This document shows positions 1-64,000 of a stretch of DNA of 64,000 bases, piece after piece. The notes under the pieces are model-generated. The model did no database searches, had not been told where the DNA came from, and saw only the letters and a program-made list of their open reading frames with translations. The number at the start of each line of letters is the position of its first letter. Position 1 is the first letter of the stretch. Origin of the DNA: Thermoguttaceae bacterium (lineage in GTDB: Bacteria > Planctomycetota > Planctomycetia > Pirellulales > Thermoguttaceae); NCBI GenBank assembly GCA_029975295.1, contig JARKPK010000189.1, positions 1 to 64,000 on the forward strand, in the 5' to 3' direction. The position numbers and the translations under genes are program-made.

Positions 1-2829
1 GGGGTTATAGACCAGCGCCGTGGGCGAGATAGCCCCGCCGGGCAACCGCGGATCACTGCCGTCGAGCGTGTAGTAGATCACCCCCGAGCCGGAAAGCGTG
101 AGCGGATAGCCGTACTCCACCTGCCCGCCATGCCGGCTGAACACGGGGGCGTTGATCGAGGGGAACCAACCATCGGAGCGGTAGCGGTTGACGATATTCG
201 TCGTTCGCACGGGAAAATAGGTGTTCAGCAAACGGTTGCGTTCCGTCACCCAGTGCGTATCGCGATGATAAAGATCGGCCGCGCCGCGCACATGAATATC
301 GCGACGATAGGTGCCCCAACGGGCGCTTTCGGCGATGATGGCGACGTCGAGTTCCTGCGCCCGTTGTTGATACAAAGCGGCTGTTACCGCAGGCGTCAGC
401 GCGCCGTCGGGGGCTACTAGGTGTTTTTGCACCCGATCGGCGAACCGCATGCGGAATTCGGGAATCTGTTGCAACGAAGCCAACAGCCCGATCGGGTCGG
501 AAGAGGGCGAATTGGGGCTGGTGTTGGCGACATCTTCGAGAATCCGCTCCGTATCCCAGAAGTAGAACCGCCACGGCAGGTTGTTCGGGCCGCCGCCGGC
601 AGCACGCCAGTTGCCATTCACCTTCAGGTCGAGATTGCCGGCGTAGCGGTGAAGGATGGTGAAGTCGATGAAGTTATCGACATCGAGCACTTGTTGAATG
701 GCCCCCCAATCCTGCGAAGCGACCACGGCCTTCATGTTGTTCCACGAGGTCAATGTGCCGTCGGTCAGTTGACCGCCATTGATGGCATCAACCTGCGAGG
801 CATCGACCCCATGATACGCTGCGTAGTGCGAGGCCTCTTGCATCTCCTGAATCATGAAGACGCCCCAATAGAGGCCATTGACATAGACGTGAACAAACCG
901 CCCGCGTCCGGCGTCTTCATAGCCCATGGCCAGGAAGGCATCGCGGGCCCATTGGTCGTGAATCAATTGCCCCCGCGTTCGCTGGTCGGGATACCAGTGA
1001 ATCCATGTGTTGTTGTAACCGGCGCGGAGTTGTAGGGCGTCGAAGCTGGTGACCGGCGAGCCGGGAAAGAGCGGGTAGTTGAGGTTGCCTGTGCCGTATT
1101 CGGCGCGGAACCTGAGGCTCATGGATTGCTTCGGGCTATTGCTCGGCTCGCGGCTGGCGCTGCCCTGAATCCGCAGGCCGGCGTCGATCTGGAATGCCGT
1201 TGAGCCGTCAGGAAGAATCAGCTCGGCAGAGGTCTCGCGTTCCCATGCAGAACCGCTTTGCAGCGGGTTCATGTAGATGCCGTTGGGGCCGAAGAAGTCG
1301 TCAAACGGCAGCACCAGCGACAATGTGGGCAATGCCGTCAGGCTGTCGAGCATCCGGTCGGCGTAAACAGGATTGTCAACGATCTCGGGCGTCATGCCGT
1401 ACCACAACGGGATGCCGCTGCGCGAGGTCGGGTAGCCCGCCGGCCGAGTCTGATGGAGCACGTCGTTTAGAAAAATGTACGTGTGCGTTTCGACGTCGCT
1501 GGCCAAGTAGCCAGGCTTGAAAGCCGCAAAACGCAACATGCCCGTCGTGCTGATCGCAATCGGCGACCCGGTGTAACTCATACCGTTGGTTGCGGTGGGT
1601 TTGCTTCCGTCGAGCGTGTAGCGGATTTGTGCGCCGGGCGTGGCCACACTGAGGGTTACGCTTAGCGGTTGGTCGTAGAATCCCCGCGGGACGCTCACCG
1701 TCGGCGTCGCCACCGTGCCCAGCGCACCGGGCACATTGGCGGCCCCGGGCGTGGGAGTGGTGAAGTACTGCGTTTCGCCCAGAACTACCGCCTGACCGCG
1801 GAGCGTGGGCAACACGAGCATTTCGCTCGTGTCGCCCTCGGCCACCAGGGCATGAACGGCCAGCACGTTGACGCCAGCACGGAGCAAGTGCCGATACGGC
1901 GTCAGGTCGATCGTTTCTACGATCAGCCCGTCGTGGACGGCCGTGGCGAAGGAATCGAACTGCGGTGAGGCCGGGGCGTTGCGCTCGACGATTTTCTGCC
2001 CGTTGAGGTAGATCACGCAGCCGTCGTCGTACTGAAGCTGCATTTCCAACTTCAGATAATGCGGCACTTCCGGCAAATCGAAGGCGACGCGGACATAGGC
2101 CGAGCTGCTTTGCCCGGGCATCAGCCCGCTCAGGTCGCTGCCGATCAACGGGCCATAGCCGCTGCCCGGCGTGCCGAGGTCGTATCCCACGCCGTTGAGC
2201 CCCAGCAGCCATGCGGAGTCGTCGAACTCGGGCTGCGTCCAAGCGGTGCCCAGGCTGCCGTCGGTGGGCACAAGCACGGTAACGATCGAATCGGCAACGA
2301 TCAGCTCCTGCCAAGAGAGCGTCGCGTCGAGAATGCCGTAGGATATGTTGTCGAGCTGCCCGGGAAACTTCGGCGAGTAGCTATGGGCGATCGTAACGCC
2401 GTCGGGCATGACCAACGCCAAGAATTCGCCGTCTCCGTCGAGCTTGAAGTTCGTGTGCAGCGGAGCGGCTAGGTTCGTCAGATTCCGGCCCGAGGCCCAC
2501 ACCACCAAGTTGCTGCCGGGTGGAAGAACCAGATCGTTGCCGGACGTTGGATCAGGAAACTGCCATTGCGTGAGATTCGACGCTTTATCGGTCAGATACC
2601 AGCCGTCGAGCACGATCGGTGCATCGGTCGGGTTACGGATCTCGATCCAATCGGAATACTCGTTGTAATTGTCGCGGATGAACGATTTGTTCAACGCCAT
2701 GAACTCGCTGATGATCAGCGACGCGGCGTCGAGCATCTGACGCGGCTCGAGCGACTCGAAACACGGCTTCCGCCGCCATCGACCTTGGCGGTGATGGGCT
2801 GCAATCGATGGTGCATGCTGCTGCCGCAT
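1..2829 (-). CDS. Secreted CotH/lamin-tail multidomain protein (C terminus outside window)
   Basis: Open frame of 943 codons running off the left edge, so the C terminus is missing. The ATG at 2829 was chosen because the N terminus reads basic residues followed by FESLEPRQMLDA (residues 24-35), the LEPR signature at the start of many planctomycete secreted proteins. Domains seen: lamin-tail domain about 34-167 (NEYSDWIEIRN, LDGWYLTD); a galactose-binding-like beta domain about 175-330; a chitobiase/FN3-associated domain about 369-414 (IRYTLDGSKPT); a CotH-like region about 510-827 (RFVHVYVNGLYWGVFMIQEM, FYFWDTERI); and a second TLDGSDPR domain near 894-943. Known CotH proteins include spore-coat protein kinases; that activity here is inference. 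Large size and surface domains suggest a cell-envelope or matrix role. Confidence 0.85.
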   Translation of the reverse strand, partial: MRQQHAPSIAAHHRQGRWRRKPCFESLEPRQMLDAASLIISEFMALNKSFIRDNYNEYSDWIEIRNPTDAPIVLDGWYLTDKASNLTQWQFPDPTSGNDLVLPPGSNLVVWASGRNLTNLAAPLHTNFKLDGDGEFLALVMPDGVTIAHSYSPKFPGQLDNISYGILDATLSWQELIVADSIVTVLVPTDGSLGTAWTQPEFDDSAWLLGLNGVGYDLGTPGSGYGPLIGSDLSGLMPGQSSSAYVRVAFDLPEVPHYLKLEMQLQYDDGCVIYLNGQKIVERNAPASPQFDSFATAVHDGLIVETIDLTPYRHLLRAGVNVLAVHALVAEGDTSEMLVLPTLRGQAVVLGETQYFTTPTPGAANVPGALGTVATPTVSVPRGFYDQPLSVTLSVATPGAQIRYTLDGSKPTATNGMSYTGSPIAISTTGMLRFAAFKPGYLASDVETHTYIFLNDVLHQTRPAGYPTSRSGIPLWYGMTPEIVDNPVYADRMLDSLTALPTLSLVLPFDDFFGPNGIYMNPLQSGSAWERETSAELILPDGSTAFQIDAGLRIQGSASREPSNSPKQSMSLRFRAEYGTGNLNYPLFPGSPVTSFDALQLRAGYNNTWIHWYPDQRTRGQLIHDQWARDAFLAMGYEDAGRGRFVHVYVNGLYWGVFMIQEMQEASHYAAYHGVDASQVDAINGGQLTDGTLTSWNNMKAVVASQDWGAIQQVLDVDNFIDFTILHRYAGNLDLKVNGNWRAAGGGPNNLPWRFYFWDTERILEDVANTSPNSPSSDPIGLLASLQQIPEFRMRFADRVQKHLVAPDGALTPAVTAALYQQRAQELDVAIIAESARWGTYRRDIHVRGAADLYHRDTHWVTERNRLLNTYFPVRTTNIVNRYRSDGWFPSINAPVFSRHGGQVEYGYPLTLSGSGVIYYTLDGSDPRLPGGAISPTALVYNP

Positions 2830-3752
2830 GGATGTCCGCTCTCTCGTGTTCCGTAGTTGTGGTGTTCGCGGTGGCCTCGCGGCTCGGCGGCTTTGTTGAC
2901 TCTCAGGCCGGGCACGGCCGACTCGCGGCATCACTTGTTCCGCCGAATCAGCCTCCAACCGGCCGACCTCGCTGCATTGCCTTCTCCGGCGATAATGGCC
3001 GAGGGTCGAACACGACGGACTGCTCCGGAAAGCCATTCACAATCGCCGAAGCCGCGCACGCCCGGTCAACAATCGATAAGCGACCGCTTTGCCCGACGCA
3101 CTATTGCCGAGCGCGCAGCCCCTACCCCACCAGATCGCCCATCGGCCCGCCCGAGCAACGCAACCGGCCAGACTTCCGGGAAACGGCCTCGCCACAAAAA
3201 CCTTCCGCGGCCGTGGGCATTCGGCCCCTTCGGAAGAATTCGGTCTCCACCGAAGACCAGCGATGGCATTGCCGCCCGGACGACCCGCACAACGCGCAAA
3301 CTTGATTGTAACGAAAGACGAATAATCGTGCGCGTATTTCTGCCTGCCTGCGCTGTAATTTGCCGTGAATACTGGGGGCAGGGCAGATTTGTATCTCCTG
3401 TCGAGGCCAAAACCCGCTGCCCATCGGCTGCCCGCGCCGCAGGCCGCCCCCCGTTGTAGCGAGGTGCCTTCAAAGCAGCATTCCGCCGCCATCCTTCAGA
3501 GTCCGCCAGTCCTGGGCCATCGCATACGACCAAATCGCCTGCCACTGCCGGGCAAGCCGGCAGTGGCACCCAATCGACCAATGCTGTCCTGCCGAAAGTG
3601 ACGTACGTTTCCGCCCTCTTGTGCCTTACGGCACCCCGATAGCCGAGCCATCGCGGCGGTTCAATGCATCAAGCGGGCGAAGTCATAGCAGGCTAAGGCT
3701 ATCGCAGGCGCTCAGCGAATCCTGGGGCAATTGCACCGGGGTTGACGCGCGG
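2830..3752. other. Intergenic region, no supported gene
   Basis: About 0.9 kb between the CotH-type gene and nikO. Open frames occur on both strands but none has a recognisable domain, a ribosome-binding site or typical codon use. The only structure seen is the two-hairpin repeat at 3541-3657, listed separately, and the 22-bp array that starts at 3753. Confidence 0.6.
3541..3657. repeat. Dispersed two-hairpin repeat, copy 1
   Basis: Starts with an 11-bp perfect stem (3541-3551 with 3557-3567, GCCACTGCCGG and its complement) closed by the loop GCAAG, followed by a GTGCC/GGCAC hairpin at 3621-3634. A related copy lies at 25514-25635 with the same order of elements: hairpin, CACCC, a variable spacer of about 45-50 bases, then TTCCGCCCT and TTGTGCCTT. 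Too short for a gene. It resembles REP-like or mobile hairpin elements; function unknown. Confidence 0.7.
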
Positions 3753-3862
3753 GCGATCGCAACGAAACACCATTTGTCCGAGAGTGAATTACCGCTTGTC
3801 CGAGAGTGAACTACCGCTGGCTCAATAGTCGATCACCACTTGTTCCGTAGTGAACTACCAGC
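3753..3862 (-). repeat. 22-bp tandem array overlapping the nikO stop codon
   Basis: Five degenerate 22-bp units (3753-3774, 3775-3796, 3797-3818, 3819-3840, 3841-3862). Units 3775-3796 and 3797-3818 differ at one base; the others are strongly diverged. Read on the minus strand, the rightmost unit contains the nikO stop codon (TAG, 3857-3855) at unit positions 6-8. The same positions read TGA, TAG, TAA and TGT in the next four units. A period of 22 puts the successive stops in frames 0, 1, 2 and 0. Confidence 0.8.
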
Positions 3863-4520
3863 CGCCTAACGCGGCAATCCGTCCCTGTTGCAGTTGCCAG
3901 CGGCGCTGGGTGACGGCGGCGAGAAACGCTCGGTCGTGGGCGGCGACGATCATCGTTTGCGGCAAGCGGTTGAGCAAGTCGGCAAGTCGGGCCACGGCGG
4001 CCTCGTCGAGTCCGGCGGCCGGCTCGTCGAGCAGCAGCACGTCGGGCCGCATGGCCAGCACTCCGGCCAAGGCCACCAGCCGTTTTTCGCCGCCCGAGAG
4101 CTTATGGGTCACACGTTCTTCGTAGCCCGAAAGGCCCAGTTCGGCCAGCGTTTCGGCGACGATGCGTTCCACTTCGTCGCGCGATTTGCCGAGGTTGAAT
4201 GGGCCGAACGCGACATCTTCGGCCACGGTGGGACAGAACAGTTGATCGTCGGCGTCTTGAAAGAGCAGTCCGGCGCGGCAGCGGACTTCGTAGAAGTCGG
4301 CCTCGCTGGTCCGATCGCGTCCGAAGGCCCAAATGCTTCCTTCTGTCGGCCGAAGCAGCCCAACGGTCAGCTTCAGCAGAGTGCTTTTTCCGCTGCCGTT
4401 GTCGCCGCACAGCGCGACGCGGTCGCCCCGGGCCAACGAGCAACTGCATCCGTCGAGCACTGGGCGTCGCGGATCGTAGGCGAAGCGGATATCGTTGAAT
4501 CGGAGCAATGCGTCGGTCAT
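3855..4520 (-). CDS. nikO: Nickel ECF transporter ATPase NikO
   Basis: 221-residue ABC ATPase that would energise nickel uptake on the cytoplasmic face of the NikMLQ membrane complex. Walker A GDNGSGKST at 39-47, Q-loop LLFQDADDQ with Q88, signature LSGGEKR 141-147, Walker B VLLLDE 161-166 and switch His195. The ECF-type signature and short length fit the CbiO/NikO branch. It is the last gene of nikKMLQO, 63 bp after nikQ. The final codons run into a 22-bp tandem repeat. Nickel rather than cobalt is inferred from the NikK/NikL partners and the NikR-like operator. Confidence 0.93.
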   Translation of the reverse strand: MTDALLRFNDIRFAYDPRRPVLDGCSCSLARGDRVALCGDNGSGKSTLLKLTVGLLRPTEGSIWAFGRDRTSEADFYEVRCRAGLLFQDADDQLFCPTVAEDVAFGPFNLGKSRDEVERIVAETLAELGLSGYEERVTHKLSGGEKRLVALAGVLAMRPDVLLLDEPAAGLDEAAVARLADLLNRLPQTMIVAAHDRAFLAAVTQRRWQLQQGRIAALGGW

Positions 4521-4583
4521 TGTCGGTTGAAGGATGGCGGAAGGCCGGTGGAAAACCTCGCCCCGGCGCGCCCGCCGGGCCGC

Positions 4584-5357
4584 TCAAAGCGCCTGCAATT
4601 CGAGGGCGATCATCAGGCCCAGGCAGATGGCCATTCCGAGGGCCAGGGGGATGTCTCGCCGGGAAAGGGTGAAGTGGTCGAGCAAGTAGAATCGTCCGCG
4701 GAAGCCGCGGCATTTCATGGCGTCTTCAATGCGTTCCGATCGTTCCAGCGCGCGAATCAGCATCATGCCGGCCAAGTATCCGAGGCTGCGGTAGGTGTGG
4801 CGATTCGGTCGGGCGCGGAAGCCGCGCACCTTCATGGCCGCACGAAGTCGGCGATACTCGTCGGCAAGCACCTCGACATAGCGCACGGTGAAGAGGAACA
4901 GGTGCGAAAGTTTGGCCGGCACGCGCAAGTGATCGAGTCCGTGCCCGAGCGTGACCGGGGGCATCGACCCGATAAGGGCCATGACCGCCAGTACGATGGT
5001 GTTTCCCTTCATTGCCGTGGCCGCCCCGATTCGCAGACCGTCGAACGACAACGAGACTGGGCCGACCGCATTCCACCGCGGCGGATCGCCCGAAAGGGCA
5101 AGCACGAGCGTCATTGCAGCGAAGACGCCATTGAGTGCGGCCATCCTGCGAATGGCCGTTGCCGCAGCGATGTTGCTTAGCAACAAGCATGCGATTGCCG
5201 CCAGCAGCCCGACGGCCAGCGACTCCCAACGGCTGGCCCAAACCGCGGCCGCGGACAGCCCGATCGCCGTGATGATCCGCACGCGCGGATCGACGCCGTC
5301 GAGCGGGCTGTCGAAGATTTTGGGGGCGGTCGGGGCGGCGCCGACGGGGCGGTTCAT
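4584..5357 (-). CDS. nikQ: Nickel ECF transporter transmembrane protein NikQ
   Basis: 257 residues, CbiQ/NikQ family: the scaffold T-component that couples the ATPase NikO to the substrate-binding NikM. It shows hydrophobic segments near 30-65, 80-100, 115-140 and at the C terminus, and the coupling-helix region with paired short motifs AAMKVRGFRARP and DAMKCRGFRGRF, characteristic of CbiQ. The ATG at 5357 overlaps the nikL stop by four bases (ATGA), supporting translational coupling. Longer upstream open sequence in this frame is a shadow of nikL. Confidence 0.93.
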   Translation of the reverse strand: MNRPVGAAPTAPKIFDSPLDGVDPRVRIITAIGLSAAAVWASRWESLAVGLLAAIACLLLSNIAAATAIRRMAALNGVFAAMTLVLALSGDPPRWNAVGPVSLSFDGLRIGAATAMKGNTIVLAVMALIGSMPPVTLGHGLDHLRVPAKLSHLFLFTVRYVEVLADEYRRLRAAMKVRGFRARPNRHTYRSLGYLAGMMLIRALERSERIEDAMKCRGFRGRFYLLDHFTLSRRDIPLALGMAICLGLMIALELQAL

Positions 5358-6160
5358 CGGGCAGACCCTTGAGACGGTCGTCGGGCCATCAAATAGAAGG
5401 CAATTCCCGCGGCGCCGAGGATGTACCCGACGCCGCCGAGCAGGTCGCGCCAGCGAACGGCCGTTTCCATCCGTTCCAGCCGCTCGCGGATGTCGTCGAG
5501 TTGGGCGGCGATTGAGGCCGCCGACTGATCGCGGCCGAGCGGTTGCCCGGGCGCACCGGCGGCCCGCGGCGAACTGTCTGACGGCAGCGCACGCGATGGA
5601 TTTGGTTCCGGCGGCGAGTCGCTCTTGACCGCTGATGGCGGATCGACGGCTGCGGCGGGCTCGCCCTCGACTGAAGGCTTGGCCGGCGCAGCGGGCTGCG
5701 GCGGGGCGGGCGAAGCGGCCGGCCCCGGCAAGTCGGGCGGAAGCTGCGCTCGGCGGACCAGGGCGGGCCGTCGCGTCGCGTGGCCGTCGTCTAGCTCGGC
5801 CGAAAGCAAATGATCGCAGCCCGTCTTGGCAACAAAGACGAACTGGCCGTCGGCGTCGGTCGTCGTTTCGCCCAGCGAGTTGCCTAGAGGATCGGTTGCG
5901 CGCACCGCAACGCCTTGTGCCGCCGCCCCGCCTTTGAAGTAAACGCGGCCGTGGATGGCGGCGCCCTCGACGCGTTGCACAAAGATGTTCATTTCGTGCG
6001 CGGCGGCGATGGACGCAAACACGGCCATGATTAGCGCGGCCGCGAGGGCCGCTGCGCAACGACTGGCCGAGGGCAGGCCAACCAGCCTCGTGCGACTGCC
6101 GCCGAGGGGCGCGCGGCCGGTCGGGGAAAACAATTTCTCGATGACGGCGAGATCAGCCAT
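5354..6160 (-). CDS. nikL: Nickel transporter accessory protein NikL
   Basis: 268 residues. An N-terminal membrane segment (about 35-53) is followed by a carboxypeptidase-regulatory-like beta domain (HGRVYFKGGAAAQGVAVRAT, TTTDADGQFVF), a long Pro/Ala-rich linker (about 130-215), a short coiled coil and a C-terminal membrane helix (about 243-260) ending in RRPSQGSAR. This architecture matches NikL of NikKMLQO systems, which replaces the small NikN/CbiN subunit. Its start overlaps the nikM stop by eight bases. The extracytoplasmic domain may deliver or gate metal; this is inference. Confidence 0.85.
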   Translation of the reverse strand: MADLAVIEKLFSPTGRAPLGGSRTRLVGLPSASRCAAALAAALIMAVFASIAAAHEMNIFVQRVEGAAIHGRVYFKGGAAAQGVAVRATDPLGNSLGETTTDADGQFVFVAKTGCDHLLSAELDDGHATRRPALVRRAQLPPDLPGPAASPAPPQPAAPAKPSVEGEPAAAVDPPSAVKSDSPPEPNPSRALPSDSSPRAAGAPGQPLGRDQSAASIAAQLDDIRERLERMETAVRWRDLLGGVGYILGAAGIAFYLMARRPSQGSAR

Positions 6161-6803
6161 CGCTCAGCTCCGTGCAACTGGCGGGCCGAAGTGCCCCGAG
6201 AAGATCGGGCCGAACCTGTCGCACCAGCGCCATCACCGAGGCCGTAACCAATCCTTCGGCTATGGCCAGCGGCAGATGGGCCGCGGCCATCGCCGCCCCG
6301 AACCAAGCGAACTGCTTGCCGGCCAAGAAGAGGCATAGGCCGTTGCCCAACCCCGCCAATGCGACTGCGGCAGCCCCGGCGAAGAACCCCCAAACGGGCA
6401 CAGCCGAGCGCGGCGCGCGGCCGAGCGGACCGCGGAAGATCATGCCGCACGCCACGGCCGGGGCGGCCATGATTAGGGTGTTCACCCCCAAGACGATCGG
6501 GCCGCCTAAACCGAAAAGCGCAGCCTGAAGGACGAGCCCGGCCAGTACGGCCGGAAAGGCGGCCCAGCCGAGGATCACGCCCATCAGCCCGGTGAGGGTC
6601 AGGTGTTCGGCCGTAACGCCCAAGGGAAGATGGATCGATGAAACGACGAAAAAAGCGGCCGAAAGAACGGCCACTCGGGGAATCTGCTCGGCGTCGATGC
6701 GGCGCAGCCCGAGGGCCGTTCCCACGGCGGTTGCGCCCCAGCCAACGGCCAGGATTTCTCGCCCGTAGGGCGCCGCGGACAGAACGCCTTCATAGATGTG
6801 CAT
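6153..6803 (-). CDS. nikM: Nickel ECF transporter substrate-binding subunit NikM
   Basis: 216 residues, CbiM/NikM family integral membrane S-component that captures the metal ion. The ATG at 6803 was chosen because it gives MHIYEG. The family starts MHI(P/M)(D/E)G, and the free N terminus and His2 are known metal ligands; a longer upstream extension would bury them. Further family motif: VSSIHLPLGVTAEHLTLTG with conserved histidines. Six to seven hydrophobic segments. Lies between nikK and nikL and overlaps nikL by eight bases. Confidence 0.93.
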   Translation of the reverse strand: MHIYEGVLSAAPYGREILAVGWGATAVGTALGLRRIDAEQIPRVAVLSAAFFVVSSIHLPLGVTAEHLTLTGLMGVILGWAAFPAVLAGLVLQAALFGLGGPIVLGVNTLIMAAPAVACGMIFRGPLGRAPRSAVPVWGFFAGAAAVALAGLGNGLCLFLAGKQFAWFGAAMAAAHLPLAIAEGLVTASVMALVRQVRPDLLGALRPASCTELSDG

Positions 6804-6996
6804 CGTTTGATGACGCTTTCCGATCGTGCGGCCCCGGGCCGCATTCGGCTCATAACAGCCGGAGAATCGTCGCACAGTCCGTCGATCTGCCAATCAATCT
6901 GCCAAGCCGCGGATCGCTGCGAGCGATCGTGCGGCGGTCGCCCGGCGATCTCGCGCAAGTCTTATGCCGCGGCGCGGGGTCGCGGCCCGAATCTCT

Positions 6997-7794
6997 TTAG
7001 GGTTGGGCAGCGGTCATATCCACGGTTCTGACCCAAATCAGGCCGCCCAATTCGACCGCCGCCGGTTGACCTTGCGGATCGGGCAACGGCTTTTCGCCAT
7101 CGACCAGCGCGGCGAATCCCCACCAGCCCGCCCGCGGCATCGTGTAGGAAAAAACCCCGTTGGCGTCGGCCTTGATCACTTGCGTGCTGAACGCGTCGTT
7201 GGGCAAGGCGACTTTCTTGCCCGCGTTGTAGTATTCCACTTCGACCGTGGCGAAGGGCACCGGTTTGCCGTTGTGGCGGACGATGCCGCGAAACGTGTTG
7301 CCGGTCCACAGGCCGTAGGGGCGAACCAGCGGCTCGATCTCCACCGGCAGGCCGACCAATGCGTCCCAGCCTTCTTCCGCGCCGAATGCGCTGACTACGA
7401 CTTTGGTGTAATGGATGATGTATTTCTTCTCGGCCGATTCCCAGTAAGGAGCGGGTTCGATGTAGAAGACGTGGTCGCCCGGGGCGTCGAGCTTCAGCTC
7501 GGCTGTGTAGGCGGTCTTCCCTTCGCGCTTCACTTCGCGAAGGATGTCTTTCAAGTCGCGGTGTTTCCCGTCAACCAGCACGCCGAAACGCCGCGGCTGC
7601 CCCATCTCCATCACCGGACCGTCGGTCATCGGGTGGGTGAATCGCAGGTCGATGGCGATGGCGGCCTCGTCGGCGTCGGCTGCCACGTCGCGCGACGGAA
7701 TTGCCACCTGAAAATGTGCGAACAGGCTGGTAGCGGTGGCGAAGGCCGCCAGAGAGAACGCGCCGAACAGGCGCCAAGAGAAACGACGGTTCAT
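6997..7794 (-). CDS. nikK: Periplasmic nickel-system protein NikK (DUF4198)
   Basis: 265 residues with a signal peptide ([26 protein letters not shown]), then DUF4198: His27 directly after the predicted cleavage site (AHFQVAIP), [24 protein letters not shown] and a carboxypeptidase-like beta domain near the C terminus ([16 protein letters not shown]). DUF4198 proteins are the K component of NikKMLQO nickel importers and probably bind metal in the periplasm. First gene of the operon. The leader is about 180 nt from a predicted promoter with a NikR-like operator. Confidence 0.88.
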
Positions 7795-7962
7795 AACTCT
7801 TGTGCGGTTGCCCGCCTCCTACGAATTACCCGGTGCCGTTCCGATCAGTGAAGCGGTTTGTTGGTGCAGCAAGGCTAAGCGACGGGCAACGCCCCGAAAG
7901 CTGAGCAGGGGCCGGTGCGAAAAGGCCCTGCCAATGAAACTACGCCGCGACTAAGCCTGCGC

Positions 7963-7993
7963 CGGTATTACACCGTCGCTTATTGTAACACCG
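7963..7993 (-). promoter_or_regulatory. Predicted NikR operator
   Basis: On the minus strand the sequence reads CGGTGTTAC, 13 bases, then GTAATACCG: an inverted repeat with 9-base arms and one mismatch. The known NikR site of deltaproteobacteria such as Geobacter is GTGTTAC-N13/14-GTAACAC; this site differs at one base. It covers the predicted -10 box and start site of nikKMLQO, as expected for nickel-dependent repression. No nikR gene is in the window. Confidence 0.8.
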
Positions 7994-8010
7994 CGGGGAA
8001 GGGGTGTCGA
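7982..8010 (-). promoter_or_regulatory. Promoter of nikKMLQO
   Basis: Minus strand: -35 TCGACA (8010-8005), 17-base spacer, -10 TACAAT (7987-7982), each matching the sigma-70 consensus at five of six positions. Predicted start near 7975, giving a leader of about 180 nt before nikK. The NikR-like palindrome overlaps the -10. Confidence 0.65.
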
Positions 8011-8143
8011 GTTCCGCTTTGTTGAAGCAGGTTGGGTGGATGGCGGGCTTTGTCGGGCGGGGGGCGGGGAAGGTTGATTGGGTAGCGAACCCGGTTGCAG
8101 TTCGCGCGGCCCAGCGGCTTTGGTTCGATGGCCGGCGGGCCGG

Positions 8144-8256
8144 CGCCCGCTGCGGTTGCCGCTGGGTGGCCCCGATCGCTCGGCCATCGGGGCGCCATAC
8201 GGCGCAAGAGGGCTGCGATGGCCCAGGGCCGACGGACCGACGCCCGCTGCGGTTGC
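8144..8256. repeat. Spaced 16-bp direct repeat flanking a hairpin
   Basis: CGCCCGCTGCGGTTGC occurs exactly at 8144-8159 and again at 8241-8256. Between them is an 8-bp stem (8169-8176 with 8186-8193, GCCCCGAT/ATCGGGGC). The block lies directly 3' of the regulator gene that ends at 8262, so the hairpin may act as its terminator, though no U tract follows. Confidence 0.45.
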
Positions 8257-8261
8257 GGCGG

Positions 8262-10214
8262 TTACGGGGCGGCCGCGTCGTCCTCGTCAACCGTCATTCC
8301 CAAGTGCCGCATCTTGCGATAGAGGTTCGAGCGGTGCAGGCCCAACTGGGCGGCGGCCTGACTCATGTTGCCCCCGCACTTTTCAATCGTGCGGCGGATA
8401 TACTCGCACTGGAAGCCGGCGGTGGCGTTGGCCAGAGTTTGCCCGAACTCGGTCGTGAGCGGTTCGGTTCCTCGAGGTGAAAGGATGAAGGCCAGGTCGG
8501 CCGCGTCGATGCGGTCGTCGGTGCTTAGGTAGGCCAACCGCTCCATCAGATTGCGCAATTCGCGGACGTTGCCCGGCCAGGGATGCTCGGCCAGCCGTTT
8601 TCGGGCGGCGGGAGTCAATTCGGGGGCGGGCCGCCGCGCACGGCGGCAGAAGTCATTGAGGAAGTGTTCAGCCAACAGAAGCACATCGCCGGGCCGTTCG
8701 CGCAACGGCGGCAGTTCGAGCGTCACGACGTTCAGACGGAAGTAAAGGTCTTCGCGGAACCGCTTCTTGCGGACCATCTCAGCCAAGTTCTGATTGGTAG
8801 CGGCGACCACCCGGGCGTCGGTGGCGATTGGGCGCGAACCGCCGACGCGCACGAACAGATGTTCTTCGAGCACGCGGAGCAACTTCGCTTGGCCGGCCAG
8901 GCTCAACTCGCCAATTTCGTCGAGAAAGAGCGTCCCGCCGTCGGCCAACTCGAACTTGCCGGGTCGGGTCTCGTGGGCGTCGGTGAACGCGCCCTTCTCG
9001 TGGCCGAACAATTCGCTTTCGGCCAGGCTTTCGGGAATGGCTGCGCAGTTGACGGCGATGAACGGCTGGTCGCGCCGGCGGCTGAGGTAGTGGATCGATT
9101 GGGCGACGATCTCCTTGCCGGTGCCGTTTTCGCCGAGGATGAGCACGGCCAAATCGGTGTCGGCCACGCGGCGCGTGATCGAACGGAGGGCTTCGATGGC
9201 CGGGCTCTTGCCGATCAATTGCACGCCGGCGGCCGCCGACTCGACGATTTGCCGCCGACTGGAAAGCAGTTGTTGGCGATCTTGGGCGTTTTCCAACGCG
9301 ACGGCCGCATGAGAGGCCAGTTCGATCAAGGCAGCCTCGTCGTCGGCGGTGAAGCGGCCCGATTGCTTGTTGATCACCTCGAACACGCCGAACAGATCGC
9401 CGGCCCGTCCCCGCAACGGAACGCACAGCAAAGAGCGTGTGCGGTAGTTCAAGCGGCGATCGACTTGGCGGTCGATTTCCGCCTCGGCTTCGGCCGAGTC
9501 CACCCGCCGCGGTTGGCCGGTGCGCAGCACTTGCCCAACCACGCCGCGATCATCGGCCACGCGCAACTCGCCGTCGGGCACGCCCAGGGCCGGCCGGGCC
9601 ACCAATTCGCCTCGCGGTTTGTCCCAAAGGAAGATGCTGGCGCGGTCGGCTTCGAGCAGTCGGGCGGCGGCCTCGGCCATCTGACGCAGAAGCGGCTCGG
9701 GCTCGTGCGTCTTGTTCCATTGATGCGTGATCGAAAGAATCGCTTCGAGCCGCGCTGCGCGACGCTGAGCGGCCTGACGCGCCCTCACCGCCGACAATCC
9801 CGAACCGACCGCAGCGGCCAGCGCAGCGGCCTCGGCCGGCCAGCGCGCTTCGGGCGATGTCGCCGCGGCGCAGAGCAGCTCGGGCTCGTCGCTCTCGCGG
9901 GTCTTCAACGGGGCTGCCCACCATTCCTTCTCTTGACTCGGCGAATCTCGCTCGCTGACATGGGCCAACAGGGCGGCGGGCAACGCTGCCTTGTTGCTCG
10001 TTTCGGCCAACGCCCGCCACCGACCCTCGCGCCCGGAAACGACGGCCAAGTATTCGATCCCCAACGGAGCAAGCCGTTTGACCAGCTCGGTCAATGCCTG
10101 GCGAAGGTAGTCGGCCCCGTCGCGGCATTCGACGGCGGCCTGAAGCGCGGCCGTCAACGCGCCGGTCCAGGCGGTTTCCGCATCTGCCGCCCCGCGCGGG
10201 GTGTGACGTTCCAT
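8262..10214 (-). CDS. GAF / AAA+ / Fis-type enhancer-binding transcription regulator
   Basis: 650 residues, NtrC-like. A weak sensor region (about 20-150), a GAF domain (about 166-311), an AAA+ domain with Walker A GENGTGKE (361-368), Walker B FLDEIGE near 430, and a C-terminal Fis helix-turn-helix (NMSQAAAQLGLHRSNLYRKM). The sigma-54 contact loop, normally GAFTGA, reads GAFTDA (408-413). The ATG at 10214 has GGAG upstream; a TTG at 10286 is also possible. Divergent from etfB. What it senses and whether it controls the etf genes is unknown; no clear sigma-54 promoter was seen in the shared spacer. Confidence 0.88.
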   Translation of the reverse strand: MERHTPRGAADAETAWTGALTAALQAAVECRDGADYLRQALTELVKRLAPLGIEYLAVVSGREGRWRALAETSNKAALPAALLAHVSERDSPSQEKEWWAAPLKTRESDEPELLCAAATSPEARWPAEAAALAAAVGSGLSAVRARQAAQRRAARLEAILSITHQWNKTHEPEPLLRQMAEAAARLLEADRASIFLWDKPRGELVARPALGVPDGELRVADDRGVVGQVLRTGQPRRVDSAEAEAEIDRQVDRRLNYRTRSLLCVPLRGRAGDLFGVFEVINKQSGRFTADDEAALIELASHAAVALENAQDRQQLLSSRRQIVESAAAGVQLIGKSPAIEALRSITRRVADTDLAVLILGENGTGKEIVAQSIHYLSRRRDQPFIAVNCAAIPESLAESELFGHEKGAFTDAHETRPGKFELADGGTLFLDEIGELSLAGQAKLLRVLEEHLFVRVGGSRPIATDARVVAATNQNLAEMVRKKRFREDLYFRLNVVTLELPPLRERPGDVLLLAEHFLNDFCRRARRPAPELTPAARKRLAEHPWPGNVRELRNLMERLAYLSTDDRIDAADLAFILSPRGTEPLTTEFGQTLANATAGFQCEYIRRTIEKCGGNMSQAAAQLGLHRSNLYRKMRHLGMTVDEDDAAAP

Positions 10215-10390
10215 AACTGTTCGAAGCTCCGAGTAAGACGGCCGAAGCTGCGTCGGCGGTGTTGTCCAACTGACTGCGCAGTCCAAATCATCCTATCGAA
10301 TTTCTGCGGCGAATCCAAGAGTCGGTGCGAATGTGATTTCCTTTGGTGTTGTCGCATTGACGACATTTGGGGTTTTCGGAGCTTTGTGCC

Positions 10391-10417
10391 TTGACCGCGG
10401 GGCCGACCGCTGATAAC
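10391..10417 (+). promoter_or_regulatory. Possible etfB promoter
   Basis: TTGACC (10391-10396), a short 15-base spacer and GATAAC (10412-10417), about 50 bases ahead of the etfB start. An inverted repeat TGTCG-N6-CGACA lies upstream near 10350. Weak match; the short spacer lowers confidence. Confidence 0.3.
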
Positions 10418-10468
10418 TTCCGCAGTTTTACCCGTTTGTGGTCTTGCTGAGTCTTGGGAGCAGTAGCG

Positions 10469-11383
10469 GTGCCCTACCACAGTGTCGTCTGTGTGAAACA
10501 AGTGCCCGATACGGCCAACATTTCGGCCGAGGCAATGAAGGAAGACGGTACGGTCAATCGTGCCGCGTTGCCGACGATCTTCAACCCCGAAGATCTCCAC
10601 GCCTTAGAGGCGGCCTTGGAAATCCGCGATCTGCACGGCGGAACGGTGACGGCCATCAGTATGGGACCGCCCAAGGCGGGCGACGTACTGCGGGATTGCC
10701 TCTTCCGCGGAGCCGACCGCGCCATCTTGATTACCGATCGTCGGGCCGCGGCCAGCGACACCCTGGCGACCAGCTATATTCTCAGCCAAGCAATCAAGAC
10801 GATCGGACAGGTTGACTTCGTCTTCTGCGGTCGGCAGGCGATTGACGGCGACACGGCCCAGGTGGGCCCGCAATGCGCCGAGAAGCTGGGCTTTCCGCAA
10901 ATCACCTACCTGGAGCAGATCGTTTCGATTCAGGATCGCACGGCGCGGTTGCGGCGGAACACCGGGCGCGGTTGGGAGATTGTCGAGGTTCAACTTCCCG
11001 TGCTGGTCACCGTCATCGAGACGGCCAATCGACCCCGGTATCCGGCCGCCAAACGGATCATGCGGCTGAAGCATGCCCGGGTGCCCAGCGAGTTGCCCGG
11101 CGAGGTGAAGGCGGCCCTGCCCCAAGCAACCGACGCGGAAATCGAGGCCGAGGTTGCTCGGCGCACGGCCGATCTGAAAGCCCGCGGGCTGCTGCTGGAA
11201 CAGTGGAACCTGGACGACATCGGCGCCGATCTTTCGCGTTGCGGCATGTCGGGCTCGCCCACCAAGGTGTACCGCATTCAGGCGATTGTGCTGAAGAAGG
11301 AAGGCTATACGTCGGTGCCGGCCACCGAGCCGGGCATCCGCCAATTGATTCACGAATTGGTCGTCGATCGCACGTTGGGTTAG
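10469..11383 (+). CDS. etfB: Electron transfer flavoprotein subunit beta
   Basis: 304 residues, FixA/EtfB family; with EtfA it passes electrons from acyl-CoA dehydrogenases to the quinone pool. The start GTG at 10469 was chosen because GGGAG lies eight bases upstream; it gives MPYHSVVCVKQVPDT, the usual EtfB opening. Family motifs: SMGPPKAGDVLRDCLFRGAD, FCGRQAIDGDTAQVGPQCAE (nucleotide-binding region) and TVIETANRPRYPAAKRIM. Slightly longer than the common 250-260 residues, owing to a C-terminal stretch after residue 205. A 14-bp perfect palindrome follows the stop at 11384-11397. etfA starts 165 bp downstream. Confidence 0.93.
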   Translation: MPYHSVVCVKQVPDTANISAEAMKEDGTVNRAALPTIFNPEDLHALEAALEIRDLHGGTVTAISMGPPKAGDVLRDCLFRGADRAILITDRRAAASDTLATSYILSQAIKTIGQVDFVFCGRQAIDGDTAQVGPQCAEKLGFPQITYLEQIVSIQDRTARLRRNTGRGWEIVEVQLPVLVTVIETANRPRYPAAKRIMRLKHARVPSELPGEVKAALPQATDAEIEAEVARRTADLKARGLLLEQWNLDDIGADLSRCGMSGSPTKVYRIQAIVLKKEGYTSVPATEPGIRQLIHELVVDRTLG

Positions 11384-11397
11384 TCGTCGGCCGACGA
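11384..11397. other. 14-bp perfect palindrome after etfB
   Basis: TCGTCGGCCGACGA begins one base after the etfB stop codon. It could be an mRNA hairpin affecting etfB/etfA balance or chance in GC-rich DNA; there is no U tract. Confidence 0.35.
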
Positions 11398-11548
11398 TCG
11401 GCTCGGCGGGCTGCATCGCCGTCGCGTGACAGCCGGCCGGACGTTACGGACGCGAGGGCGTTCGGCGGCCGGCCCAAGCGGCCGATGCGGCGGTCGGGTG
11501 CAAGCGTTACTGTTCGAACACTGCTTTGAGAACCAGAAGTCATTTGTC

Positions 11549-12577
11549 ATGGAACCGAATCGCCAAGGCGAAGTGTGGGTGTATGCCGAGCAAGAGCACG
11601 GCAACGTGCCCGAGGTAGTGCTGGAACTCTGCGGCAAAGCGCGGCAGTTGGCCGACCAGTTGGGCGTGCGCACCGGAGCGGTGTTGGCCGGCAGCGATGT
11701 GGCCCCGTTGGCCCAGTCGCTGATCGCCCACGGGATCGACCGCGTGTACCTGGCGGAAGACGCGCGTTTGAGCCATTTCCAAACGCAGCCCTATGCCAAA
11801 GTGCTCACCACGGTGATTGAGAAGCACCGGCCGCAAATCGTCATTTTCGGCGCTACCGCGCTGGGCCGCGATTTGGCCCCTCGCGTGGCTTCCGAGCTTC
11901 GGGCGGGAATGACGGCCGACTGCACCGACCTCGACATCGCCGACGTGGACGACCCGAAGACCAAGACGCGCCACGAAAAGCTGCTGCTGCAAATCCGGCC
12001 GGCCTTCGGCGGCAACATCATCGCCACGATCGTCAACTACGATCAGTGGCCGCAAATGGCCACGGTGCGCGAGGGCGTGATGCCGCTGCGTCCGGCCGAT
12101 CCCTCGCGGCGCGGCGAAGTGATCCGCGAGAGCGTGTCGTTCGACGACGCCGACTTCCTGCTGAAACTGATCGAAGAGCACGTCGAGCAGCGCCGCGTCA
12201 ACCTCAAAGGGGCGAGGGTGATTGTCGCCGGCGGCGGCGGCATCGGCAGCAAAGAGAATTTTAGCCTGCTCTACGAGCTGGCCGGGGCCATCGGCGGGGC
12301 GGTCGGCGCCAGCCGCGCGGCGGTCGATAGCGGCTACATCGGCAAGGAGCATCAGATCGGGCAAACCGGCACTACGGTGCGCCCGGCCTTGTATATCGCC
12401 GTGGGCATCAGCGGCGCCGTGCAGCATCGGGCCGGCATGGAAGAATCGGCGAAGATCATCGCGATCAACAAAGACAAAGACGCGCCGATCTTTTCGATCG
12501 CCCACTACGGGATTGTCGGCGACTACAAACAGATCATCCCGATGATGATCAAGGCGATCAAAGAGAAGTCGCGTTGA
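11549..12577 (+). CDS. etfA: Electron transfer flavoprotein subunit alpha
   Basis: 342 residues. The C-terminal FAD domain carries the strongly conserved block RVIVAGGGGIGS, HQIGQTGTTVRPALYIAVGISGA split over about 255-320, and IAINKDKDAPIFSIAHYGIVGD. The N-terminal domain (about 1-190) is the usual EtfA Rossmann-like region (PQIVIFGATALGRDLAPRVA). The ATG at 11549 gives MEPNRQGEVWVYAEQ, a normal EtfA start; upstream open sequence is spacer. Follows etfB and precedes an acyl-CoA dehydrogenase, so the three probably form one electron-transfer unit. Confidence 0.95.
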   Translation: MEPNRQGEVWVYAEQEHGNVPEVVLELCGKARQLADQLGVRTGAVLAGSDVAPLAQSLIAHGIDRVYLAEDARLSHFQTQPYAKVLTTVIEKHRPQIVIFGATALGRDLAPRVASELRAGMTADCTDLDIADVDDPKTKTRHEKLLLQIRPAFGGNIIATIVNYDQWPQMATVREGVMPLRPADPSRRGEVIRESVSFDDADFLLKLIEEHVEQRRVNLKGARVIVAGGGGIGSKENFSLLYELAGAIGGAVGASRAAVDSGYIGKEHQIGQTGTTVRPALYIAVGISGAVQHRAGMEESAKIIAINKDKDAPIFSIAHYGIVGDYKQIIPMMIKAIKEKSR

Positions 12578-12764
12578 TTTCCAGGACGAACCGGCCGGGC
12601 CGTTCGCGAGCGGGCTGGGCGGGTAGTGGGCGACGCCGGCGCCGGAAACGGCCGCCGTGGGGCATCGATGAGCGATTATTCGGCGCGGCTGAGCCTCCCC
12701 GGCGGAGGGCTCGCCGCCGAGGCGGGAAAAACTTCGAGCGTTTGAACTATTGCGGAGATTGGCT

Positions 12765-14516
12765 GTGGCAAACTTCTTTCTCGACAACGACGATATTCGT
12801 TTTCTCTTCGAGCACATCGACGTGGCCCAATTGGCTCGTTTGCAAGAGGACGATTTCGTCCACGGCGGCGACGACGGATCGGGCTACGCCCCGCGCGACG
12901 CCGCCGATGCGGTGGACAACTACCGCCGCATTCTCGAAGTCGTCGGCGAAATCGCCGCCGAGGTCGTCGCGCCAAACGCCGAACAAGTTGATGCCGAAGG
13001 GAACACGCTCAATCCCGACGGCACCGTGACGCTCCATCCCTTGGTCAGCGAGAACCTGCGGCGGCTTTCGCAAGCCGATCTGATGGGCTTCACCCTGCCG
13101 CGGAAGTACGGCGGGCTGTTTTGCCCCAATCTGATCTACACCATGGCCACGGAAATCATCAGCCGCGCCGACGCCTCGCTGATGAACATGTTCGGCCTGC
13201 AAGGAATCGCCGAAACGATCAACGCCTTTGCCGACGACCGAGTGAAAGACGCGACCTTGCCCCGCTTTTGCACCGGTGAGGTGACCGGCGCCATGGTGCT
13301 CACCGAGCCCGACGCCGGCAGCGACCTGCAAGCCGTCCGCCTGCGCGCCTACCAAGACGCTCAAGGCAATTGGTTCCTCAACGGCGTCAAGCGGTTCATC
13401 ACCAACGGCTGCGGCGAGATCTTGCTGGTGCTCGCCCGCAGCGAGCCGGAAATCAGCGACGGCCGCGGGCTGAGCCTGTTCATCACGGAACGCAGCCCGA
13501 AGGTGCGCGTGCGGCACTTGGAGCACAAGTTGGGCATCCACGGTTCGCCCACCTGCGAGTTGGTGTTCGACGACACGCCGTGCCAACTGATCGGCGAACG
13601 GCAGCGGGGCCTGATCACCTATGTGATGGCCCTGATGAACGGCGCCCGGGTGGGCATTTCGGCGCAATCGTTGGGCATTGGCGAAGCGGCGTTCCGCTTG
13701 GCCCGCACCTACGCGCACACCCGCGAGCAATTCGGCGGCCCGATCGAGCGGTTGCCCGCCGTGGCCGAACTGGTGACGGACATGAAGGTTCATGTCGAGG
13801 CCGCCCGCGCGCTGGCCTACGAAACCAGCCGGATTTGCGATCACGAAATCAACAATCATCGCGTGATGGAAAGCTTCCCCGACCTTCCGGCCGAGGAAAA
13901 GAAACGCCGCCAGCAGCTCGCCCGCCAGTTGAAACGCATCAACGGCATGATGACGCCGATGGCCAAGTACTACTGCTCGGAAATGGCCTGCACGGTGAGC
14001 AATCAGGCGATTCAAGTGCTGGGCGGTTCGGGCTACATGAAGGATTACGCCGCGGAACGCTACTTCCGCGACGCGCGGATCACGACGATCTACGAGGGCA
14101 CCAGCCAGTTGCAGGTTGTCGCCGCGGTGCGCGGCGTGGCCTCGGGCGCGTTCGAGCATTGGACGGCCGAGTGGGACGTGCGCACCTACGACGATCCGCT
14201 GCTGATGCAGTTGCGCGATCAATTGGTGGAAGCGAAGAACAAGGTGCTCGAAGCCGTCCGGTATGTGAAGACGCAAAGCACCCAGTACCTCGATTTGGCG
14301 GGCCGTCGCTTGGTCGACTCGGCCATTGCGGTGATCATCGGGCACCTGCTCTTGGGGCAGGGCGCGGTGAACCAACGGAAGAAGGTCGTGGCCCGACGCT
14401 TCATCGCGCAGCAGCTTCCGGTGCTGCAAACCAATTGCGCAAAAGTGCTTTCCGGCGACATGTCGCCGCTGACCGAGTACGAAGTGCTGGCCGGGCCGGT
14501 GCCCGCTGCCGTATGA
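12765..14516 (+). CDS. Acyl-CoA dehydrogenase, large C-terminally extended type
   Basis: 583 residues; oxidises an acyl-CoA to the 2-enoyl-CoA and reduces EtfAB, whose genes lie immediately upstream. GTG at 12765 with GGAG seven bases before it was chosen, giving MANFFLDNDD. Motifs: GAMVLTEPDAGSDLQ (FAD contact), LNGVKRFITNG, YAHTREQFGGPI, QVLGGSGYMKDY and IYEGTSQLQ, where Glu444 is the expected catalytic base. It exceeds the usual 380-400 residues through an N-terminal domain of about 40 residues, an internal Lys/Arg-rich insertion near 375-395 and a C-terminal helical domain (about 465-583), as in long FadE-type enzymes. Substrate chain length cannot be read from the sequence. Confidence 0.93.
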   Translation: MANFFLDNDDIRFLFEHIDVAQLARLQEDDFVHGGDDGSGYAPRDAADAVDNYRRILEVVGEIAAEVVAPNAEQVDAEGNTLNPDGTVTLHPLVSENLRRLSQADLMGFTLPRKYGGLFCPNLIYTMATEIISRADASLMNMFGLQGIAETINAFADDRVKDATLPRFCTGEVTGAMVLTEPDAGSDLQAVRLRAYQDAQGNWFLNGVKRFITNGCGEILLVLARSEPEISDGRGLSLFITERSPKVRVRHLEHKLGIHGSPTCELVFDDTPCQLIGERQRGLITYVMALMNGARVGISAQSLGIGEAAFRLARTYAHTREQFGGPIERLPAVAELVTDMKVHVEAARALAYETSRICDHEINNHRVMESFPDLPAEEKKRRQQLARQLKRINGMMTPMAKYYCSEMACTVSNQAIQVLGGSGYMKDYAAERYFRDARITTIYEGTSQLQVVAAVRGVASGAFEHWTAEWDVRTYDDPLLMQLRDQLVEAKNKVLEAVRYVKTQSTQYLDLAGRRLVDSAIAVIIGHLLLGQGAVNQRKKVVARRFIAQQLPVLQTNCAKVLSGDMSPLTEYEVLAGPVPAAV

Positions 14517-14733
14517 TGATCGTCGGCAGGGCGGCCGGAGGGCGGTTGGCGGCCTTTGGGTTTGCCGCTGGCAGCGACGGCGCGGCGGAGCGTGCGAAGG
14601 CTGTTTCGTCGCGGCGCTGGCGGCGAAAACCGCAGCCGTAAAGGTGGGCCGCGGGCAAGAAAAAGGCCGATGCGGCAAAACGGCTTGCCTCGTTGTGCGC
14701 CGCTTCCATCGAACTCGGAAAACGAGGTAGTCT

Positions 14734-15504
14734 ATGGGCATGTTCGAGGGCAAAATCGGTTTGGTCATGGGCGTGGCCAACGATCGCAGCATCGCCTGGG
14801 CCATCAGTCAGGCCCTTTACGGCGAAGGCGCTGAGCTGGCGTTCACCCATCTGCCCAGTCCGTCGAGCGAGCGGCGCGTCCGCGCCCTGGCCGAGCCGCA
14901 CGGGCCCAAGGTGTTGCTGCCCTGCGACGTGCAGAAAGACGAAGACCTCGATCGCGTCTTCCAGGCCTGCGCCGAGGCGTATGGGCGGCTCGACTTCGTC
15001 GTCCATTCCATCGCCTTCGCTCCTCCGCAGGAGTTGCGCAATCCCTATGTTCAGGTCAGCCGCGCCGGTTGGCATCTGGCCATGGACATTAGCGCGTACA
15101 GTTTGGTGGCCGTTGCCAATCGCGCGGCTCCACTGATGACGCAGGGCGGCTCGATCATCACCATCAGCTACTACGGCGGCGAAAAGGTGATCCCCGGCTA
15201 CAACATGATGGGCGTGTGCAAGGCGGCGCTGGAACACAGCGTGCGCTATTTGGCCTGGGACTTGGGCCGGCAGAACATTCGGGTGAATTGCATCAGCGCG
15301 GGGCCGATGCGAACCCTGAGCGCCGCCGGCATTTCGGGGTTCGACGAACTTCGCGACCACGCCCTGAAGAAGACGCCCCTGGGCCGCAACGTCGAGTTCG
15401 AGGAACTCGGCGCCACCGCGCTTTACTTGTTGGGCAAGATGTCGGGCGGAGTGACCGGAGAGACGATCCACGTCGATTGCGGCTATAGCATCGTGGGCCT
15501 TTAG
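14734..15504 (+). CDS. fabI: Enoyl-[acyl-carrier-protein] reductase (NADH)
   Basis: 256 residues, FabI family; last reduction step of each fatty-acid elongation cycle. N-terminal nucleotide site GVANDRSIAWAIS, and the catalytic pair Tyr156 and Lys163 in IPGYNMMGVCKAALE fall at the same numbers as in E. coli FabI. Ala/Ser substitutions typical of the family surround them (SYYGGEK). The ATG at 14734 follows a GAGG site. About 220 bp downstream of the acyl-CoA dehydrogenase; placing a synthesis gene next to an oxidation cluster is unusual but the spacer suggests separate transcription. A GC-rich stem follows the stop. Confidence 0.95.
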   Translation: MGMFEGKIGLVMGVANDRSIAWAISQALYGEGAELAFTHLPSPSSERRVRALAEPHGPKVLLPCDVQKDEDLDRVFQACAEAYGRLDFVVHSIAFAPPQELRNPYVQVSRAGWHLAMDISAYSLVAVANRAAPLMTQGGSIITISYYGGEKVIPGYNMMGVCKAALEHSVRYLAWDLGRQNIRVNCISAGPMRTLSAAGISGFDELRDHALKKTPLGRNVEFEELGATALYLLGKMSGGVTGETIHVDCGYSIVGL

Positions 15505-15538
15505 CGGCCCGGCCGATGCCGCTGGCGGCAACGGGCCG
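15505..15538 (+). terminator. Hairpin after fabI
   Basis: CGGCCCG at 15505-15511 pairs with CGGGCCG at 15532-15538, with a nested GCCG/CGGC stem, directly after the fabI stop. No U run follows, so termination is only probable. Confidence 0.4.
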
Positions 15539-15715
15539 TTCCGGCGCCGGCGATTGAACATCGGGCCGCGCTGCTTTGCCCGCGGCTTCGCTTCCGGCCG
15601 CGGGGAATCAAGTCTGTGCAGATCGACGGCGATCGGAAAAAGCGGCTGCCCTTGCGGCGAAGCGGCCCAGAGGCCGTGTTCCGCCTGCGTAAATGGCTTC
15701 TGGTTTCGCTCGGTT

Positions 15716-16762
15716 TTAGAAGTCGTACCAGATTCCCACGCCGACTTGGTCTTCGAAGTCGCGATAGAACTGGTACTGAGGGCTTAGCCCGTTGAGGTAA
15801 TGGGCGCCGACGCGCAGTGTCCGGCCGTAATGCCCGCGCCACTGCCAGCCCATCTGCACCGTGACATTGCCGCCGAAATCATTCTCCTGCCGCAAATGCC
15901 CATTGCAAGCGGCAAACGGCGCGCCGACGATCGTCGAAGGGTCGGCCGGGCTGAACTCCACGCCGAATTGGAACTCCCACGGCTTTGCGCCGCCGTCGAT
16001 CATGAAGGCGTAGCCCACTTCGGAATAGAGCCGCCAATCAGGATGCGGGTGCAGCGCCAGGCCCAGCACCAGGCTGTCGCGCACGTAGTTGATTCGTTCG
16101 ACCGTGGGATGCGTGAGCATATACTCGTCGCCCAGGTGCGCGCTGATGTGGTAGTAGCCGAATTTCATCGCCCACGGCCCACGGCGGAAGGTGAGCGGCA
16201 CGCCGACGCGGAAGTCGGCTGCTACCAAATCGCGAGCGTGCTCGGCATCGAGCCGCGGAAAGGCGGCGCCTTCCACATCGAGCTGCCATCCCTCGGGCAA
16301 GACGGTATCGGTAGAGCCGTAACGGAGCAGGCCCGCCCGTCCGCCCAGCGTGCTGTCCCAATACCAGCCGTAGTCGCGGGTATAGACCCATTGGGTGCCC
16401 AGACGCGGCTCGCGCGGCCCGGCCAAATACGACTTGTACAGCAAACTCGGCGGCAGAAGTTGCCATGTCCAACAGGTGCGCCCGCCGGCCGGCAGACCAA
16501 CGGGCGGCGGATCGCTTCCGTAGCAGATTGTGCCCGGTCCGAGCCAGGAGCCGGCGGCGCCCGAGTTGACGGGCGTTTGCGGCGACACGCCCATCGAAGG
16601 GTCTACCAGCCCGTACTCGCCGGCCAAGGCGGGCGACGAACCGCCGGGCGGTTCCAACACCGACAGCGGCATGGCCTGGGTTTGCCCAAAGACCGATGGT
16701 GCAGCGACACAAAGCAATACGGCCACAGCAGCCGCAATGAAACAACCAACCCGATGCCACAT
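15716..16762 (-). CDS. DUF1207 family outer-membrane-like protein
   Basis: 348 residues with a clear signal peptide (hydrophobic 8-24, cleavage after FGQTQA likely). The mature part alternates short aromatic beta-strand-like segments (WAMKFGYYHIS, RLYSEVGYAFMI, VTVQMGWQWRGHYG) and ends YRDFEDQVGVGIWYDF, terminating in Phe as many outer-membrane barrels do. It matches DUF1207, a family common in planctomycetes and of unknown function. Start ATG at 16762 has GGGAG nine bases upstream. Converges with fabI; 191 bp downstream of the DUF4832 gene on the same strand. A barrel is inferred from strand pattern only. Confidence 0.75.
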   Translation of the reverse strand: MWHRVGCFIAAAVAVLLCVAAPSVFGQTQAMPLSVLEPPGGSSPALAGEYGLVDPSMGVSPQTPVNSGAAGSWLGPGTICYGSDPPPVGLPAGGRTCWTWQLLPPSLLYKSYLAGPREPRLGTQWVYTRDYGWYWDSTLGGRAGLLRYGSTDTVLPEGWQLDVEGAAFPRLDAEHARDLVAADFRVGVPLTFRRGPWAMKFGYYHISAHLGDEYMLTHPTVERINYVRDSLVLGLALHPHPDWRLYSEVGYAFMIDGGAKPWEFQFGVEFSPADPSTIVGAPFAACNGHLRQENDFGGNVTVQMGWQWRGHYGRTLRVGAHYLNGLSPQYQFYRDFEDQVGVGIWYDF

Positions 16763-16897
16763 GGCGCTTTGCTCCCGCGATGAGTGCGTAATCAGGGAGC
16801 GGGAGTGTAACGGAAGGGCCAGTCGGCCCACAAGCCCGTTTTTCACATCAAATTGGTGAAGATGGCCCCTCCTGTTGCGGGGGCTGCCGCCGAGATC

Positions 16898-16958
16898 GCA
16901 CAACTTTCGGAGTCATCGCACAGCTTCGGCCCTCAATGGCACAACTACGGCCGTCATC
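16898..16958 (-). repeat. 20/21-bp tandem array beginning at the DUF4832 stop codon
   Basis: Minus-strand units GATGACGGCCGTAGTTGTGC (16958-16939), a 21-base unit (16938-16918) and GATGACTCCGAAAGTTGTGC (16917-16898), with a partial fourth unit beyond. The gene's own TGA (16956-16954) is in the first unit, and each of the next two units repeats TGA at the equivalent place, at +21 and +41 bases. Confidence 0.75.
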
Positions 16959-18495
16959 GCGCAACGGTGATCTTGCTCAGCGGATACCAGCCGTCGTCGG
17001 CTCGGCCTTTGATCCCCAGGCGTACCACCGGCTTCGTATCGGCCGGAGCCGTATCCGTCCGCGGGTGGTCTTCCCCGCGGCCGTCCCAAAGGCGCGCTGC
17101 CGGGGCCGGCTCGGCCACGACGCCCACGGCCAAGGTGTAGGTTCCCGGCGGCAGGTCGGCCGGCAGCGCGATCGTTTCGCCGACCGTCGCGATCGGCCCG
17201 GGCGGCAAATCGGGCGGCTCACGGAGGAAATCGTCGGAGAACATTTCTACCGTCCCGGGCATCCATTGGTTGACGGTCGTTCGGCCGACGAACACGCGAT
17301 GCGCGCCGGCCGCATCGGTCAATCGCACGGCCACCCGATACGGCCGATAGCACGGGGCCGAGCCGACGTTTCGCCATTTCATCGCTACGTTCAATGGCCG
17401 GCCGGGCACGGCCTGGGACGGATGTTTCAACTCGCAGAGCACCAGCCGATAGCCCAGTCGGCGGAGGAACCGTTCCAACTCGGGGCGAACATGCTCGGCC
17501 GTGGGCAACGGGGCCGACTTGTTGTTGATCACCGATCCGTGGCAGGCCAGCGCGTAGTTGAAGATGTAGCGCAACGACCAGCCTTCATCGACCCACTTCC
17601 GCATATCCCAGCAGGTTTCCCAGGCCACCGGCGCAGTCTTCCAAGCGTCGGCGATGCCCGCCTGCTTGAACCAGCCGGGGTAGCCTTTGCGCATGTGGCA
17701 CCATGTTTTCGAGAAGCCGCCCAAATCGCCGAGGCAGTCGGCCCGCCAGCCCGTCCCGCGGCTGCACGCGTAGCTGAGGTGCTCGCCGCCGCCGATGAGC
17801 ATAACCAACGGGGTGCGTTTGAAGGCCGCCAAGTAGGCATCGACGACGCGTTTGCGGTTTTCCGGGGTGGGCAGTTTGTACTTGCTCGAACCGCTGAGGT
17901 GCCATTCGCCCCACCAGCCGATCGAGCCGAGATCGACGTGGTCGATGTCGGGATGCCCGTCGTAACGCTCGCCCAGCCGTTTGATGAAGTCGAGGTGTCG
18001 CTCGAGGGTGGTCGGGTCGTCGAGATCGGGAATGGGGAACGGCCCCTGGCCGTTGTAGTCGGCATCGACCACTTTGCCGCCGACCTCGGCCAACCAACGC
18101 GGGTGATAAGGGTTCTTCGCGTAGGTCGAGCAGCACATCACGCGGAAGGCCAGCGTTTGCCCCGACTCGCGGGTTTCCTTCAACACGCGGTCGAGGAACT
18201 CGGTGTTCAGTTGGCCGGGGCGCGGCTCCAACTCGCCCCATCCCCATCGGGCGTAGTGCATCGAAGAAGGAATCCACGACGGCAGACTCTTGTCTTGTCG
18301 GCTGGTGCGGTGAAACGTTTGCCAACCGATGCCGGGATTGGCCAGCAGCTCGTCGGTTTCCTCCGGCGCAACGACGACCATCGCCCGATCATCCGCGGCC
18401 TCGCGCTGCGCTGCGATAAGCGCCGAGCTGCCGAACGCGCCGAACAAAGCAAAGAACATGCCGCACACAGCGAACGCTTTCGATTTGGTGTTCAT
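16954..18495 (-). CDS. DUF4832-type secreted glycosidase-like protein
   Basis: 513 residues. Signal peptide (KAFAVCGMFFALFGAFGSSALIAA), then a TIM-barrel-like region resembling glycoside-hydrolase folds: NPGIGWQTF, YARWGWGELEPRPGQLN (the W-x-E-x-E-P type strand found in GH42-like barrels), HVDLGSIGWWGEWH with candidate catalytic acids, and a C-terminal DUF4832 beta domain (about 360-500: VAMKWRNVGSAPCYRPYRVAVRL, LPPGTYTLAVGV). The ATG at 18495 has AGGGG nine bases upstream. It lies 97 bp downstream of a Tat-exported FAD oxidoreductase on the same strand. Substrate unknown, likely a polysaccharide. Its stop codon is the first of a tandem stop array. Confidence 0.75.
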   Translation of the reverse strand: MNTKSKAFAVCGMFFALFGAFGSSALIAAQREAADDRAMVVVAPEETDELLANPGIGWQTFHRTSRQDKSLPSWIPSSMHYARWGWGELEPRPGQLNTEFLDRVLKETRESGQTLAFRVMCCSTYAKNPYHPRWLAEVGGKVVDADYNGQGPFPIPDLDDPTTLERHLDFIKRLGERYDGHPDIDHVDLGSIGWWGEWHLSGSSKYKLPTPENRKRVVDAYLAAFKRTPLVMLIGGGEHLSYACSRGTGWRADCLGDLGGFSKTWCHMRKGYPGWFKQAGIADAWKTAPVAWETCWDMRKWVDEGWSLRYIFNYALACHGSVINNKSAPLPTAEHVRPELERFLRRLGYRLVLCELKHPSQAVPGRPLNVAMKWRNVGSAPCYRPYRVAVRLTDAAGAHRVFVGRTTVNQWMPGTVEMFSDDFLREPPDLPPGPIATVGETIALPADLPPGTYTLAVGVVAEPAPAARLWDGRGEDHPRTDTAPADTKPVVRLGIKGRADDGWYPLSKITVAR

Positions 18496-18592
18496 CAAAG
18501 CCATCCCCTGAACAAGTGTGCACGTTGAAGGCCGGACTGAGCCGGCGCGCGAAACAGGCAAAGCCTCTGTCGCGTGGACCTTTCCGTTCGGC

Positions 18593-19996
18593 CTAGTCTC
18601 TCAGCCCAATTCGCTTCATTGTTGCCAGGACGTCAGCCCAAGCGACTTCGTGCGGCGGTTGATTCGCTTTTGCCGCCAGCGCGGCCGCGACTCCGGCTGC
18701 TTCGCCCATCGCCACGGCATTGCCCGTTACACGATAACTGGCGTGGGCGATGAAGTCGCCGCTGATGCAGCGACCCGCCAACAGCAGTCGGTCCACGTCT
18801 TGGGCGATCAGCGCGCGAAGCGGAATATCGTAGGGCCTAAACTTCAAATCGCCGTGCGAGATCGGACGGACGGAGTTTTCCTCCTTCGATGCCGCATGGA
18901 TATCGACCGGAAAGGTGACCCGCGCGACGGCGTCTTCATGCCGAGCGCCGGCGGTCAGGTCGTCTTGAGTAACGATATAGCGGCCGCGGATGCGCCGGCC
19001 GTCGCGGATGCCGATTTGCTCAGCGGTGGCGGCCACGTGCAGTCCTTCCCAGGGGCCGCCGAGTTTGCGCAGTGCGGCCGCCAACCGATGCACTTCGCCG
19101 CGGGCGCGCACGGTGGCGGCGGTGACCGCGTCGGCGTCGAAAGGGCGAACGCCGTATTCGTGATTGACCATGAACTCCAGCAGATTGCCGTGAATCTGGA
19201 ACAGAGTGGGATGCCCGTACGACGGTTCAATGCCTGCTCGACGAAACGCCTCGATGTTCTTCTGGACCGCGGCCAGATGCACCCGGCCGTCGCCGCCGTA
19301 GAAAGAAATATGCTCTTTCAATTCGGCTGCGTCCTTGACGACGACCAGGGCGTTGAGCGTCATTGGTTGGCAGGGGCAATCTTTCTGCCGACCGAATTCC
19401 CAAGAGCATCCGGCCAAAGTCCCCAAGTCGCCATCGCCGCTGGCGTCGATAAACACCTTGGCGCGCCACGCTTCGCGTCCGCTGCGCGATTCGGTAACGA
19501 CAGTGCTCAGCCGGCTTCCGTCGCGATAGGCCGCCACCACGCGCGATTGCAGACGAAATCGGGCGCCCGCTTCGCCCATCAAGTCTTCGAGCAACACCTT
19601 CATCGCTTCAGGATCGTACGCGAATCGATCGCGGTTGGTGCCGAGTACGCGGGCTTTGCGGGCGTCGAGCTGGGCGGCCAACTGCCGCGGCAATCCCGGT
19701 TTGTCGAAGTCGAAGATGTACGTGAGCAGCCCGGCGGTCCACACGCCGCCCAAGCAGCCGAGGGCTTCAAACAGTCGGGTTTTGGCGCCGGCTCGCGCCG
19801 CCGAGATGGCTGCGGCCGCGCCGGCCGGTCCGCCGCCGCAGACGATCACATCGGCATCGTCGTACAAGGGGATTGCGCGCTGCGGCTCGCTGAACAAGAC
19901 GGGATTGTTTGTGGGCGTTTCGGCGGCCGAGGCGCTAAGGTTCGGCGCGGTGAGGCCCGTGGCTGCACAGGCGGCCAAGAACTTGCGGCGATCCAT
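18593..19996 (-). CDS. Tat-exported FAD-dependent oxidoreductase
   Basis: 467 residues, FAD_oxidored family (PF12831 type). It opens MDRRKFLAACAATGL, a Tat signal with the RRKFL motif. Dinucleotide-binding fold VIVCGGGPAGAAAAISAARAG at about 50-70; FAD contacts KVFIDASGDGDLGTLAG and a C-terminal LLLAGRCISGDFIAHASYRVTGNAVAMGEAAG. Strong ribosome site AAGGAAGG ahead of the ATG. Probably co-transcribed with the DUF4832 protein. Planctomycetes carry many paralogues next to sugar-degrading genes; the substrate is not known. Confidence 0.9.
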   Translation of the reverse strand: MDRRKFLAACAATGLTAPNLSASAAETPTNNPVLFSEPQRAIPLYDDADVIVCGGGPAGAAAAISAARAGAKTRLFEALGCLGGVWTAGLLTYIFDFDKPGLPRQLAAQLDARKARVLGTNRDRFAYDPEAMKVLLEDLMGEAGARFRLQSRVVAAYRDGSRLSTVVTESRSGREAWRAKVFIDASGDGDLGTLAGCSWEFGRQKDCPCQPMTLNALVVVKDAAELKEHISFYGGDGRVHLAAVQKNIEAFRRAGIEPSYGHPTLFQIHGNLLEFMVNHEYGVRPFDADAVTAATVRARGEVHRLAAALRKLGGPWEGLHVAATAEQIGIRDGRRIRGRYIVTQDDLTAGARHEDAVARVTFPVDIHAASKEENSVRPISHGDLKFRPYDIPLRALIAQDVDRLLLAGRCISGDFIAHASYRVTGNAVAMGEAAGVAAALAAKANQPPHEVAWADVLATMKRIGLRD

Positions 19997-20400
19997 GTTG
20001 CCTTCCTTTTCTTTTCCGGTGGCCGACCTTGGCGATGCCTGAGCTGACGAACTTCAATCCTCGTCATCGCCTCTGGCGAGTGGAGCGGAATCGAATCGAC
20101 GGCCAGTGTACCATCCGGCGCCTCAGCGGAACAAGAAAACGAAAACCTTTAGGTGTTGCGCTTCGCCGTCGGCATTTTTTCTCCTCGAGCGGCAATCTGC
20201 CTCTTGTTCCCCGCGGTAAGATCATAGTGCGTAAGCCGTCTGATCGCGGGCCGACCGTCGGTTGACAGAAATTAGCGGAGCGAGAATCGCATCGCTGTTG
20301 TCGCTTGGCGGGGGGCGTTTGATCGGCCCAGTGTCGCGTTTGCCTGGACCGGTCGCTGATCGGTGCGTTGACCGCACCGCAGATCATCAGGAGCACGACG
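19997..20400. other. Intergenic region between divergent genes
   Basis: Spacer between the FAD oxidoreductase (leftwards) and the MTH1187-type gene (rightwards). A perfect TTGACA occurs at 20262-20267 but no convincing -10 follows at the right distance. AGGAG near 20390 is the ribosome site of the next gene. Nothing else seen. Confidence 0.4.
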
Positions 20401-20715
20401 ATGGTATTGCTCGAATTCAGCATCTACCCGGTGGACAAAGGCGCGAGCCTCAGCCCCTATGTGGCCCGAGCGGTCGAGATCGTGTCGCAAAGCGGCCTGC
20501 CCTATCAAGTCCACGCGATGGGCACGGTGGTCGAGGGCGAAATCGAACCGCTGCTCCAACTGGTGCAGCGGTGTTTCGACGCCCTGAAGGCCGACTGCGA
20601 CCGAATCGAGTGCGTGATGAAGTTCGATTATCGCCGCGGCCGCAGTGGCGCCCTTGCAAGCAAAGTGGCTTCCATCGAGCGACAACTGGGCCGACCGCTG
20701 CCGAAAACCCCTTGA
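20401..20715 (+). CDS. MTH1187-family thiamine-binding protein
   Basis: 104 residues, DUF77/MTH1187/YkoF-like ferredoxin fold. Conserved features: LLEFSIYPVDKGASLSPYVARAVEIV at the N terminus and YQVHAMGTVVEGEIEPLLQLVQRCFDAL, where the GT-VEG segment is the family signature. Proteins of this family bind thiamine or its precursors and form tetramers; a regulatory or storage role is inferred from the family. ATG at 20401 is preceded by AGGAG. Followed by 444 bp of spacer before glcD, so it is probably not in the glc operon. Confidence 0.85.
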   Translation: MVLLEFSIYPVDKGASLSPYVARAVEIVSQSGLPYQVHAMGTVVEGEIEPLLQLVQRCFDALKADCDRIECVMKFDYRRGRSGALASKVASIERQLGRPLPKTP

Positions 20716-20962
20716 ACTTGCGCGGCGGAAGCCTCCGCAACACTCGTTCGCGCGGCGTCTGCCGGGTTGACGGCCCATTCACCCTCGTTGCGTCTTACGG
20801 CGCTGCAACCGGCAAGCGATCGCTGCCCGCCGTTGTGGCCGTGTTGCCCCAGTGCGTTGCGACGGCTGGGATAGCCGCGATCCGTCGCGGCCGGCTGCAT
20901 TTTGGGGGCTGAAAATGGGCCGAACGGCCCGCCGAAGGCCGTCATGACTGCCCGTTGAACGC

Positions 20963-21009
20963 TATAATAGATTACCCGTGTCGGAATGAGAGGGTTTTGA
21001 GCCTCTCTC
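20963..21009 (+). promoter_or_regulatory. glcD upstream -10 element and leader hairpin
   Basis: A consensus TATAAT sits at 20963-20968 but has no good -35. It is followed in the predicted transcript by GAGAGG (20988-20993) pairing with CCTCTC (21002-21007), an 8-base loop between. This would give glcDEF a leader of about 185 nt with a 5' hairpin. The rest of the 20716-21159 spacer shows nothing. Confidence 0.35.
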
Positions 21010-21159
21010 ATTGTCTCTCGATGTGCGAAAGGCGGCAGATCGTTTGCCGCGATGGGCCGTGGGTTTGGCGGTCGCCGTCAACGGAAGCGGCGCTTCGTTC
21101 AACAAGCCCGACGAGAATGCGAACGACGCCTTGGCCTTGGTCAATGAGGATCGCCTGCG

Positions 21160-22572
21160 ATGGCGCTGCCGGAACTGATTGCCGAACTGCGCCGGGTGCT
21201 TTCGCCCGATCGGGTTCTGCATGCGCCCTCGGAGTTGGCCGCCTACGATTGCGACGCTTATACCGTGGTTCGCCGCCGGCCTACGGCCGTGGTGTTTCCC
21301 CACGATCCGGCCGAGGTGTCGGCCGTGGTGACGCAGTGCGCGCAGCGGCGCGTGCCGCTGATTCCGCGCGGGGCGGGCACGGGCCTGGCCGGCGGCTGCG
21401 TGCCGATCGATGGCGCCGTGGTGCTGATGCTCACGCGGCTCAATCGGATTCTCGAAATCAATCTCCGCGATCGCTGGGCGTTGGTCGAGGCGGGCGTGCC
21501 CAACTTGCAGCTTGCCCGGGCGCTGGCCGGCACAGGCTATCACTATGCGCCCGACCCATCGAGCCAAGGCGCTTCGACCATTGGCGGCAACGTGGCCACC
21601 AACGCCGGCGGGCCGCACACGCTGAAATACGGCGTTACGGTCAATCACGTGCTCGGGCTCGAGGTGGTGCTGGGCGACGGCTCGGTGCGCCGCTTCGGTC
21701 CGGTGGCCGGCGCCGGCGCGCCCGACATCTCGGGACTGATCGTCGGCAGCGAGGGCCGAATGGGCATCGTTACCAAGGCTTGGGTGCGGTTGACGCCCAA
21801 CCCGCACGAGTTTCGCACGTTCCGCGCGATCTACGGCGATGTCGAATCGGCCACGCGCACTGTTTCGCGGATCATTGCCGCGGGCATCATTCCGGCCGCG
21901 ATGGAGTTGATGGACCGCGGCATCATCGGCGCGGTGGAAGACGCCTACCACTTCGGCTTTTCGCGCGAGGCCGAGGCTGTGCTCATCATCGAAATCGACG
22001 GTCCGCCGCCGGGGCTCGACCGGCAACAGGCGCAAATCTTGGAGCTGTGCGCCCAGTGCGGCGCACAAGAGGTGCTGGCCGCGGCCGATCCGGCAATGCG
22101 CGACGCGCTGTGGAAGTGCCGCAAAATGGCCGTCGGCGCCGTGGGCCGGCTCAGCCCAAGCTACTTCATCCAAGACGGGGTGGTGCCGCGCACGCAACTG
22201 CCGCACATTCTGCGACGCATCGCCGAAGTGGCGGCGGCAAACCGTGTGCGGATTGTCAACGTGGCCCATGCCGGCGACGGCAACGTGCATCCGATCATCC
22301 TTTACGACGATGCCGATCCCGAACAGCTTCGCCGCGCGCTTCGGGCGGGCGAAGAATTGTTGCTCGAATGCATTGCCTGCGGCGGCAGCGTGACGGCCGA
22401 GCACGGCATCGGCATCGAAAAACGCGAGTTCATGTCGCGGCAATACGCCGCGGCCGACCTGAAGGCGATGCAACGGACGGCCGAGGTGTTCGACCCCTTC
22501 GAAATCCTCAATCCCGGCAAGCTGTTGCCCGATCGAACGGCCGGCGCCGGCGCTGGGAGGCCGAACGAATGA
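21160..22572 (+). CDS. glcD: Glycolate oxidase subunit GlcD (FAD-linked)
   Basis: 470 residues; catalytic flavin subunit that oxidises glycolate to glyoxylate. PF01565 FAD-binding domain (about 35-175) with IPRGAGTGLAGGCVPIDG and SSQGASTIGGNVATNAGGPHTLKYG; C-terminal FAD-linked oxidase domain with NVAHAGDGNVHPIILYDD (about 366-384) and the metal/substrate region TAEHGIGIEKREFM. ATG at 21160 with GAGGA nine bases before. Overlaps glcE by ATGA. Close relatives act on D-lactate, so D-2-hydroxyacid is the safer substrate class, but the three-subunit layout favours glycolate. Confidence 0.92.
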   Translation: MALPELIAELRRVLSPDRVLHAPSELAAYDCDAYTVVRRRPTAVVFPHDPAEVSAVVTQCAQRRVPLIPRGAGTGLAGGCVPIDGAVVLMLTRLNRILEINLRDRWALVEAGVPNLQLARALAGTGYHYAPDPSSQGASTIGGNVATNAGGPHTLKYGVTVNHVLGLEVVLGDGSVRRFGPVAGAGAPDISGLIVGSEGRMGIVTKAWVRLTPNPHEFRTFRAIYGDVESATRTVSRIIAAGIIPAAMELMDRGIIGAVEDAYHFGFSREAEAVLIIEIDGPPPGLDRQQAQILELCAQCGAQEVLAAADPAMRDALWKCRKMAVGAVGRLSPSYFIQDGVVPRTQLPHILRRIAEVAAANRVRIVNVAHAGDGNVHPIILYDDADPEQLRRALRAGEELLLECIACGGSVTAEHGIGIEKREFMSRQYAAADLKAMQRTAEVFDPFEILNPGKLLPDRTAGAGAGRPNE

Positions 22573-23894
22573 ACGTGGCAGATCAGCGCCCGGGCCCGAA
22601 GCTTCTCGCAACGCATGCGCCGCGTTCGGTTGACGAGGTTGCCGAAATCGTGCGCTGCGCCGCCGAGCGCGGGCAAGCGGTTTATCCGATCGGCGCGGGC
22701 ACGCAGGCCGACGTGGGTTGCATGCCGCGTCGGCCGGGGATCGGGCTTTCGCTGGCGGCGCTCGATCGGTTGATCGACTATCAGCCCGACGACATGACGA
22801 TCACCGTTGAAGCCGGGATGAAAATCGATCGCCTGCGGCGCGTGTTGGCCGAACGCGGGCAGTGGCTGCCGCTCGACTTCGCCTCGCCCGGCGGCACCGT
22901 GGGCGGCGCGTTGGCCGTAGGGCTATGCGGGCCTCGGCGATTCGGTTTCGGCGGCTGGGCCGACTACGTGCTCGGCCTGCGCGCCGTCGATGGGCAGGGC
23001 AACGAGTTCTTCAGCGGGGCGAAGGTTGTCAAAAGCGCCGCCGGATTGAACGTGCATCGATTGTTGATCGGCTCGCTTGGTTCGCTGGCGATCATTGCGG
23101 AAGCGACGTTGATGGTCCGCCCTCGGCCCGAAATGCAGGCGGGGTTGGCGTGCCGCCTGAGCGATCCGGCCGCGGCCGACCGGCTGCTCGATGCTCTGTC
23201 GCGGAGTCGGTTGACGCCCTCGGCCGCCGATCTTTACAGCGGCGCCTTGTGGGAACAGCTTAGCGGATGCGAGCCAACAGTCGGGCCGGTGCTGGTGGTT
23301 GGGTTCGCCGGTGCAGCCGCCGACGTGGAATGGATGCTCGATGGACTGCGACAACAATGGCGCGAAGCCGGCGTGCCGTTCGACGCGATCGAACGCGTCG
23401 AACAGTTCGACGCCTTGTGCGAGGCGGCGGCCGCATGGCCTGCGGAAGTCGGCGTTGCCGTTCGTCCGAGCCGCTTGTGCGCATTGATGGCCCGGCTGGG
23501 CGGAGTGATGACCGAACTGCCCTGGCAGGCCCGAGCCGGAGACGGCATGCTGCTGTTGCGAGTCGGCCCGCGGACGCCCGCGGTGTGGGAGTCGTTCGTG
23601 CGCGATCGCATCATGGCGCCAACGGCCGAAGAGCCGTCGGCCCGAGTCGCAGTGATTCGTCCGCCGGAGGGTAGTGCGTTCGCACCTTCGGAGGCGTGGG
23701 GGTTTTCGGAAGATGAAACGGTCGTTTGGACCGCGCTGAAGGAGAAGTTCGACCCGAAGGCGATCCTCAATCCGGGGCGATTCCCCGGCGCGATTGCAGC
23801 AGCGGGGGCCCCGGGCGCGTCGCCGAGCGATCGACCGGCGACCGACGGCCCAGCCACGCCGGGCATTTCTGCCGCGACAACCGCCGGTCGATAA
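22569..23894 (+). CDS. glcE: Glycolate oxidase subunit GlcE (FAD-binding)
   Basis: 441 residues. FAD-binding type 4 domain with IGAGTQADVG (about 39-48), PDDMTITVEAGMKIDRL, LDFASPGGTVGGALAVG and GRR-like segment GPRRFGFGGWADYVLG; it ends with EKFDPKAILNPGRFPG, the family C-terminal motif, followed by an Ala/Pro/Gly-rich tail of about 45 residues. The ATG overlaps the glcD stop (ATGA) and has GGGAGG upstream. Accessory flavoprotein of the GlcDEF complex. The tail has no counterpart that can be named. Confidence 0.92.
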   Translation: MNVADQRPGPKLLATHAPRSVDEVAEIVRCAAERGQAVYPIGAGTQADVGCMPRRPGIGLSLAALDRLIDYQPDDMTITVEAGMKIDRLRRVLAERGQWLPLDFASPGGTVGGALAVGLCGPRRFGFGGWADYVLGLRAVDGQGNEFFSGAKVVKSAAGLNVHRLLIGSLGSLAIIAEATLMVRPRPEMQAGLACRLSDPAAADRLLDALSRSRLTPSAADLYSGALWEQLSGCEPTVGPVLVVGFAGAAADVEWMLDGLRQQWREAGVPFDAIERVEQFDALCEAAAAWPAEVGVAVRPSRLCALMARLGGVMTELPWQARAGDGMLLLRVGPRTPAVWESFVRDRIMAPTAEEPSARVAVIRPPEGSAFAPSEAWGFSEDETVVWTALKEKFDPKAILNPGRFPGAIAAAGAPGASPSDRPATDGPATPGISAATTAGR

Positions 23895-24030
23895 CCTATA
23901 TTCCACACCCAGGGAAACAAGGGCGCGATGCCCCTTGAGAAACAACGGAAACGACTGGAACCGAATCGTAGCAGTATCGATGAACCTGTAAACGGCTGAC
24001 CGCAGCGCAGGCTGACCGCAGTAAAGTTCC

Positions 24031-25407
24031 ATGTGTTTCGACCACGACTATGAATCGCCGTCGCCGAACCCCGCCGCGGGCATCGCCCGCGAGACGTTGC
24101 GGCGCTGCATTCATTGCGGGCTGTGCACGTCGTCGTGCCCCACGTTCACCGAATTGGGCGACGAGAACGACGGTCCGCGCGGACGCATCCAACTGATGCG
24201 TCAGGTGGCCGAAGGCTCGCTGCCGCTGACCGGACGGGTGCGCGAACATTTGGAGCTGTGCCTCGACTGCCGGGCGTGCGAAACGGCCTGCCCCTCGGGC
24301 GTTGAGTACGGGCGGATCGTCGAGCCGTTCCGCACGGCGATGCTTGCGGCCGATCGCCGCTGGGAACAGCGGTTCGACTGGTTCCGCGAGTTGATCTTGT
24401 TGCGGCTGTTCCCCTATCCCGAACGATTGCGGGTGATGCTCGGCCCGGTGCGTATGTCGCAGCGATGGGGTCTTTTCGACATCGTGCGGCGGCTGGGCCT
24501 GCTCAAACTGCTGCCCGAGCGATTGGCCCGCATGACCGAACTGTTGCCCGACCCGGCTCCCGGCACCCCGAGGCTGCCGCGGTTCTCGCCGGCCGTTGGG
24601 CGAAAGCGGGCGCGGGTGGCGCTGTTCGTCGGCTGCGTGGCCGACGTGATGTTCCGCCACGTGCATTGGGCCACCATCCGCGTGTTGCAGCACAACGGGT
24701 GCGATGTGTTCGTGCCGCGTGGGCAAGGCTGTTGCGGCGCGATCCACCTGCACTGCGGCGATGCGCTGGGCGCCCGACGCTTGGCCGACCAGAACCTGGT
24801 GGCTTTCGAATTGGACCGCTACGACGCGATCGTGGTCAATCACGGCGGCTGCGGCGCGATGCTGCGCGAGTACGGAGTGCATTGGCGCGACGGCCTGCAA
24901 CCCCATCGCAAGAAGTTCGCCGCCAAGGTGGTCGATGTTCACGAATTCATCGAACAGTTGGGGATGACCCTGCCGGCCGGGCGGATCGATGCGGCCGTCA
25001 CCTACCACGACTCGTGCCATCTGGCCCACGCGCAGCGCGTTACGGCCGCACCGCGGCAAATGCTGGCCCGCGTGCCTGGGCTGAAGATGATCGACCTGCC
25101 GGAAAGCCTGCTCTGCTGCGGCTCGGCCGGCACGTACAACCTGGTGCAGCCCGAGATGGCCGATCGCCTTGGCCGACGCAAGGTGGAAAACATCCTTCGC
25201 ACCGGGGCCTCGGCCGTGCTGGCGGCCAACGCCGGCTGCATGTTGCAGATCGCCGCCGAGCTGCGCAAGGCCGGCGCCCAACTGCCTGTGCTGCACCCGA
25301 TGGAACTGCTCGATCTGGCCTATCGGGAACTGCCTTGGCCGCCCGACTCCCGTGCAACGGCAGGCCGAACCAACGGCAACACCAGCCCGCCGAGGCTTAT
25401 CCGTTGA
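24031..25407 (+). CDS. glcF: Glycolate oxidase iron-sulfur subunit GlcF
   Basis: 458 residues. Two 4Fe-4S motifs: Cys26/29/32/36 (CIHCGLCTSSCP) and Cys77/80/83/87 (CLDCRACETACP). Two cysteine-rich CCG domains of the HdrB/GlpC type follow (GQGCCGAIHLHCGDALGA and LLCCGSAGTYNL), which hand electrons to the membrane quinone pool. 136 bp after glcE; the spacer has no hairpin. Completes the glcDEF set, so glycolate from oxygenase reactions or algal exudates could be used. C-terminal 20 residues are low complexity. Confidence 0.93.
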   Translation: MCFDHDYESPSPNPAAGIARETLRRCIHCGLCTSSCPTFTELGDENDGPRGRIQLMRQVAEGSLPLTGRVREHLELCLDCRACETACPSGVEYGRIVEPFRTAMLAADRRWEQRFDWFRELILLRLFPYPERLRVMLGPVRMSQRWGLFDIVRRLGLLKLLPERLARMTELLPDPAPGTPRLPRFSPAVGRKRARVALFVGCVADVMFRHVHWATIRVLQHNGCDVFVPRGQGCCGAIHLHCGDALGARRLADQNLVAFELDRYDAIVVNHGGCGAMLREYGVHWRDGLQPHRKKFAAKVVDVHEFIEQLGMTLPAGRIDAAVTYHDSCHLAHAQRVTAAPRQMLARVPGLKMIDLPESLLCCGSAGTYNLVQPEMADRLGRRKVENILRTGASAVLAANAGCMLQIAAELRKAGAQLPVLHPMELLDLAYRELPWPPDSRATAGRTNGNTSPPRLIR

Positions 25408-25428
25408 TGAGGATTACTATGCAAGCTG

Positions 25429-25453
25429 CCACGGCGGGCTTGTCCCGCCGTGC
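25429..25453. repeat. Hairpin element, CTTGT-loop type
   Basis: CACGGCGGG (25430-25438) pairs perfectly with CCCGCCGTG (25444-25452) around the loop CTTGT, the reverse complement of the ACAAG loop in the repeat at 25514. Same 9-bp-stem, 5-base-loop design with a different stem sequence. Confidence 0.55.
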
Positions 25454-25513
25454 GGCAATCGAACAGTCCAGAAGAGCCGCTGCACATTCCGCCCCACAAC
25501 CAGCCAACGTTCC

Positions 25514-25635
25514 GCACTGCCGGACAAGCCGGCAGTGGCACCCGATCAGAGCCTAAACAGCCTGGAAGAACGGGAACTTGGCACGCCTTCCGCCCTGTTG
25601 TGCCTTTCGGCGCCGTGATCGCGGAGCTGTCGCGG
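25514..25635. repeat. Dispersed two-hairpin repeat, copy 2
   Basis: CACTGCCGG (25515-25523) pairs with CCGGCAGTG (25529-25537) around ACAAG, followed by GGCACCC, then at 25588-25611 the block TTCCGCCCTGTTGTGCCTTT and a GTGCC/GGCGC hairpin. Matches the element at 3541-3657 in order and spacing. The 25408-25797 spacer contains no gene. Confidence 0.7.
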
Positions 25636-25693
25636 CCGCGCCGATGGTCCGACTGCGGACCGTCGAACAAGGTGACGGCCAGGCTCAATTCGG

Positions 25694-25716
25694 CACTGCC
25701 GGAATTTTCGGCAGTG
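25694..25716. repeat. Third member of the CACTGCCG hairpin family
   Basis: CACTGCCG (25694-25701) pairs with CGGCAGTG (25709-25716) around GAATTTT. The stem sequence matches the copies at 3541 and 25514 but the loop and downstream part differ, so it may be a decayed or partial copy. Confidence 0.55.
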
Positions 25717-25797
25717 GCGCGCCGATTCTGCCGTTATTTGGCTTGCCGTGCGCTGTCGATGCGCATTGCTCCACGATAGGTGACGGTGTGAACGCAC

Positions 25798-26790
25798 CTA
25801 CCAGCCGCGGCAGGCGAAAGCGGCGATTTCGATGGCCGTAAGCCGGCGGATCAGCTCGGGATAGCCCTCCGGCCGCCGCCACGGGTGCCGGGCGAGCATC
25901 TGCGCGACCAGTGCCGCCAATCCCCGCGGCAGCCCGACCACCGCCCGAAGCCGGCGCAAGAGATCCTCGGCGCGCTCGGCGCCGTTGCGCGTTCGTTCGT
26001 CCGTCGCTTGATTTCCGCTGAGCAACAACTCGGCGAAGATCAGCCCGAGGCTGAAAATGTCGGCTCGCTCATCGCAGCCGGGCGAGGCGCCAGTCGGCGC
26101 CGTCCGCTCGGGCGCTTGATAGGCCGGGGTGCCCAGCAGCAAGGGCTCATTCGCTGCGGCTTGCGGCGGGCGCTCGAGTCGGGTGGCAAAGCCCAGGTCG
26201 ATGAGTGTTACGTGGCCTTCGTCGGAGATCATCAAGTTCGACGGCTTCACGTCGTTGTGGGCGAATCGGCACTCGGCCAGCGCGCCCAGTCCGCAGGCGG
26301 CTTGGCGGACGATCCATACGGCCTCGGCCGTGCTGAATGATTGACCCGAGTCGAACCGCTGTTGCAGCGTTCGGCCCGGCAGCCAGGGCAGCACCAGGTA
26401 GGGTTGCTCCCCGGCGATTCGCGCCGAGAGCACCGGTGCGACATGCGGGCTGCGGACCAGTTGGCCGGCCATCGCTTCGCGAGCGAGAAGTTGCCGTGCG
26501 ATCGGGTCGTTCCGGCATTCGGGCTGAAACAGTTTGAGGGCGTAGGCGAATGGGATCGCGGCGAGGCTGCCTGCCGGTCGGCAGCGATAGACGACGTGAC
26601 GGCGGCCCGAAATCGCTTGGGCAATCTCCCATTCATCAAGCGGGCGGGCGGCTGATGTGGAAGACGGCGCGATGGTAAGCTTCGCCGCGATCTCGGGCGG
26701 ATCAGTCGCCTCGACCGTATGGGCCGTGGTCGGCATTAAAATCACGTCCGCAGCCGGCGGCAGCCAAGACGTGCGAAGATCGAACGACAT
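25798..26790 (-). CDS. Serine/threonine protein kinase with atypical catalytic motifs
   Basis: 330 residues. Kinase fold from about 55: ATP-anchoring Lys86 in YALKLF, Glu of helix C near 104, catalytic loop FAHNDVKPSN (Asp180) where the usual HRD Arg is Asn, metal-binding Asp198 in a DLG instead of DFG motif, and APE as APERT with GTPAYQ before it. The N-terminal 50 residues are unstructured and Ser/Pro-rich; there is no membrane helix or sensor domain. ATG at 26790 with AGGG six bases before. All residues needed for phosphotransfer are present. Isolated gene; substrates unknown. Confidence 0.85.
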   Translation of the reverse strand: MSFDLRTSWLPPAADVILMPTTAHTVEATDPPEIAAKLTIAPSSTSAARPLDEWEIAQAISGRRHVVYRCRPAGSLAAIPFAYALKLFQPECRNDPIARQLLAREAMAGQLVRSPHVAPVLSARIAGEQPYLVLPWLPGRTLQQRFDSGQSFSTAEAVWIVRQAACGLGALAECRFAHNDVKPSNLMISDEGHVTLIDLGFATRLERPPQAAANEPLLLGTPAYQAPERTAPTGASPGCDERADIFSLGLIFAELLLSGNQATDERTRNGAERAEDLLRRLRAVVGLPRGLAALVAQMLARHPWRRPEGYPELIRRLTAIEIAAFACRGW

Positions 26791-27286
26791 GTTCTGCCCT
26801 AGTGTCACGACGAACAAACGTTCAACTCAAGTGGACTTTGTCGGAAGGCGCGTCGGTTTTCATTGAGAATCCGCCGCTCTCGAGAACGGAATGCCGTGCG
26901 CCGATGCCATGCTCAAACGTGGGCGGGCGAATTGCCGCCGAAATGCGCGGAATCCCGTGTCTATCAGGAACTATCGACTTTTCTACGTGGCGCACTCGCT
27001 TCTTGCCCAACGGGTTGTTCATGTCGTTCTGGCTTGCGCAATCGGTATTTCTTGTCAGTCATCCCGCGTCCGTCGCCCTGTCCGAAGTTGCGATCTCTTG
27101 TTGCCAGCGTGACCGGGGCAATTACGTCGAGTTTGCCGATCGGCCCCTGGGCCCAGTTCGCCGATGGTTGACTGCTGCCGGTCATGCCGCGGCGGTCTTT
27201 CGCGGCCCTTGAGCGCCGGGGCAGGGGGGATTAAGATGGGCGTTTCGTTCTGTTCTCTGTTGCGTGAAACGGGAGACGCCGGCCCG
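26791..27286. other. Intergenic region, no supported gene
   Basis: Spacer between the kinase start and the small lipoprotein. Open frames on the plus strand (for example 26802-27212) lack any recognisable domain and have uneven composition. No repeat or hairpin stood out. Confidence 0.4.
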
Positions 27287-27403
27287 ATGATCCGCCGAAT
27301 GTTGATCGTGTGCTGCCTGGTGGTTTTCTCGGTAGCGGCTTTCGCAGGATGCACTCCGCCGCCCGGCAAGGGCGCGCCGCCATCGACAACCACGAAGAAT
27401 TGA
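27287..27403 (+). CDS. Small predicted lipoprotein
   Basis: 38 residues: basic start MIRRML, a hydrophobic core (IVCCLVVFSVAAF) and a lipobox FAGC, then a short Pro/Lys/Thr tail ending TTTKN. Such mini-lipoproteins are frequent in planctomycetes and often go unannotated. Weak ribosome site GGGAG about 11 bases upstream; an earlier in-frame ATG at 27236 has GGGGGA upstream and would spoil the signal peptide. Precedes the sodium:solute symporter by 248 bp on the same strand. Confidence 0.5.
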   Translation: MIRRMLIVCCLVVFSVAAFAGCTPPPGKGAPPSTTTKN

Positions 27404-27651
27404 TCGGCCGCGACTCGGCCGCCAGATGGGGCCGGCTCGCTGCGAGTGGGCGCCGCAACGGTCGTTCTCGCGGCGCAGGCCGATGGCGTTTTCATTCGCG
27501 TCGGGTATGGGGCAAGGCGATCTTCGGCTGAGCGTCGCATTGCGGGCATGCCTTGGGGCCGTTGTGGCTTGGGTATGAATTCGTTCGGGCGCGGCTGCCC
27601 GATTTTGTTGAACACCGTTTTCGTTCTCCCTCGTTCTTGTTGAGGCCCACC

Positions 27652-29865
27652 ATGCTTGGTGCGTTGCTCTTGGCCGCGGAAAGCGGGCCGTTGATCTCGA
27701 TCGGCCCGTTGGACTGGGTGATCATCGTCATCTATTTCGCCGTGGTTTTGGGGATCGGCTTCTATTTGAAGCGATTCGCCGGCACGGGCGAAGACTTCTT
27801 CCTGGCTGGGCGGAAGATGACCGCCTGGATCGCTGGGGTGAGCTTCATTTCCGCCAACCTGAGCTCGCTGGAGACGATGGGCTGGTCGGCCATGGCCTAT
27901 CAGTACGGAATGCTCGGCGCCCATGCCTACTTTATTGGGGCGATTCCGGCGATTCTGTTTTTGGCCATCGTGATGATGCCCTTCTATTACATCTGCAAAA
28001 CGCACTCGGTGCCGGGCTATTTGAAGCTCCGCTATGGTGAAGCTGCACGGTCGCTGGCGGGATTGTCGTTTGCCATCCTCACGGTGTTGGTCAGCGGGTC
28101 GAGCATGTTCGCCATGGCCAAGATTCTCCACCTGCTGCTCGGGTGGGATATGAACATCAGCATCTGGGTTTCGTCGATCACGGTTGCGGTCTATGTGGTC
28201 TTGGGCGGGTTGATCTCGGCCGTGTTCAACGAGGTGGTGCAGTTCTTCCTCATCTGGTTCGGCACGTTGCTGATCCCGATTCTGGGCCTGATCCACGTCG
28301 GCGGCTGGAAGAATATGATGGCCCGCATTTCCGAGAACGTCAGCACCATCCATCCCGATCTGCCGCCCGGGGCGGATTTCACCAGCCTGTGGAGCAACTT
28401 GGGCTCGTTCGAGTCGAACCCGATGGGGATCGACTGGTTCGGCATGGTGTTCGGCCTGGGGTTGGCCGTCAGTTTCGGCTACTGGTGCACCGACTTCCTC
28501 CAGGTGCAGCGCGTGATCGTGGCGAAAGATCTTCGGGCGGCCCAAAACGGCACAATCATTGGCGCGGTGCTGAAGATGTGCGTGCCGCTGATCGTTACCA
28601 TTCCCGGCCTGCTCGGGCTGGCGGTGCTGCTCAATCCCGACGGTTCGCCGGTGGTGCTCGTGCCCGAAAGCGATCCGCGGGCGAACATCACCCATCGCAC
28701 CTTCAACGACGTGTTGCCGCTGCTGATGGGCCAGTACCTCGGCCCGGGCCTGCTCGGCTTGGGCGTCACGGCGATGATTGCCGGGTTTATGTCGGGGATG
28801 GCGGGCAACGTCAGCGCGTTCGCCACCGTTTGGACCTACGACGTGTACCGTCCGCTGATTTACAAGAACGGGACCGATCGGCATTACCTGAACGTCGGGC
28901 GCTGGGCGTCGCTGCTGGGTGTGCTCGCCTCGATCGGCACGGCGTACCTGCTCTTTTTCTTCTCGAACATCCTCGAATACTTGCAGGTGCTGATCTTCTT
29001 TTTCATCGTGCCGTTGTTCGGCGTGGTGATCGTGGGGATGCTTTGGAAGCGTGCGACCGCCGCCGGCGGCTTCTGGGGCTTTTTGACGGCGATGGTCTTC
29101 TCGATTGCGATGTGGGTGTTCGTGCACTACTTCCCGCAAGGGTGGCAGCCCGACCCCCGAATCGAAATCGGCAAGGGGGCGAAGGTCGAGTTGATCGTCA
29201 ACAACGAGAATGCCCCAACGCAGATCATCGTCCGCGAGGGCGAGGTGAAGCTGACGAACGTGCCCCTCCATAAAAGCCTGCTGACGAATGACGAACAAAG
29301 CAAACTTTTGATTGCGGCAGCGGATGTGGTTTTGCCCTCGCGTGTGGCCGAAGGTGCGCCGATTGCCGAGGAAGAGGCCGATCGTCAGCGCGCTGTTGAA
29401 CGAGCCGAGCGAGAAAAAGGCAATCGGGTGAAGCCCGCCGCCAAACCCGTGGTTGTTTTGGCGCCAGATGTCGTTTTGCCCGATGGGCAGAAAAGCAAGT
29501 TCGGCACGGCCGACGTGCCGGTGGTGATTGCTCGCAACGTAGCGATCGAGCTAATAGAGATTCGTCATACGTTTGCTCCGGCGGCGTTCAACCCGGATCA
29601 TACGAAGTGGATCGCCCGCTCGCCCGCGGCGCAGCCGATGGCGGTCAACATGTACAGCGGCTTCTGGACGTTTTGCGTGGCGCTGCTGGTGACGATCGGC
29701 GTGAGCTTGGCGACCAAGCCGAAATCGGATGAAGAGTTGAAGAACCTGGTGATGGGCCTGACTCCGTTGCCCGATCAAGGTCGCGCTCCGTGGTACGAAA
29801 GTCCGTACCTCTGGGCGTCGGTCGTGGCCGCGGTGTTGATTGCCATCAATGTCATTTTCTGGTGA
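27652..29865 (+). CDS. Sodium:solute symporter with large internal extracytoplasmic domain
   Basis: 737 residues, SSS family. The ATG at 27652 has GAGG six bases before and starts MLGALLLAAESGP. The transport core with about 12 helices covers 1-495 (DWVIIVIYFAVVLGIGFY, FISANLSSLETMGWSA with sodium-site residues, GGLISAVFNEVVQ). A predicted soluble insertion of about 160 residues (about 498-660) splits the last two helices; it is charged and contains two similar segments, AADVVLPSRVAEG and APDVVLPDGQKSKF. The core resumes at AVNMYSGFWTFCVALLVTIG. A 77-residue membrane protein follows 13 bp later. The solute (sugar, amino acid or organic acid) cannot be read. Confidence 0.88.
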   Translation: MLGALLLAAESGPLISIGPLDWVIIVIYFAVVLGIGFYLKRFAGTGEDFFLAGRKMTAWIAGVSFISANLSSLETMGWSAMAYQYGMLGAHAYFIGAIPAILFLAIVMMPFYYICKTHSVPGYLKLRYGEAARSLAGLSFAILTVLVSGSSMFAMAKILHLLLGWDMNISIWVSSITVAVYVVLGGLISAVFNEVVQFFLIWFGTLLIPILGLIHVGGWKNMMARISENVSTIHPDLPPGADFTSLWSNLGSFESNPMGIDWFGMVFGLGLAVSFGYWCTDFLQVQRVIVAKDLRAAQNGTIIGAVLKMCVPLIVTIPGLLGLAVLLNPDGSPVVLVPESDPRANITHRTFNDVLPLLMGQYLGPGLLGLGVTAMIAGFMSGMAGNVSAFATVWTYDVYRPLIYKNGTDRHYLNVGRWASLLGVLASIGTAYLLFFFSNILEYLQVLIFFFIVPLFGVVIVGMLWKRATAAGGFWGFLTAMVFSIAMWVFVHYFPQGWQPDPRIEIGKGAKVELIVNNENAPTQIIVREGEVKLTNVPLHKSLLTNDEQSKLLIAAADVVLPSRVAEGAPIAEEEADRQRAVERAEREKGNRVKPAAKPVVVLAPDVVLPDGQKSKFGTADVPVVIARNVAIELIEIRHTFAPAAFNPDHTKWIARSPAAQPMAVNMYSGFWTFCVALLVTIGVSLATKPKSDEELKNLVMGLTPLPDQGRAPWYESPYLWASVVAAVLIAINVIFW

Positions 29866-29878
29866 GGATAGAACGTCT

Positions 29879-30112
29879 ATGGACACTGAACATCAGGTTC
29901 CGATCTGGTTTTTCGTTGGCGGTCTGTTGCTGATTTATGGCGTGTTGATCTTCGGCGGAGGCGTGTATGCCTGGCTCAGTCCGCCGCCCGTCGAGCATCG
30001 GGTGAAACTGTTCGAGTATCACGCCGACATTTGGTGGGGGTTGTTGCTGGTCGGCGTCGGAACGCTTTACCTTTGGCTCAATTGGCCGTGGGGGAAGAAA
30101 GGCGAAGCATAG
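29879..30112 (+). CDS. Small two-helix membrane protein paired with the symporter
   Basis: 77 residues with two membrane helices (about 9-33 and 48-67), a short loop and a basic C terminus GKKGEA. ATG at 29879 lies 13 bases after the symporter stop, with GAGGA upstream, so the two are co-translated. By position it resembles the small partners of other sodium symporters (YjcH/ActP type), but no sequence similarity can be claimed. Likely an accessory or stabilising subunit. Confidence 0.75.
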   Translation: MDTEHQVPIWFFVGGLLLIYGVLIFGGGVYAWLSPPPVEHRVKLFEYHADIWWGLLLVGVGTLYLWLNWPWGKKGEA

Positions 30113-30223
30113 CTTCGGCCCGATAAGCCTTCCGCAAGCGCCTAAGCTATCGGCAATCGCCGTTGCCCTGGGGGCGGGTTTGGGCGGTGAGCCAGACCGG
30201 AGACGTTGGTTCGACCGCGGCCG

Positions 30224-31165
30224 TTAGCGCGGCTGCGGCTCGGTGAGTTGTTCGCCGCGGACCTGTCGGCGTCGGGCAACCACCGTCGCGGCGTCTAAGC
30301 GGCAGGGCAGCAGTTGCCTGACGCTGTCGGCTGCCGCCGAGATGCCCAAGGCGACGGCCTCCGGCACGCTCCAGCCGGCGAGAATTCCCCAGGCCGTGCC
30401 GGCCGCCAAGGCGTCGCCGCAACCGATCGGGTTGACGACTTGCTCCGGCGGAAGCGGCTCGAATCGCCACAGCGCGGCGGACGAGGCCAGCCACACCGGC
30501 CCCGGGCCCTGCGAAACAAGCACCCATTGCGCGCCGCCGTCGGTCAACGACCGCATTGCCTCGATCAATTTCGCCTCCGTGTCCAATGGCCGGCCGACGG
30601 TTTCGGCCAACTCGTCGCGGTTGGGCTTGACCACCAGCGGCCGCAATTCCAACACCGAGCGCAAGCCGGGGCCGCGAAAGTCGAGCACCAGCGGGCAGCG
30701 CACTTCTTCGATCAATTCGCGGTAGTAGTGCGGCGGCGTGCCGAACGGCAGCGAGCCGATCACGACGGCCGCGTCGGAACGGCGGGCCTCTTCGGCAAAG
30801 GCCGACCGAAAGGCGGCCAACTCGTCGTCGCTCAACGGGCGGCCGTTCTCCACCAACTCGGTGATCGCTCCGGTGCTCCGTTCCAAGAGCGTGGTGCAAA
30901 CGCGGACGGCCGAACGCGTGGGAATCCAGCGGGCGGGCACGCCCAATTCGTCGAACTCGCGACGAATCTCTTCCCCGCTCGCACCGCCGAGCGGCGAAAG
31001 CGTCAGGCTCGGCCCGCCCAACGTATGGGCGGCAATGCCGGCGTTGAGCACTTTGCCCGAGGCGCACCAATGCACCTCGGCCGCACGATTCACTTGCCCG
31101 TGCCGGTACTCGTCGAAGACCAAAATTTGTTGCCACGCGGGCGTCAGTCCGGCGGAGAGGATCAT
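30224..31165 (-). CDS. PfkB-family sugar kinase (1-phosphofructokinase-like)
   Basis: 313 residues, ribokinase fold. The start MILSAGLTPAWQQILVFDEY resembles the LacC/FruK branch, and CASGKVLNAGIAAHTLGG matches the sugar-binding GKGxNxA region. Signature 2 is NPIGCGDALAAG (GCGD 248-251, normally GAGD) with the catalytic Asp251; anion hole and KPNRDEL present. The ATG at 31165 was preferred over upstream in-frame starts, which lack a family N terminus. Follows the iron-type dehydrogenase on the same strand with an intervening tandem array. Substrate probably a phosphorylated hexose; not certain. Confidence 0.85.
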   Translation of the reverse strand: MILSAGLTPAWQQILVFDEYRHGQVNRAAEVHWCASGKVLNAGIAAHTLGGPSLTLSPLGGASGEEIRREFDELGVPARWIPTRSAVRVCTTLLERSTGAITELVENGRPLSDDELAAFRSAFAEEARRSDAAVVIGSLPFGTPPHYYRELIEEVRCPLVLDFRGPGLRSVLELRPLVVKPNRDELAETVGRPLDTEAKLIEAMRSLTDGGAQWVLVSQGPGPVWLASSAALWRFEPLPPEQVVNPIGCGDALAAGTAWGILAGWSVPEAVALGISAAADSVRQLLPCRLDAATVVARRRQVRGEQLTEPQPR

Positions 31166-31307
31166 ATTCGTTCTCGGTGCTCTCAGTGGCGGCCGTTGGG
31201 CTGCCGGCGCGCCGCCGATCTTCCGTAGTCTTTCTTGCTCGAAGTCTTGCCGATACCAATGCGCCAACAGTTGAACGATCGTAATCAGCAGGCGATGGCC
31301 CCCGCCG

Positions 31308-31400
31308 GCGAACGAGCTCTCAGGGCGAACGATGTATCAAAGTAGCAAAGTGAACGGTGCATCAGGGCGAACAATGCATCGAGACGAACGGTCAATCACA
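31308..31400 (-). repeat. 17-bp tandem array beginning at the dehydrogenase stop codon
   Basis: Five 17-bp units on the minus strand (31400-31384, 31383-31367, 31366-31350, 31341-31325, 31324-31308) with an 8-base insertion at 31349-31342; consensus CCTGATGCACCGTTCGC. A sixth, weaker unit lies near 31289-31271. The gene's stop TGA (31398-31396) is at unit positions 3-5 and TGA recurs at positions 3-5 of units 3, 4 and 5 (CGA in unit 2). Offsets of +34, +59 and +76 place stops in all three frames. Confidence 0.8.
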
Positions 31401-32715
31401 GCATCGACTCGAGCAGCGCGAGCAATTCTTCGTCGCTCAGTTCGCGGGGATTGCCGCTCATGCTCGAACCGCGCGCGTCGCGCACCAGCAGCGGCAGGTG
31501 CTCGGCCCGAACACCCAACTGCGACAATCGCTGCGGGGCACGCACCTGTTGGCACACCTGCTCGATCAACGCGATGAAACGATCGGCGTCGGCGGCGTCG
31601 CGGGCATCGCTTTCGCAAACAGCTTCGGCCGGGGCCGCTTCCGACGAACTCGGGGAAACGTCGGCAACCTCAACCGGGGCGAACAAGTCGGTCGGGCCAG
31701 TTCGCCCGGCTCGCCCCGACTGAGCCGCGCGGCGATCTTCCGCCTCGACCGCCCGACAAAGCTCGGCCAACAAGGGGCGGCACACGGGCGCATTGGTTCG
31801 CAGGGCCGCGGGCAGCATCACGGCACAGGCCTCGCCGTGGGCCGCCCCGCAATGAACGCCCAACGCCGCCGCCACACCGTGGGCCATCCCTAGGCCCGAG
31901 TTGGCCAACGCCAAACCCGAGAGCAAGGCGGCATGGGCCATCGCCTCGCGGGCCGGGCGGTCGTCGGGCTGCTCGGCCGCCCGCGGCAGCGCGCGAATCG
32001 CCGCCGGCAGCGCGTGCCGGACCAGCGCGCGGGGAATGGGCCGCGCCTTCCGCGAAATGTAACTCTCGATCAGTTGAGTAATCGCGTCGAGTCCGCAGGC
32101 GACGGTCGCCCGGCGGGGCAGCGAAACGGTCAGCTCCGGATCGACCACCACCAACTGCGGCATCAATCGCCAGTCGCGGAGGCTGCGTTTCAGAGGGGGA
32201 TTTCGGCCGGAGATGACGGCATTGCGCGTGGCCTCGGCCCCGGTGCCCGCCGTGGTGGGCAGGGCAACGACCGGCAACGGCGCCGCCCGGAGTGAAAGAT
32301 TTCGGCCGACGTGTTCGAGGTAGTCGGCCACGGTGGGGCTTTCGTCGTTGACGGCCATGGCGGCTGCGGCCTTGGCCAGGTCGATAGCCGACCCGCCGCC
32401 GACGGCCAGCAGCAGGTCGCCCGGCCCGACGCCCTCGGCCCGAAGCTCCGCCGCCAAGCGATCTACGTCTTCTATCAGCGGCTCGTGTTCGATCAGCGCC
32501 GCCTGCCGCGAATCGACGCCGGCCTCGGCCAAGCTGCGGCAAAGCCGGTCGATCACCCCCTGTTCGATCAGCACGGCCGCCCCGCACACGATCAGCGCCC
32601 GACGCCCCAGCGGCCGAACCAGCTCGCCGAGCCGTTTACGCTGTCCCCAGCCAAAGGCAATTTGCCTGGGGGCGACGAACTCGTACGTTTCGACGGACAA
32701 CCAGGGAGCGTTCAT
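31396..32715 (-). CDS. Iron-type (group III) alcohol dehydrogenase family protein
   Basis: 439 residues. NAD site GGGSAIDLAKA (GGGS 106-109), TTAGTGAEAT, then the metal region GLDAITQLIES and GMAHGVAAALG, GAAHGEA: Asp210, His279 and His293 are kept, while the position of the second ligand (His in THAIE of FucO) is Gln214. Some subfamilies share this Gln. A low-complexity Ser/Ala/Glu-rich insertion of about 50 residues (about 326-377) sits in the helical domain. The ATG at 32715 was chosen; a GTG at 32760 would add 15 residues. Reaction: NAD(P)-dependent alcohol/aldehyde conversion; substrate unknown. Confidence 0.85.
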   Translation of the reverse strand: MNAPWLSVETYEFVAPRQIAFGWGQRKRLGELVRPLGRRALIVCGAAVLIEQGVIDRLCRSLAEAGVDSRQAALIEHEPLIEDVDRLAAELRAEGVGPGDLLLAVGGGSAIDLAKAAAAMAVNDESPTVADYLEHVGRNLSLRAAPLPVVALPTTAGTGAEATRNAVISGRNPPLKRSLRDWRLMPQLVVVDPELTVSLPRRATVACGLDAITQLIESYISRKARPIPRALVRHALPAAIRALPRAAEQPDDRPAREAMAHAALLSGLALANSGLGMAHGVAAALGVHCGAAHGEACAVMLPAALRTNAPVCRPLLAELCRAVEAEDRRAAQSGRAGRTGPTDLFAPVEVADVSPSSSEAAPAEAVCESDARDAADADRFIALIEQVCQQVRAPQRLSQLGVRAEHLPLLVRDARGSSMSGNPRELSDEELLALLESML

Positions 32716-32986
32716 GCCCTCGACAACCGTGAGAAACAGGAAACGAACCGGCCGCTCCACCCGCGGGCGTGCTGGGGGGCTTCGCCGACCGCATTCGTAG
32801 CAATTGTGCGGACCCGCTAAGCGTAACGCAAGACTCCATTGATCGGAAGGAGCCGGTTGCGCGGCAATCGCGGAGGATGGCTGTTTGCGGCAACTTCTGG
32901 TTGCGCAGAGTCTTCGGCGTGCGGAGCAATCGCGGTTAGACGTGGGCGTCGCTCGCGAGAAAACAGCCGCTTGCCGAGCGGGCTCG

Positions 32987-33016
32987 TTGCCAAAGCTGTC
33001 GGAGGGGCCCTATACT
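32987..33016 (+). promoter_or_regulatory. Promoter ahead of the 33058 gene
   Basis: TTGCCA (32987-32992), 18-base spacer and TATACT (33011-33016); both boxes match consensus at five of six positions. Predicted start near 33023 leaves a leader of about 35 nt before the ATG at 33058. Confidence 0.6.
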
Positions 33017-33057
33017 CACAGTCTCATGCGACGATCTCTCGAACGGACGAGGCTGCC

Positions 33058-34200
33058 ATGCCCGCTTTTCTTCTTGCCGTGCCCTTGCTTCTTTCCGCCG
33101 ATCCGGTTTCGTCGGACTGGCCGTCGGCCGTGGCGGCGATCCGCGCCATCGATCAACACGGCCGAGGGCATGCCGAGGCGGCTCGTGCGTGGCCGCGGCT
33201 GGCGGCGCTTCCGGCGGAACGTCTGGAAGATTTGCTCGCGGCCTTCGACGGGGCGAATCCGCTGGCGGCCAATTGGCTTCGGGCGGCAGGCGAGACGATT
33301 ATTGAGCGCGACGGTCTGCACAAGGCGCCGCGCCAGGTGTTGCTCGATTGGGTGCTCGACCGAAAGCACGACGCGCGCGGCCGCCAATGGGCCTACGAAC
33401 TGCTCCTTCAGATCGATTCGCGGGCGGCCGAGCAGTTGGGCCCGCGGCTGCTGGACGATCCCTCGGCCGAATTGCGACGCGATGCGGTGCAGGGGCTGAT
33501 CGACAAGGCCGACGCTCTCGATCGGGCCGGCGGCGACCGGCCGGCGATCGTGGGCGCTTATCGCCAGGCGTTGAAACACGCGGTCGATCGCGACCAGGTT
33601 CGCGCGATTGCCGATTCGTTGCGCCGCCGCGGCGAGTCGGTCGATCTGCCCCGGCACTTCGGTCTGTTGCAGCAATGGCATTTGGTCGGACCGTTCGACA
33701 ACACCGCGGGCAAGGGCTTCGCTGCCGAGTATCCTCCGGAGCGGGCGTTGGATCTCGACGCGGAATATGCCGGCAAGCATGGCCCGGTGCGATGGTTGGC
33801 CCACCAGACTAAAGGCGACGAAGCGGCCATCGATTTCAACGAACGGTTGGGCGAGGAGAAAGCGGTAGTCGCTTATGCCTTCGCGCGTTTTTCGTCGCCA
33901 GGCAAAGGCGAAGCCGAGTTGCGGTTTTCTTCGTCGAATGCGGTGAAGGTTTGGCTCAACGGCCGCCAGGTCGCGGCGTTCGAAATCTATCATGCCGGCT
34001 CGCAGTTCGACCAGTACGTAGCGCGCGTCGAGTTGGCCGAAGGCGCGAACGAGCTGCTGGTCAAGGTCTGCCAGAACGAACAGACGCAGAGCTGGGCGCG
34101 GGCATGGAAGCTCCAGTTGCGCGTTTGCGATCGGGCCGGCGCGGGCATCGCGCGGCAAGAGCCGGTTGCGCCGCGTTCGCAACCGGGCGAATCGCGGTAA
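33058..34200 (+). CDS. Secreted protein with helical repeats and galactose-binding-like domain
   Basis: 380 residues. Short signal peptide (MPAFLLAVPLLLSADP). The central part (about 40-195) is helical and resembles HEAT/TPR-like scaffolds (LAANWLRAAGETIIERDG, DDPSAELRRDAVQGLIDKAD). The C-terminal 170 residues form a beta domain with WHLVGPFDNTAGKGFAAEYPPE, VVAYAFARFSSPGKGEAELRFSSSNAVKVWLNGRQ (broken here into short blocks) and ELLVKVCQNEQ: the carbohydrate-binding-like module common in planctomycete exoproteins. 33 bp upstream of a PQQ-like beta-propeller gene, so probably an operon. No enzyme motif is visible. Confidence 0.7.
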   Translation: MPAFLLAVPLLLSADPVSSDWPSAVAAIRAIDQHGRGHAEAARAWPRLAALPAERLEDLLAAFDGANPLAANWLRAAGETIIERDGLHKAPRQVLLDWVLDRKHDARGRQWAYELLLQIDSRAAEQLGPRLLDDPSAELRRDAVQGLIDKADALDRAGGDRPAIVGAYRQALKHAVDRDQVRAIADSLRRRGESVDLPRHFGLLQQWHLVGPFDNTAGKGFAAEYPPERALDLDAEYAGKHGPVRWLAHQTKGDEAAIDFNERLGEEKAVVAYAFARFSSPGKGEAELRFSSSNAVKVWLNGRQVAAFEIYHAGSQFDQYVARVELAEGANELLVKVCQNEQTQSWARAWKLQLRVCDRAGAGIARQEPVAPRSQPGESR

Positions 34201-34233
34201 AGTCCATTCCCAGTCGCGGAAGAGAATCGAACC

Positions 34234-35517
34234 ATGGACAGCATTGAGAACAACGCCGATCGGAGCGTTCGTTTTCGTCGGTCTTCGGCGCGCTATTGGC
34301 TGTGGCGGGCCGTAGTCGTTTGCACGGCCGCGTTTGCAGCTTCGGGCGGCCCGGCGGTTTTCGCCGACGATTGGCCCGCGTTTCGCGGCGGAGCGCGATC
34401 GGGAGTTGCGACCGAAAAGGGCTTGCCCGAAACGTTCGATCCCTCGACCGGAGCGAACGTCCGCTGGAAAGCGCCGCTGCCGGGCCGCGGGCCATCAAGC
34501 CCGATCATCTTGGGCGATCGCGTGGTCGTTACAGCGGCATCGGGGCCGAAGCAGGCGACTCTGCACGTGATCTGCTTCGACGCTTCCTCCGGTCGCGAGC
34601 TGTGGCATCGCCGCTTTTGGGCCACGGGGCATACGGTGGTCGATTCGTTCGGCGGCGTGGCCGCGCCCACCCCCGCGGGCGACGCGGAGAGCATTGTCGC
34701 CTTTTACTCGTCGAACGACTTGGTGTGCCTCGATCTGAAGGGAAACTTGAAGTGGTTTCGCGGGCTGGCCTACGATTGGCCCCAGACGCGAAACGACGTG
34801 GGCATGGCGTCTTCCCCGTTGATCGTCGGCCGAACAGTGATCGTGCAATGCGAGAACCAGGGCAGTTCCTTTGCCGCCGGGATCGATTTGGGAACCGGGG
34901 AAGACCGTTGGCGCATCGATCGCGACCGCAGCGCCGTTTGGTCGTCGCCCACGCTGCTTCCAGGGGGCGAAGGCGAATCGCCGCTGGCGCTCTTGGTGGG
35001 GCGCGCAGGGCTGTCAGCCGTTGATCCGGCCAATGGCAAAACTGTTTGGAGCTACGAAGCCGCTTGCCACACGATCGCTTCGCCCGCCGTTGCGGCGGAT
35101 CGGGTGTTTCTGCCGGCTATCGGCATTCATGCCCTGCGGGCCGACCGTTCCAAGGCCGAGGCGGTGAAGCTTTGGTACGAGGCCAACCTCCGCAGCGACA
35201 ACGCGAGCCCCACGCTGAACGACGGTCGGCTTTACGTGATCAAGCCGCCCGGCATTCTGTTGTGCGCCGATGCCGAGAATGGTTCTCTGCGTTGGCAGAA
35301 GCGGTTGACCGGACCATTTTGGGCCAGCCCCGTCGTGGTCGATGGCCGATTGTGGTGCGTCAATCATGCCGGACTGGTGCAAATGGTCACCCTCAGCGAC
35401 GATCCAAAGGTCGAGAATGTTTCGCTCGGAGAAGAAGGCGTGTTGGCGAGCCCGGCGGTGGGCGGGGGCGGAATCTTCTTCCGCACTGATCGGCACTTGT
35501 GGAAGATCGCTCGTTGA
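34234..35517 (+). CDS. PQQ-like beta-propeller repeat protein
   Basis: 427 residues. A basic N terminus and one hydrophobic signal segment (about 22-44, RAVVVCTAAFAASGGPAVFA) precede beta-propeller blades: DWPAFRGGARSG, RWKAPLPGRGPSSPIILGDRVVV, ELWHRRFW, LVCLDLKGNLKWFRG, GMASSPLIVGRTVIVQ, TGEDRWRID, WASPVVVDGRLWCV. This is the widespread planctomycete quinoprotein-like family. The calcium and PQQ ligands of true dehydrogenases are not evident, so a binding or scaffold role is likelier than catalysis. Follows the helical/galactose-binding-like protein. Confidence 0.85.
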   Translation: MDSIENNADRSVRFRRSSARYWLWRAVVVCTAAFAASGGPAVFADDWPAFRGGARSGVATEKGLPETFDPSTGANVRWKAPLPGRGPSSPIILGDRVVVTAASGPKQATLHVICFDASSGRELWHRRFWATGHTVVDSFGGVAAPTPAGDAESIVAFYSSNDLVCLDLKGNLKWFRGLAYDWPQTRNDVGMASSPLIVGRTVIVQCENQGSSFAAGIDLGTGEDRWRIDRDRSAVWSSPTLLPGGEGESPLALLVGRAGLSAVDPANGKTVWSYEAACHTIASPAVAADRVFLPAIGIHALRADRSKAEAVKLWYEANLRSDNASPTLNDGRLYVIKPPGILLCADAENGSLRWQKRLTGPFWASPVVVDGRLWCVNHAGLVQMVTLSDDPKVENVSLGEEGVLASPAVGGGGIFFRTDRHLWKIAR

Positions 35518-35741
35518 TCTCGCCGGCCCGGGTGTGTTGGGTGTCTTTTCTTCGGGCTGTGGGCCGCTTCGGTTTACCGGCCAAAACCGCCGGCGCGAAG
35601 TGATCGGCTCGCGGTTGTTCTTTTGCGGGCCGGGAATGCAAGAGCGAGCCTCGCCGGTGCCCCGGGCCCGCGGCACCATGCAATCCACCCGTTTTTGCGA
35701 GAGTATTTCAGCGACTGTTCCTTGCGATGTCGAGGTTGGAG

Positions 35742-37037
35742 ATGGATGAAAGGATCGAGCGAGAGCGGATTGCGATCGAACCGTGCGGCCCGATCGTCGG
35801 CGCGATCACTCCGCCGGGCTCGAAAAGCATCACGAATCGCGCGCTGATTTGCGCGGCCCTTGCCCAGGGCGTTTCCACTCTTCGCGGCGCTCTCGACAGC
35901 GAAGACACGACCGTGATGATCGATTCGCTGCGCCGATTGGGATTAGAGGTTCATCACGATCGCGCCGCCGCCGAAGTGCGTTTGGCCGGTTGCGGCGGGC
36001 GTTACCCGGTCGAACGGGCCGAACTGTACGCGGCCAATAGCGGCACGAGCGTCCGTTTTCTTGCGGCCGCGCTCACGCTGGGCCGCGGGAGCTATCGCGT
36101 CGATGGCTCGCCGCGGATGCGCCAACGGCCGATCGAAGACCTTCTGACCGCGTTGCGGCAGCTCGGCGCGGATGTGCGCAGCGAGTTGGGCAACGGGTGT
36201 CCGCCGGTGAGCGTGCAAGCGCATGGGTTGCCGGGCGGAACGGCGCGAATCGGCGGCGAAATATCGAGCCAGTTCCTCAGCGCCTTGCTGATGGCGGCCC
36301 CGTTGGCCGACGGACCGGTGGTGTTGGAGGCGGCCGGGCCGTTGGTGTCGAAGCCCTATGTGGAAATGACTCTGGCGGTGATGCGGGCCTTCGGCGTTGA
36401 TGCCGTTCGGACGGGGTTCGAACGGTTCGAGTTTCCCGGCCGCGGACAATATCGAGCCTCCGACTACCGCATCGAGCCCGACGCCTCGGCGGCGAGCTAC
36501 TTCTTCGCAGCCGCGGCGATCACCGGCGGCCGCATCACGGTGCAAGGGCTTGCGCCGCGCAGCCTGCAAGGCGATGTGGCCTTCTGCGACGTACTCGAAC
36601 AGATGGGCTGCCGCGTGGAACGCCGCGACGATGCCCTAACGGTCGAGGGCCGGCCGCTCCGCGGCGTCGATGTCGATATGAACCCCATCAGCGACACCGT
36701 GCAAACGCTGGCTGCCGTGGCGCTGTTTGCCGAAGGCCCAACGAACATCCGCGGCGTGGGGCACATTCGTTTCAAGGAGACGGATCGCATCGGCGATTTG
36801 GCGGCCGAGTTGCGAAAACTCGGCGCCTTGGTGGACGAGCGAGCCGACGGGCTGACGATTACGCCCGCTCCGCTGCGGCCGGCGGAAATCGAAACCTACA
36901 ACGATCACCGCATGGCCATGAGCTTGGCGTTGGTGGGATTGCGTAGCCCGGGTGTGGTGATTCTCGATCCGCAATGCACAGCGAAGACCTATCCACACTA
37001 CTTCGAAGACCTGCGGCGGTTGATCGCGGCATCGTAG
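35742..37037 (+). CDS. aroA: 3-phosphoshikimate 1-carboxyvinyltransferase (EPSP synthase)
   Basis: 431 residues; sixth step of the shikimate pathway, joining PEP to shikimate-3-phosphate. [18 protein letters not shown] near the N terminus, [16 protein letters not shown] (the PEP-site loop, usually NAGTAMRPL), [42 protein letters not shown] with the catalytic Asp, [14 protein letters not shown] with the catalytic Glu, and [11 protein letters not shown]. The ATG at 35742 has GAGG six bases upstream; an ATG at 35727 is the alternative. The NSGTS loop differs from the common NAGTA. Single gene; neighbours are unrelated. Confidence 0.95.
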
Positions 37038-37258
37038 TTCTGTTGAGCCGTCCAAACAACGAGGGTCGCATGGTGGCGATCACTCGATGTCGGCGTCTGC
37101 CGAGATCATCGCCCGGTCCAAGATCACGAGCAGCGGATCAGGATCAGAAGTCCGGCGGTACGAGAAGCAAGAGGTTCGTTGCCGCAGCGCCGTTGCGGCG
37201 AACGGCTGCGGCAATCACCGTTCGTCGCAGCGAGTTCTGTTTGAACCGAGCGGGGCGT

Positions 37259-37486
37259 TCAGCGCGAAATCTCGCGCGCGGGGGGAACCGACCGAAGCAA
37301 TTCCTCGGCTCGTTGCAGCAAGGGGTGGACCGATTCGCCCGGATCCGCTCGTCCCGCTGCACCGCGAGCGATGAAGGTGCCGCGGCAGTGCCGGCAAACC
37401 ACTTGTCGCCCGAGGTATTCCACGCGCACCTGAACGCGGCGTCCGCACGTCGGACACTCTTCAAAGAAATACGTGGGACTCGACAT
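37259..37486 (-). CDS. Small two-knuckle zinc-ribbon protein
   Basis: 75 residues starting MSSPTYFFEECPTCGRRVQV. Two CxxC knuckles (CPTCG and CRHCR, about 18 residues apart) would hold one zinc ion; the rest is an Arg/Ala-rich tail (LLQRAEELLRSV). Strong ribosome site AGGAGG nine bases before the ATG supports this start over longer upstream versions. The same zinc-ribbon opening is fused to larger proteins in planctomycetes (see the protein at 40591). Convergent with aroA. Role unknown; RNA, DNA or protein binding all possible. Confidence 0.7.
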   Translation of the reverse strand: MSSPTYFFEECPTCGRRVQVRVEYLGRQVVCRHCRGTFIARGAAGRADPGESVHPLLQRAEELLRSVPPAREISR

Positions 37487-37897
37487 GAAACGGCAACCTC
37501 CTGCAACAGACGAGAGTGTGCCTCTCCGTAAGCATGGTTTTATGGTAATGGTCGGCGGGGGAATGTCAACCCGTTTCGCGAGAAATGAACGGTTTTCTGA
37601 CGGGCATCGAACAGGCAGCGAGCACCCTTTTGCGCGAGCGCGCAAGTCGCGAATTTATATCCGGTTATAGCGACGAGCTCGGGGGGCCGTTCGCTTCTGG
37701 CATCGGCGTTCGCCCGAGACTGCGTTGCGCCCGCCGGCCCGGGCGGTATCGGTCCCTCTGCCGGGCTGCCCGTGCTGGCCGCATTGGGGTTGACTCGCCT
37801 AGGCTCTGACGTTTCAATGCCTCGGCCCGAACGGTTTGTTTTCCGTTGATTTCGTTGTTTTTCTTTCGATGTATTTCTTGCCGACGTGCCGTCGCCC
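37487..37897. other. Intergenic region between divergent genes
   Basis: About 410 bp between the zinc-ribbon gene and the acyltransferase. It contains an AT-rich patch (37830-37875) with runs of T. No convincing paired promoter boxes, repeat or coding sequence seen. Confidence 0.35.
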
Positions 37898-39298
37898 ATG
37901 AGTTCCGCCTTCGTGTCGTGCCGTGTGCCGCTCAATGCGTTTCAGCGAGTGATGTTGCAATGGAGCGAAGTCCACCCCTACAACGCCTGTCATCTTTTCT
38001 GCCTGCCCGGTGACGGCGACGAGCAACGGTTGCGCGAATCGGCGCAGCGGGCATTGGCGGCCGCCGGTTGGGGGCGGGTGGTTGTCGAGGCCGGCGGGCG
38101 CTGCGCTTCGTTCGGTCCGTGCGATGAAATCGAAGTGCGAAACGCGGCGCGCGAGTCGTCGGCCGACGAAGATCTCGATCGCGAGGTGTCTGCGGAACTG
38201 AATCGCCCGTTCGATCGCCCTCAGTGCCGCCCGATCCGCTTCGTGCTGCTCAATGACGGCGCCGCGGCCCGCCACTGGATCGCGGCCACCTACGACCATT
38301 GGACCGCGGACAGCGTTTCGATGCGGCTGGTGATGCGCCGAGTGCTGGCCGAGTACCAAGGCCAAGCTTGCGAAACGACGGCGCCGCTAAGCGTATGCGA
38401 TCAATCGCTATTGTCGGCGTTGCGCGCGCCGTTTTCGCCCTGGCGGCGCTGGCAAGTCGCGGTGCGAACGATCGCCCGATCGTTGTTCGAGCCTCAGCCG
38501 GTCAAACCGGCGGCCACTGGAATGCACGGTCGCGAATTGGGCTTTCGCTTGTTCCATTTTGACGGGGAGATGGTCGGCCGCCTTTGGCGTTTCGCTCGCA
38601 GCCGCTCAGCGACGGTGCATGATGTGTTTCTCGCTGTATTGCACCAAGTTCTCGGACGCCATTTGCCCTTCCGCCGATCGCTGAGCCAAAGCGATAAGAT
38701 TGCGTTGGGTTCGATTGTCGATATTCGCAGCGAATTGGCCGAGCCGTTGCGCGAGTCGCTGGGTGTGTTGCTGGGGTTCTGGACGCTGCGCGAAAGAGTC
38801 GGCGCGTTCGCATCGCTTTCCGAAGCGGTTGAGCGGATAGCCCTCCGTACGCGACAAATCAAATCGCAGCGAGCGCACGTTGATTCGTTGGTGGGCATCG
38901 GCATCGGCGCGGCCGTTTGGCCCTGGTTCCCTCGGCCGTGGCGCGCCCGCTTGATGCGCCGCGTCATGCCGTTGACCGCCGGGGTGACCAATGTCGTTGT
39001 CCGCGACCGTTGGCTGGAGCAGAGCGTCGGCGGAGCGATTGTTGATTATGCTCGGGCGGCCCCGTTGGGGCCGACGGTTCCACTGGTCATCTCGCCGACG
39101 ACGGTGGGAAACCGGTTCAATATCGGGTTCACTTACGCGTCGAGCGAGTTCGCGGCATCGACGATCGCGGCGATTATCGACGACGTGCTCAACGGCCTCC
39201 GCGAAGCGGCCGGCGAAGCCGGATGCAGCGGTCGGTCGCCGGCGCTGCCCGAGTTGCATATCGAGCCGCATTCCCCGCCCCGTCAATTCCAACGCTGA
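37898..39298 (+). CDS. Condensation-fold acyltransferase-like protein
   Basis: 466 residues, chloramphenicol-acetyltransferase/NRPS-condensation/wax-ester-synthase superfamily by pattern: an N-terminal half with ATYDHWTADSVSM at the place of the HHxxxDG motif, and a C-terminal half with late conserved segments (VDSLVGIGIG, NVVVRDRWLE, GFTYASSEFA). The first His of the motif is Asp (D133), the second, catalytic His134 is kept, and the final Gly is Ser139. ATG at 37898; a GTG at 37886 is possible. No carrier-protein or polyketide genes are nearby, so it probably acts on a lipid or free substrate. Superfamily assignment is good, reaction unknown. Confidence 0.6.
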   Translation: MSSAFVSCRVPLNAFQRVMLQWSEVHPYNACHLFCLPGDGDEQRLRESAQRALAAAGWGRVVVEAGGRCASFGPCDEIEVRNAARESSADEDLDREVSAELNRPFDRPQCRPIRFVLLNDGAAARHWIAATYDHWTADSVSMRLVMRRVLAEYQGQACETTAPLSVCDQSLLSALRAPFSPWRRWQVAVRTIARSLFEPQPVKPAATGMHGRELGFRLFHFDGEMVGRLWRFARSRSATVHDVFLAVLHQVLGRHLPFRRSLSQSDKIALGSIVDIRSELAEPLRESLGVLLGFWTLRERVGAFASLSEAVERIALRTRQIKSQRAHVDSLVGIGIGAAVWPWFPRPWRARLMRRVMPLTAGVTNVVVRDRWLEQSVGGAIVDYARAAPLGPTVPLVISPTTVGNRFNIGFTYASSEFAASTIAAIIDDVLNGLREAAGEAGCSGRSPALPELHIEPHSPPRQFQR

Positions 39299-39393
39299 AT
39301 CGGCGAGACCGAACGCGAGGAACAACGGCCGGCCGCGGCGCTGCACCGGGCCGCTCTGCTGCCAATGGGATGGACGGCGGCGCAACCTGGCCT

Positions 39394-40053
39394 CTAGCCG
39401 CGAAGCCTGCGCCAATACACGGCGACGATGCCGAACAATCCGGCGGCCAGAATCGCCAAGCCCGACGGCTCGGGCACGATCGACAGATAGGGCCCGTTTG
39501 AGTCAGCGTCATCGGAATAGATGATCGTCCCTGCCCATTGGTCGGCCGAACCGATCGTGAAGACCAGCCAGTCGTAGGAATGATCGAGTCCGTCGGCAAC
39601 TTCAGACGTCACATCGAACGAGTGCCAGCCGGTGACGGCGCCGTCGAACTGTCCGATCTCGCTTCCGATGTTCAGCCAGTCGGCTGCATTAATGACTCCG
39701 TCGTCGCCGCCGCCGGCATAGCGTACCCAGATTGGGCCGCTGCCTGCTTGGCTGACGAAGAAGTTCAATGTGGCCGGCCCGGCGGCCAAGCCACTGGTGG
39801 GAAACTCGAGCACGGCAATGTCCCACCAGCGGTCCGATATGTAGTAGCCGCTGGTGTCGCGGTAGATGCTCAGCATTTCGCTGGATTCGGAGTCAACCCA
39901 ATACGCATTGCCGCCCGGATACCAGACCCGATGCGCCACGGCGTCGTTGGGGCGAACGAACGAATCGGCGCGCAACGCCCCGGCCGAAGCCGCGAAGATT
40001 AGGATGACACCAAGAACGCCGACCCAACCGGAACAATGGAAAGCAGTCTTCAT
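39394..40053 (-). CDS. PEP-CTERM sorted secreted protein
   Basis: 219 residues. Signal peptide (SGWVGVLGVILIFAASAGALRA), a beta-rich DNRLRE-like region (VRPNDAVAHRVWYPGG, SGYYISDRWWDIAVLEF, WHSFDVTSEVADGL) and the C-terminal sorting signal VPEPSGLAILAAGLFG followed by a hydrophobic stretch and RRLRG. PEP-CTERM proteins are processed by exosortase and anchored or released at the surface; the exosortase is not in this window. ATG at 40053 has GGGAG seven bases upstream. Likely an extracellular matrix or exopolysaccharide-associated protein. Confidence 0.85.
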   Translation of the reverse strand: MKTAFHCSGWVGVLGVILIFAASAGALRADSFVRPNDAVAHRVWYPGGNAYWVDSESSEMLSIYRDTSGYYISDRWWDIAVLEFPTSGLAAGPATLNFFVSQAGSGPIWVRYAGGGDDGVINAADWLNIGSEIGQFDGAVTGWHSFDVTSEVADGLDHSYDWLVFTIGSADQWAGTIIYSDDADSNGPYLSIVPEPSGLAILAAGLFGIVAVYWRRLRG

Positions 40054-40187
40054 AGAGGCACTCCCACTCAAGTAAGCGAGAACTGGGATTCTCTGGGATG
40101 GATAAATCCAACCGAGCGGGACGCTGCCTCCAAGTTGCCGGGTGATTGATGCGAGCCTCGGCCGACGCCGATTTTTTTCTAGCGTTT

Positions 40188-40215
40188 ATTCTAATTTGCG
40201 AGGCCGCTTATGCAA
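40188..40215 (-). promoter_or_regulatory. Possible promoter of the PEP-CTERM gene
   Basis: Minus strand TTGCAT (40215-40210), 16-base spacer, TAGAAT (40193-40188) within an unusually AT-rich patch (40170-40235). Leader would be about 130 nt. The remaining spacer to 40590 shows no gene. Confidence 0.35.
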
Positions 40216-40590
40216 GTTTTTTTGTTGCACAAATAGGCTCCGCGCAAGGTCGGATCGACCGGCTTCCTTTGGCGTTCGGGCCGAGAAGACCGGCCGATCA
40301 CCGTTTCGACGCGTCAGCCCACCTTGGGGTGTATAACCCTTATGGGTGGGATGTGTGAGGTCCCGTCGCCAAAAGTGAGATGGAGAGAGGCAAGGAGCGG
40401 AAAATACGGCTCTCGGGCAAGTCCATGGCCGCAGCGACGGTGAACGTCGGCGGGTGGCCGACCGCTTGCGAAACGCTTCTTCCAATCGAGGGCGTTGCGG
40501 CAACTGCGGCGAGTCAACCGTAAAACCGCGAAAACGGTGGCGAGCGCGGCCAGGGCCACGATAGGTTCTTCGGCCCATCGCGGGCAGCGG

Positions 40591-42030
40591 CTACTCTTTG
40601 CCGTCCTGGCCAAAATTGATCTCCAGCGGGGCGAACCCTGCGCGCACTTCTTCCTCGCGCCATAGGTACTTATAACGCCCCACGAGCATCTCGGGCGATT
40701 GCAAATAGCGGCCGATCTCGTTGAAATCGGCCTCTTGAACGAGGGCGTTTTCCACTCGGCCCGCATGACGCGAAATGACCAGAACCCGGTAGCGCCCCTG
40801 TGTCGGCGCCACCAGCCCGAATCGTCCCTGGGCATCGGTTCGCGTGTAGTCTCCTCCTGCTTTTTTGATCGCCCGAAGTCCGCGATGAAGCTCGCCGGGC
40901 ATCGGATCGACGGGACGCAGCCCGCTCATTGGAATTGGCGGTTCCGGCGGGCGTTCGGCCGGCAGCAAGATCACCACGGCGTTTTCGTCACCGGCGGTTT
41001 GACCGGGCATGGGCGTCCAGGCTACCAGGCCCTCGACGAAGACGCGGCTTTGGGCTTCCGGCTCACCGCTGCCGGGGGCAACGGCCGCGGGGCGGCCACC
41101 CCCGATCCAATAGCCTGCGGCGAATGCCGCGGCACAGGTGGCCAAGAGGAACCAAGCTTGGGCGAAGACAATCTTCCGCGGAAGATAGACCATTTCATCC
41201 GACGCCGGCCCGCCGTTCGTCGCTGCGCCGGCAGAGTTTGGAGCCTGGCCTGGGGATGATTGCGGGATTGTCGCCGCGGCGCTTGCCGCTGTTTCCGACG
41301 GATTCAATGCTCGTCCGCGTTCGCTTGCCGCGCCTTGCGCCGCCGACGGGCTCGCTTTGCTCCCGCTGCCCAAGCGAGGCGGTTGCTCGGAAAACACTCG
41401 CTCGGCGGATGATCCGCCCGCGGGCCTGGGGGGAATGAACTCGGCCGTGTCCGCCAAGGAAGATCCGGCGGCCGCTGTCAACGGTATTTGCGCGGAAGGC
41501 GGATTGCCGGCGACCTCCGATTCGATTTCCTCGTCGGCCGGCTCGTAAGTTTCTTCGTAATCGTAAACGACAATGACGCCGGGCGGATCGACGTCGGACT
41601 CGATCGCCGCCGCGCTGTCGCCGTTGCTCGAACGAGCGGGTTCAGCGTTGGCTGCGGCCGGCTGTAAGGTTGAGATCGCTCCGACTGACGCTGGAGCCTG
41701 AGGCTCAGCCGCGGAGTCGGACGACATTCGCTTCGCTGGCCCCGTCGTTGCCGCCCCTGCACCATCGGAGGGCGAGGCAGCGATTGCGTCAGCCGCTGCT
41801 TGGGGAGAGGCCGGCGACGATTTGGTCGATACGGCGGAAGATGACGTGGCCGCGGCCGCAGCGGAATTGGACTCTCCCGGCTGTGGCATCGCTTGTTGCT
41901 CGGACCTGCTCTCGACGGTCGGAACCACCTGGACGGCGCCGCAGCGCGGGCAGCGAATTTCGGCGCCGGCCTTGCGAGCGCCGATGCTCAACAAAACCGC
42001 ACAGCGCCGGCAACGAAAACGAATCGCCAT
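40591..42030 (-). CDS. Zinc-ribbon / transmembrane / carboxypeptidase-regulatory-like protein
   Basis: 479 residues. N-terminal zinc ribbon CRRC and CPRC (MAIRFRCRRCAVLLSIG, then EIRCPRCGAVQVVP), a low-complexity Ser/Ala/Pro-rich region of about 250 residues, one membrane helix (about 295-315, AWFLLATCAAAFAAGYWIGG) and a beta domain (about 330-479) with VEGLVAWTP and TRTDAQGRFGLVAPTQGRYRV, typical of carboxypeptidase regulatory-like folds. ATG at 42030. The zinc ribbon would be cytoplasmic and the beta domain outside. The family recurs in planctomycetes; function unknown. Confidence 0.75.
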   Translation of the reverse strand: MAIRFRCRRCAVLLSIGARKAGAEIRCPRCGAVQVVPTVESRSEQQAMPQPGESNSAAAAATSSSAVSTKSSPASPQAAADAIAASPSDGAGAATTGPAKRMSSDSAAEPQAPASVGAISTLQPAAANAEPARSSNGDSAAAIESDVDPPGVIVVYDYEETYEPADEEIESEVAGNPPSAQIPLTAAAGSSLADTAEFIPPRPAGGSSAERVFSEQPPRLGSGSKASPSAAQGAASERGRALNPSETAASAAATIPQSSPGQAPNSAGAATNGGPASDEMVYLPRKIVFAQAWFLLATCAAAFAAGYWIGGGRPAAVAPGSGEPEAQSRVFVEGLVAWTPMPGQTAGDENAVVILLPAERPPEPPIPMSGLRPVDPMPGELHRGLRAIKKAGGDYTRTDAQGRFGLVAPTQGRYRVLVISRHAGRVENALVQEADFNEIGRYLQSPEMLVGRYKYLWREEEVRAGFAPLEINFGQDGKE

Positions 42031-42230
42031 GATCAACAATCGCCAGAAAGATGCGTACGGTGTCTTGGTTCGCGTTGGCGCCGCGCGCAAAGCGGGCGAT
42101 TCCGACTTTTATTATACGCAATGGCGGTTCCACCGGAGGCTGCAACGCGCGGAAAACAACGGCCGCCCTGGTTGACGTTGCAATCCGACTTTGTCGCGGA
42201 GGCGCGGATCAGGGGCCGGCTCCAACTGCC

Positions 42231-42476
42231 TTATTTCTTGGGCGGGTTGTCGGCCAGGCTGTTCCAAGCCAGCACCAGCAGCAGGCAGACCAGCTCGATG
42301 GTCCAGACCAATCCGACGGCCAGGGCGGCGCGGCCCAAGAAAGCGGCCGCCGAAGCGTCGCCCAAAGAAGCGAACAACGAAGCCGTTCCCGAAAGGATCG
42401 TCACGATAATCGGCAGCACGACGGCCGCAATGAGCAAGATGAGAACAGCCGTGCGGCGGTGCGAATCGTTCAGCAT
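42231..42476 (-). CDS. Small two-helix membrane protein
   Basis: 81 residues: two long hydrophobic helices (about 10-32 and 44-72) flanked by MLNDSHRRTA and a basic tail NPPKK. AGGA lies eight bases before the ATG. No family recognised. Upstream of the zinc-ribbon membrane protein on the same strand, separated by 200 bp, so an operon is possible but not shown. Confidence 0.65.
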   Translation of the reverse strand: MLNDSHRRTAVLILLIAAVVLPIIVTILSGTASLFASLGDASAAAFLGRAALAVGLVWTIELVCLLLVLAWNSLADNPPKK

Positions 42477-42828
42477 AAGCGGTGTCCTGTCTTGCTGTCG
42501 TTGATGCTCAGTTCATTAGAAGCGAAAGACGCGGAGTTGCCCTTGCCGACTGGTGCCGCCAGCCGATTCTTTCTTCGGCTCGCGGCCGACACGATGCTCG
42601 AAAAACACCTTTGCGCGTTCCGGGTTCGACAACCGACAGGCCCCGCCGCGGGGCAACCGATGGGAACACGGGGCGCAGCCTTGCTGCCGCTGCCGGACCA
42701 GGAATGGCCCGCTACAATCGTCGTTCTCATTTCAACCGTTGCATTGCTTATCATCTGTGATGGAATCATAGAATGTCAAGCGTGGTGGGCCGTGGCTGCC
42801 GGGTGCGCCCGGCCCCGCTGGTTCGCGC

Positions 42829-42856
42829 TTGACAGAGGGAGCCCATGCTCCACAAT
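42829..42856 (+). promoter_or_regulatory. Promoter ahead of the 42947 hydrolase
   Basis: Perfect TTGACA (42829-42834), 16-base spacer, CACAAT (42851-42856). Predicted start near 42863, leader about 85 nt. The rest of the 42477-42946 spacer shows no gene or repeat. Confidence 0.5.
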
Positions 42857-42946
42857 GAGGAAAGCAGTCGGCGCCGGCCGGAAGAATCGGACGCGATTGT
42901 CGGCGGCTTTTGGTGCGTTCGAATCAGAACGATTGGTTGTTGAGCC

Positions 42947-45343
42947 ATGTTGTCGCTGAGAACAGGGGTAATCGCGGGCGCCGGCCGCTGGATGGCGGTG
43001 GTTGCGCTATTGGTCTTGGCCGCTGTGCAGTCCGGGGCGATGGCGGCCGAGATCGAGATGCGCGATGGGCGGATCTTGCAAGGGATGCTCGGCGCGCTAA
43101 GCAGCCTGACCGACCAGCCGGGCGCCGCCCCGGCCGAGGGCGCCGGCGATCTGCAATTAATCGTTTTTCTCGACGACAATCTGCGGCGGACGTACGTGCC
43201 GCGCCGGCAAGTGGTGCGCGTCAATCAGGCCGACGTGGCGATGGCGGTCGAGAAATTCATCATCCGACAGCCGATCATTCGATCGAGCCAGGCGGTCAAA
43301 GCCGTCGGTCAGAGTCTGAAGGTCACGCCGTTTGACGAGTTCGGCCGCCGCACCTTCACCTTTCAAACGGCGCGCGGTCCGGTGGACGTTGTGCAGGGAA
43401 TCACCGAGTTGACTCCGCAGTGGGCGAAGGTCGAGGGGCTGAAATACGCTTGGGACATGCGGATCGCCACCAGTTCGCTGCCGCGCGACGTGTTGCACAA
43501 GATCTTGCTTCGGCAGGTGGACGCGCAGAACGTCGAGCACCACAAGCGAATCGCCCGATTCTATTTGCAGGCCGAACGGTTCGAAGAGGCGGCGGCGCAG
43601 TTGGAGGAGATGTTGCGCCGGTTTCCCAACGAAGCGGGACTGCGCGAACAGCTCGAACCGACGTTGCGCCAATTGAAGCAGTTGGCCGCGCAGCGATTGC
43701 TTTCCGAGTTGCGGCTGCGGCGGCAAGCGGGGCAGCACGCGCTGGTTCGCGGGGCGTTGAATACGTTTCCGTCGGAAGGCGTGGCGGGCGAACTGCTCCA
43801 GGCGGCGCGCGAAATGCTCGGCGAGTACGAAACACTGGAGAAACGCCGCCAGGAAACGATCGCGTGGCTCGATGAGCAGATCGCTAGAATCACGGAAACG
43901 ACCGTGCGCGAACGGGTGAAACCGATCCGCGATGAGATTGCCGCGGAACTCGGTTTCGAAACGCTGCCGCGGTTGACCGCTTTTCGCCAGAACATCAGCG
44001 ATGCCGACTTGGCCCCGGCGGAAAAAACGGCGTTGGCCATCAGCGGGTGGCTGCTCGGCGGCGACAATGCCACGGTTCGGCTGCCGGTGGCACTTTCGGC
44101 CTTCAAGGTGCGCGAACTGATTCGGCAGTATCTGGCCGAGCCGCTCAAAGTGGAACGCGATCGGGTTTTCGCCTACTTCGGATCGGAAGAAGCGGGCGGC
44201 CCGTCGAATGTGGCGGCCATCCTTGCGCACATGAAGCCGCCGCTGGCCCTGCCCGCCGGCGACGAGAAGCGGCCCGGTTTCTACTCCTTCGAGGTTCAGG
44301 TGATGCCCAAAGAGCCGGCGGTAACCTATTTCGTTCAGCTTCCGCCGGAGTACGACCCCTTGCGCCGCTATCCCACGGTGGTGACGCTCAACGGCGCCGG
44401 CTCCAGCGCAGAGCAACAAATCGACTGGTGGGCCGGGCCGGCCGGGCCCGACGGCCGACGGGCGGGCCAAGCCGGGCGCCACGGGTATATCGTCATCGCT
44501 CCGCAATGGACGACCGAGCATCAGCGCGAGTACGGCTACTCGGCGCGCGAGCACGGCGCCGTGCTCGTTGCGCTGCGCGACGCCTGCCGCCGCTTTGCCA
44601 TCGACACCGATCGGGTGTTCATTTCGGGCCATTCGATCGGCGGCGACGCCGCCTGGGACATCGCCTTGGCCCATCCCGACCTTTGGGCCGGCGCCATTCC
44701 GATCGTCGCTGAAAGCGACAAGTACATCGCCTTCTATGGCGAGAACGCCAAGCGGTTGCCCATGTATTTCGTGTTCGGCGAGTACGACAACAACAAGTTG
44801 CGCCGCAGCGCGCGCGACCTCGATCGCTACTTCCTCCGGTTCGGCATCAACGTCACGATCGTCGAGTATCTGGGCCGGGGGCACGAACACTTCTTCGAAG
44901 AAATCCTCCGCTGCTTCGAGTGGATGCAGCGATTCCGCCGCGACTTCTTCCCCCGCGACTTCACGGCGCGAACGATGAGGCCGTGGGACAACTACTTCTG
45001 GTGGGTGGAACTGAACGGGATGCCCGCGGGCACGATGGTCGAGCCGTCGCAATGGGCGGCGCGGCGGCCTTCGCAAGCGGCCCAGATCAGCGGCAGCATC
45101 AACGACGCCAACGGAATCGTCGTCACCACGGCGAGCAATCAACTGACGCTGTGGCTTTCGCCGAAAATGATTGATTTCGAGAAGCAGGTGACGATCGTCG
45201 TCAACGGCCGCCGCGTGAACAGCGCGGAACGGGCCATCGAGCCCGACCTGCGGACGCTGTTGGAAGACGTGCGCACGCGAGGCGATCGGTTCAATCCGTT
45301 CTGGCTGAAGGTGGAAACCGCCACGGGCCGTGTGGGCGGATAA
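42947..45343 (+). CDS. Large secreted alpha/beta hydrolase with helical N-terminal scaffold
   Basis: 798 residues. Signal peptide (about 14-34); a beta region to about 170; a TPR-like and coiled-coil part (about 180-320, HHKRIARFYLQAERFEEAAAQLEEML in short blocks); a linker; then an alpha/beta-hydrolase domain (about 445-680) with VVTLNGAGSSAEQQIDWW (oxyanion region), nucleophile Ser563 in GHSIGGDAAW, FGEYDNN with a candidate acid, and His646 in GRGHEHFF. A C-terminal beta domain follows (about 700-798). The esterase-type triad looks complete. Substrate class, perhaps a polymer ester or peptide, is inference. Confidence 0.8.
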   Translation: MLSLRTGVIAGAGRWMAVVALLVLAAVQSGAMAAEIEMRDGRILQGMLGALSSLTDQPGAAPAEGAGDLQLIVFLDDNLRRTYVPRRQVVRVNQADVAMAVEKFIIRQPIIRSSQAVKAVGQSLKVTPFDEFGRRTFTFQTARGPVDVVQGITELTPQWAKVEGLKYAWDMRIATSSLPRDVLHKILLRQVDAQNVEHHKRIARFYLQAERFEEAAAQLEEMLRRFPNEAGLREQLEPTLRQLKQLAAQRLLSELRLRRQAGQHALVRGALNTFPSEGVAGELLQAAREMLGEYETLEKRRQETIAWLDEQIARITETTVRERVKPIRDEIAAELGFETLPRLTAFRQNISDADLAPAEKTALAISGWLLGGDNATVRLPVALSAFKVRELIRQYLAEPLKVERDRVFAYFGSEEAGGPSNVAAILAHMKPPLALPAGDEKRPGFYSFEVQVMPKEPAVTYFVQLPPEYDPLRRYPTVVTLNGAGSSAEQQIDWWAGPAGPDGRRAGQAGRHGYIVIAPQWTTEHQREYGYSAREHGAVLVALRDACRRFAIDTDRVFISGHSIGGDAAWDIALAHPDLWAGAIPIVAESDKYIAFYGENAKRLPMYFVFGEYDNNKLRRSARDLDRYFLRFGINVTIVEYLGRGHEHFFEEILRCFEWMQRFRRDFFPRDFTARTMRPWDNYFWWVELNGMPAGTMVEPSQWAARRPSQAAQISGSINDANGIVVTTASNQLTLWLSPKMIDFEKQVTIVVNGRRVNSAERAIEPDLRTLLEDVRTRGDRFNPFWLKVETATGRVGG

Positions 45344-45358
45344 TCGCTGAAATAGCGA
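45344..45358 (+). terminator. Short hairpin after the hydrolase gene
   Basis: TCGCT (45344-45348), loop GAAAT, AGCGA (45354-45358), directly following the stop codon. No U tract, so only a weak terminator candidate. The rest of the spacer to 45674 holds nothing else recognised. Confidence 0.35.
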
Positions 45359-45674
45359 GATTCCGAGGTTGCCGACGGGCGGCGGCGATTCTCCTCGCTT
45401 TGCCGCAACGGACGATCGCCGCGGGTATTTCTGAGGAATGGTTGACCGGCCGGTCCGGCTGAAGCAGAATAGGGGCGAAGCTCGCGGATTCGCCGACCGG
45501 TCTCTTTCGACCGCCAGGCCCCTCGGCCGGCTGCGGGCATCGTGTGCGAAGCGACTGAGCGAGCGGGCCGATCGCCCGCCGCCAGACGCTTTCCCTCCCT
45601 GGATGACGGCCGGAGCCACGCGTCCGGCCGCCTGCCCTATCGCGGTCCATGCCATTTTCTCGGAGTCGAAGCTG

Positions 45675-46979
45675 ATGAAGTCGCAAGAGAGTCGTCGTGA
45701 GTTCTTGGCCAAGTCGTCGGTGTTGGGCGGGGCGGCCGCCGGCGGATTGAGCATTGCGCGGTCGGCCCACGCGGCGGGCACCGCGCACCTTCGCGCGGTG
45801 CTGATCGGCTGCGGCGGCCGCGGCAACGGGGCGATTGACAACTGCCTGGAGGCCGACGAGGCGGTCAAAGTGGTGGCCGTGGCCGACGCCTTCGAAGACA
45901 AGGCGGCCAAAGCGGCCGAGCGGCTGCGCAATCATAAGACGTACGCCGCGCGAGTCGACCTTCCGAAAGAGCGCGTGTTCTCCGGGCTGGAATCGTTCAA
46001 GCAAGCGCTGGCGGTCGATTGCGACTTGGTGGTGACGGCCACCCCGCCGGGTTTCCGCCCGTTGATCTATTCGGCCGCCGTCGCCGCGGGCAAGCACGTT
46101 TTCATGGAGAAGCCGTGCTGCGTCGATGCGCCGGGGTACAACGTATTGATGCAGGCCAACAAGCTGGCGGACCAAAAAGGTTTGAAGGTCGGCGTGGGCT
46201 TTCAACGCCGCCATACGCCCAGCTACATGGAAACCATTGCGCGGATTCACGACGGCGCCATCGGAAAAATCATGTTCCTCCGCGCCTATTGGAACGGCAG
46301 CGGCATCTGGTATCGCAAACGCACGCCGGAGCAAACCGAGCTGCAATTCCAAGTGAACAACTGGTATCACTTCTGCTGGCTCTCGGGCGACAACATCTGC
46401 GAGCAGCACATCCACAACATCGACGTGTGCAATTGGGCCAAGGGCGATCATCCCGTCGAGGCCAACGGCATGGGCGCATGCACGCTCCGCTACCGCGGCA
46501 ACAACAAAGGGATGGGGCAGATCTTCGACCACCACTTCGTCGAGTTCACCTACGCCGATGGGGCGAAGATGTTCAGTCAGTGCCGCCACATGCCCAACTG
46601 CTTCAATAGCGTGTCGGAGGCCGCTCACGGCACCGACGGCGAATCGGACTGCAAAGGCCTGATCAAAGGCAAGAACGAGTGGAAGTTTTCCGGCAAGGCG
46701 GCCAAGAATCCGATGGTGCAGGAGCACATCGACCTGATCCAGGCGATTCGCAACAACCTGAAGTACAACGAGGGCTATCACGGCGCCACGAGCAGCATGA
46801 CGGCCGTGCTCGGACGGATGGCTACCTATTCGGGCCAAGTGGTGAAATGGGACGACGCAGTGAAGAGCGGCACAAGTGAGTTCCCCGCCAAGCTGGCCTG
46901 GGACGCGCCGGCCACGGTTGTGCCCGACGCCAACGGCGACTACCCGATTCCGATCCCCGGCGTGTTCAAGCCGTACTAA
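45675..46979 (+). CDS. Tat-exported Gfo/Idh/MocA family oxidoreductase
   Basis: 434 residues. Tat signal ESRREFLAKSSVLGGAAAGG; NAD(P) Rossmann fold RAVLIGCGGRGNGAI (about 41-55), then the EKP motif in GKHVFMEKPCCVDAPG, and the GFO C-terminal domain with GVGFQRRHTPSYME, NNWYHFCWLSGDNICEQHIHNIDVCNW in blocks (the H-x2-D catalytic-type segment). ATG at 45675 with GGAG upstream; long in-frame sequence before it is non-coding. Secreted members of this family in planctomycetes probably act on sugars or inositols with bound cofactor. Converges on the Hsp20 cluster. Confidence 0.92.
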   Translation: MKSQESRREFLAKSSVLGGAAAGGLSIARSAHAAGTAHLRAVLIGCGGRGNGAIDNCLEADEAVKVVAVADAFEDKAAKAAERLRNHKTYAARVDLPKERVFSGLESFKQALAVDCDLVVTATPPGFRPLIYSAAVAAGKHVFMEKPCCVDAPGYNVLMQANKLADQKGLKVGVGFQRRHTPSYMETIARIHDGAIGKIMFLRAYWNGSGIWYRKRTPEQTELQFQVNNWYHFCWLSGDNICEQHIHNIDVCNWAKGDHPVEANGMGACTLRYRGNNKGMGQIFDHHFVEFTYADGAKMFSQCRHMPNCFNSVSEAAHGTDGESDCKGLIKGKNEWKFSGKAAKNPMVQEHIDLIQAIRNNLKYNEGYHGATSSMTAVLGRMATYSGQVVKWDDAVKSGTSEFPAKLAWDAPATVVPDANGDYPIPIPGVFKPY

Positions 46980-47051
46980 GAAACGCCTGATGAAACACGA
47001 AGCGGCCGAACGCGTCGCGCGCAAGCGGCCCAAGAACGCACGATAACGCAA

Positions 47052-47095
47052 ACGGGCGGGGAAACCGCTGCACAAAAGCAGCGGGCCCCGCCCGT
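47052..47095. terminator. Nested hairpin between convergent genes
   Basis: Outer stem ACGGGCGGGG (47052-47061) with CCCCGCCCGT (47086-47095), 10 bp perfect; inner stem CCGCTGC (47065-47071) with GCAGCGG (47078-47084) around ACAAAA. Rightward it is followed by GGTCTTTCTC. It sits between the Gfo/Idh gene and the leftward Hsp20 gene, so a bidirectional terminator fits. Confidence 0.7.
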
Positions 47096-47250
47096 GGTCT
47101 TTCTCGGCGATCGAACAGGATCAGCCGTTCGCGCAATCCCGACAGACGGCCGCGAGACATTGCGCCGCAATCGGAAAAGCGGCCGCAGCCGCAGCGGCCG
47201 GTGGGCGCACTCCGCCCAAGCGGGCCGCCCCGCGCGCGCCGCGGTTCCCT

Positions 47251-47724
47251 TTAGGATGTCTTTACGGCGATCTTCTTCGGCGCGGCGCTCGGCAACCGTT
47301 TGATCGTCAGCGTCAGCACGCCGTTTTCGTACTTCGCATCGACCTGGTCCGGATCGATCCCTTCAGGAAGCAAGACGCTTCGCCGGAACGAACCGAAACG
47401 GATCTCGCGATGGAAGAAGTCCTGGTCCTTCTTCTCGGTCGATTCCTGTTTTTCGCCGCTGATGGTCAACTGCCGGTCGGAGAGGCTCACGTCGATCTTT
47501 GCCGGATCGACGCCGGGCAACTCCGCGCGAACGACCACGTCGCGGTCGGTTTCGGCAATGTCGATCGCCGGCATCAGGCCCTGGTCGCCCCAGGGCCACG
47601 TCGTGTTGCCCCAAGCGTCGCGGAAAAGGCTGTCGAACAGCCGATCCATTTCGCGACGAACAACCGCCAAAGGCGAGCCTGCCTCGCCTTCCGCCTGTTT
47701 ATTGCGCCAAGGAATCAGATTCAT
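47251..47724 (-). CDS. Hsp20 / alpha-crystallin small heat-shock protein
   Basis: 157 residues. N-terminal arm PWRNKQAEGE with EMDRLFDSLF, alpha-crystallin domain (about 50-145: PAIDIAETDRDVVVRAELPGVDPAKIDVSLS, ENGVLTLTI) and a C-terminal I-x-V anchor (PKKIAVKTS) for oligomer assembly. GGGAGG six bases before the ATG is a strong ribosome site. ATP-independent holdase for unfolded proteins. Third in a run of three leftward sHSP genes. Confidence 0.95.
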   Translation of the reverse strand: MNLIPWRNKQAEGEAGSPLAVVRREMDRLFDSLFRDAWGNTTWPWGDQGLMPAIDIAETDRDVVVRAELPGVDPAKIDVSLSDRQLTISGEKQESTEKKDQDFFHREIRFGSFRRSVLLPEGIDPDQVDAKYENGVLTLTIKRLPSAAPKKIAVKTS

Positions 47725-47843
47725 GGCAATCCTCCCTCTCTGGACAATTCACAACTCGCCCGGCCGACGAACCGCGGGCAAGGGCCGCCCCGTGCGACTG
47801 CGCCTAGCCGGCCGTCCGCGGCTGCCGACGCGCTGCGAGAAGA

Positions 47844-48236
47844 TCAACCTTGCACCTTGATGACGCGCGGCTTGACCGCCTCGGCCTTCGGCAAGTGCAG
47901 AGTCAACACGCCGTCGGCATACTCGGCGGTGATCTTGGCCGCATCGACTGCCTCGCTCACGTCGAACGAGCGATGGAAGTCGCCAACGCCGTATTCGTTG
48001 AGCAAATACTGCGTCTGCGCATCTTGCCGCGGCTCCACCTGCGCATGAATCGTCAACGTACCGTCTTCGAACTTTACGTCGATCGTTTCAGACGTTGCGC
48101 CGGGCACGTCGGCCAAGACGAGCAGCTCGTCGGGTTTTTCCAGAATATCAACGTTCGGGCGGTAGCATCGACCGCACCGGGTTCGTTCCGCCCGGGCCTG
48201 TTCGGCCGTGGTCTTGGTCAGGTCTGCATTGCTCAT
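47844..48236 (-). CDS. Hsp20 / alpha-crystallin small heat-shock protein, CxxC variant
   Basis: 130 residues, the shortest of the three. The N-terminal arm is only about 25 residues and contains CGRC (Cys-x-x-Cys), not seen in the neighbouring copies. The alpha-crystallin domain (about 26-120: PNVDILEKPDELLVLADVPGA, EYADGVLTLHLPK) ends with the anchor VIKVQG. GGAGG ahead of the ATG. The CxxC could give redox control or bind zinc; that is inference. About 120 bp separate it from the downstream copy. Confidence 0.93.
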   Translation of the reverse strand: MSNADLTKTTAEQARAERTRCGRCYRPNVDILEKPDELLVLADVPGATSETIDVKFEDGTLTIHAQVEPRQDAQTQYLLNEYGVGDFHRSFDVSEAVDAAKITAEYADGVLTLHLPKAEAVKPRVIKVQG

Positions 48237-48336
48237 AACCGCCTCCGATCAGAATATCGTTTGCTGGTTGTTCTGCCCTGTTCCTAGGGCCGCCGCAGCG
48301 ATTGCATCGGCATCCGGCGGTCCTTCCGTCTGCGGT

Positions 48337-48780
48337 TCACCCGCTAGTGACATTGATCTTTCGCGGCTTGGCCGCCTCGGTTTTCGGCAGGGTGATCGTC
48401 AGCACGCCGTTGCGCAAATCGGCCTGCACCCGATCGACATCGACCTCGATCGGCAGACGCAGCACCCGCGCGAACGTGCCCACGCTTCGCTCGCGGCGAT
48501 GGTACTTGACGTCGGCCTGCTCGACGTCGGGACGGCCGACTTTCAGCGTCAGTTCGCCGCCGACGACCGAAATCTCAAGATCGTCGGGCCGAACGCCGGG
48601 CAATTCGGCCTCGACTTTCAGCGCCTCGCCCTCTTCCCAAACATTCAACGCCGGTAGCGAACGCGCACCGGCCGGCAGCAGTCCGTCGGGAATGTAGTCG
48701 AACACGTTCGACACCAAACGGTCCATTTCGCGACGGAACTGTTGCCACGGCTGCGGAATACCAAACATGTTCCTCACCAT
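48337..48780 (-). CDS. Hsp20 / alpha-crystallin small heat-shock protein
   Basis: 147 residues, first of the three leftward copies. N-terminal arm with FRREMDRLVSNVFDYIPDGLLPAGA, alpha-crystallin domain (about 42-138: PALNVWEEGEALKVEAELPGVRPDD, NGVLTITLPK) and anchor KINVTSG. AGGAGG eight bases before the ATG. An inverted repeat TGATC-N8-GATCA at 48811-48828 lies in the likely promoter/leader region and could be a control site. Sequence divergence from its neighbours suggests old duplications. Confidence 0.94.
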   Translation of the reverse strand: MVRNMFGIPQPWQQFRREMDRLVSNVFDYIPDGLLPAGARSLPALNVWEEGEALKVEAELPGVRPDDLEISVVGGELTLKVGRPDVEQADVKYHRRERSVGTFARVLRLPIEVDVDRVQADLRNGVLTITLPKTEAAKPRKINVTSG

Positions 48781-49940
48781 GGTCGCGTCCTCCTTTTGTG
48801 CTGGTTGAATTGATCGCTCTGAGGATCACAAGTGCCGCGAAGGCGGTTGAACCGTTGAACATGCCGGCCGACTTCCGAATTGCCGCACGCTTCGATCCGC
48901 ACCGGCCTCCCCCGCGGCGATCGGCCTTGTCGCGCTCTTGCGGAGATAGTTGCGGCCGATGGCGTGCCCGGCGACGGACGGTCGCCTTGCCGCATCATCG
49001 TTGCCGACGGTCCGATCGCAAGGCACGTTGCTGCCCAGTCGGCCGGGCTGCCCAAAGTGCCGGACAACCTGTTTGCGATTCACTCGCCCATCCCAACCGA
49101 GTGCAACGGCCGTGCCAATTTTCGGCCAAGAGTGTTCAAGTCTAAAGATCTCCAGCGGTTAGCGAGACCAACAGGTGCATCAGAGGGCAACCTCCCCTCT
49201 GCCAGTTTGGCAGCTGATCGCTTGGAACGCCACCGTTTTTTCGCCGCGTTGCTTTTTGTGCCGCATTGCGATGAATCAGTCCGGCGCCGAAACAAGGCTG
49301 CTTGCGGCGGCGCTCGCTTGCCGCAATGCGTGCCATCGGCCAGACCAACGCACGACGAGGTTCCGTCGGGTTGCCAACTCGCGTTTCGGGAAGCCCTTCG
49401 GAACGGGAACTCTGCGTCGGCCGCCAGTAAGCCGAAGCACGGCCGACGAGGCATCGATTGCGAAAAGCCTTGCCGCCTCGGGCCGGTCGGCCGCTTGTAC
49501 GGGTAGTTCTCGATGGAACCGAGCAGGTTGCTGCTCGCAGGCGCATGGGCCGAGTGAAAACTGCTCGTCTCTATGCGAAACCGCTCCGAACGGCCTGAAG
49601 TCCCGCCGGGCATTCTCGGATCTACCGGTCCCGGTCCTCTACGCATCTTTCCGCGAGGAATGGGTATTGTGTGCGCCGCGCCCGGTGTTCATACTAAACT
49701 CTGTCGCCCTCAGAGGAGCGACGTGGCGCGACCGACAGACGGTAGGGCCAGTTTGTCGGCTTGGGCAGGCTTCTGCCGTGGGCGTTCTTCCTCTGGGGAT
49801 CAACAGGGCATGATCTGGGGGGCGGGCACGTCCATGGCGTGCGGATGATGTGCCGGCATCGTTGCGGCAGCTCGTGCCCGGGCAGGTGGCCTTTTCCTCG
49901 GCTCACAGCGGATGATTCTTCCCACGGGAGTGACTTGCCC
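48781..49940. other. Long intergenic region
   Basis: About 1.16 kb between the sHSP cluster and the DUF1559 gene. Apart from the inverted repeat at 48811-48828 nothing was recognised: open frames on both strands lack domains and ribosome sites. It is unusually long even for this window and could hide a non-coding RNA. Confidence 0.45.
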
Positions 49941-51053
49941 ATGCAACGGGAACGGTGTTCGATGCGATTGGCGGATTGTCATCGGTGGGTTGCCTTGCTG
50001 TCTTGCGGCCGGCGTGCCGGGGTGCGATCTCGGCCCTCGTCGGGCTTCACATTGGTGGAGCTGCTCGTGGTCATAGCCATTATCGGCATCTTGGTGTCGC
50101 TCTTGATGCCCGCGGTGCAAATGGCCCGCGAGGCCGGGCGGCGATCGAGTTGTTCGAACAACATTCGGCAGTTGGGGTTGGCTTGCCAGCAGCATCTCGA
50201 ATCGCAAAGATTCTTTCCCACCGGCGGATGGGGATTCGCTTGGATCGGCGATCCCGATCGGGGCTACGGGCGCAACCAGCCCGGCGGTTGGGTGTTCAAC
50301 ATCTTGCCGATGATCGAGCAAGATGCCGTGCGAAACCTGCAATTGGGCAAAACCGGCCAAGCGCGTTCGGATGCGGCCAAGGAGATGCTTTCCACGCCGC
50401 TGGCTCTGACGGTTTGCCCGTCGCGGCGACGGGCGCAGCTCTTTCCGGCGGGAACCACCTACTGGCACATGCGCACTCCGATGATCGGCGGCCCGACGAC
50501 CAATGGCGACATGCGGGCTAGCCCGACGGAACGGGTTGCGCGCGGCGACTATGCAGGCAACGGCGGGCAGGCTTGGGTACAAGCGCCGGCCGGGGCGGCC
50601 CACGACGGCAGCGGCCCGAGCAGCTACAGCCAGTTTACTTCTTCGGCCTATCAAACGGCGCTTTCCGACCGTGTGAAGCTTTTTAACGGCGTGATCGGCG
50701 TATGCAGCCAGGTTGCCGATTCGGAAATCAAGGACGGCATGTCGAACACGATCCTGCTTGGTGAAAAAGGCCACAACCCCGACGACTACATGACCGGCGT
50801 GAACAGCGGCGACAACGAGAGCCTGTACATGGGCTCGAATCAAGACGTCGAGCGATACTCGTCGTTCAAGCCCGCGCAAGACACGCCCGGGGTGGCCAGC
50901 GACAAATGCTTCGGCAGCGCGCACCCGGCGGGTTTTCATGTGGTGCTGTGCGATGGCTCGACGAAGTTGCTGAACTTCGACATCGACGCGGAAGTTTATC
51001 GCCGCCTGTGCAATCGCGTCGACGGCATGCCGGTGGTGCTCGACGCTCCGTAA
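49941..51053 (+). CDS. DUF1559 pseudopilin-like protein
   Basis: 370 residues. A 34-residue leader ends in a type IV pilin-like cleavage site and helix ([20 protein letters not shown]), then [19 protein letters not shown] and the DUF1559 body; the C-terminal H-x-G-D-G type motif reads [25 protein letters not shown]1559 genes are amplified to tens or hundreds of copies in planctomycetes and are thought to form surface fibres or secretion pseudopili. ATG at 49941 (GGGAG ten bases before) or 49962. Exported and processed by a prepilin peptidase encoded elsewhere. Confidence 0.92.
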
Positions 51054-51142
51054 TCAGCTCGATTCTTCATGCGGCTCGCCGGGCGATCGCCGCGTTGCTT
51101 ACGTCGTTTTCTCCTCGCTCGGTTGGGCCGTGATGGGCCGTT

Positions 51143-52009
51143 CTACTCGGCGGCCGCCGTTACGGTGTTGCACAGCGTTCCGAGCCGTTCGATCTCCACC
51201 TCCACCACATCGCCCGGTTTGAGAAAGACGGGCGGTTTCCGCGCAAAGCCCACGCCGCCCGGGGTTCCGGTGAAGAGCAGATCGCCGGGGCTCAGCGTGC
51301 AAACCGTCGACACGTAGGCGATCAGCTCTTCGACTGAGAAGATCAGATTCGATGTGTTCGAATGCTGCATGACTTGGCCGTTCAGGCGCAATTCGATGCC
51401 GAGCTTGCCGGGCTCGGGCACTTCGTCGGCGGTCACCAGTTGGGGCCCGATCGGGGCGAACGTGTCGAACGATTTGCCCAGCAGCCATTGCCCGCCCGGC
51501 TTTCGCATTTGCCAATCGCGAGCGGAGACATCGTTGCCGCAACAGTAGCCGGCAATATGGCTGCGCGCGGCGGCTTGCGAGATATTGCGCCCGCCGCGGC
51601 CGATCACCACAACGAGTTCGGCCTCGTAATCCACCTCGGAGCTGACGGAAGGCAGCACGATCGGACGTAGATGGGCCGATACGGCGGTGGGGAACTTGTT
51701 GAATACGACCGGCGCCGGCGGCGGGGCGACGCCGGTTTCGCGGGCATGGTCGGAGTAGTTCAACCCGATGCAAATCACCTTCTCGGGCGAAGGGATCAGC
51801 GGCACACGCTGGTTCGGGGCGATCGACATCGGCTGCCCGCGGCGGATCGCCTCGGCGGATCGCGCCATAGCATCGGGGCCCAGGGCCAGCAGCGCCTTGA
51901 TGCAGGCGGGCAAGCGCGGGTCGGCGCGGTTCAAGTCGACGCAGCGGCCGTCATCAATCAGGGCGGCCGCTCGCGGGCCGGTTTCGGACTGGTACGTAAT
52001 GAGCTTCAT
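51143..52009 (-). CDS. Fumarylacetoacetate hydrolase (FAH) family protein
   Basis: 288 residues. Catalytic domain about 75-285: KVICIGLNYSDHARETG, the metal site SEVDYEAELVVVIG (Glu-x-Glu) with Asp in GYCCGNDVSARDWQ, LGKSFDTFAPIGP and the C-terminal TGTPGGVGFARKPPVFLKPGD. The N-terminal 70 residues form the usual small cap. Members hydrolyse or decarboxylate diketo acids (ureidoglycolate lyase, 2-hydroxyhepta-2,4-diene-1,7-dioate isomerase and others); the exact reaction cannot be told. GGGAT before the ATG. Stands alone. Confidence 0.93.
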   Translation of the reverse strand: MKLITYQSETGPRAAALIDDGRCVDLNRADPRLPACIKALLALGPDAMARSAEAIRRGQPMSIAPNQRVPLIPSPEKVICIGLNYSDHARETGVAPPPAPVVFNKFPTAVSAHLRPIVLPSVSSEVDYEAELVVVIGRGGRNISQAAARSHIAGYCCGNDVSARDWQMRKPGGQWLLGKSFDTFAPIGPQLVTADEVPEPGKLGIELRLNGQVMQHSNTSNLIFSVEELIAYVSTVCTLSPGDLLFTGTPGGVGFARKPPVFLKPGDVVEVEIERLGTLCNTVTAAAE

Positions 52010-52258
52010 GGCGATCCCTTCGTATTGATTGGCTGAACAGGCCCAAGCAAGGCGTTCCCGCTCGGGTCACAGCGGCCGCGACTTGCAGCGTCCCGCCGGC
52101 ATCGATGGATCGACTGGTCCGTTCCGATCGATCAGTCCGATTGTATCGCTCAATGCAGCGAGGAAAAATGGCCAAACTGCACTGAAAGAGTCGGCATTGC
52201 ACGATTTTTTTGGTTCGGCAATTCGTTCGTTGCCTAAGGTGTTGGCGTAACCTAGGTT

Positions 52259-52657
52259 TCAGTAGGAGCAGAGTTGGGGGGCGCATGGGCGCAACAGTCG
52301 CGGCGTGTGGTGCTCGTTGGTATGGATTTTCGGCCGTCTCAGGCCGGCCCGACCGAGCGAGCCGACGCCGCGACGAGCGCGCCGTTGCGCTTCGGCGGCA
52401 AGCATTGCCGCTACGGTGTCGGCGGTTCCAGCCGAGGGTGCTGCCGACCGAACCGCAGGGGCCTTCGAGAGACAAGGGGTAGAACCTCTCCGTCGCTCGA
52501 AGGGCCGCGTCTGCTGGGGCAGTGGGCGTTGGTCCGAGGGCGGCGGAGGGGGAACGGGCTCGGCTTCGGGGAGTTGTTCGAGCAGGCCGATGGCTTCGGC
52601 GGAATTGCGGAGAACCAGTTGCGGTGGTTTTTTCTGGTGTGTGAACGTTAGCAGCAA
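52259..52657 (-). CDS. Doubtful small protein, TTG start
   Basis: 132 codons starting LLTFTHQKKPPQLVLRNSAE, divergent from the HD-PAS-GGDEF gene with only 11 bp between. The first 35 residues look protein-like, then Pro- and Arg-rich low-complexity sequence follows. No family recognised, no good ribosome site. It may equally be a shadow frame. The adjoining 52010-52258 holds an AT-rich patch and no gene. Confidence 0.25.
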   Translation of the reverse strand: MLLTFTHQKKPPQLVLRNSAEAIGLLEQLPEAEPVPPPPPSDQRPLPQQTRPFERRRGSTPCLSKAPAVRSAAPSAGTADTVAAMLAAEAQRRARRGVGSLGRAGLRRPKIHTNEHHTPRLLRPCAPQLCSY

Positions 52658-52668
52658 TCGACGGCGTC

Positions 52669-54912
52669 ATGTCCACCTCATCCGGCCCAATCCTTCCGAG
52701 CAACCCCGCCCTCGCGGCGGCCGATCCTGCCGAGCGGTGGGTGAGTCAACTGGGCTCGCTGCTGCAAGAGCTCGAGTTGGTCAGCGCGGCCACCCGCGAC
52801 ATGCCGCCGGTGGTCAGCCCGGCGGTCGACAGCCAGCTCATTCAAGTTCGCCTGGGCGCGGCGGCGGGTTTGTTTGCGGCGCTCCGCTGCAAGCATCCGC
52901 CCAGCGCAGGGCATTCGTTGCGCGTGGCGCTGGTGTGTTCGGCGTGGGCGCAGGCAATGCAGTTGCCCGACGACGAATGCGACGTGATCGAGCTGGCGGC
53001 GTTGCTTCACGACGTCGGCGTGGTCGGCGTGCCCGAGATCATCTTGCAGAAGCCGGGGCCGCTTGATCCGGAAGAATCGGCGTTGATGGATCGCGCCCGG
53101 CGAATGAGCCTCGACATTCTTCAGCAATTCTGCCGTTCGTCGCGGCTGTTGGAGATTGTGGAGAACGTGGGGGCGCGTTACGACGGCTGCCTTTCGAAAC
53201 ATCCGCGCAAGGGCGACGAGATACCCTTGGGCGCGCGGATGATCACGATCGTCGAGGCGTTCGACGCCATGACGACCGAACACGTTTATCGGCCGGCGCG
53301 GTCGCACGAGCGAGCGTTGGCCGAGCTGTTCGAGTGCGCCGGCACGCAATTCGACCCCGAGTTGGTGCAGTCGTTCGCCAATTTTCACCAAAGCTGCCCG
53401 AGCGACTGGCGTTGCACCGGCGCGCAGCGTTGGCTTCGATCGCTCGATCCGGCGCAAGCCGACGCGCATTGGTCGCTCAATCCTGCGCCGCGGCCCGTTG
53501 CGCCGCAGGAAGACGCGCTGTTCCAGTCGAAGCTGCTGGAGAACATGTACGACGCGGTGCTGTTCATCGATTCGGCGGGCGTGATTAAGCAATGGAACCG
53601 CGGGGCCGAGCGATTGACCGGCATCCCGGCCGCCAGCATCCGCCAATGCCGTTGGAACCCGGAACTGCTGTCGATGGCCGACGAACGGGGCCATTTGATC
53701 ACTGAGGCCGATTGCCCGGTGAACGGGGCGATTCGCTCGGGCGTGCAGTCGCTGCGGCGTTTGACGATTTCGGGCCGCTCGGGACGAGCCGTGGCCGTGG
53801 ATACGCATGCCATTCCGGTGATGAGTCCGGAAGGGGCGACGCTGGGGGCCATTTTGCTCTTCCACGACGCCTCGTCGGAAATCACCCTGGAACAACGCTG
53901 CCAAAACCTGCACAACAAAGCGACCAAAGACCCGTTGACGCAGGCGGCCAACCGCGCCGAGTTTGATCGGGTGTTCGAAATGTTCGTCGCCGCCCATCAG
54001 CAACAAAGCGTGCCCTGCGCGCTGATCATGTGCGACATCGACCGGTTCAAATCGGTCAACGACACTTACGGCCATCAAGCGGGCGACGAAGCGATCAAGA
54101 GCCTGGCGGCCTTGCTGAAAAGCTCCTGCCGGCCCGGCGACTTGGTGGCCCGGTACGGCGGCGAAGAATTCGTTTTGCTTTGCGCCGATTGCGACAACGC
54201 CGCGGCCGCCCGCCGCGCCGAGGAAATCCGGCAAGCGCTCGAGCGAATTCCGCAGCCGCAAATGGGCGGCAAGACCATCTCGGCCAGCTTCGGCGTGACG
54301 GAGATTCAACCGGGCGACTCGCCCGAAACCATGCTCCGCCGCGCCGATCGCGCCCTGTTGACCGCCAAGGCGAACGGGCGCAACCAAGTGGTGCAATTGG
54401 GCAGCGGACCGATGGAAACAGAATCGGGCGGGAAGCGTTCGTTCTTCTGGCCGTTCCAGTCGATCAAGCCCAAGGAACTCGTCGAGCAAACGCTTTATAC
54501 GCCGGTGCCCTTGAAGATTGCCGTGGAGAAACTCCGCGGTTTCGTGGCCGACCACCGCGCGACGATCTTGCAAGCCGACGGCAATAAAGTTCAGTTGCAG
54601 ATCGAAGAGATTCGTCCGGGCGGATTCCGCCGCTTGACCGACCGCCCGGCCACATTCCAAATGCAGATCATCTTCGAGGAATATCGCCGCGGGAAGACGC
54701 CCGATGATTCCGGCGTGACGCGGACGCGGATGCATGTGAGCATGGCGGTCCGCAAAAACCGCGATCGTCGCCGTTCGGACCTGTCCGACAAGGCGCGCGA
54801 CATGCTGACGAGTTTTCGTTCGTATCTGATGGCCTCGACCGAGGAAGACGCCGTGGTGGAGAGCGAGCGTAAACCCTGGCGATTTTTCCCCTGGATGAGC
54901 AAGAAGGGCTAG
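52669..54912 (+). CDS. HD-like / PAS / GGDEF signalling protein, probable diguanylate cyclase
   Basis: 747 residues. An HD-GYP-like domain (about 60-240) keeps His82 and His114-Asp115 (LLHDVGVVG) but lacks the HHE and GYP motifs (GARYDG instead), so c-di-GMP hydrolysis is unlikely. PAS domain about 285-405. GGDEF domain about 415-575 with GGEEF (497-501) intact and the feedback I-site RPGD (488-491) five residues before it, so c-di-GMP synthesis with product inhibition is predicted. A C-terminal domain of about 150 residues (600-747) is not recognised. No membrane helix. Next gene is a flagellin-family protein, which fits motility control. Confidence 0.9.
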   Translation: MSTSSGPILPSNPALAAADPAERWVSQLGSLLQELELVSAATRDMPPVVSPAVDSQLIQVRLGAAAGLFAALRCKHPPSAGHSLRVALVCSAWAQAMQLPDDECDVIELAALLHDVGVVGVPEIILQKPGPLDPEESALMDRARRMSLDILQQFCRSSRLLEIVENVGARYDGCLSKHPRKGDEIPLGARMITIVEAFDAMTTEHVYRPARSHERALAELFECAGTQFDPELVQSFANFHQSCPSDWRCTGAQRWLRSLDPAQADAHWSLNPAPRPVAPQEDALFQSKLLENMYDAVLFIDSAGVIKQWNRGAERLTGIPAASIRQCRWNPELLSMADERGHLITEADCPVNGAIRSGVQSLRRLTISGRSGRAVAVDTHAIPVMSPEGATLGAILLFHDASSEITLEQRCQNLHNKATKDPLTQAANRAEFDRVFEMFVAAHQQQSVPCALIMCDIDRFKSVNDTYGHQAGDEAIKSLAALLKSSCRPGDLVARYGGEEFVLLCADCDNAAAARRAEEIRQALERIPQPQMGGKTISASFGVTEIQPGDSPETMLRRADRALLTAKANGRNQVVQLGSGPMETESGGKRSFFWPFQSIKPKELVEQTLYTPVPLKIAVEKLRGFVADHRATILQADGNKVQLQIEEIRPGGFRRLTDRPATFQMQIIFEEYRRGKTPDDSGVTRTRMHVSMAVRKNRDRRRSDLSDKARDMLTSFRSYLMASTEEDAVVESERKPWRFFPWMSKKG

Positions 54913-55004
54913 CCCGTGCGAGCCGCCCTTCATGTTTCGCGGTTTCACTGAGCGATTCACACCACCACCCAGCCGGTCGCGCGGCGCTGCCGCGCCTGCT
55001 TGCC

Positions 55005-56402
55005 ATGAGTCGAATTAGCGCTCAACTTTCGGGCATGGAACGCACGCTGCTCAATCGTTTGGCCGAGGATCAGGCGGCGATTGCTCTGAGCGTTCTGCGC
55101 AAAACGACGGGAAAGAACATCAACCATGCCGCCGACGACCCTTCGGCCTTTGTCATGCTCAGTCAACTGCAAAGCCAGTTGACGGCCGCCTCGAAGGCCG
55201 CCACAAACGCCACGGCCGCCGCGCAACTGGTGGCGTTTGCCGAGACGGAGACGGCCTCGATCGGCAAACAGTTGCAAACCATTCGCACGGCGCTGCTCGA
55301 CGAGTCGCTGACCCCCGAGCAAGCCCAGGCGGTCGTCGATGAGGCGCTCGCCTCGATCGACCGATCGGCATCGGCGTCCATCGGGGGGCGAAACTGGTTG
55401 GGCGGCGGCGCGCAGTACGACGTTTCCAACGTCAATCGCTCGCAAGTCGCCGAGATTCAGGTTGCCGCTGCCGCTTCCGGGCGGCAGGTTCACGCGGTGG
55501 TCACCCAAACGGCCCAACAAGCGCAGCTCGCCTATCAGGGCGACAATGACAATAAGGTGACAGCGGATGCACAGTTCATCCTTTCCGGCCGCCGCGGAGA
55601 AATCACCGTATCGGCAACCGCCGGACAAACGCTGCAAACGCTGGCCGACGCAGTGAATCAGCAAAGCTACCAAACGGGCGTGACGGCGTCGGTCAACGCC
55701 ACCGATCATACGTTGACCTTCACTAGCGTCGATTACGGCAGCCGCGCGTCGGCGCGCATCGAAGTGCTTTCCGGCAGCTTCGTCGTCAGCGGCGGCGACG
55801 GGCATGGTTTCGCCCAGGGCGAAGACGCCCGTGCTTTGATCAACAACGCCGAATACCGCGGCGACGGCAACCGATTCAACATCGATCAAAACGGACTGCG
55901 GCTGAGCATCGAGTTTGCCGCCGGCTTCACCGGCGGGACTTCGACGATGGTCGTCAGCGGCGAACCACTGCGATTCGCGCTCGATCCGAATTTGGGAAGT
56001 TCGGCCCTGCTGGCGCTGCCCGACTTGCACACGGCTCGGCTGGGCGGCCCGAGCGGCTCGCTCGATCAACTGGCCTCGGGCGGGCCGCTGTCGGTGGCCT
56101 CGGGCAATCGGGCGCAGGCGATTCGCGTGGTGGACGAGGCGGCGGCGAAGGTCGGCTTGGCCGAGGCCAAGCTCGGCGGATTCGCTCAGGCCACCGTAAA
56201 CACGGCCATCAGCTATCTCAACGAGTTGACCACCACGCTGTCTGATGCGGTTGATCAGATTGATAAGGTCAACGTGCCTCGCGAAGACGCGTTGATCTCG
56301 CATTACCAGGCTCTGGCAAGCAACACTTTGGCCGGCCTGACCATCCTCAATCAGCAACGGATGCAAGTGGTTGATCTGATTCGGCGAATCGCCGGGATCT
56401 AG
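55005..56402 (+). CDS. Flagellin-family filament or hook-associated protein
   Basis: 465 residues. N-terminal flagellin helices (about 1-135: LLNRLAEDQAAIALSVL, KNINHAADDPSAFVML, the conserved NxAADDP signature), a beta insertion (about 175-300) containing a flagellin IN-type repeat (GEITVSATAGQTLQTLADAVN, TLTFTSVDYGSRA), and C-terminal helices (about 395-465: NRAQAIRVVDEAAAKVGL, ASNTLAGLTILNQQRMQVVDLI). Exported by the flagellar type III apparatus. FlgL or FliC cannot be separated by reading alone. 92 bp after the diguanylate cyclase, same strand. No other flagellar genes in the window. A hairpin follows the stop. Confidence 0.85.
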   Translation: MSRISAQLSGMERTLLNRLAEDQAAIALSVLRKTTGKNINHAADDPSAFVMLSQLQSQLTAASKAATNATAAAQLVAFAETETASIGKQLQTIRTALLDESLTPEQAQAVVDEALASIDRSASASIGGRNWLGGGAQYDVSNVNRSQVAEIQVAAAASGRQVHAVVTQTAQQAQLAYQGDNDNKVTADAQFILSGRRGEITVSATAGQTLQTLADAVNQQSYQTGVTASVNATDHTLTFTSVDYGSRASARIEVLSGSFVVSGGDGHGFAQGEDARALINNAEYRGDGNRFNIDQNGLRLSIEFAAGFTGGTSTMVVSGEPLRFALDPNLGSSALLALPDLHTARLGGPSGSLDQLASGGPLSVASGNRAQAIRVVDEAAAKVGLAEAKLGGFAQATVNTAISYLNELTTTLSDAVDQIDKVNVPREDALISHYQALASNTLAGLTILNQQRMQVVDLIRRIAGI

Positions 56403-56418
56403 CGGCTGCGTCAGCCGC
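56402..56418 (+). terminator. Hairpin overlapping the flagellin-family stop codon
   Basis: GCGGCT (56402-56407), loop GCGTC, AGCCGC (56413-56418); the first base is the last of the TAG stop. Compact stem, no U tract. Probable transcript end of the signalling/flagellin pair. Confidence 0.4.
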
Positions 56419-56630
56419 AATCGTCGCCCGCTGAGGCCGTCGCCGTTCGCTCAGGGAGCGGCTTAGCCAAGAAGCGACATCGCGCCGCTTCTGCCCGGGC
56501 AGGCTCGGCTGGGGCCTGCCTCGAACATCAGCGGCGCGATCGCTGGTCGGGATTTCACGCAGCTTCACGCGGCCCGATCGGTCGTGTGCAAACAAACGAC
56601 CGAGGCGCGGCGCTGTTGCCGCGGTCTTCG

Positions 56631-57989
56631 TCAGTTCCAGTACCAGGCGGACGAGGTCTTGTAGTTGGTCTTGGTCCGCGCGGCCGAGCAGTCGTCGCTT
56701 TGGCGGGCCGTATCGGCGATGCTCCAAGACGGGATGAGCACCCCGCCCGAGGCGCTAATCACCCAGCCGCCGCTCTTCTTCAGCACGCTGGCTTTGGTGG
56801 CCACGGTTTTCGGGGCGACGAAGGCCTCGGTCTTCAGCGACTGGTCGTCGAGCAGCACGGGCAAGCTCAATCCGGCCTTTTCACCCAGACGCTCTTTCAC
56901 GACCACGGCGGCCACCACGGCCAAATCGACGCAATTTTGCAATTGGCCGAACACCGGTTCCGCAACCGCCAGCTCGCCGTATTTTTCCGTCATCATGTCG
57001 GCCCATTTTTGCGCGAGCGGGTGCGGCTTGCCGCTATGCTCTTTCTGCCCTTGGGCATTGATGAAATCCTCTTCGGTCATCGCCTTGACCGACGCGCCGC
57101 GGAGGTTCCAGGTCAGCCCGTCGGCGTCGCGCAGCACGGCTTCGTATCGCGGTTCGAGCCACCAGCGGGGCAGCAGGCTTCCGCTGCCGCGGGCGCCGAG
57201 CATTTGCAGGAAGCTGGGCAAACCGCGAACCGGCGACGGCTCGAAGCCCATCGCGATCCGCTTCATGCGGTAGTCGGCAGCCACGAGCACGCGGCCGAAA
57301 TGGCTTTCCGCGGGCACCCCTTGGACGGAGATCGTTTGCGGTCCAAGCGTCTGTTCAATCTCGGTCATCGCCTGTTGCGGATCACCCGAGCGAACCAGGT
57401 TGTTCAACGACTTTTGCAAGCGCGACAATCCTTCGGGCGACGGATCGATCGAGCAACTGATCCCGCCGCGGGCGGCCGCCTGCGCCGATCGCAGAGCCAC
57501 GAGCAAGTCGTCGAGCAACAAAACCGGGCGGCCGGTCGTTGCGCCCACCACATTGCCTCGGGCATCGATTTTCCAGCCCTCGGCCGGGCCGGCCAGCACG
57601 ATGTCTTGTTGTTCGGGGTAAACAAAGATGTACTCGATCCGTTGCAAGCCGGCCATGTACTTGGCGGCGTCGGGCACGGGTTTGCCCGATTTGAGGCTTT
57701 CGGCGACCGCTTGCTCGAGCCCGCGCAGCGACACTTTGCGCAACGGAACCGCCGTGTTCAGATCGGCAGGCACTTGCTCGCTCGCCTCTTGGCGTGCGCG
57801 GGCCAGGGCCAGCAAATCGTCGCGGACCGCGTTCTGGAGCAATCCGGAGGGGTCGATCGAGATGCCGCCGACCGAACGATTGTTGTTGGTGAGCACCTGA
57901 GCAGACGCCGGCAGCGCGACCGCCAGCGACACGATGGCCGCCGCCGCAAGCCGCCCGAACAACGCCGGATTCAAAGCACGAGACAGCAT
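56631..57989 (-). CDS. DUF1598 family secreted protein
   Basis: 452 residues, signal peptide (about 12-30, cleavage near ASAQ). DUF1598 pattern: NNRSVGGISIDPSGLL, VSLRGLEQAVAESLKSGKPVPD, ISCSIDPSPEGLSRLQKSL, PAESHFGRVLVAADYRMKRIAMG and YEAVLRDADGLTWNLRG. This is a planctomycete-restricted family of unknown function; the fold is predicted mixed alpha/beta. GAGGAG six bases before the ATG. The C terminus is Cys- and Thr-rich (DDCSAARTKTNY). Converges with the flagellin-family gene. Confidence 0.88.
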   Translation of the reverse strand: MLSRALNPALFGRLAAAAIVSLAVALPASAQVLTNNNRSVGGISIDPSGLLQNAVRDDLLALARARQEASEQVPADLNTAVPLRKVSLRGLEQAVAESLKSGKPVPDAAKYMAGLQRIEYIFVYPEQQDIVLAGPAEGWKIDARGNVVGATTGRPVLLLDDLLVALRSAQAAARGGISCSIDPSPEGLSRLQKSLNNLVRSGDPQQAMTEIEQTLGPQTISVQGVPAESHFGRVLVAADYRMKRIAMGFEPSPVRGLPSFLQMLGARGSGSLLPRWWLEPRYEAVLRDADGLTWNLRGASVKAMTEEDFINAQGQKEHSGKPHPLAQKWADMMTEKYGELAVAEPVFGQLQNCVDLAVVAAVVVKERLGEKAGLSLPVLLDDQSLKTEAFVAPKTVATKASVLKKSGGWVISASGGVLIPSWSIADTARQSDDCSAARTKTNYKTSSAWYWN

Positions 57990-58169
57990 GGAATACTCCT
58001 CTGCGAAAAGACACGCACCGCTCGGCGCCGCGCCGCGCGGCCGACCAAGCCTCTGTTCCGTTGACCATCAATTGCGCAGCAGCCGCCCGCAAGCAGCTCG
58101 CCGACACACGGCCGACGACCCGCCGCGGCCGCCCTCATCGCCGGACGATAGCCCGGACCCCATACTACA

Positions 58170-58198
58170 AGAATAATTCTCGCCCAACCGCTTTACAA
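58170..58198 (-). promoter_or_regulatory. Possible promoter of the DUF1598 gene
   Basis: Minus strand TTGTAA (58198-58193), 17-base spacer, TATTCT (58175-58170) in an AT-rich island. Leader about 175 nt. The rest of 57990-58493 has only a pentamer tract (GGCAT three times at 58431-58445) and a CCCCC/GGGGG stem near 58407-58424 that may end the DUF1501 transcript. Confidence 0.3.
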
Positions 58199-58493
58199 GC
58201 AAAACCCTATCACCCCGGGCGGTCCATCGACCGTTCGCCACCGGCGCAATCCGTTGCTTCTCCGGCGGTTGGCGATCGCCGGCGCGCGTGCCGCCCCTCG
58301 GGCTGGGCCTGGCCGGTCATCGGGTCGGAGGAAGACGACCGTGCCCGGCTCGCCGGCAGGAACGTCCATCGGCTCGGTGCTTGGCGGCTTGCTGCTTACG
58401 CTTTTGCCCCCGCCGGTGTGGGGGTGGTAGGCATGGCATGGCATGGGCGTTTCGCCGTTGCCCGACGATCCCGGCCGCGCTGCAACCCCAGCT

Positions 58494-60016
<1,523 letters not shown>

Positions 60017-60020
<4 letters not shown>

Positions 60021-63000
60021 TTGCAGAGCACCTCGTCGAGATTCATCAATTGATTGACCACCATCGTCCAGGCGGCCAGCTCGGCCGCGTCGAGCTTCTC
60101 GTCGGCCGGCGACTCGCCCTCGGCAATCAACCGTTTGGCATCTTCCGGCGCGGCGCGATAATGCTTCAGCAGCTCGTCGGCCGAGCGGCGGACGATGGGC
60201 AGTTCCTCTTCGGTCAACGGCCGGGCCAGCAAGCGAACGGCCGCGAATTGGATGCGCGCATCAACTTCAACGCCGGCCTGTTGCACCGTTCGCTGCGCCA
60301 GGTGGCGCGCGGCCTCGACGAATTGCGTGTCGTTCAGCGTTACCAGCGCTTGCAACGGCGTGTTGGTTCGCTCGCGGCGGACGGTGCATACCTCGCGCGA
60401 CGGAGCGTTGAAGATCTCCATCGAGGCGGGTGGGGCCGCCCGTTTCCAAAACGTGTAAAGGCTGCGGCGGTAGAGGGCTTCGCCCTTGTCTTGCTGATAC
60501 TCGCGGGTGTTGCTGCCAATCATGGCTACGGCCTCCCAAACGCCGGGCGGTTGATACGGCTTGACGCTTGGCCCGCCGATCTTCGGCACCAGCAGGCCCG
60601 AGGCCGCCAGGGCGTAGTCGCGGATCATCTCGGCATCCATGCGGAACCTCGGCCCGCGCGAAAGCAGCCGGTTCTGCGGGTCGATCGCCCGCTTGGCCTC
60701 GGTCGTCGCCGCGGCCGACTGCCGATAGGTCGCCGAAAGGAACATCAGTCGGAACAAATGCTTGATGTTCCAGCCCGACTCGCGGAACTCGACGGCCAGC
60801 CAATCGAGCAACTCGGGATGCGTGGGCATCTCACCGGTGGCGCCGAAGTCGCCGGCCGTGGGCACCAGCCCCTGACCGAACAATTCCTGCCAGAAGCGAT
60901 TGACGGTTACTCGTGCGGTCAGTGGGTTTTCGGGCCGGAGCAGCCATTGCGCAAAGCCCAGCCGGTTCCGCGGCAGCTCTTCGGGCATCGGCGGCAGGCA
61001 CTCGGGCGTGTTGGGCGAAACCTCGTCGCCGCGCTTGTCGTATTCGCCGCGGATCAAAACGTAGGCCTTCGGCGGCTCTTTCCGCTCTTGGGTGATGTGG
61101 GCGATCGTGCTGCGGCGGCGGATTTCATCCTGTTCGGCAGCGATCTTCGCCTGCTGCTGCCGAATCTCGGACGAAAGCGGGTCGATTCGTTCGATCCAGT
61201 AGGTGAACAGCTCGCCGCGTTGGGCATCGGTCCGCTTTTCGGCGGGAATCGACGCCAGATGGGCCGCCCGAGAGTGTGCGGCCGCGGCGCCGGCCTCGTG
61301 CTCGGACAAGGCGCGCCGCCAGATGCGCAAATCGCTCATCAGCGCGCCGTCGAACCGCGATCCGCGGTCGCGCCCGCCGATCGTCAGCGGCACCTCGGTG
61401 CGGATTGTGTTCTTCAACTTATCGACGGCCGTGCGCACGCCCTGCTGCTTGCCGTCGATGAATATCTTCACGCCGGCCGCTTTGCGAGAGCCATCGTAGG
61501 CGATGGCCACATGATGCCAGGTGTTGGGCTTGAGCGGCTGCTGGCCGACGACCTTCACGGCATCGCTATCCCAGCGGTGGATCAGGTGCATGGCCGGCTT
61601 GCCGCCCTCGATCCATAGGTCCCAGCCGCGGAACTCCTTGCCGTCGTCCATTCGCGCCACCAGCGACGCGCTGATCGACGTACTGGGCAGATGGACCCAA
61701 GCGGCCACGGTGAAGGCTTCGTCGGCCTCGAAGTCACCCGCCTGGGGCAGCCGGCCGGGGTTCTCGGCCTTCAGTTCTGCCGCATGGGCTGCCGCGTGGC
61801 CCGGCTTCCAAGAGCCGTCGGCCGCCAGTTCCACGGTGCGCTGCTCGCCGTCGAGCACGGCCTTCCACTGCCGGCCCTCGCCTTCGTCGAGCGGCACGGC
61901 CAGGTGCAGCTTTTCCGCGGGCACTTGGCCGCGCAGCTCATCGGGCTTCACGGCCGCCTGCCAGGCGTCGAAATCGGCCTTGGCTTCTTTGCGGCGCTCG
62001 GCCAGCCGCGCCGCTGTTTGCTCGGCCAGCACGCCGAGTTCCTTCCAACGCGGGCGATCTTCCACCGGCGGAACGACGACGATCGGCGGCGTGTCTTTCA
62101 CGTTGCCGTCCATCGCTCCCTGCGTCGTGTTGTTGAAAAAGGCCGCCAGCGAGTAGAACTCTTTCTGGCTGATCGGGTCGTATTTGTGATCGTGGCACAC
62201 CGCGCAGCCGAATGTCAGGCCGAGCCACACCGTGGCGGTCGTCTCGGTCCGGTCGCGGGTGTACAGGGCGAGGTTCTCCTCGGGGATCGTGCCGCCCTCG
62301 TTGGTGGTGATGTTGCAGCGGTTGAAGCCCGTGGCGATCAACTGATCGAGCGTCGGCTCGGGCAGCAGGTCGCCGGCCAACTGCTCGATGGTGAACTGAT
62401 CGAACGGTTGATTGCGATTCAATGCCGCGATGACCCAATCGCGGTAGCTGTGCATTTCGCGATAGTTGTCGAAGTGGATGCCGTGCGTGTCGCCGTATCG
62501 GGCGGCGTCGAGCCAGTATCGGGCGCGGTGTTCGCCCCATTGGGGTAAAGCCATCACGCGATCGACCAGCTCTTCGTAAGCCCGCGGCGAAGGATCGGCG
62601 GCGAACCGTTCGACTTCTTCCGGCGGCGGGGGCAGGCCCGTCGCGTCGAGATACAGCCGGCGGATCAACGTGCGGCGGTCGGCCTCGGGCGCAGGCTCCA
62701 ACCCGGCGGCTTCGAGCTTGGCCAGGACGAATGCGTCGATCGGGTTGCGAACCCAGCCGGCGTTTTTCACCGCCGGCGGCTCGGGCCGACGTGGGGCGAT
62801 CAGCGACCAATGCGGCTCGTACTCGGCCCCGGCCGCGATCCAATCACGGAGCAGCTTCTTCTGCGCGTCGCTCAGCGGCTTGTGGGCCTTCGGCGGGGGC
62901 ATGATCTCGTCGGGATCGTTCGAAAAGATGCGGACGATCATCTCGCTTTCGTCGGGTTCGCCGGGGACGATCGCCTCGGCTTTGACGGCCGAGGCCCGCC

Positions 63001-63244
63001 GGTCGAGCCGCAAATCGGCCTCGCGCGAGGCGCTATCCGGCCCGTGGCAGGCGAAGCAATGCTCGGCCAAGATGGGGCGAATATCGCGGTTGAAGCTGAT
63101 GGGCGCCTCTGCCGCGTATGCACAACTGCCTGCTTGTGCGAGCAAGGCCAGTGCGGCCAACCACCAAATCCGGCAAGCGGCGGCTAGCGGGCCGCAAGGG
63201 TGCGCGCCGCGACGGTCGGGCTGCTGAGCGAACAACGTGCGCAT
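60017..63244 (-). CDS. Planctomycete cytochrome-type protein with DUF1549, LamG-like and DUF1553 domains
   Basis: 1075 residues. Signal peptide (about 24-45), a PSCyt1 c-type haem motif Cys63-x-x-Cys66-His67 (CFACHGP), MPPPKAHKPL, DUF1549 (about 155-365: IDAFVLAKLEAAGLEPAP, YLDATGLPPPPEEVERF, WLDAARYGDTHG, CAVCHDHKYDPIS), a LamG/concanavalin-like lectin insertion (about 485-625: FTVAAWVHLPS, WHHVAIAYDG, KIFIDGKQQG), a helical linker and DUF1553 (about 735-1030: NRLGFAQWLLRPENPLTARV, NRFWQELFGQGLV, LDWLAVEF). ATG at 63244 with GAGG six bases before. Thought to act in the periplasm with the DUF1501 partner; the lectin domain suggests glycan binding. Confidence 0.93.
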
Positions 63245-64000
63245 AGGGCACCTCTGCGTCGTCAAGAATCAACGCCGATGAATGACGGTTGCCTGCCCGG
63301 GGCAGATGCGGCCGCTCGCATTGCTGCCGGTTGCGGGAGGTTCTCTGAGTGAAACCGGAACACGAAATACGGCCCAAGCGGGCGTCACACGCCGTTGTGC
63401 GGCTGAGCTGCGTGCGAGGCCGCCTTCAATGTTCTGCGCATCTTATTGATTGCAACGAAAGCAATACAACTTCGGTATTCTGATCTGTCGGCAGATGGCT
63501 GTCTTCCGTTGATCGGCCCAATGGTCCCAATGGATTGTCACTCCGGGCGGCGATACTTGCGCCGATTGCGGGCCGCTGTTGGGGCGGGAACTGCGCTCTT
63601 GTGTTGCTCGCAGGCGGGCCGCTTCGCGTTGCTCAAGCGCGCTCGCCTTGTCCGCGACCGACGAAAACTTCGAACGGCGGACTGCGCGGCGCACCGAACG
63701 ATCGCACTGTCCTGCCGCCGAGCGCTGAACGGCCGAACGATGCAAGATAATCTACATCCGCGCACCACGTGAGGCAATGAAATAGCGCGGTGCTGAAAAT
63801 GCGTATTCGCACTCCATCATGCGAGAAAGAAGCAGTTCGGCCGGCATGGGGCCATCAAGCGATCGGTGTTGCCCGCAATACCGGCCGCCGGCTGCGGGAG
63901 GGCTGGTTGTGTTTCGGCGGGGCTGCGGCGGGAATCGGGATGGAGAACGGGCGCCGTGGCCGAGCTTGCAGGAATTGCAGGCCTGCAAAACGATCTTTGT
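63245..64000. other. Right-end region, no supported gene
   Basis: About 750 bp after the start of the cytochrome-type gene to the window edge. Open frames on both strands are short, Arg-rich and without recognised domains. The promoter of the leftward operon should lie here but no convincing boxes were found. Confidence 0.4.

Follow-up and report, generated by a model that had tools for sequence, protein, structure and literature searches.

A Predicted NikR Operator over the nikKMLQO Promoter of a Thermoguttaceae Planctomycete and Its Conservation in the Family

The nikKMLQO operon of a Thermoguttaceae bacterium was found to be preceded by an inverted repeat that overlaps the operon promoter, and comparison between genomes makes it very probable that this palindrome is the operator of the host NikR protein. 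From these comparisons we infer that NikR binds the site, that it represses and that nickel is the metal transported; the operon is likely to be both repressed by nickel and specific for it.

Operator, Promoter and Operon in the Window

The window, i.e., the whole stretch of 64,000 nucleotides analyzed, contains the following features:

7965..7991, minus strand: predicted NikR operator GTGTTAC-N13-GTAATAC (sequence, family conservation, shuffles)
7982..8010, minus strand: promoter TCGACA-17-TACAAT, with the -10 box within the first operator arm (promoter scan, family alignment)
6997..7794, minus strand: nikK, DUF4198, NikK-type component
6153..6893, minus strand: nikM, CbiM/NikM substrate-specific component
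5354..6160, minus strand: nikL (NCBIfam NF058648, NikL family, over cut-off)
4584..5357, minus strand: nikQ, CbiQ, T component
3855..4520, minus strand: nikO, ECF ATPase (ABC ATPase, CbiO-like)

The plus strand at 7965-7991 reads GTATTACACCGTCGCTTATTGTAACAC, and the minus strand GTGTTACAATAAGCGACGGTGTAATAC, which is GTGTTAC-N13-GTAATAC. A preliminary description of this DNA had reported this repeat over a -10 box TACAAT, with a -35 box at a spacing of 17 and a full nikKMLQO operon downstream. The arrangement was confirmed on the minus strand, where K, M, L, Q and O were found together. No NikN/CbiN gene was found among the window open reading frames of at least 80 aa. The promoter is sigma-70-like with 10 of 12 matches to the consensus and a TG before the -10 box, and the promoter scan found one such promoter in the operator region compared to 0.1 per shuffle. 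Since the promoter runs from 8010 to 7982 on the minus strand, the first operator arm overlaps its -10 box. The operator stands approximately 170 nt ahead of the nikK start codon. A gene for a GAF and sigma-54 activator protein (8262-10286) is found on the same strand farther upstream, beyond the nik promoter, and no link to nickel was seen for it.

When the 467-bp intergenic region was shuffled 20,000 times with dinucleotides preserved, the pair GTRWYAC-N13-GTRWYAC never arose, and a chance origin of the window palindrome is excluded. The Rfam search around the nik operon found no cobalamin riboswitch and nothing else reaching the gathering score. Riboswitch control was rejected, the sole match being a CRISPR repeat far below that score.

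GTRTTAC-N13-GTAAYAC has no other exact copy in the host genome (5.01 Mb in 190 contigs) than the window site. The further copies of the palindrome that the preliminary description had envisaged were not found in exact form; a GTRWYAC pair that was found before a PEP-CTERM gene is described below. When up to two mismatches were allowed the genome had 8 matches per strand, fewer than the 14 of a reversed control pattern, so that loose matches alone carry no meaning. Two sites with one mismatch, C157:50663 near an aldo/keto reductase gene and C115:2771, are probably due to chance, and so is a perfect divergent GTRWYAC-N13 pair (C157:44682-44708, locus L174) ahead of an open reading frame resembling 5-formyl-THF cyclo-ligase. 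We know of no conserved association for either of the C157 sites.

Urease and hydrogenase genes had been named as examples of possible companions of the palindrome. Urease was rejected as a host nickel user, its alpha subunit being absent from the genome, but a 531-aa open frame encodes the large subunit of a [NiFe]-hydrogenase, in which the motifs RICGVC and DPCFGC are present, and from this it appears that the host probably needs nickel.

NCBIfam assigns the window M subunit to the cobalt transporter CbiM (equivalog match over cut-off), and in five proteobacteria NikK1ML1QO operons are linked with B12 genes according to the accessible text of PMC2667541. Import of mainly cobalt by the nik operon is nevertheless unlikely. 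The K and L components belong to the nickel-type set (PMC2667541, accessible text), and the operon carries a NikR-type operator in place of a B12 riboswitch. The same text lists three Planctomycetes without any Nik/Cbi transporter.

The Host NikR and Known NikR Codes

The preliminary description had made its reading depend on a nikR gene in the genome, and one was present, as a single NikR_C match (G000:C36:24608-24835, E 2e-28). The protein scored over the cut-offs of NCBIfam NF003381 and NF002815 and below that of TIGR02793. Its closest solved structures were the nickel regulators 2bj1 (E 1.5e-30), 2ca9 and 1q5v, which we take to be the NikR proteins of P. horikoshii, H. pylori and E. coli, respectively. 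The first strand reads VVRFSVSL in the host and IIRFSVSL in H. pylori NikR, so that RFSVSL is identical in the two, while the contact strand of E. coli NikR is RVTITL. This first strand presumably holds the base-contacting residues, as in the E. coli NikR-DNA structure. The nickel-ligand motif QHx10HxHx5C was found in all 52 distinct NikR sequences of the family, and the ligands are intact in the host protein. The host NikR (L001:1351-1914) also has a histidine-rich C-terminal tail with 11 His, the richest among these 52 sequences. The host nikR gene is located on a different contig from the nik operon. Autoregulation was rejected, because no site was found upstream of nikR (best 10/14).

The code GTGTTAC-N13/14-GTAACAC, which had been attributed to Geobacter-type bacteria, apparently came to the preliminary description from a binding study reportedly made with Geobacter NikR. 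It is documented in deltaproteobacteria, for which Rodionov and colleagues derived it in 2004 (PMC545781); in the accessible text of that paper the nikKMLQO operon of D. desulfuricans carries such a site and the site of D. psychrophila (Desulfotalea) has its arms reversed. Compared to this operator the window has the same arms, one base off a perfect palindrome, the same N13 and the same nikKMLQO genes. It differs in being from another phylum, and the half-site here is better described as GTRWYAC, in convergent, divergent or direct repeat. The reversed arms of Desulfotalea are shared by several family genomes.

The H. pylori NikR consensus, TRTTA and TAWTA 15 nt apart, was derived experimentally, is close to an earlier TRWYA dyad and has pentamer centres two helix turns apart (PMC5385501, accessible text). 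The window sequence TGTTA-N15-TAATA matches it fully, and to describe the code as deltaproteobacterial, as had been done, is therefore too restrictive. Conservation in planctomycete sites extends to the flanking G and C of both arms, and the H. pylori targets are other genes than those in planctomycetes. The E. coli operator, given as GTATGAT-N13/14-ATCATAC in the accessible part of PMC545781, has the same overall geometry but different arms, and an E. coli-type operator was rejected since the window has GTGTTAC and GTAATAC and not GTATGA arms. Because the window site fits both the deltaproteobacterial and the H. pylori consensus, the two codes were read as one, GTRWYAC-N13-GTRWYAC. This suggests that the "Geobacter" and "H. 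pylori" operators are one code and that the NikR proteins recognizing it carry an RFSxS contact strand.

Conservation of the Operator in the Family and Beyond

The family consisted of 119 genomes, probably Thermoguttaceae, of which 75 had NikR and 65 had CbiM/NikM. Exact GTRTTAC-N13/14-GTAAYAC sites occurred in 26 of the 119 and the reversed control pattern in 6, so that some of the exact sites are probably due to chance; such sites, for example those in G036, G051, G056, G098 and G106, were kept out of the site classes. CbiM loci from 61 of the 65 genomes, leaving out G071, G072, G074, G075 and the second matches in G030 and G039, gave 30 nik-type and 31 other CbiM operons. We made this split after the first site scan, by tblastn with the window Nik proteins where this had been run (9 of the 31 other operons covered) and otherwise by genus. 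It was clear-cut for most loci; of the borderline ones, G025, which has a site and weak Nik matches, was placed with the nik operons, and G117, with a NikM 36% identical and no site, with the others.

Two GTRWYAC half-sites were sought within 1.7 kb upstream and scored out of 14. At spacing 13, a score of 14/14 was found for 14 of the 30 nik operons, at least 13 for 22 and at least 12 for 24, the last spanning 18 genera, although all counts are drawn from related, phylogenetically non-independent genomes. At the 27 other spacings between 3 and 30 there were no perfect pairs and at most one of the 30 operons reached 13, and none of the 31 other CbiM operons reached 12/14 at spacing 13. Strict GTGTTAC/GTAAYAC arms proved too narrow, as several nik operons have reversed or direct arms that were found after widening to GTRWYAC. 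Since the half-site was widened after the data had been seen, the number of matches is a less fair test than the spacing control and the 31 other CbiM operons.

Six nik operons had no site (G009, G026, G028, G029, G030 and G031). Contig ends are close upstream in G009, G026 and G028, and G026 has an exact site beside a nikK start on another contig (L017). In G029 and G030, where NikR and nik genes are present and the upstream DNA is complete, there is no site, and G031 has a nik operon with neither NikR nor a site.

Across genera the arms and spacing were kept while the sequence of the spacer varied. It is scarcely conceivable that the window repeat is a chance palindrome or a leader-RNA structure with no protein bound: loose copies in the host genome are no commoner than the control, as such a reading would have it, but this pattern of conservation, the shuffles and the Rfam result all speak against it.

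The promoter was conserved together with the site. Among the 24 aligned nik sites, 19 have a TAnAAT that starts in the first arm and 15 have a -35 box with at least five of six TTGACA matches at exactly 17 bp, compared to none at ten other spacings. Operator and promoter therefore form one conserved unit. We propose that when nickel is sufficient, a nickel-loaded NikR tetramer would bind the two GTRWYAC half-sites, two helical turns apart, and cover the -10 box and start region, so that transcription of nikKMLQO would be blocked; when nickel is scarce NikR would leave the site and the ECF transporter would be made. NikR of H. pylori activates or represses depending on the target (PMC9860126, accessible text), and the host protein might likewise activate from this site or do both. 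This is very unlikely, as throughout the family the operator of nik promoters covers the -10 box and the start region, which is the classical place for a repressor to bind, and repressing uptake genes suits homeostasis.

The presence of a site was found to follow that of NikR. Among the 40 genomes with a site of the nik class or of the B and C classes described below, 37 had NikR, compared to 38 of the 79 without (Fisher p 8e-7). The NikR strand was read for 52 of the 75 genomes that have NikR; 36 of the 42 with an RFSxS strand had a site, compared to none of the 10 with other strands (RISxS, RISIT, KITIS; p 5e-7). Since the genomes are related, both p-values overstate the evidence. Three genomes had sites and no detected NikR (G016, G043 and G084), which may reflect assembly gaps. 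In G015, G017 and G041 the site and nikM are directly preceded by nikR, the nikM start codon of G015 being uncertain since its alignment runs across the site, and in G023 nikR adjoins a site that is followed by a DUF1559 gene.

Genomes with sites and no detected NikR, together with a host nikR that lies apart from the nik operon and lacks a site upstream, would be expected if another nickel or cobalt regulator, of the Fur/Nur family or of an unknown kind, read the palindrome with NikR as a bystander. We regard this as highly improbable, given that the window site matches two NikR consensuses (PMC545781 and PMC5385501, as far as their accessible texts go), that sites track the NikR contact strand and that nikR adjoins the site in several genomes.

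The preliminary description had extended the code to the whole phylum. This is shown for the family of the window and a few other lineages and not for the phylum at large, where the strict pattern was matched in only three of 392 genomes, namely the host, G088 and G224. In G224, from another class of the phylum, the site lies shortly before a nikM-like gene. Among named genomes with a NikK alignment 80 loci were kept, one (L233) being dropped as it begins too close to a contig end, and assigned to groups by record title. A score of at least 13/14 at spacing 13 was reached by 9 of 17 planctomycete-type loci (L226 counted; 10 of the 17 are apparently among the family genomes), 2 of 2 Hydrogenedentota loci, 6 of 11 deltaproteobacterial loci (4 perfect) and 5 of 19 gammaproteobacterial loci (none perfect). 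It was reached by none of the 26 alphaproteobacterial loci, the two from Lentisphaeria or the two from other groups. One planctomycete locus (L265) and one from Lentisphaeria (L238) reached it at spacing 14 only, and some gammaproteobacterial nikK loci, e.g., L262, have E. coli-type GTATGA arms instead. The record of L226 is titled Candidatus Nealsonbacteria and its nik operon is like that of the planctomycete family; the title looks mislabelled.

A Wider Candidate Regulon

Sites were also found before two further classes of genes, and these targets are a less expected part of the result than the operator itself. Class B encodes a protein resembling tetrapyrrole methylases (PF00590, up to E 2e-46), predicted to be exported because a hydrophobic stretch at the N terminus was recognized on visual inspection. 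It was present in 14 of the 119 family genomes and absent from the host genome. In several genomes a DUF1559 pseudopilin-like gene precedes it and a DUF4198 gene follows (L077, L068). At spacing 13 the pair scored 14/14 in 9 of the 14 genomes and at least 13 in 12, the misses being G004 and G006; at other spacings there were no perfect pairs and at most 2 of 14 reached 13. The proteins at L077:3204-4097, L081:4909-5889 and L087:497-1459, all behind NikR-type operators, have apparent signal peptides, and export is odd for a member of this family of SAM-dependent enzymes.

Class C encodes a PEP-CTERM protein, with dockerin-like repeats in some genomes, and is often followed by a DUF1559 gene. 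Twenty genomes had a match and 18 of these covered the conserved part, G012 and G019 matching in the repeat part only and being left uncounted. At spacing 13, 8 of the 18 had a perfect pair and 15 scored at least 13; the misses include G010, which scored 11, and G028, which has only 53 bp upstream. Other spacings gave a single perfect pair, at spacing 6, where 4 of 18 reached 13. The host class C gene (L177:4375-6288, minus strand) has a DUF1559 gene behind it, and the sequence GTATTACGTTCTCACCATACGTATTAC, with a perfect half-site pair, ends 63 bp before its start codon (G000:C146:37351-37377, in L177). The frame itself looks like two PEP-CTERM proteins fused, with a second VPEP segment near the C terminus.

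In the sources available to us we found no report of a NikR regulon in Planctomycetes, of NikR together with PEP-CTERM proteins or of DUF1559 together with nickel, and others may exist. Tentatively, and with more doubt than belief, we suggest that NikR could control a nickel-scavenging program at the cell surface besides the ECF transporter in Thermoguttaceae-like planctomycetes, one part being the class B protein with its DUF1559 pseudopilin and NikK-like DUF4198 companions and the other the class C surface protein with DUF1559. Outside the inner membrane, these proteins may pick up nickel, as such or in a tetrapyrrole-like chelate, and pass it on to NikKMLQO.

Altogether, comparison between genomes supports the existence of a NikR regulon in this family of planctomycetes. 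The operator serves as a sequence handle that ties exported tetrapyrrole-methylase-like, DUF1559 and PEP-CTERM proteins of unknown role to nickel homeostasis.
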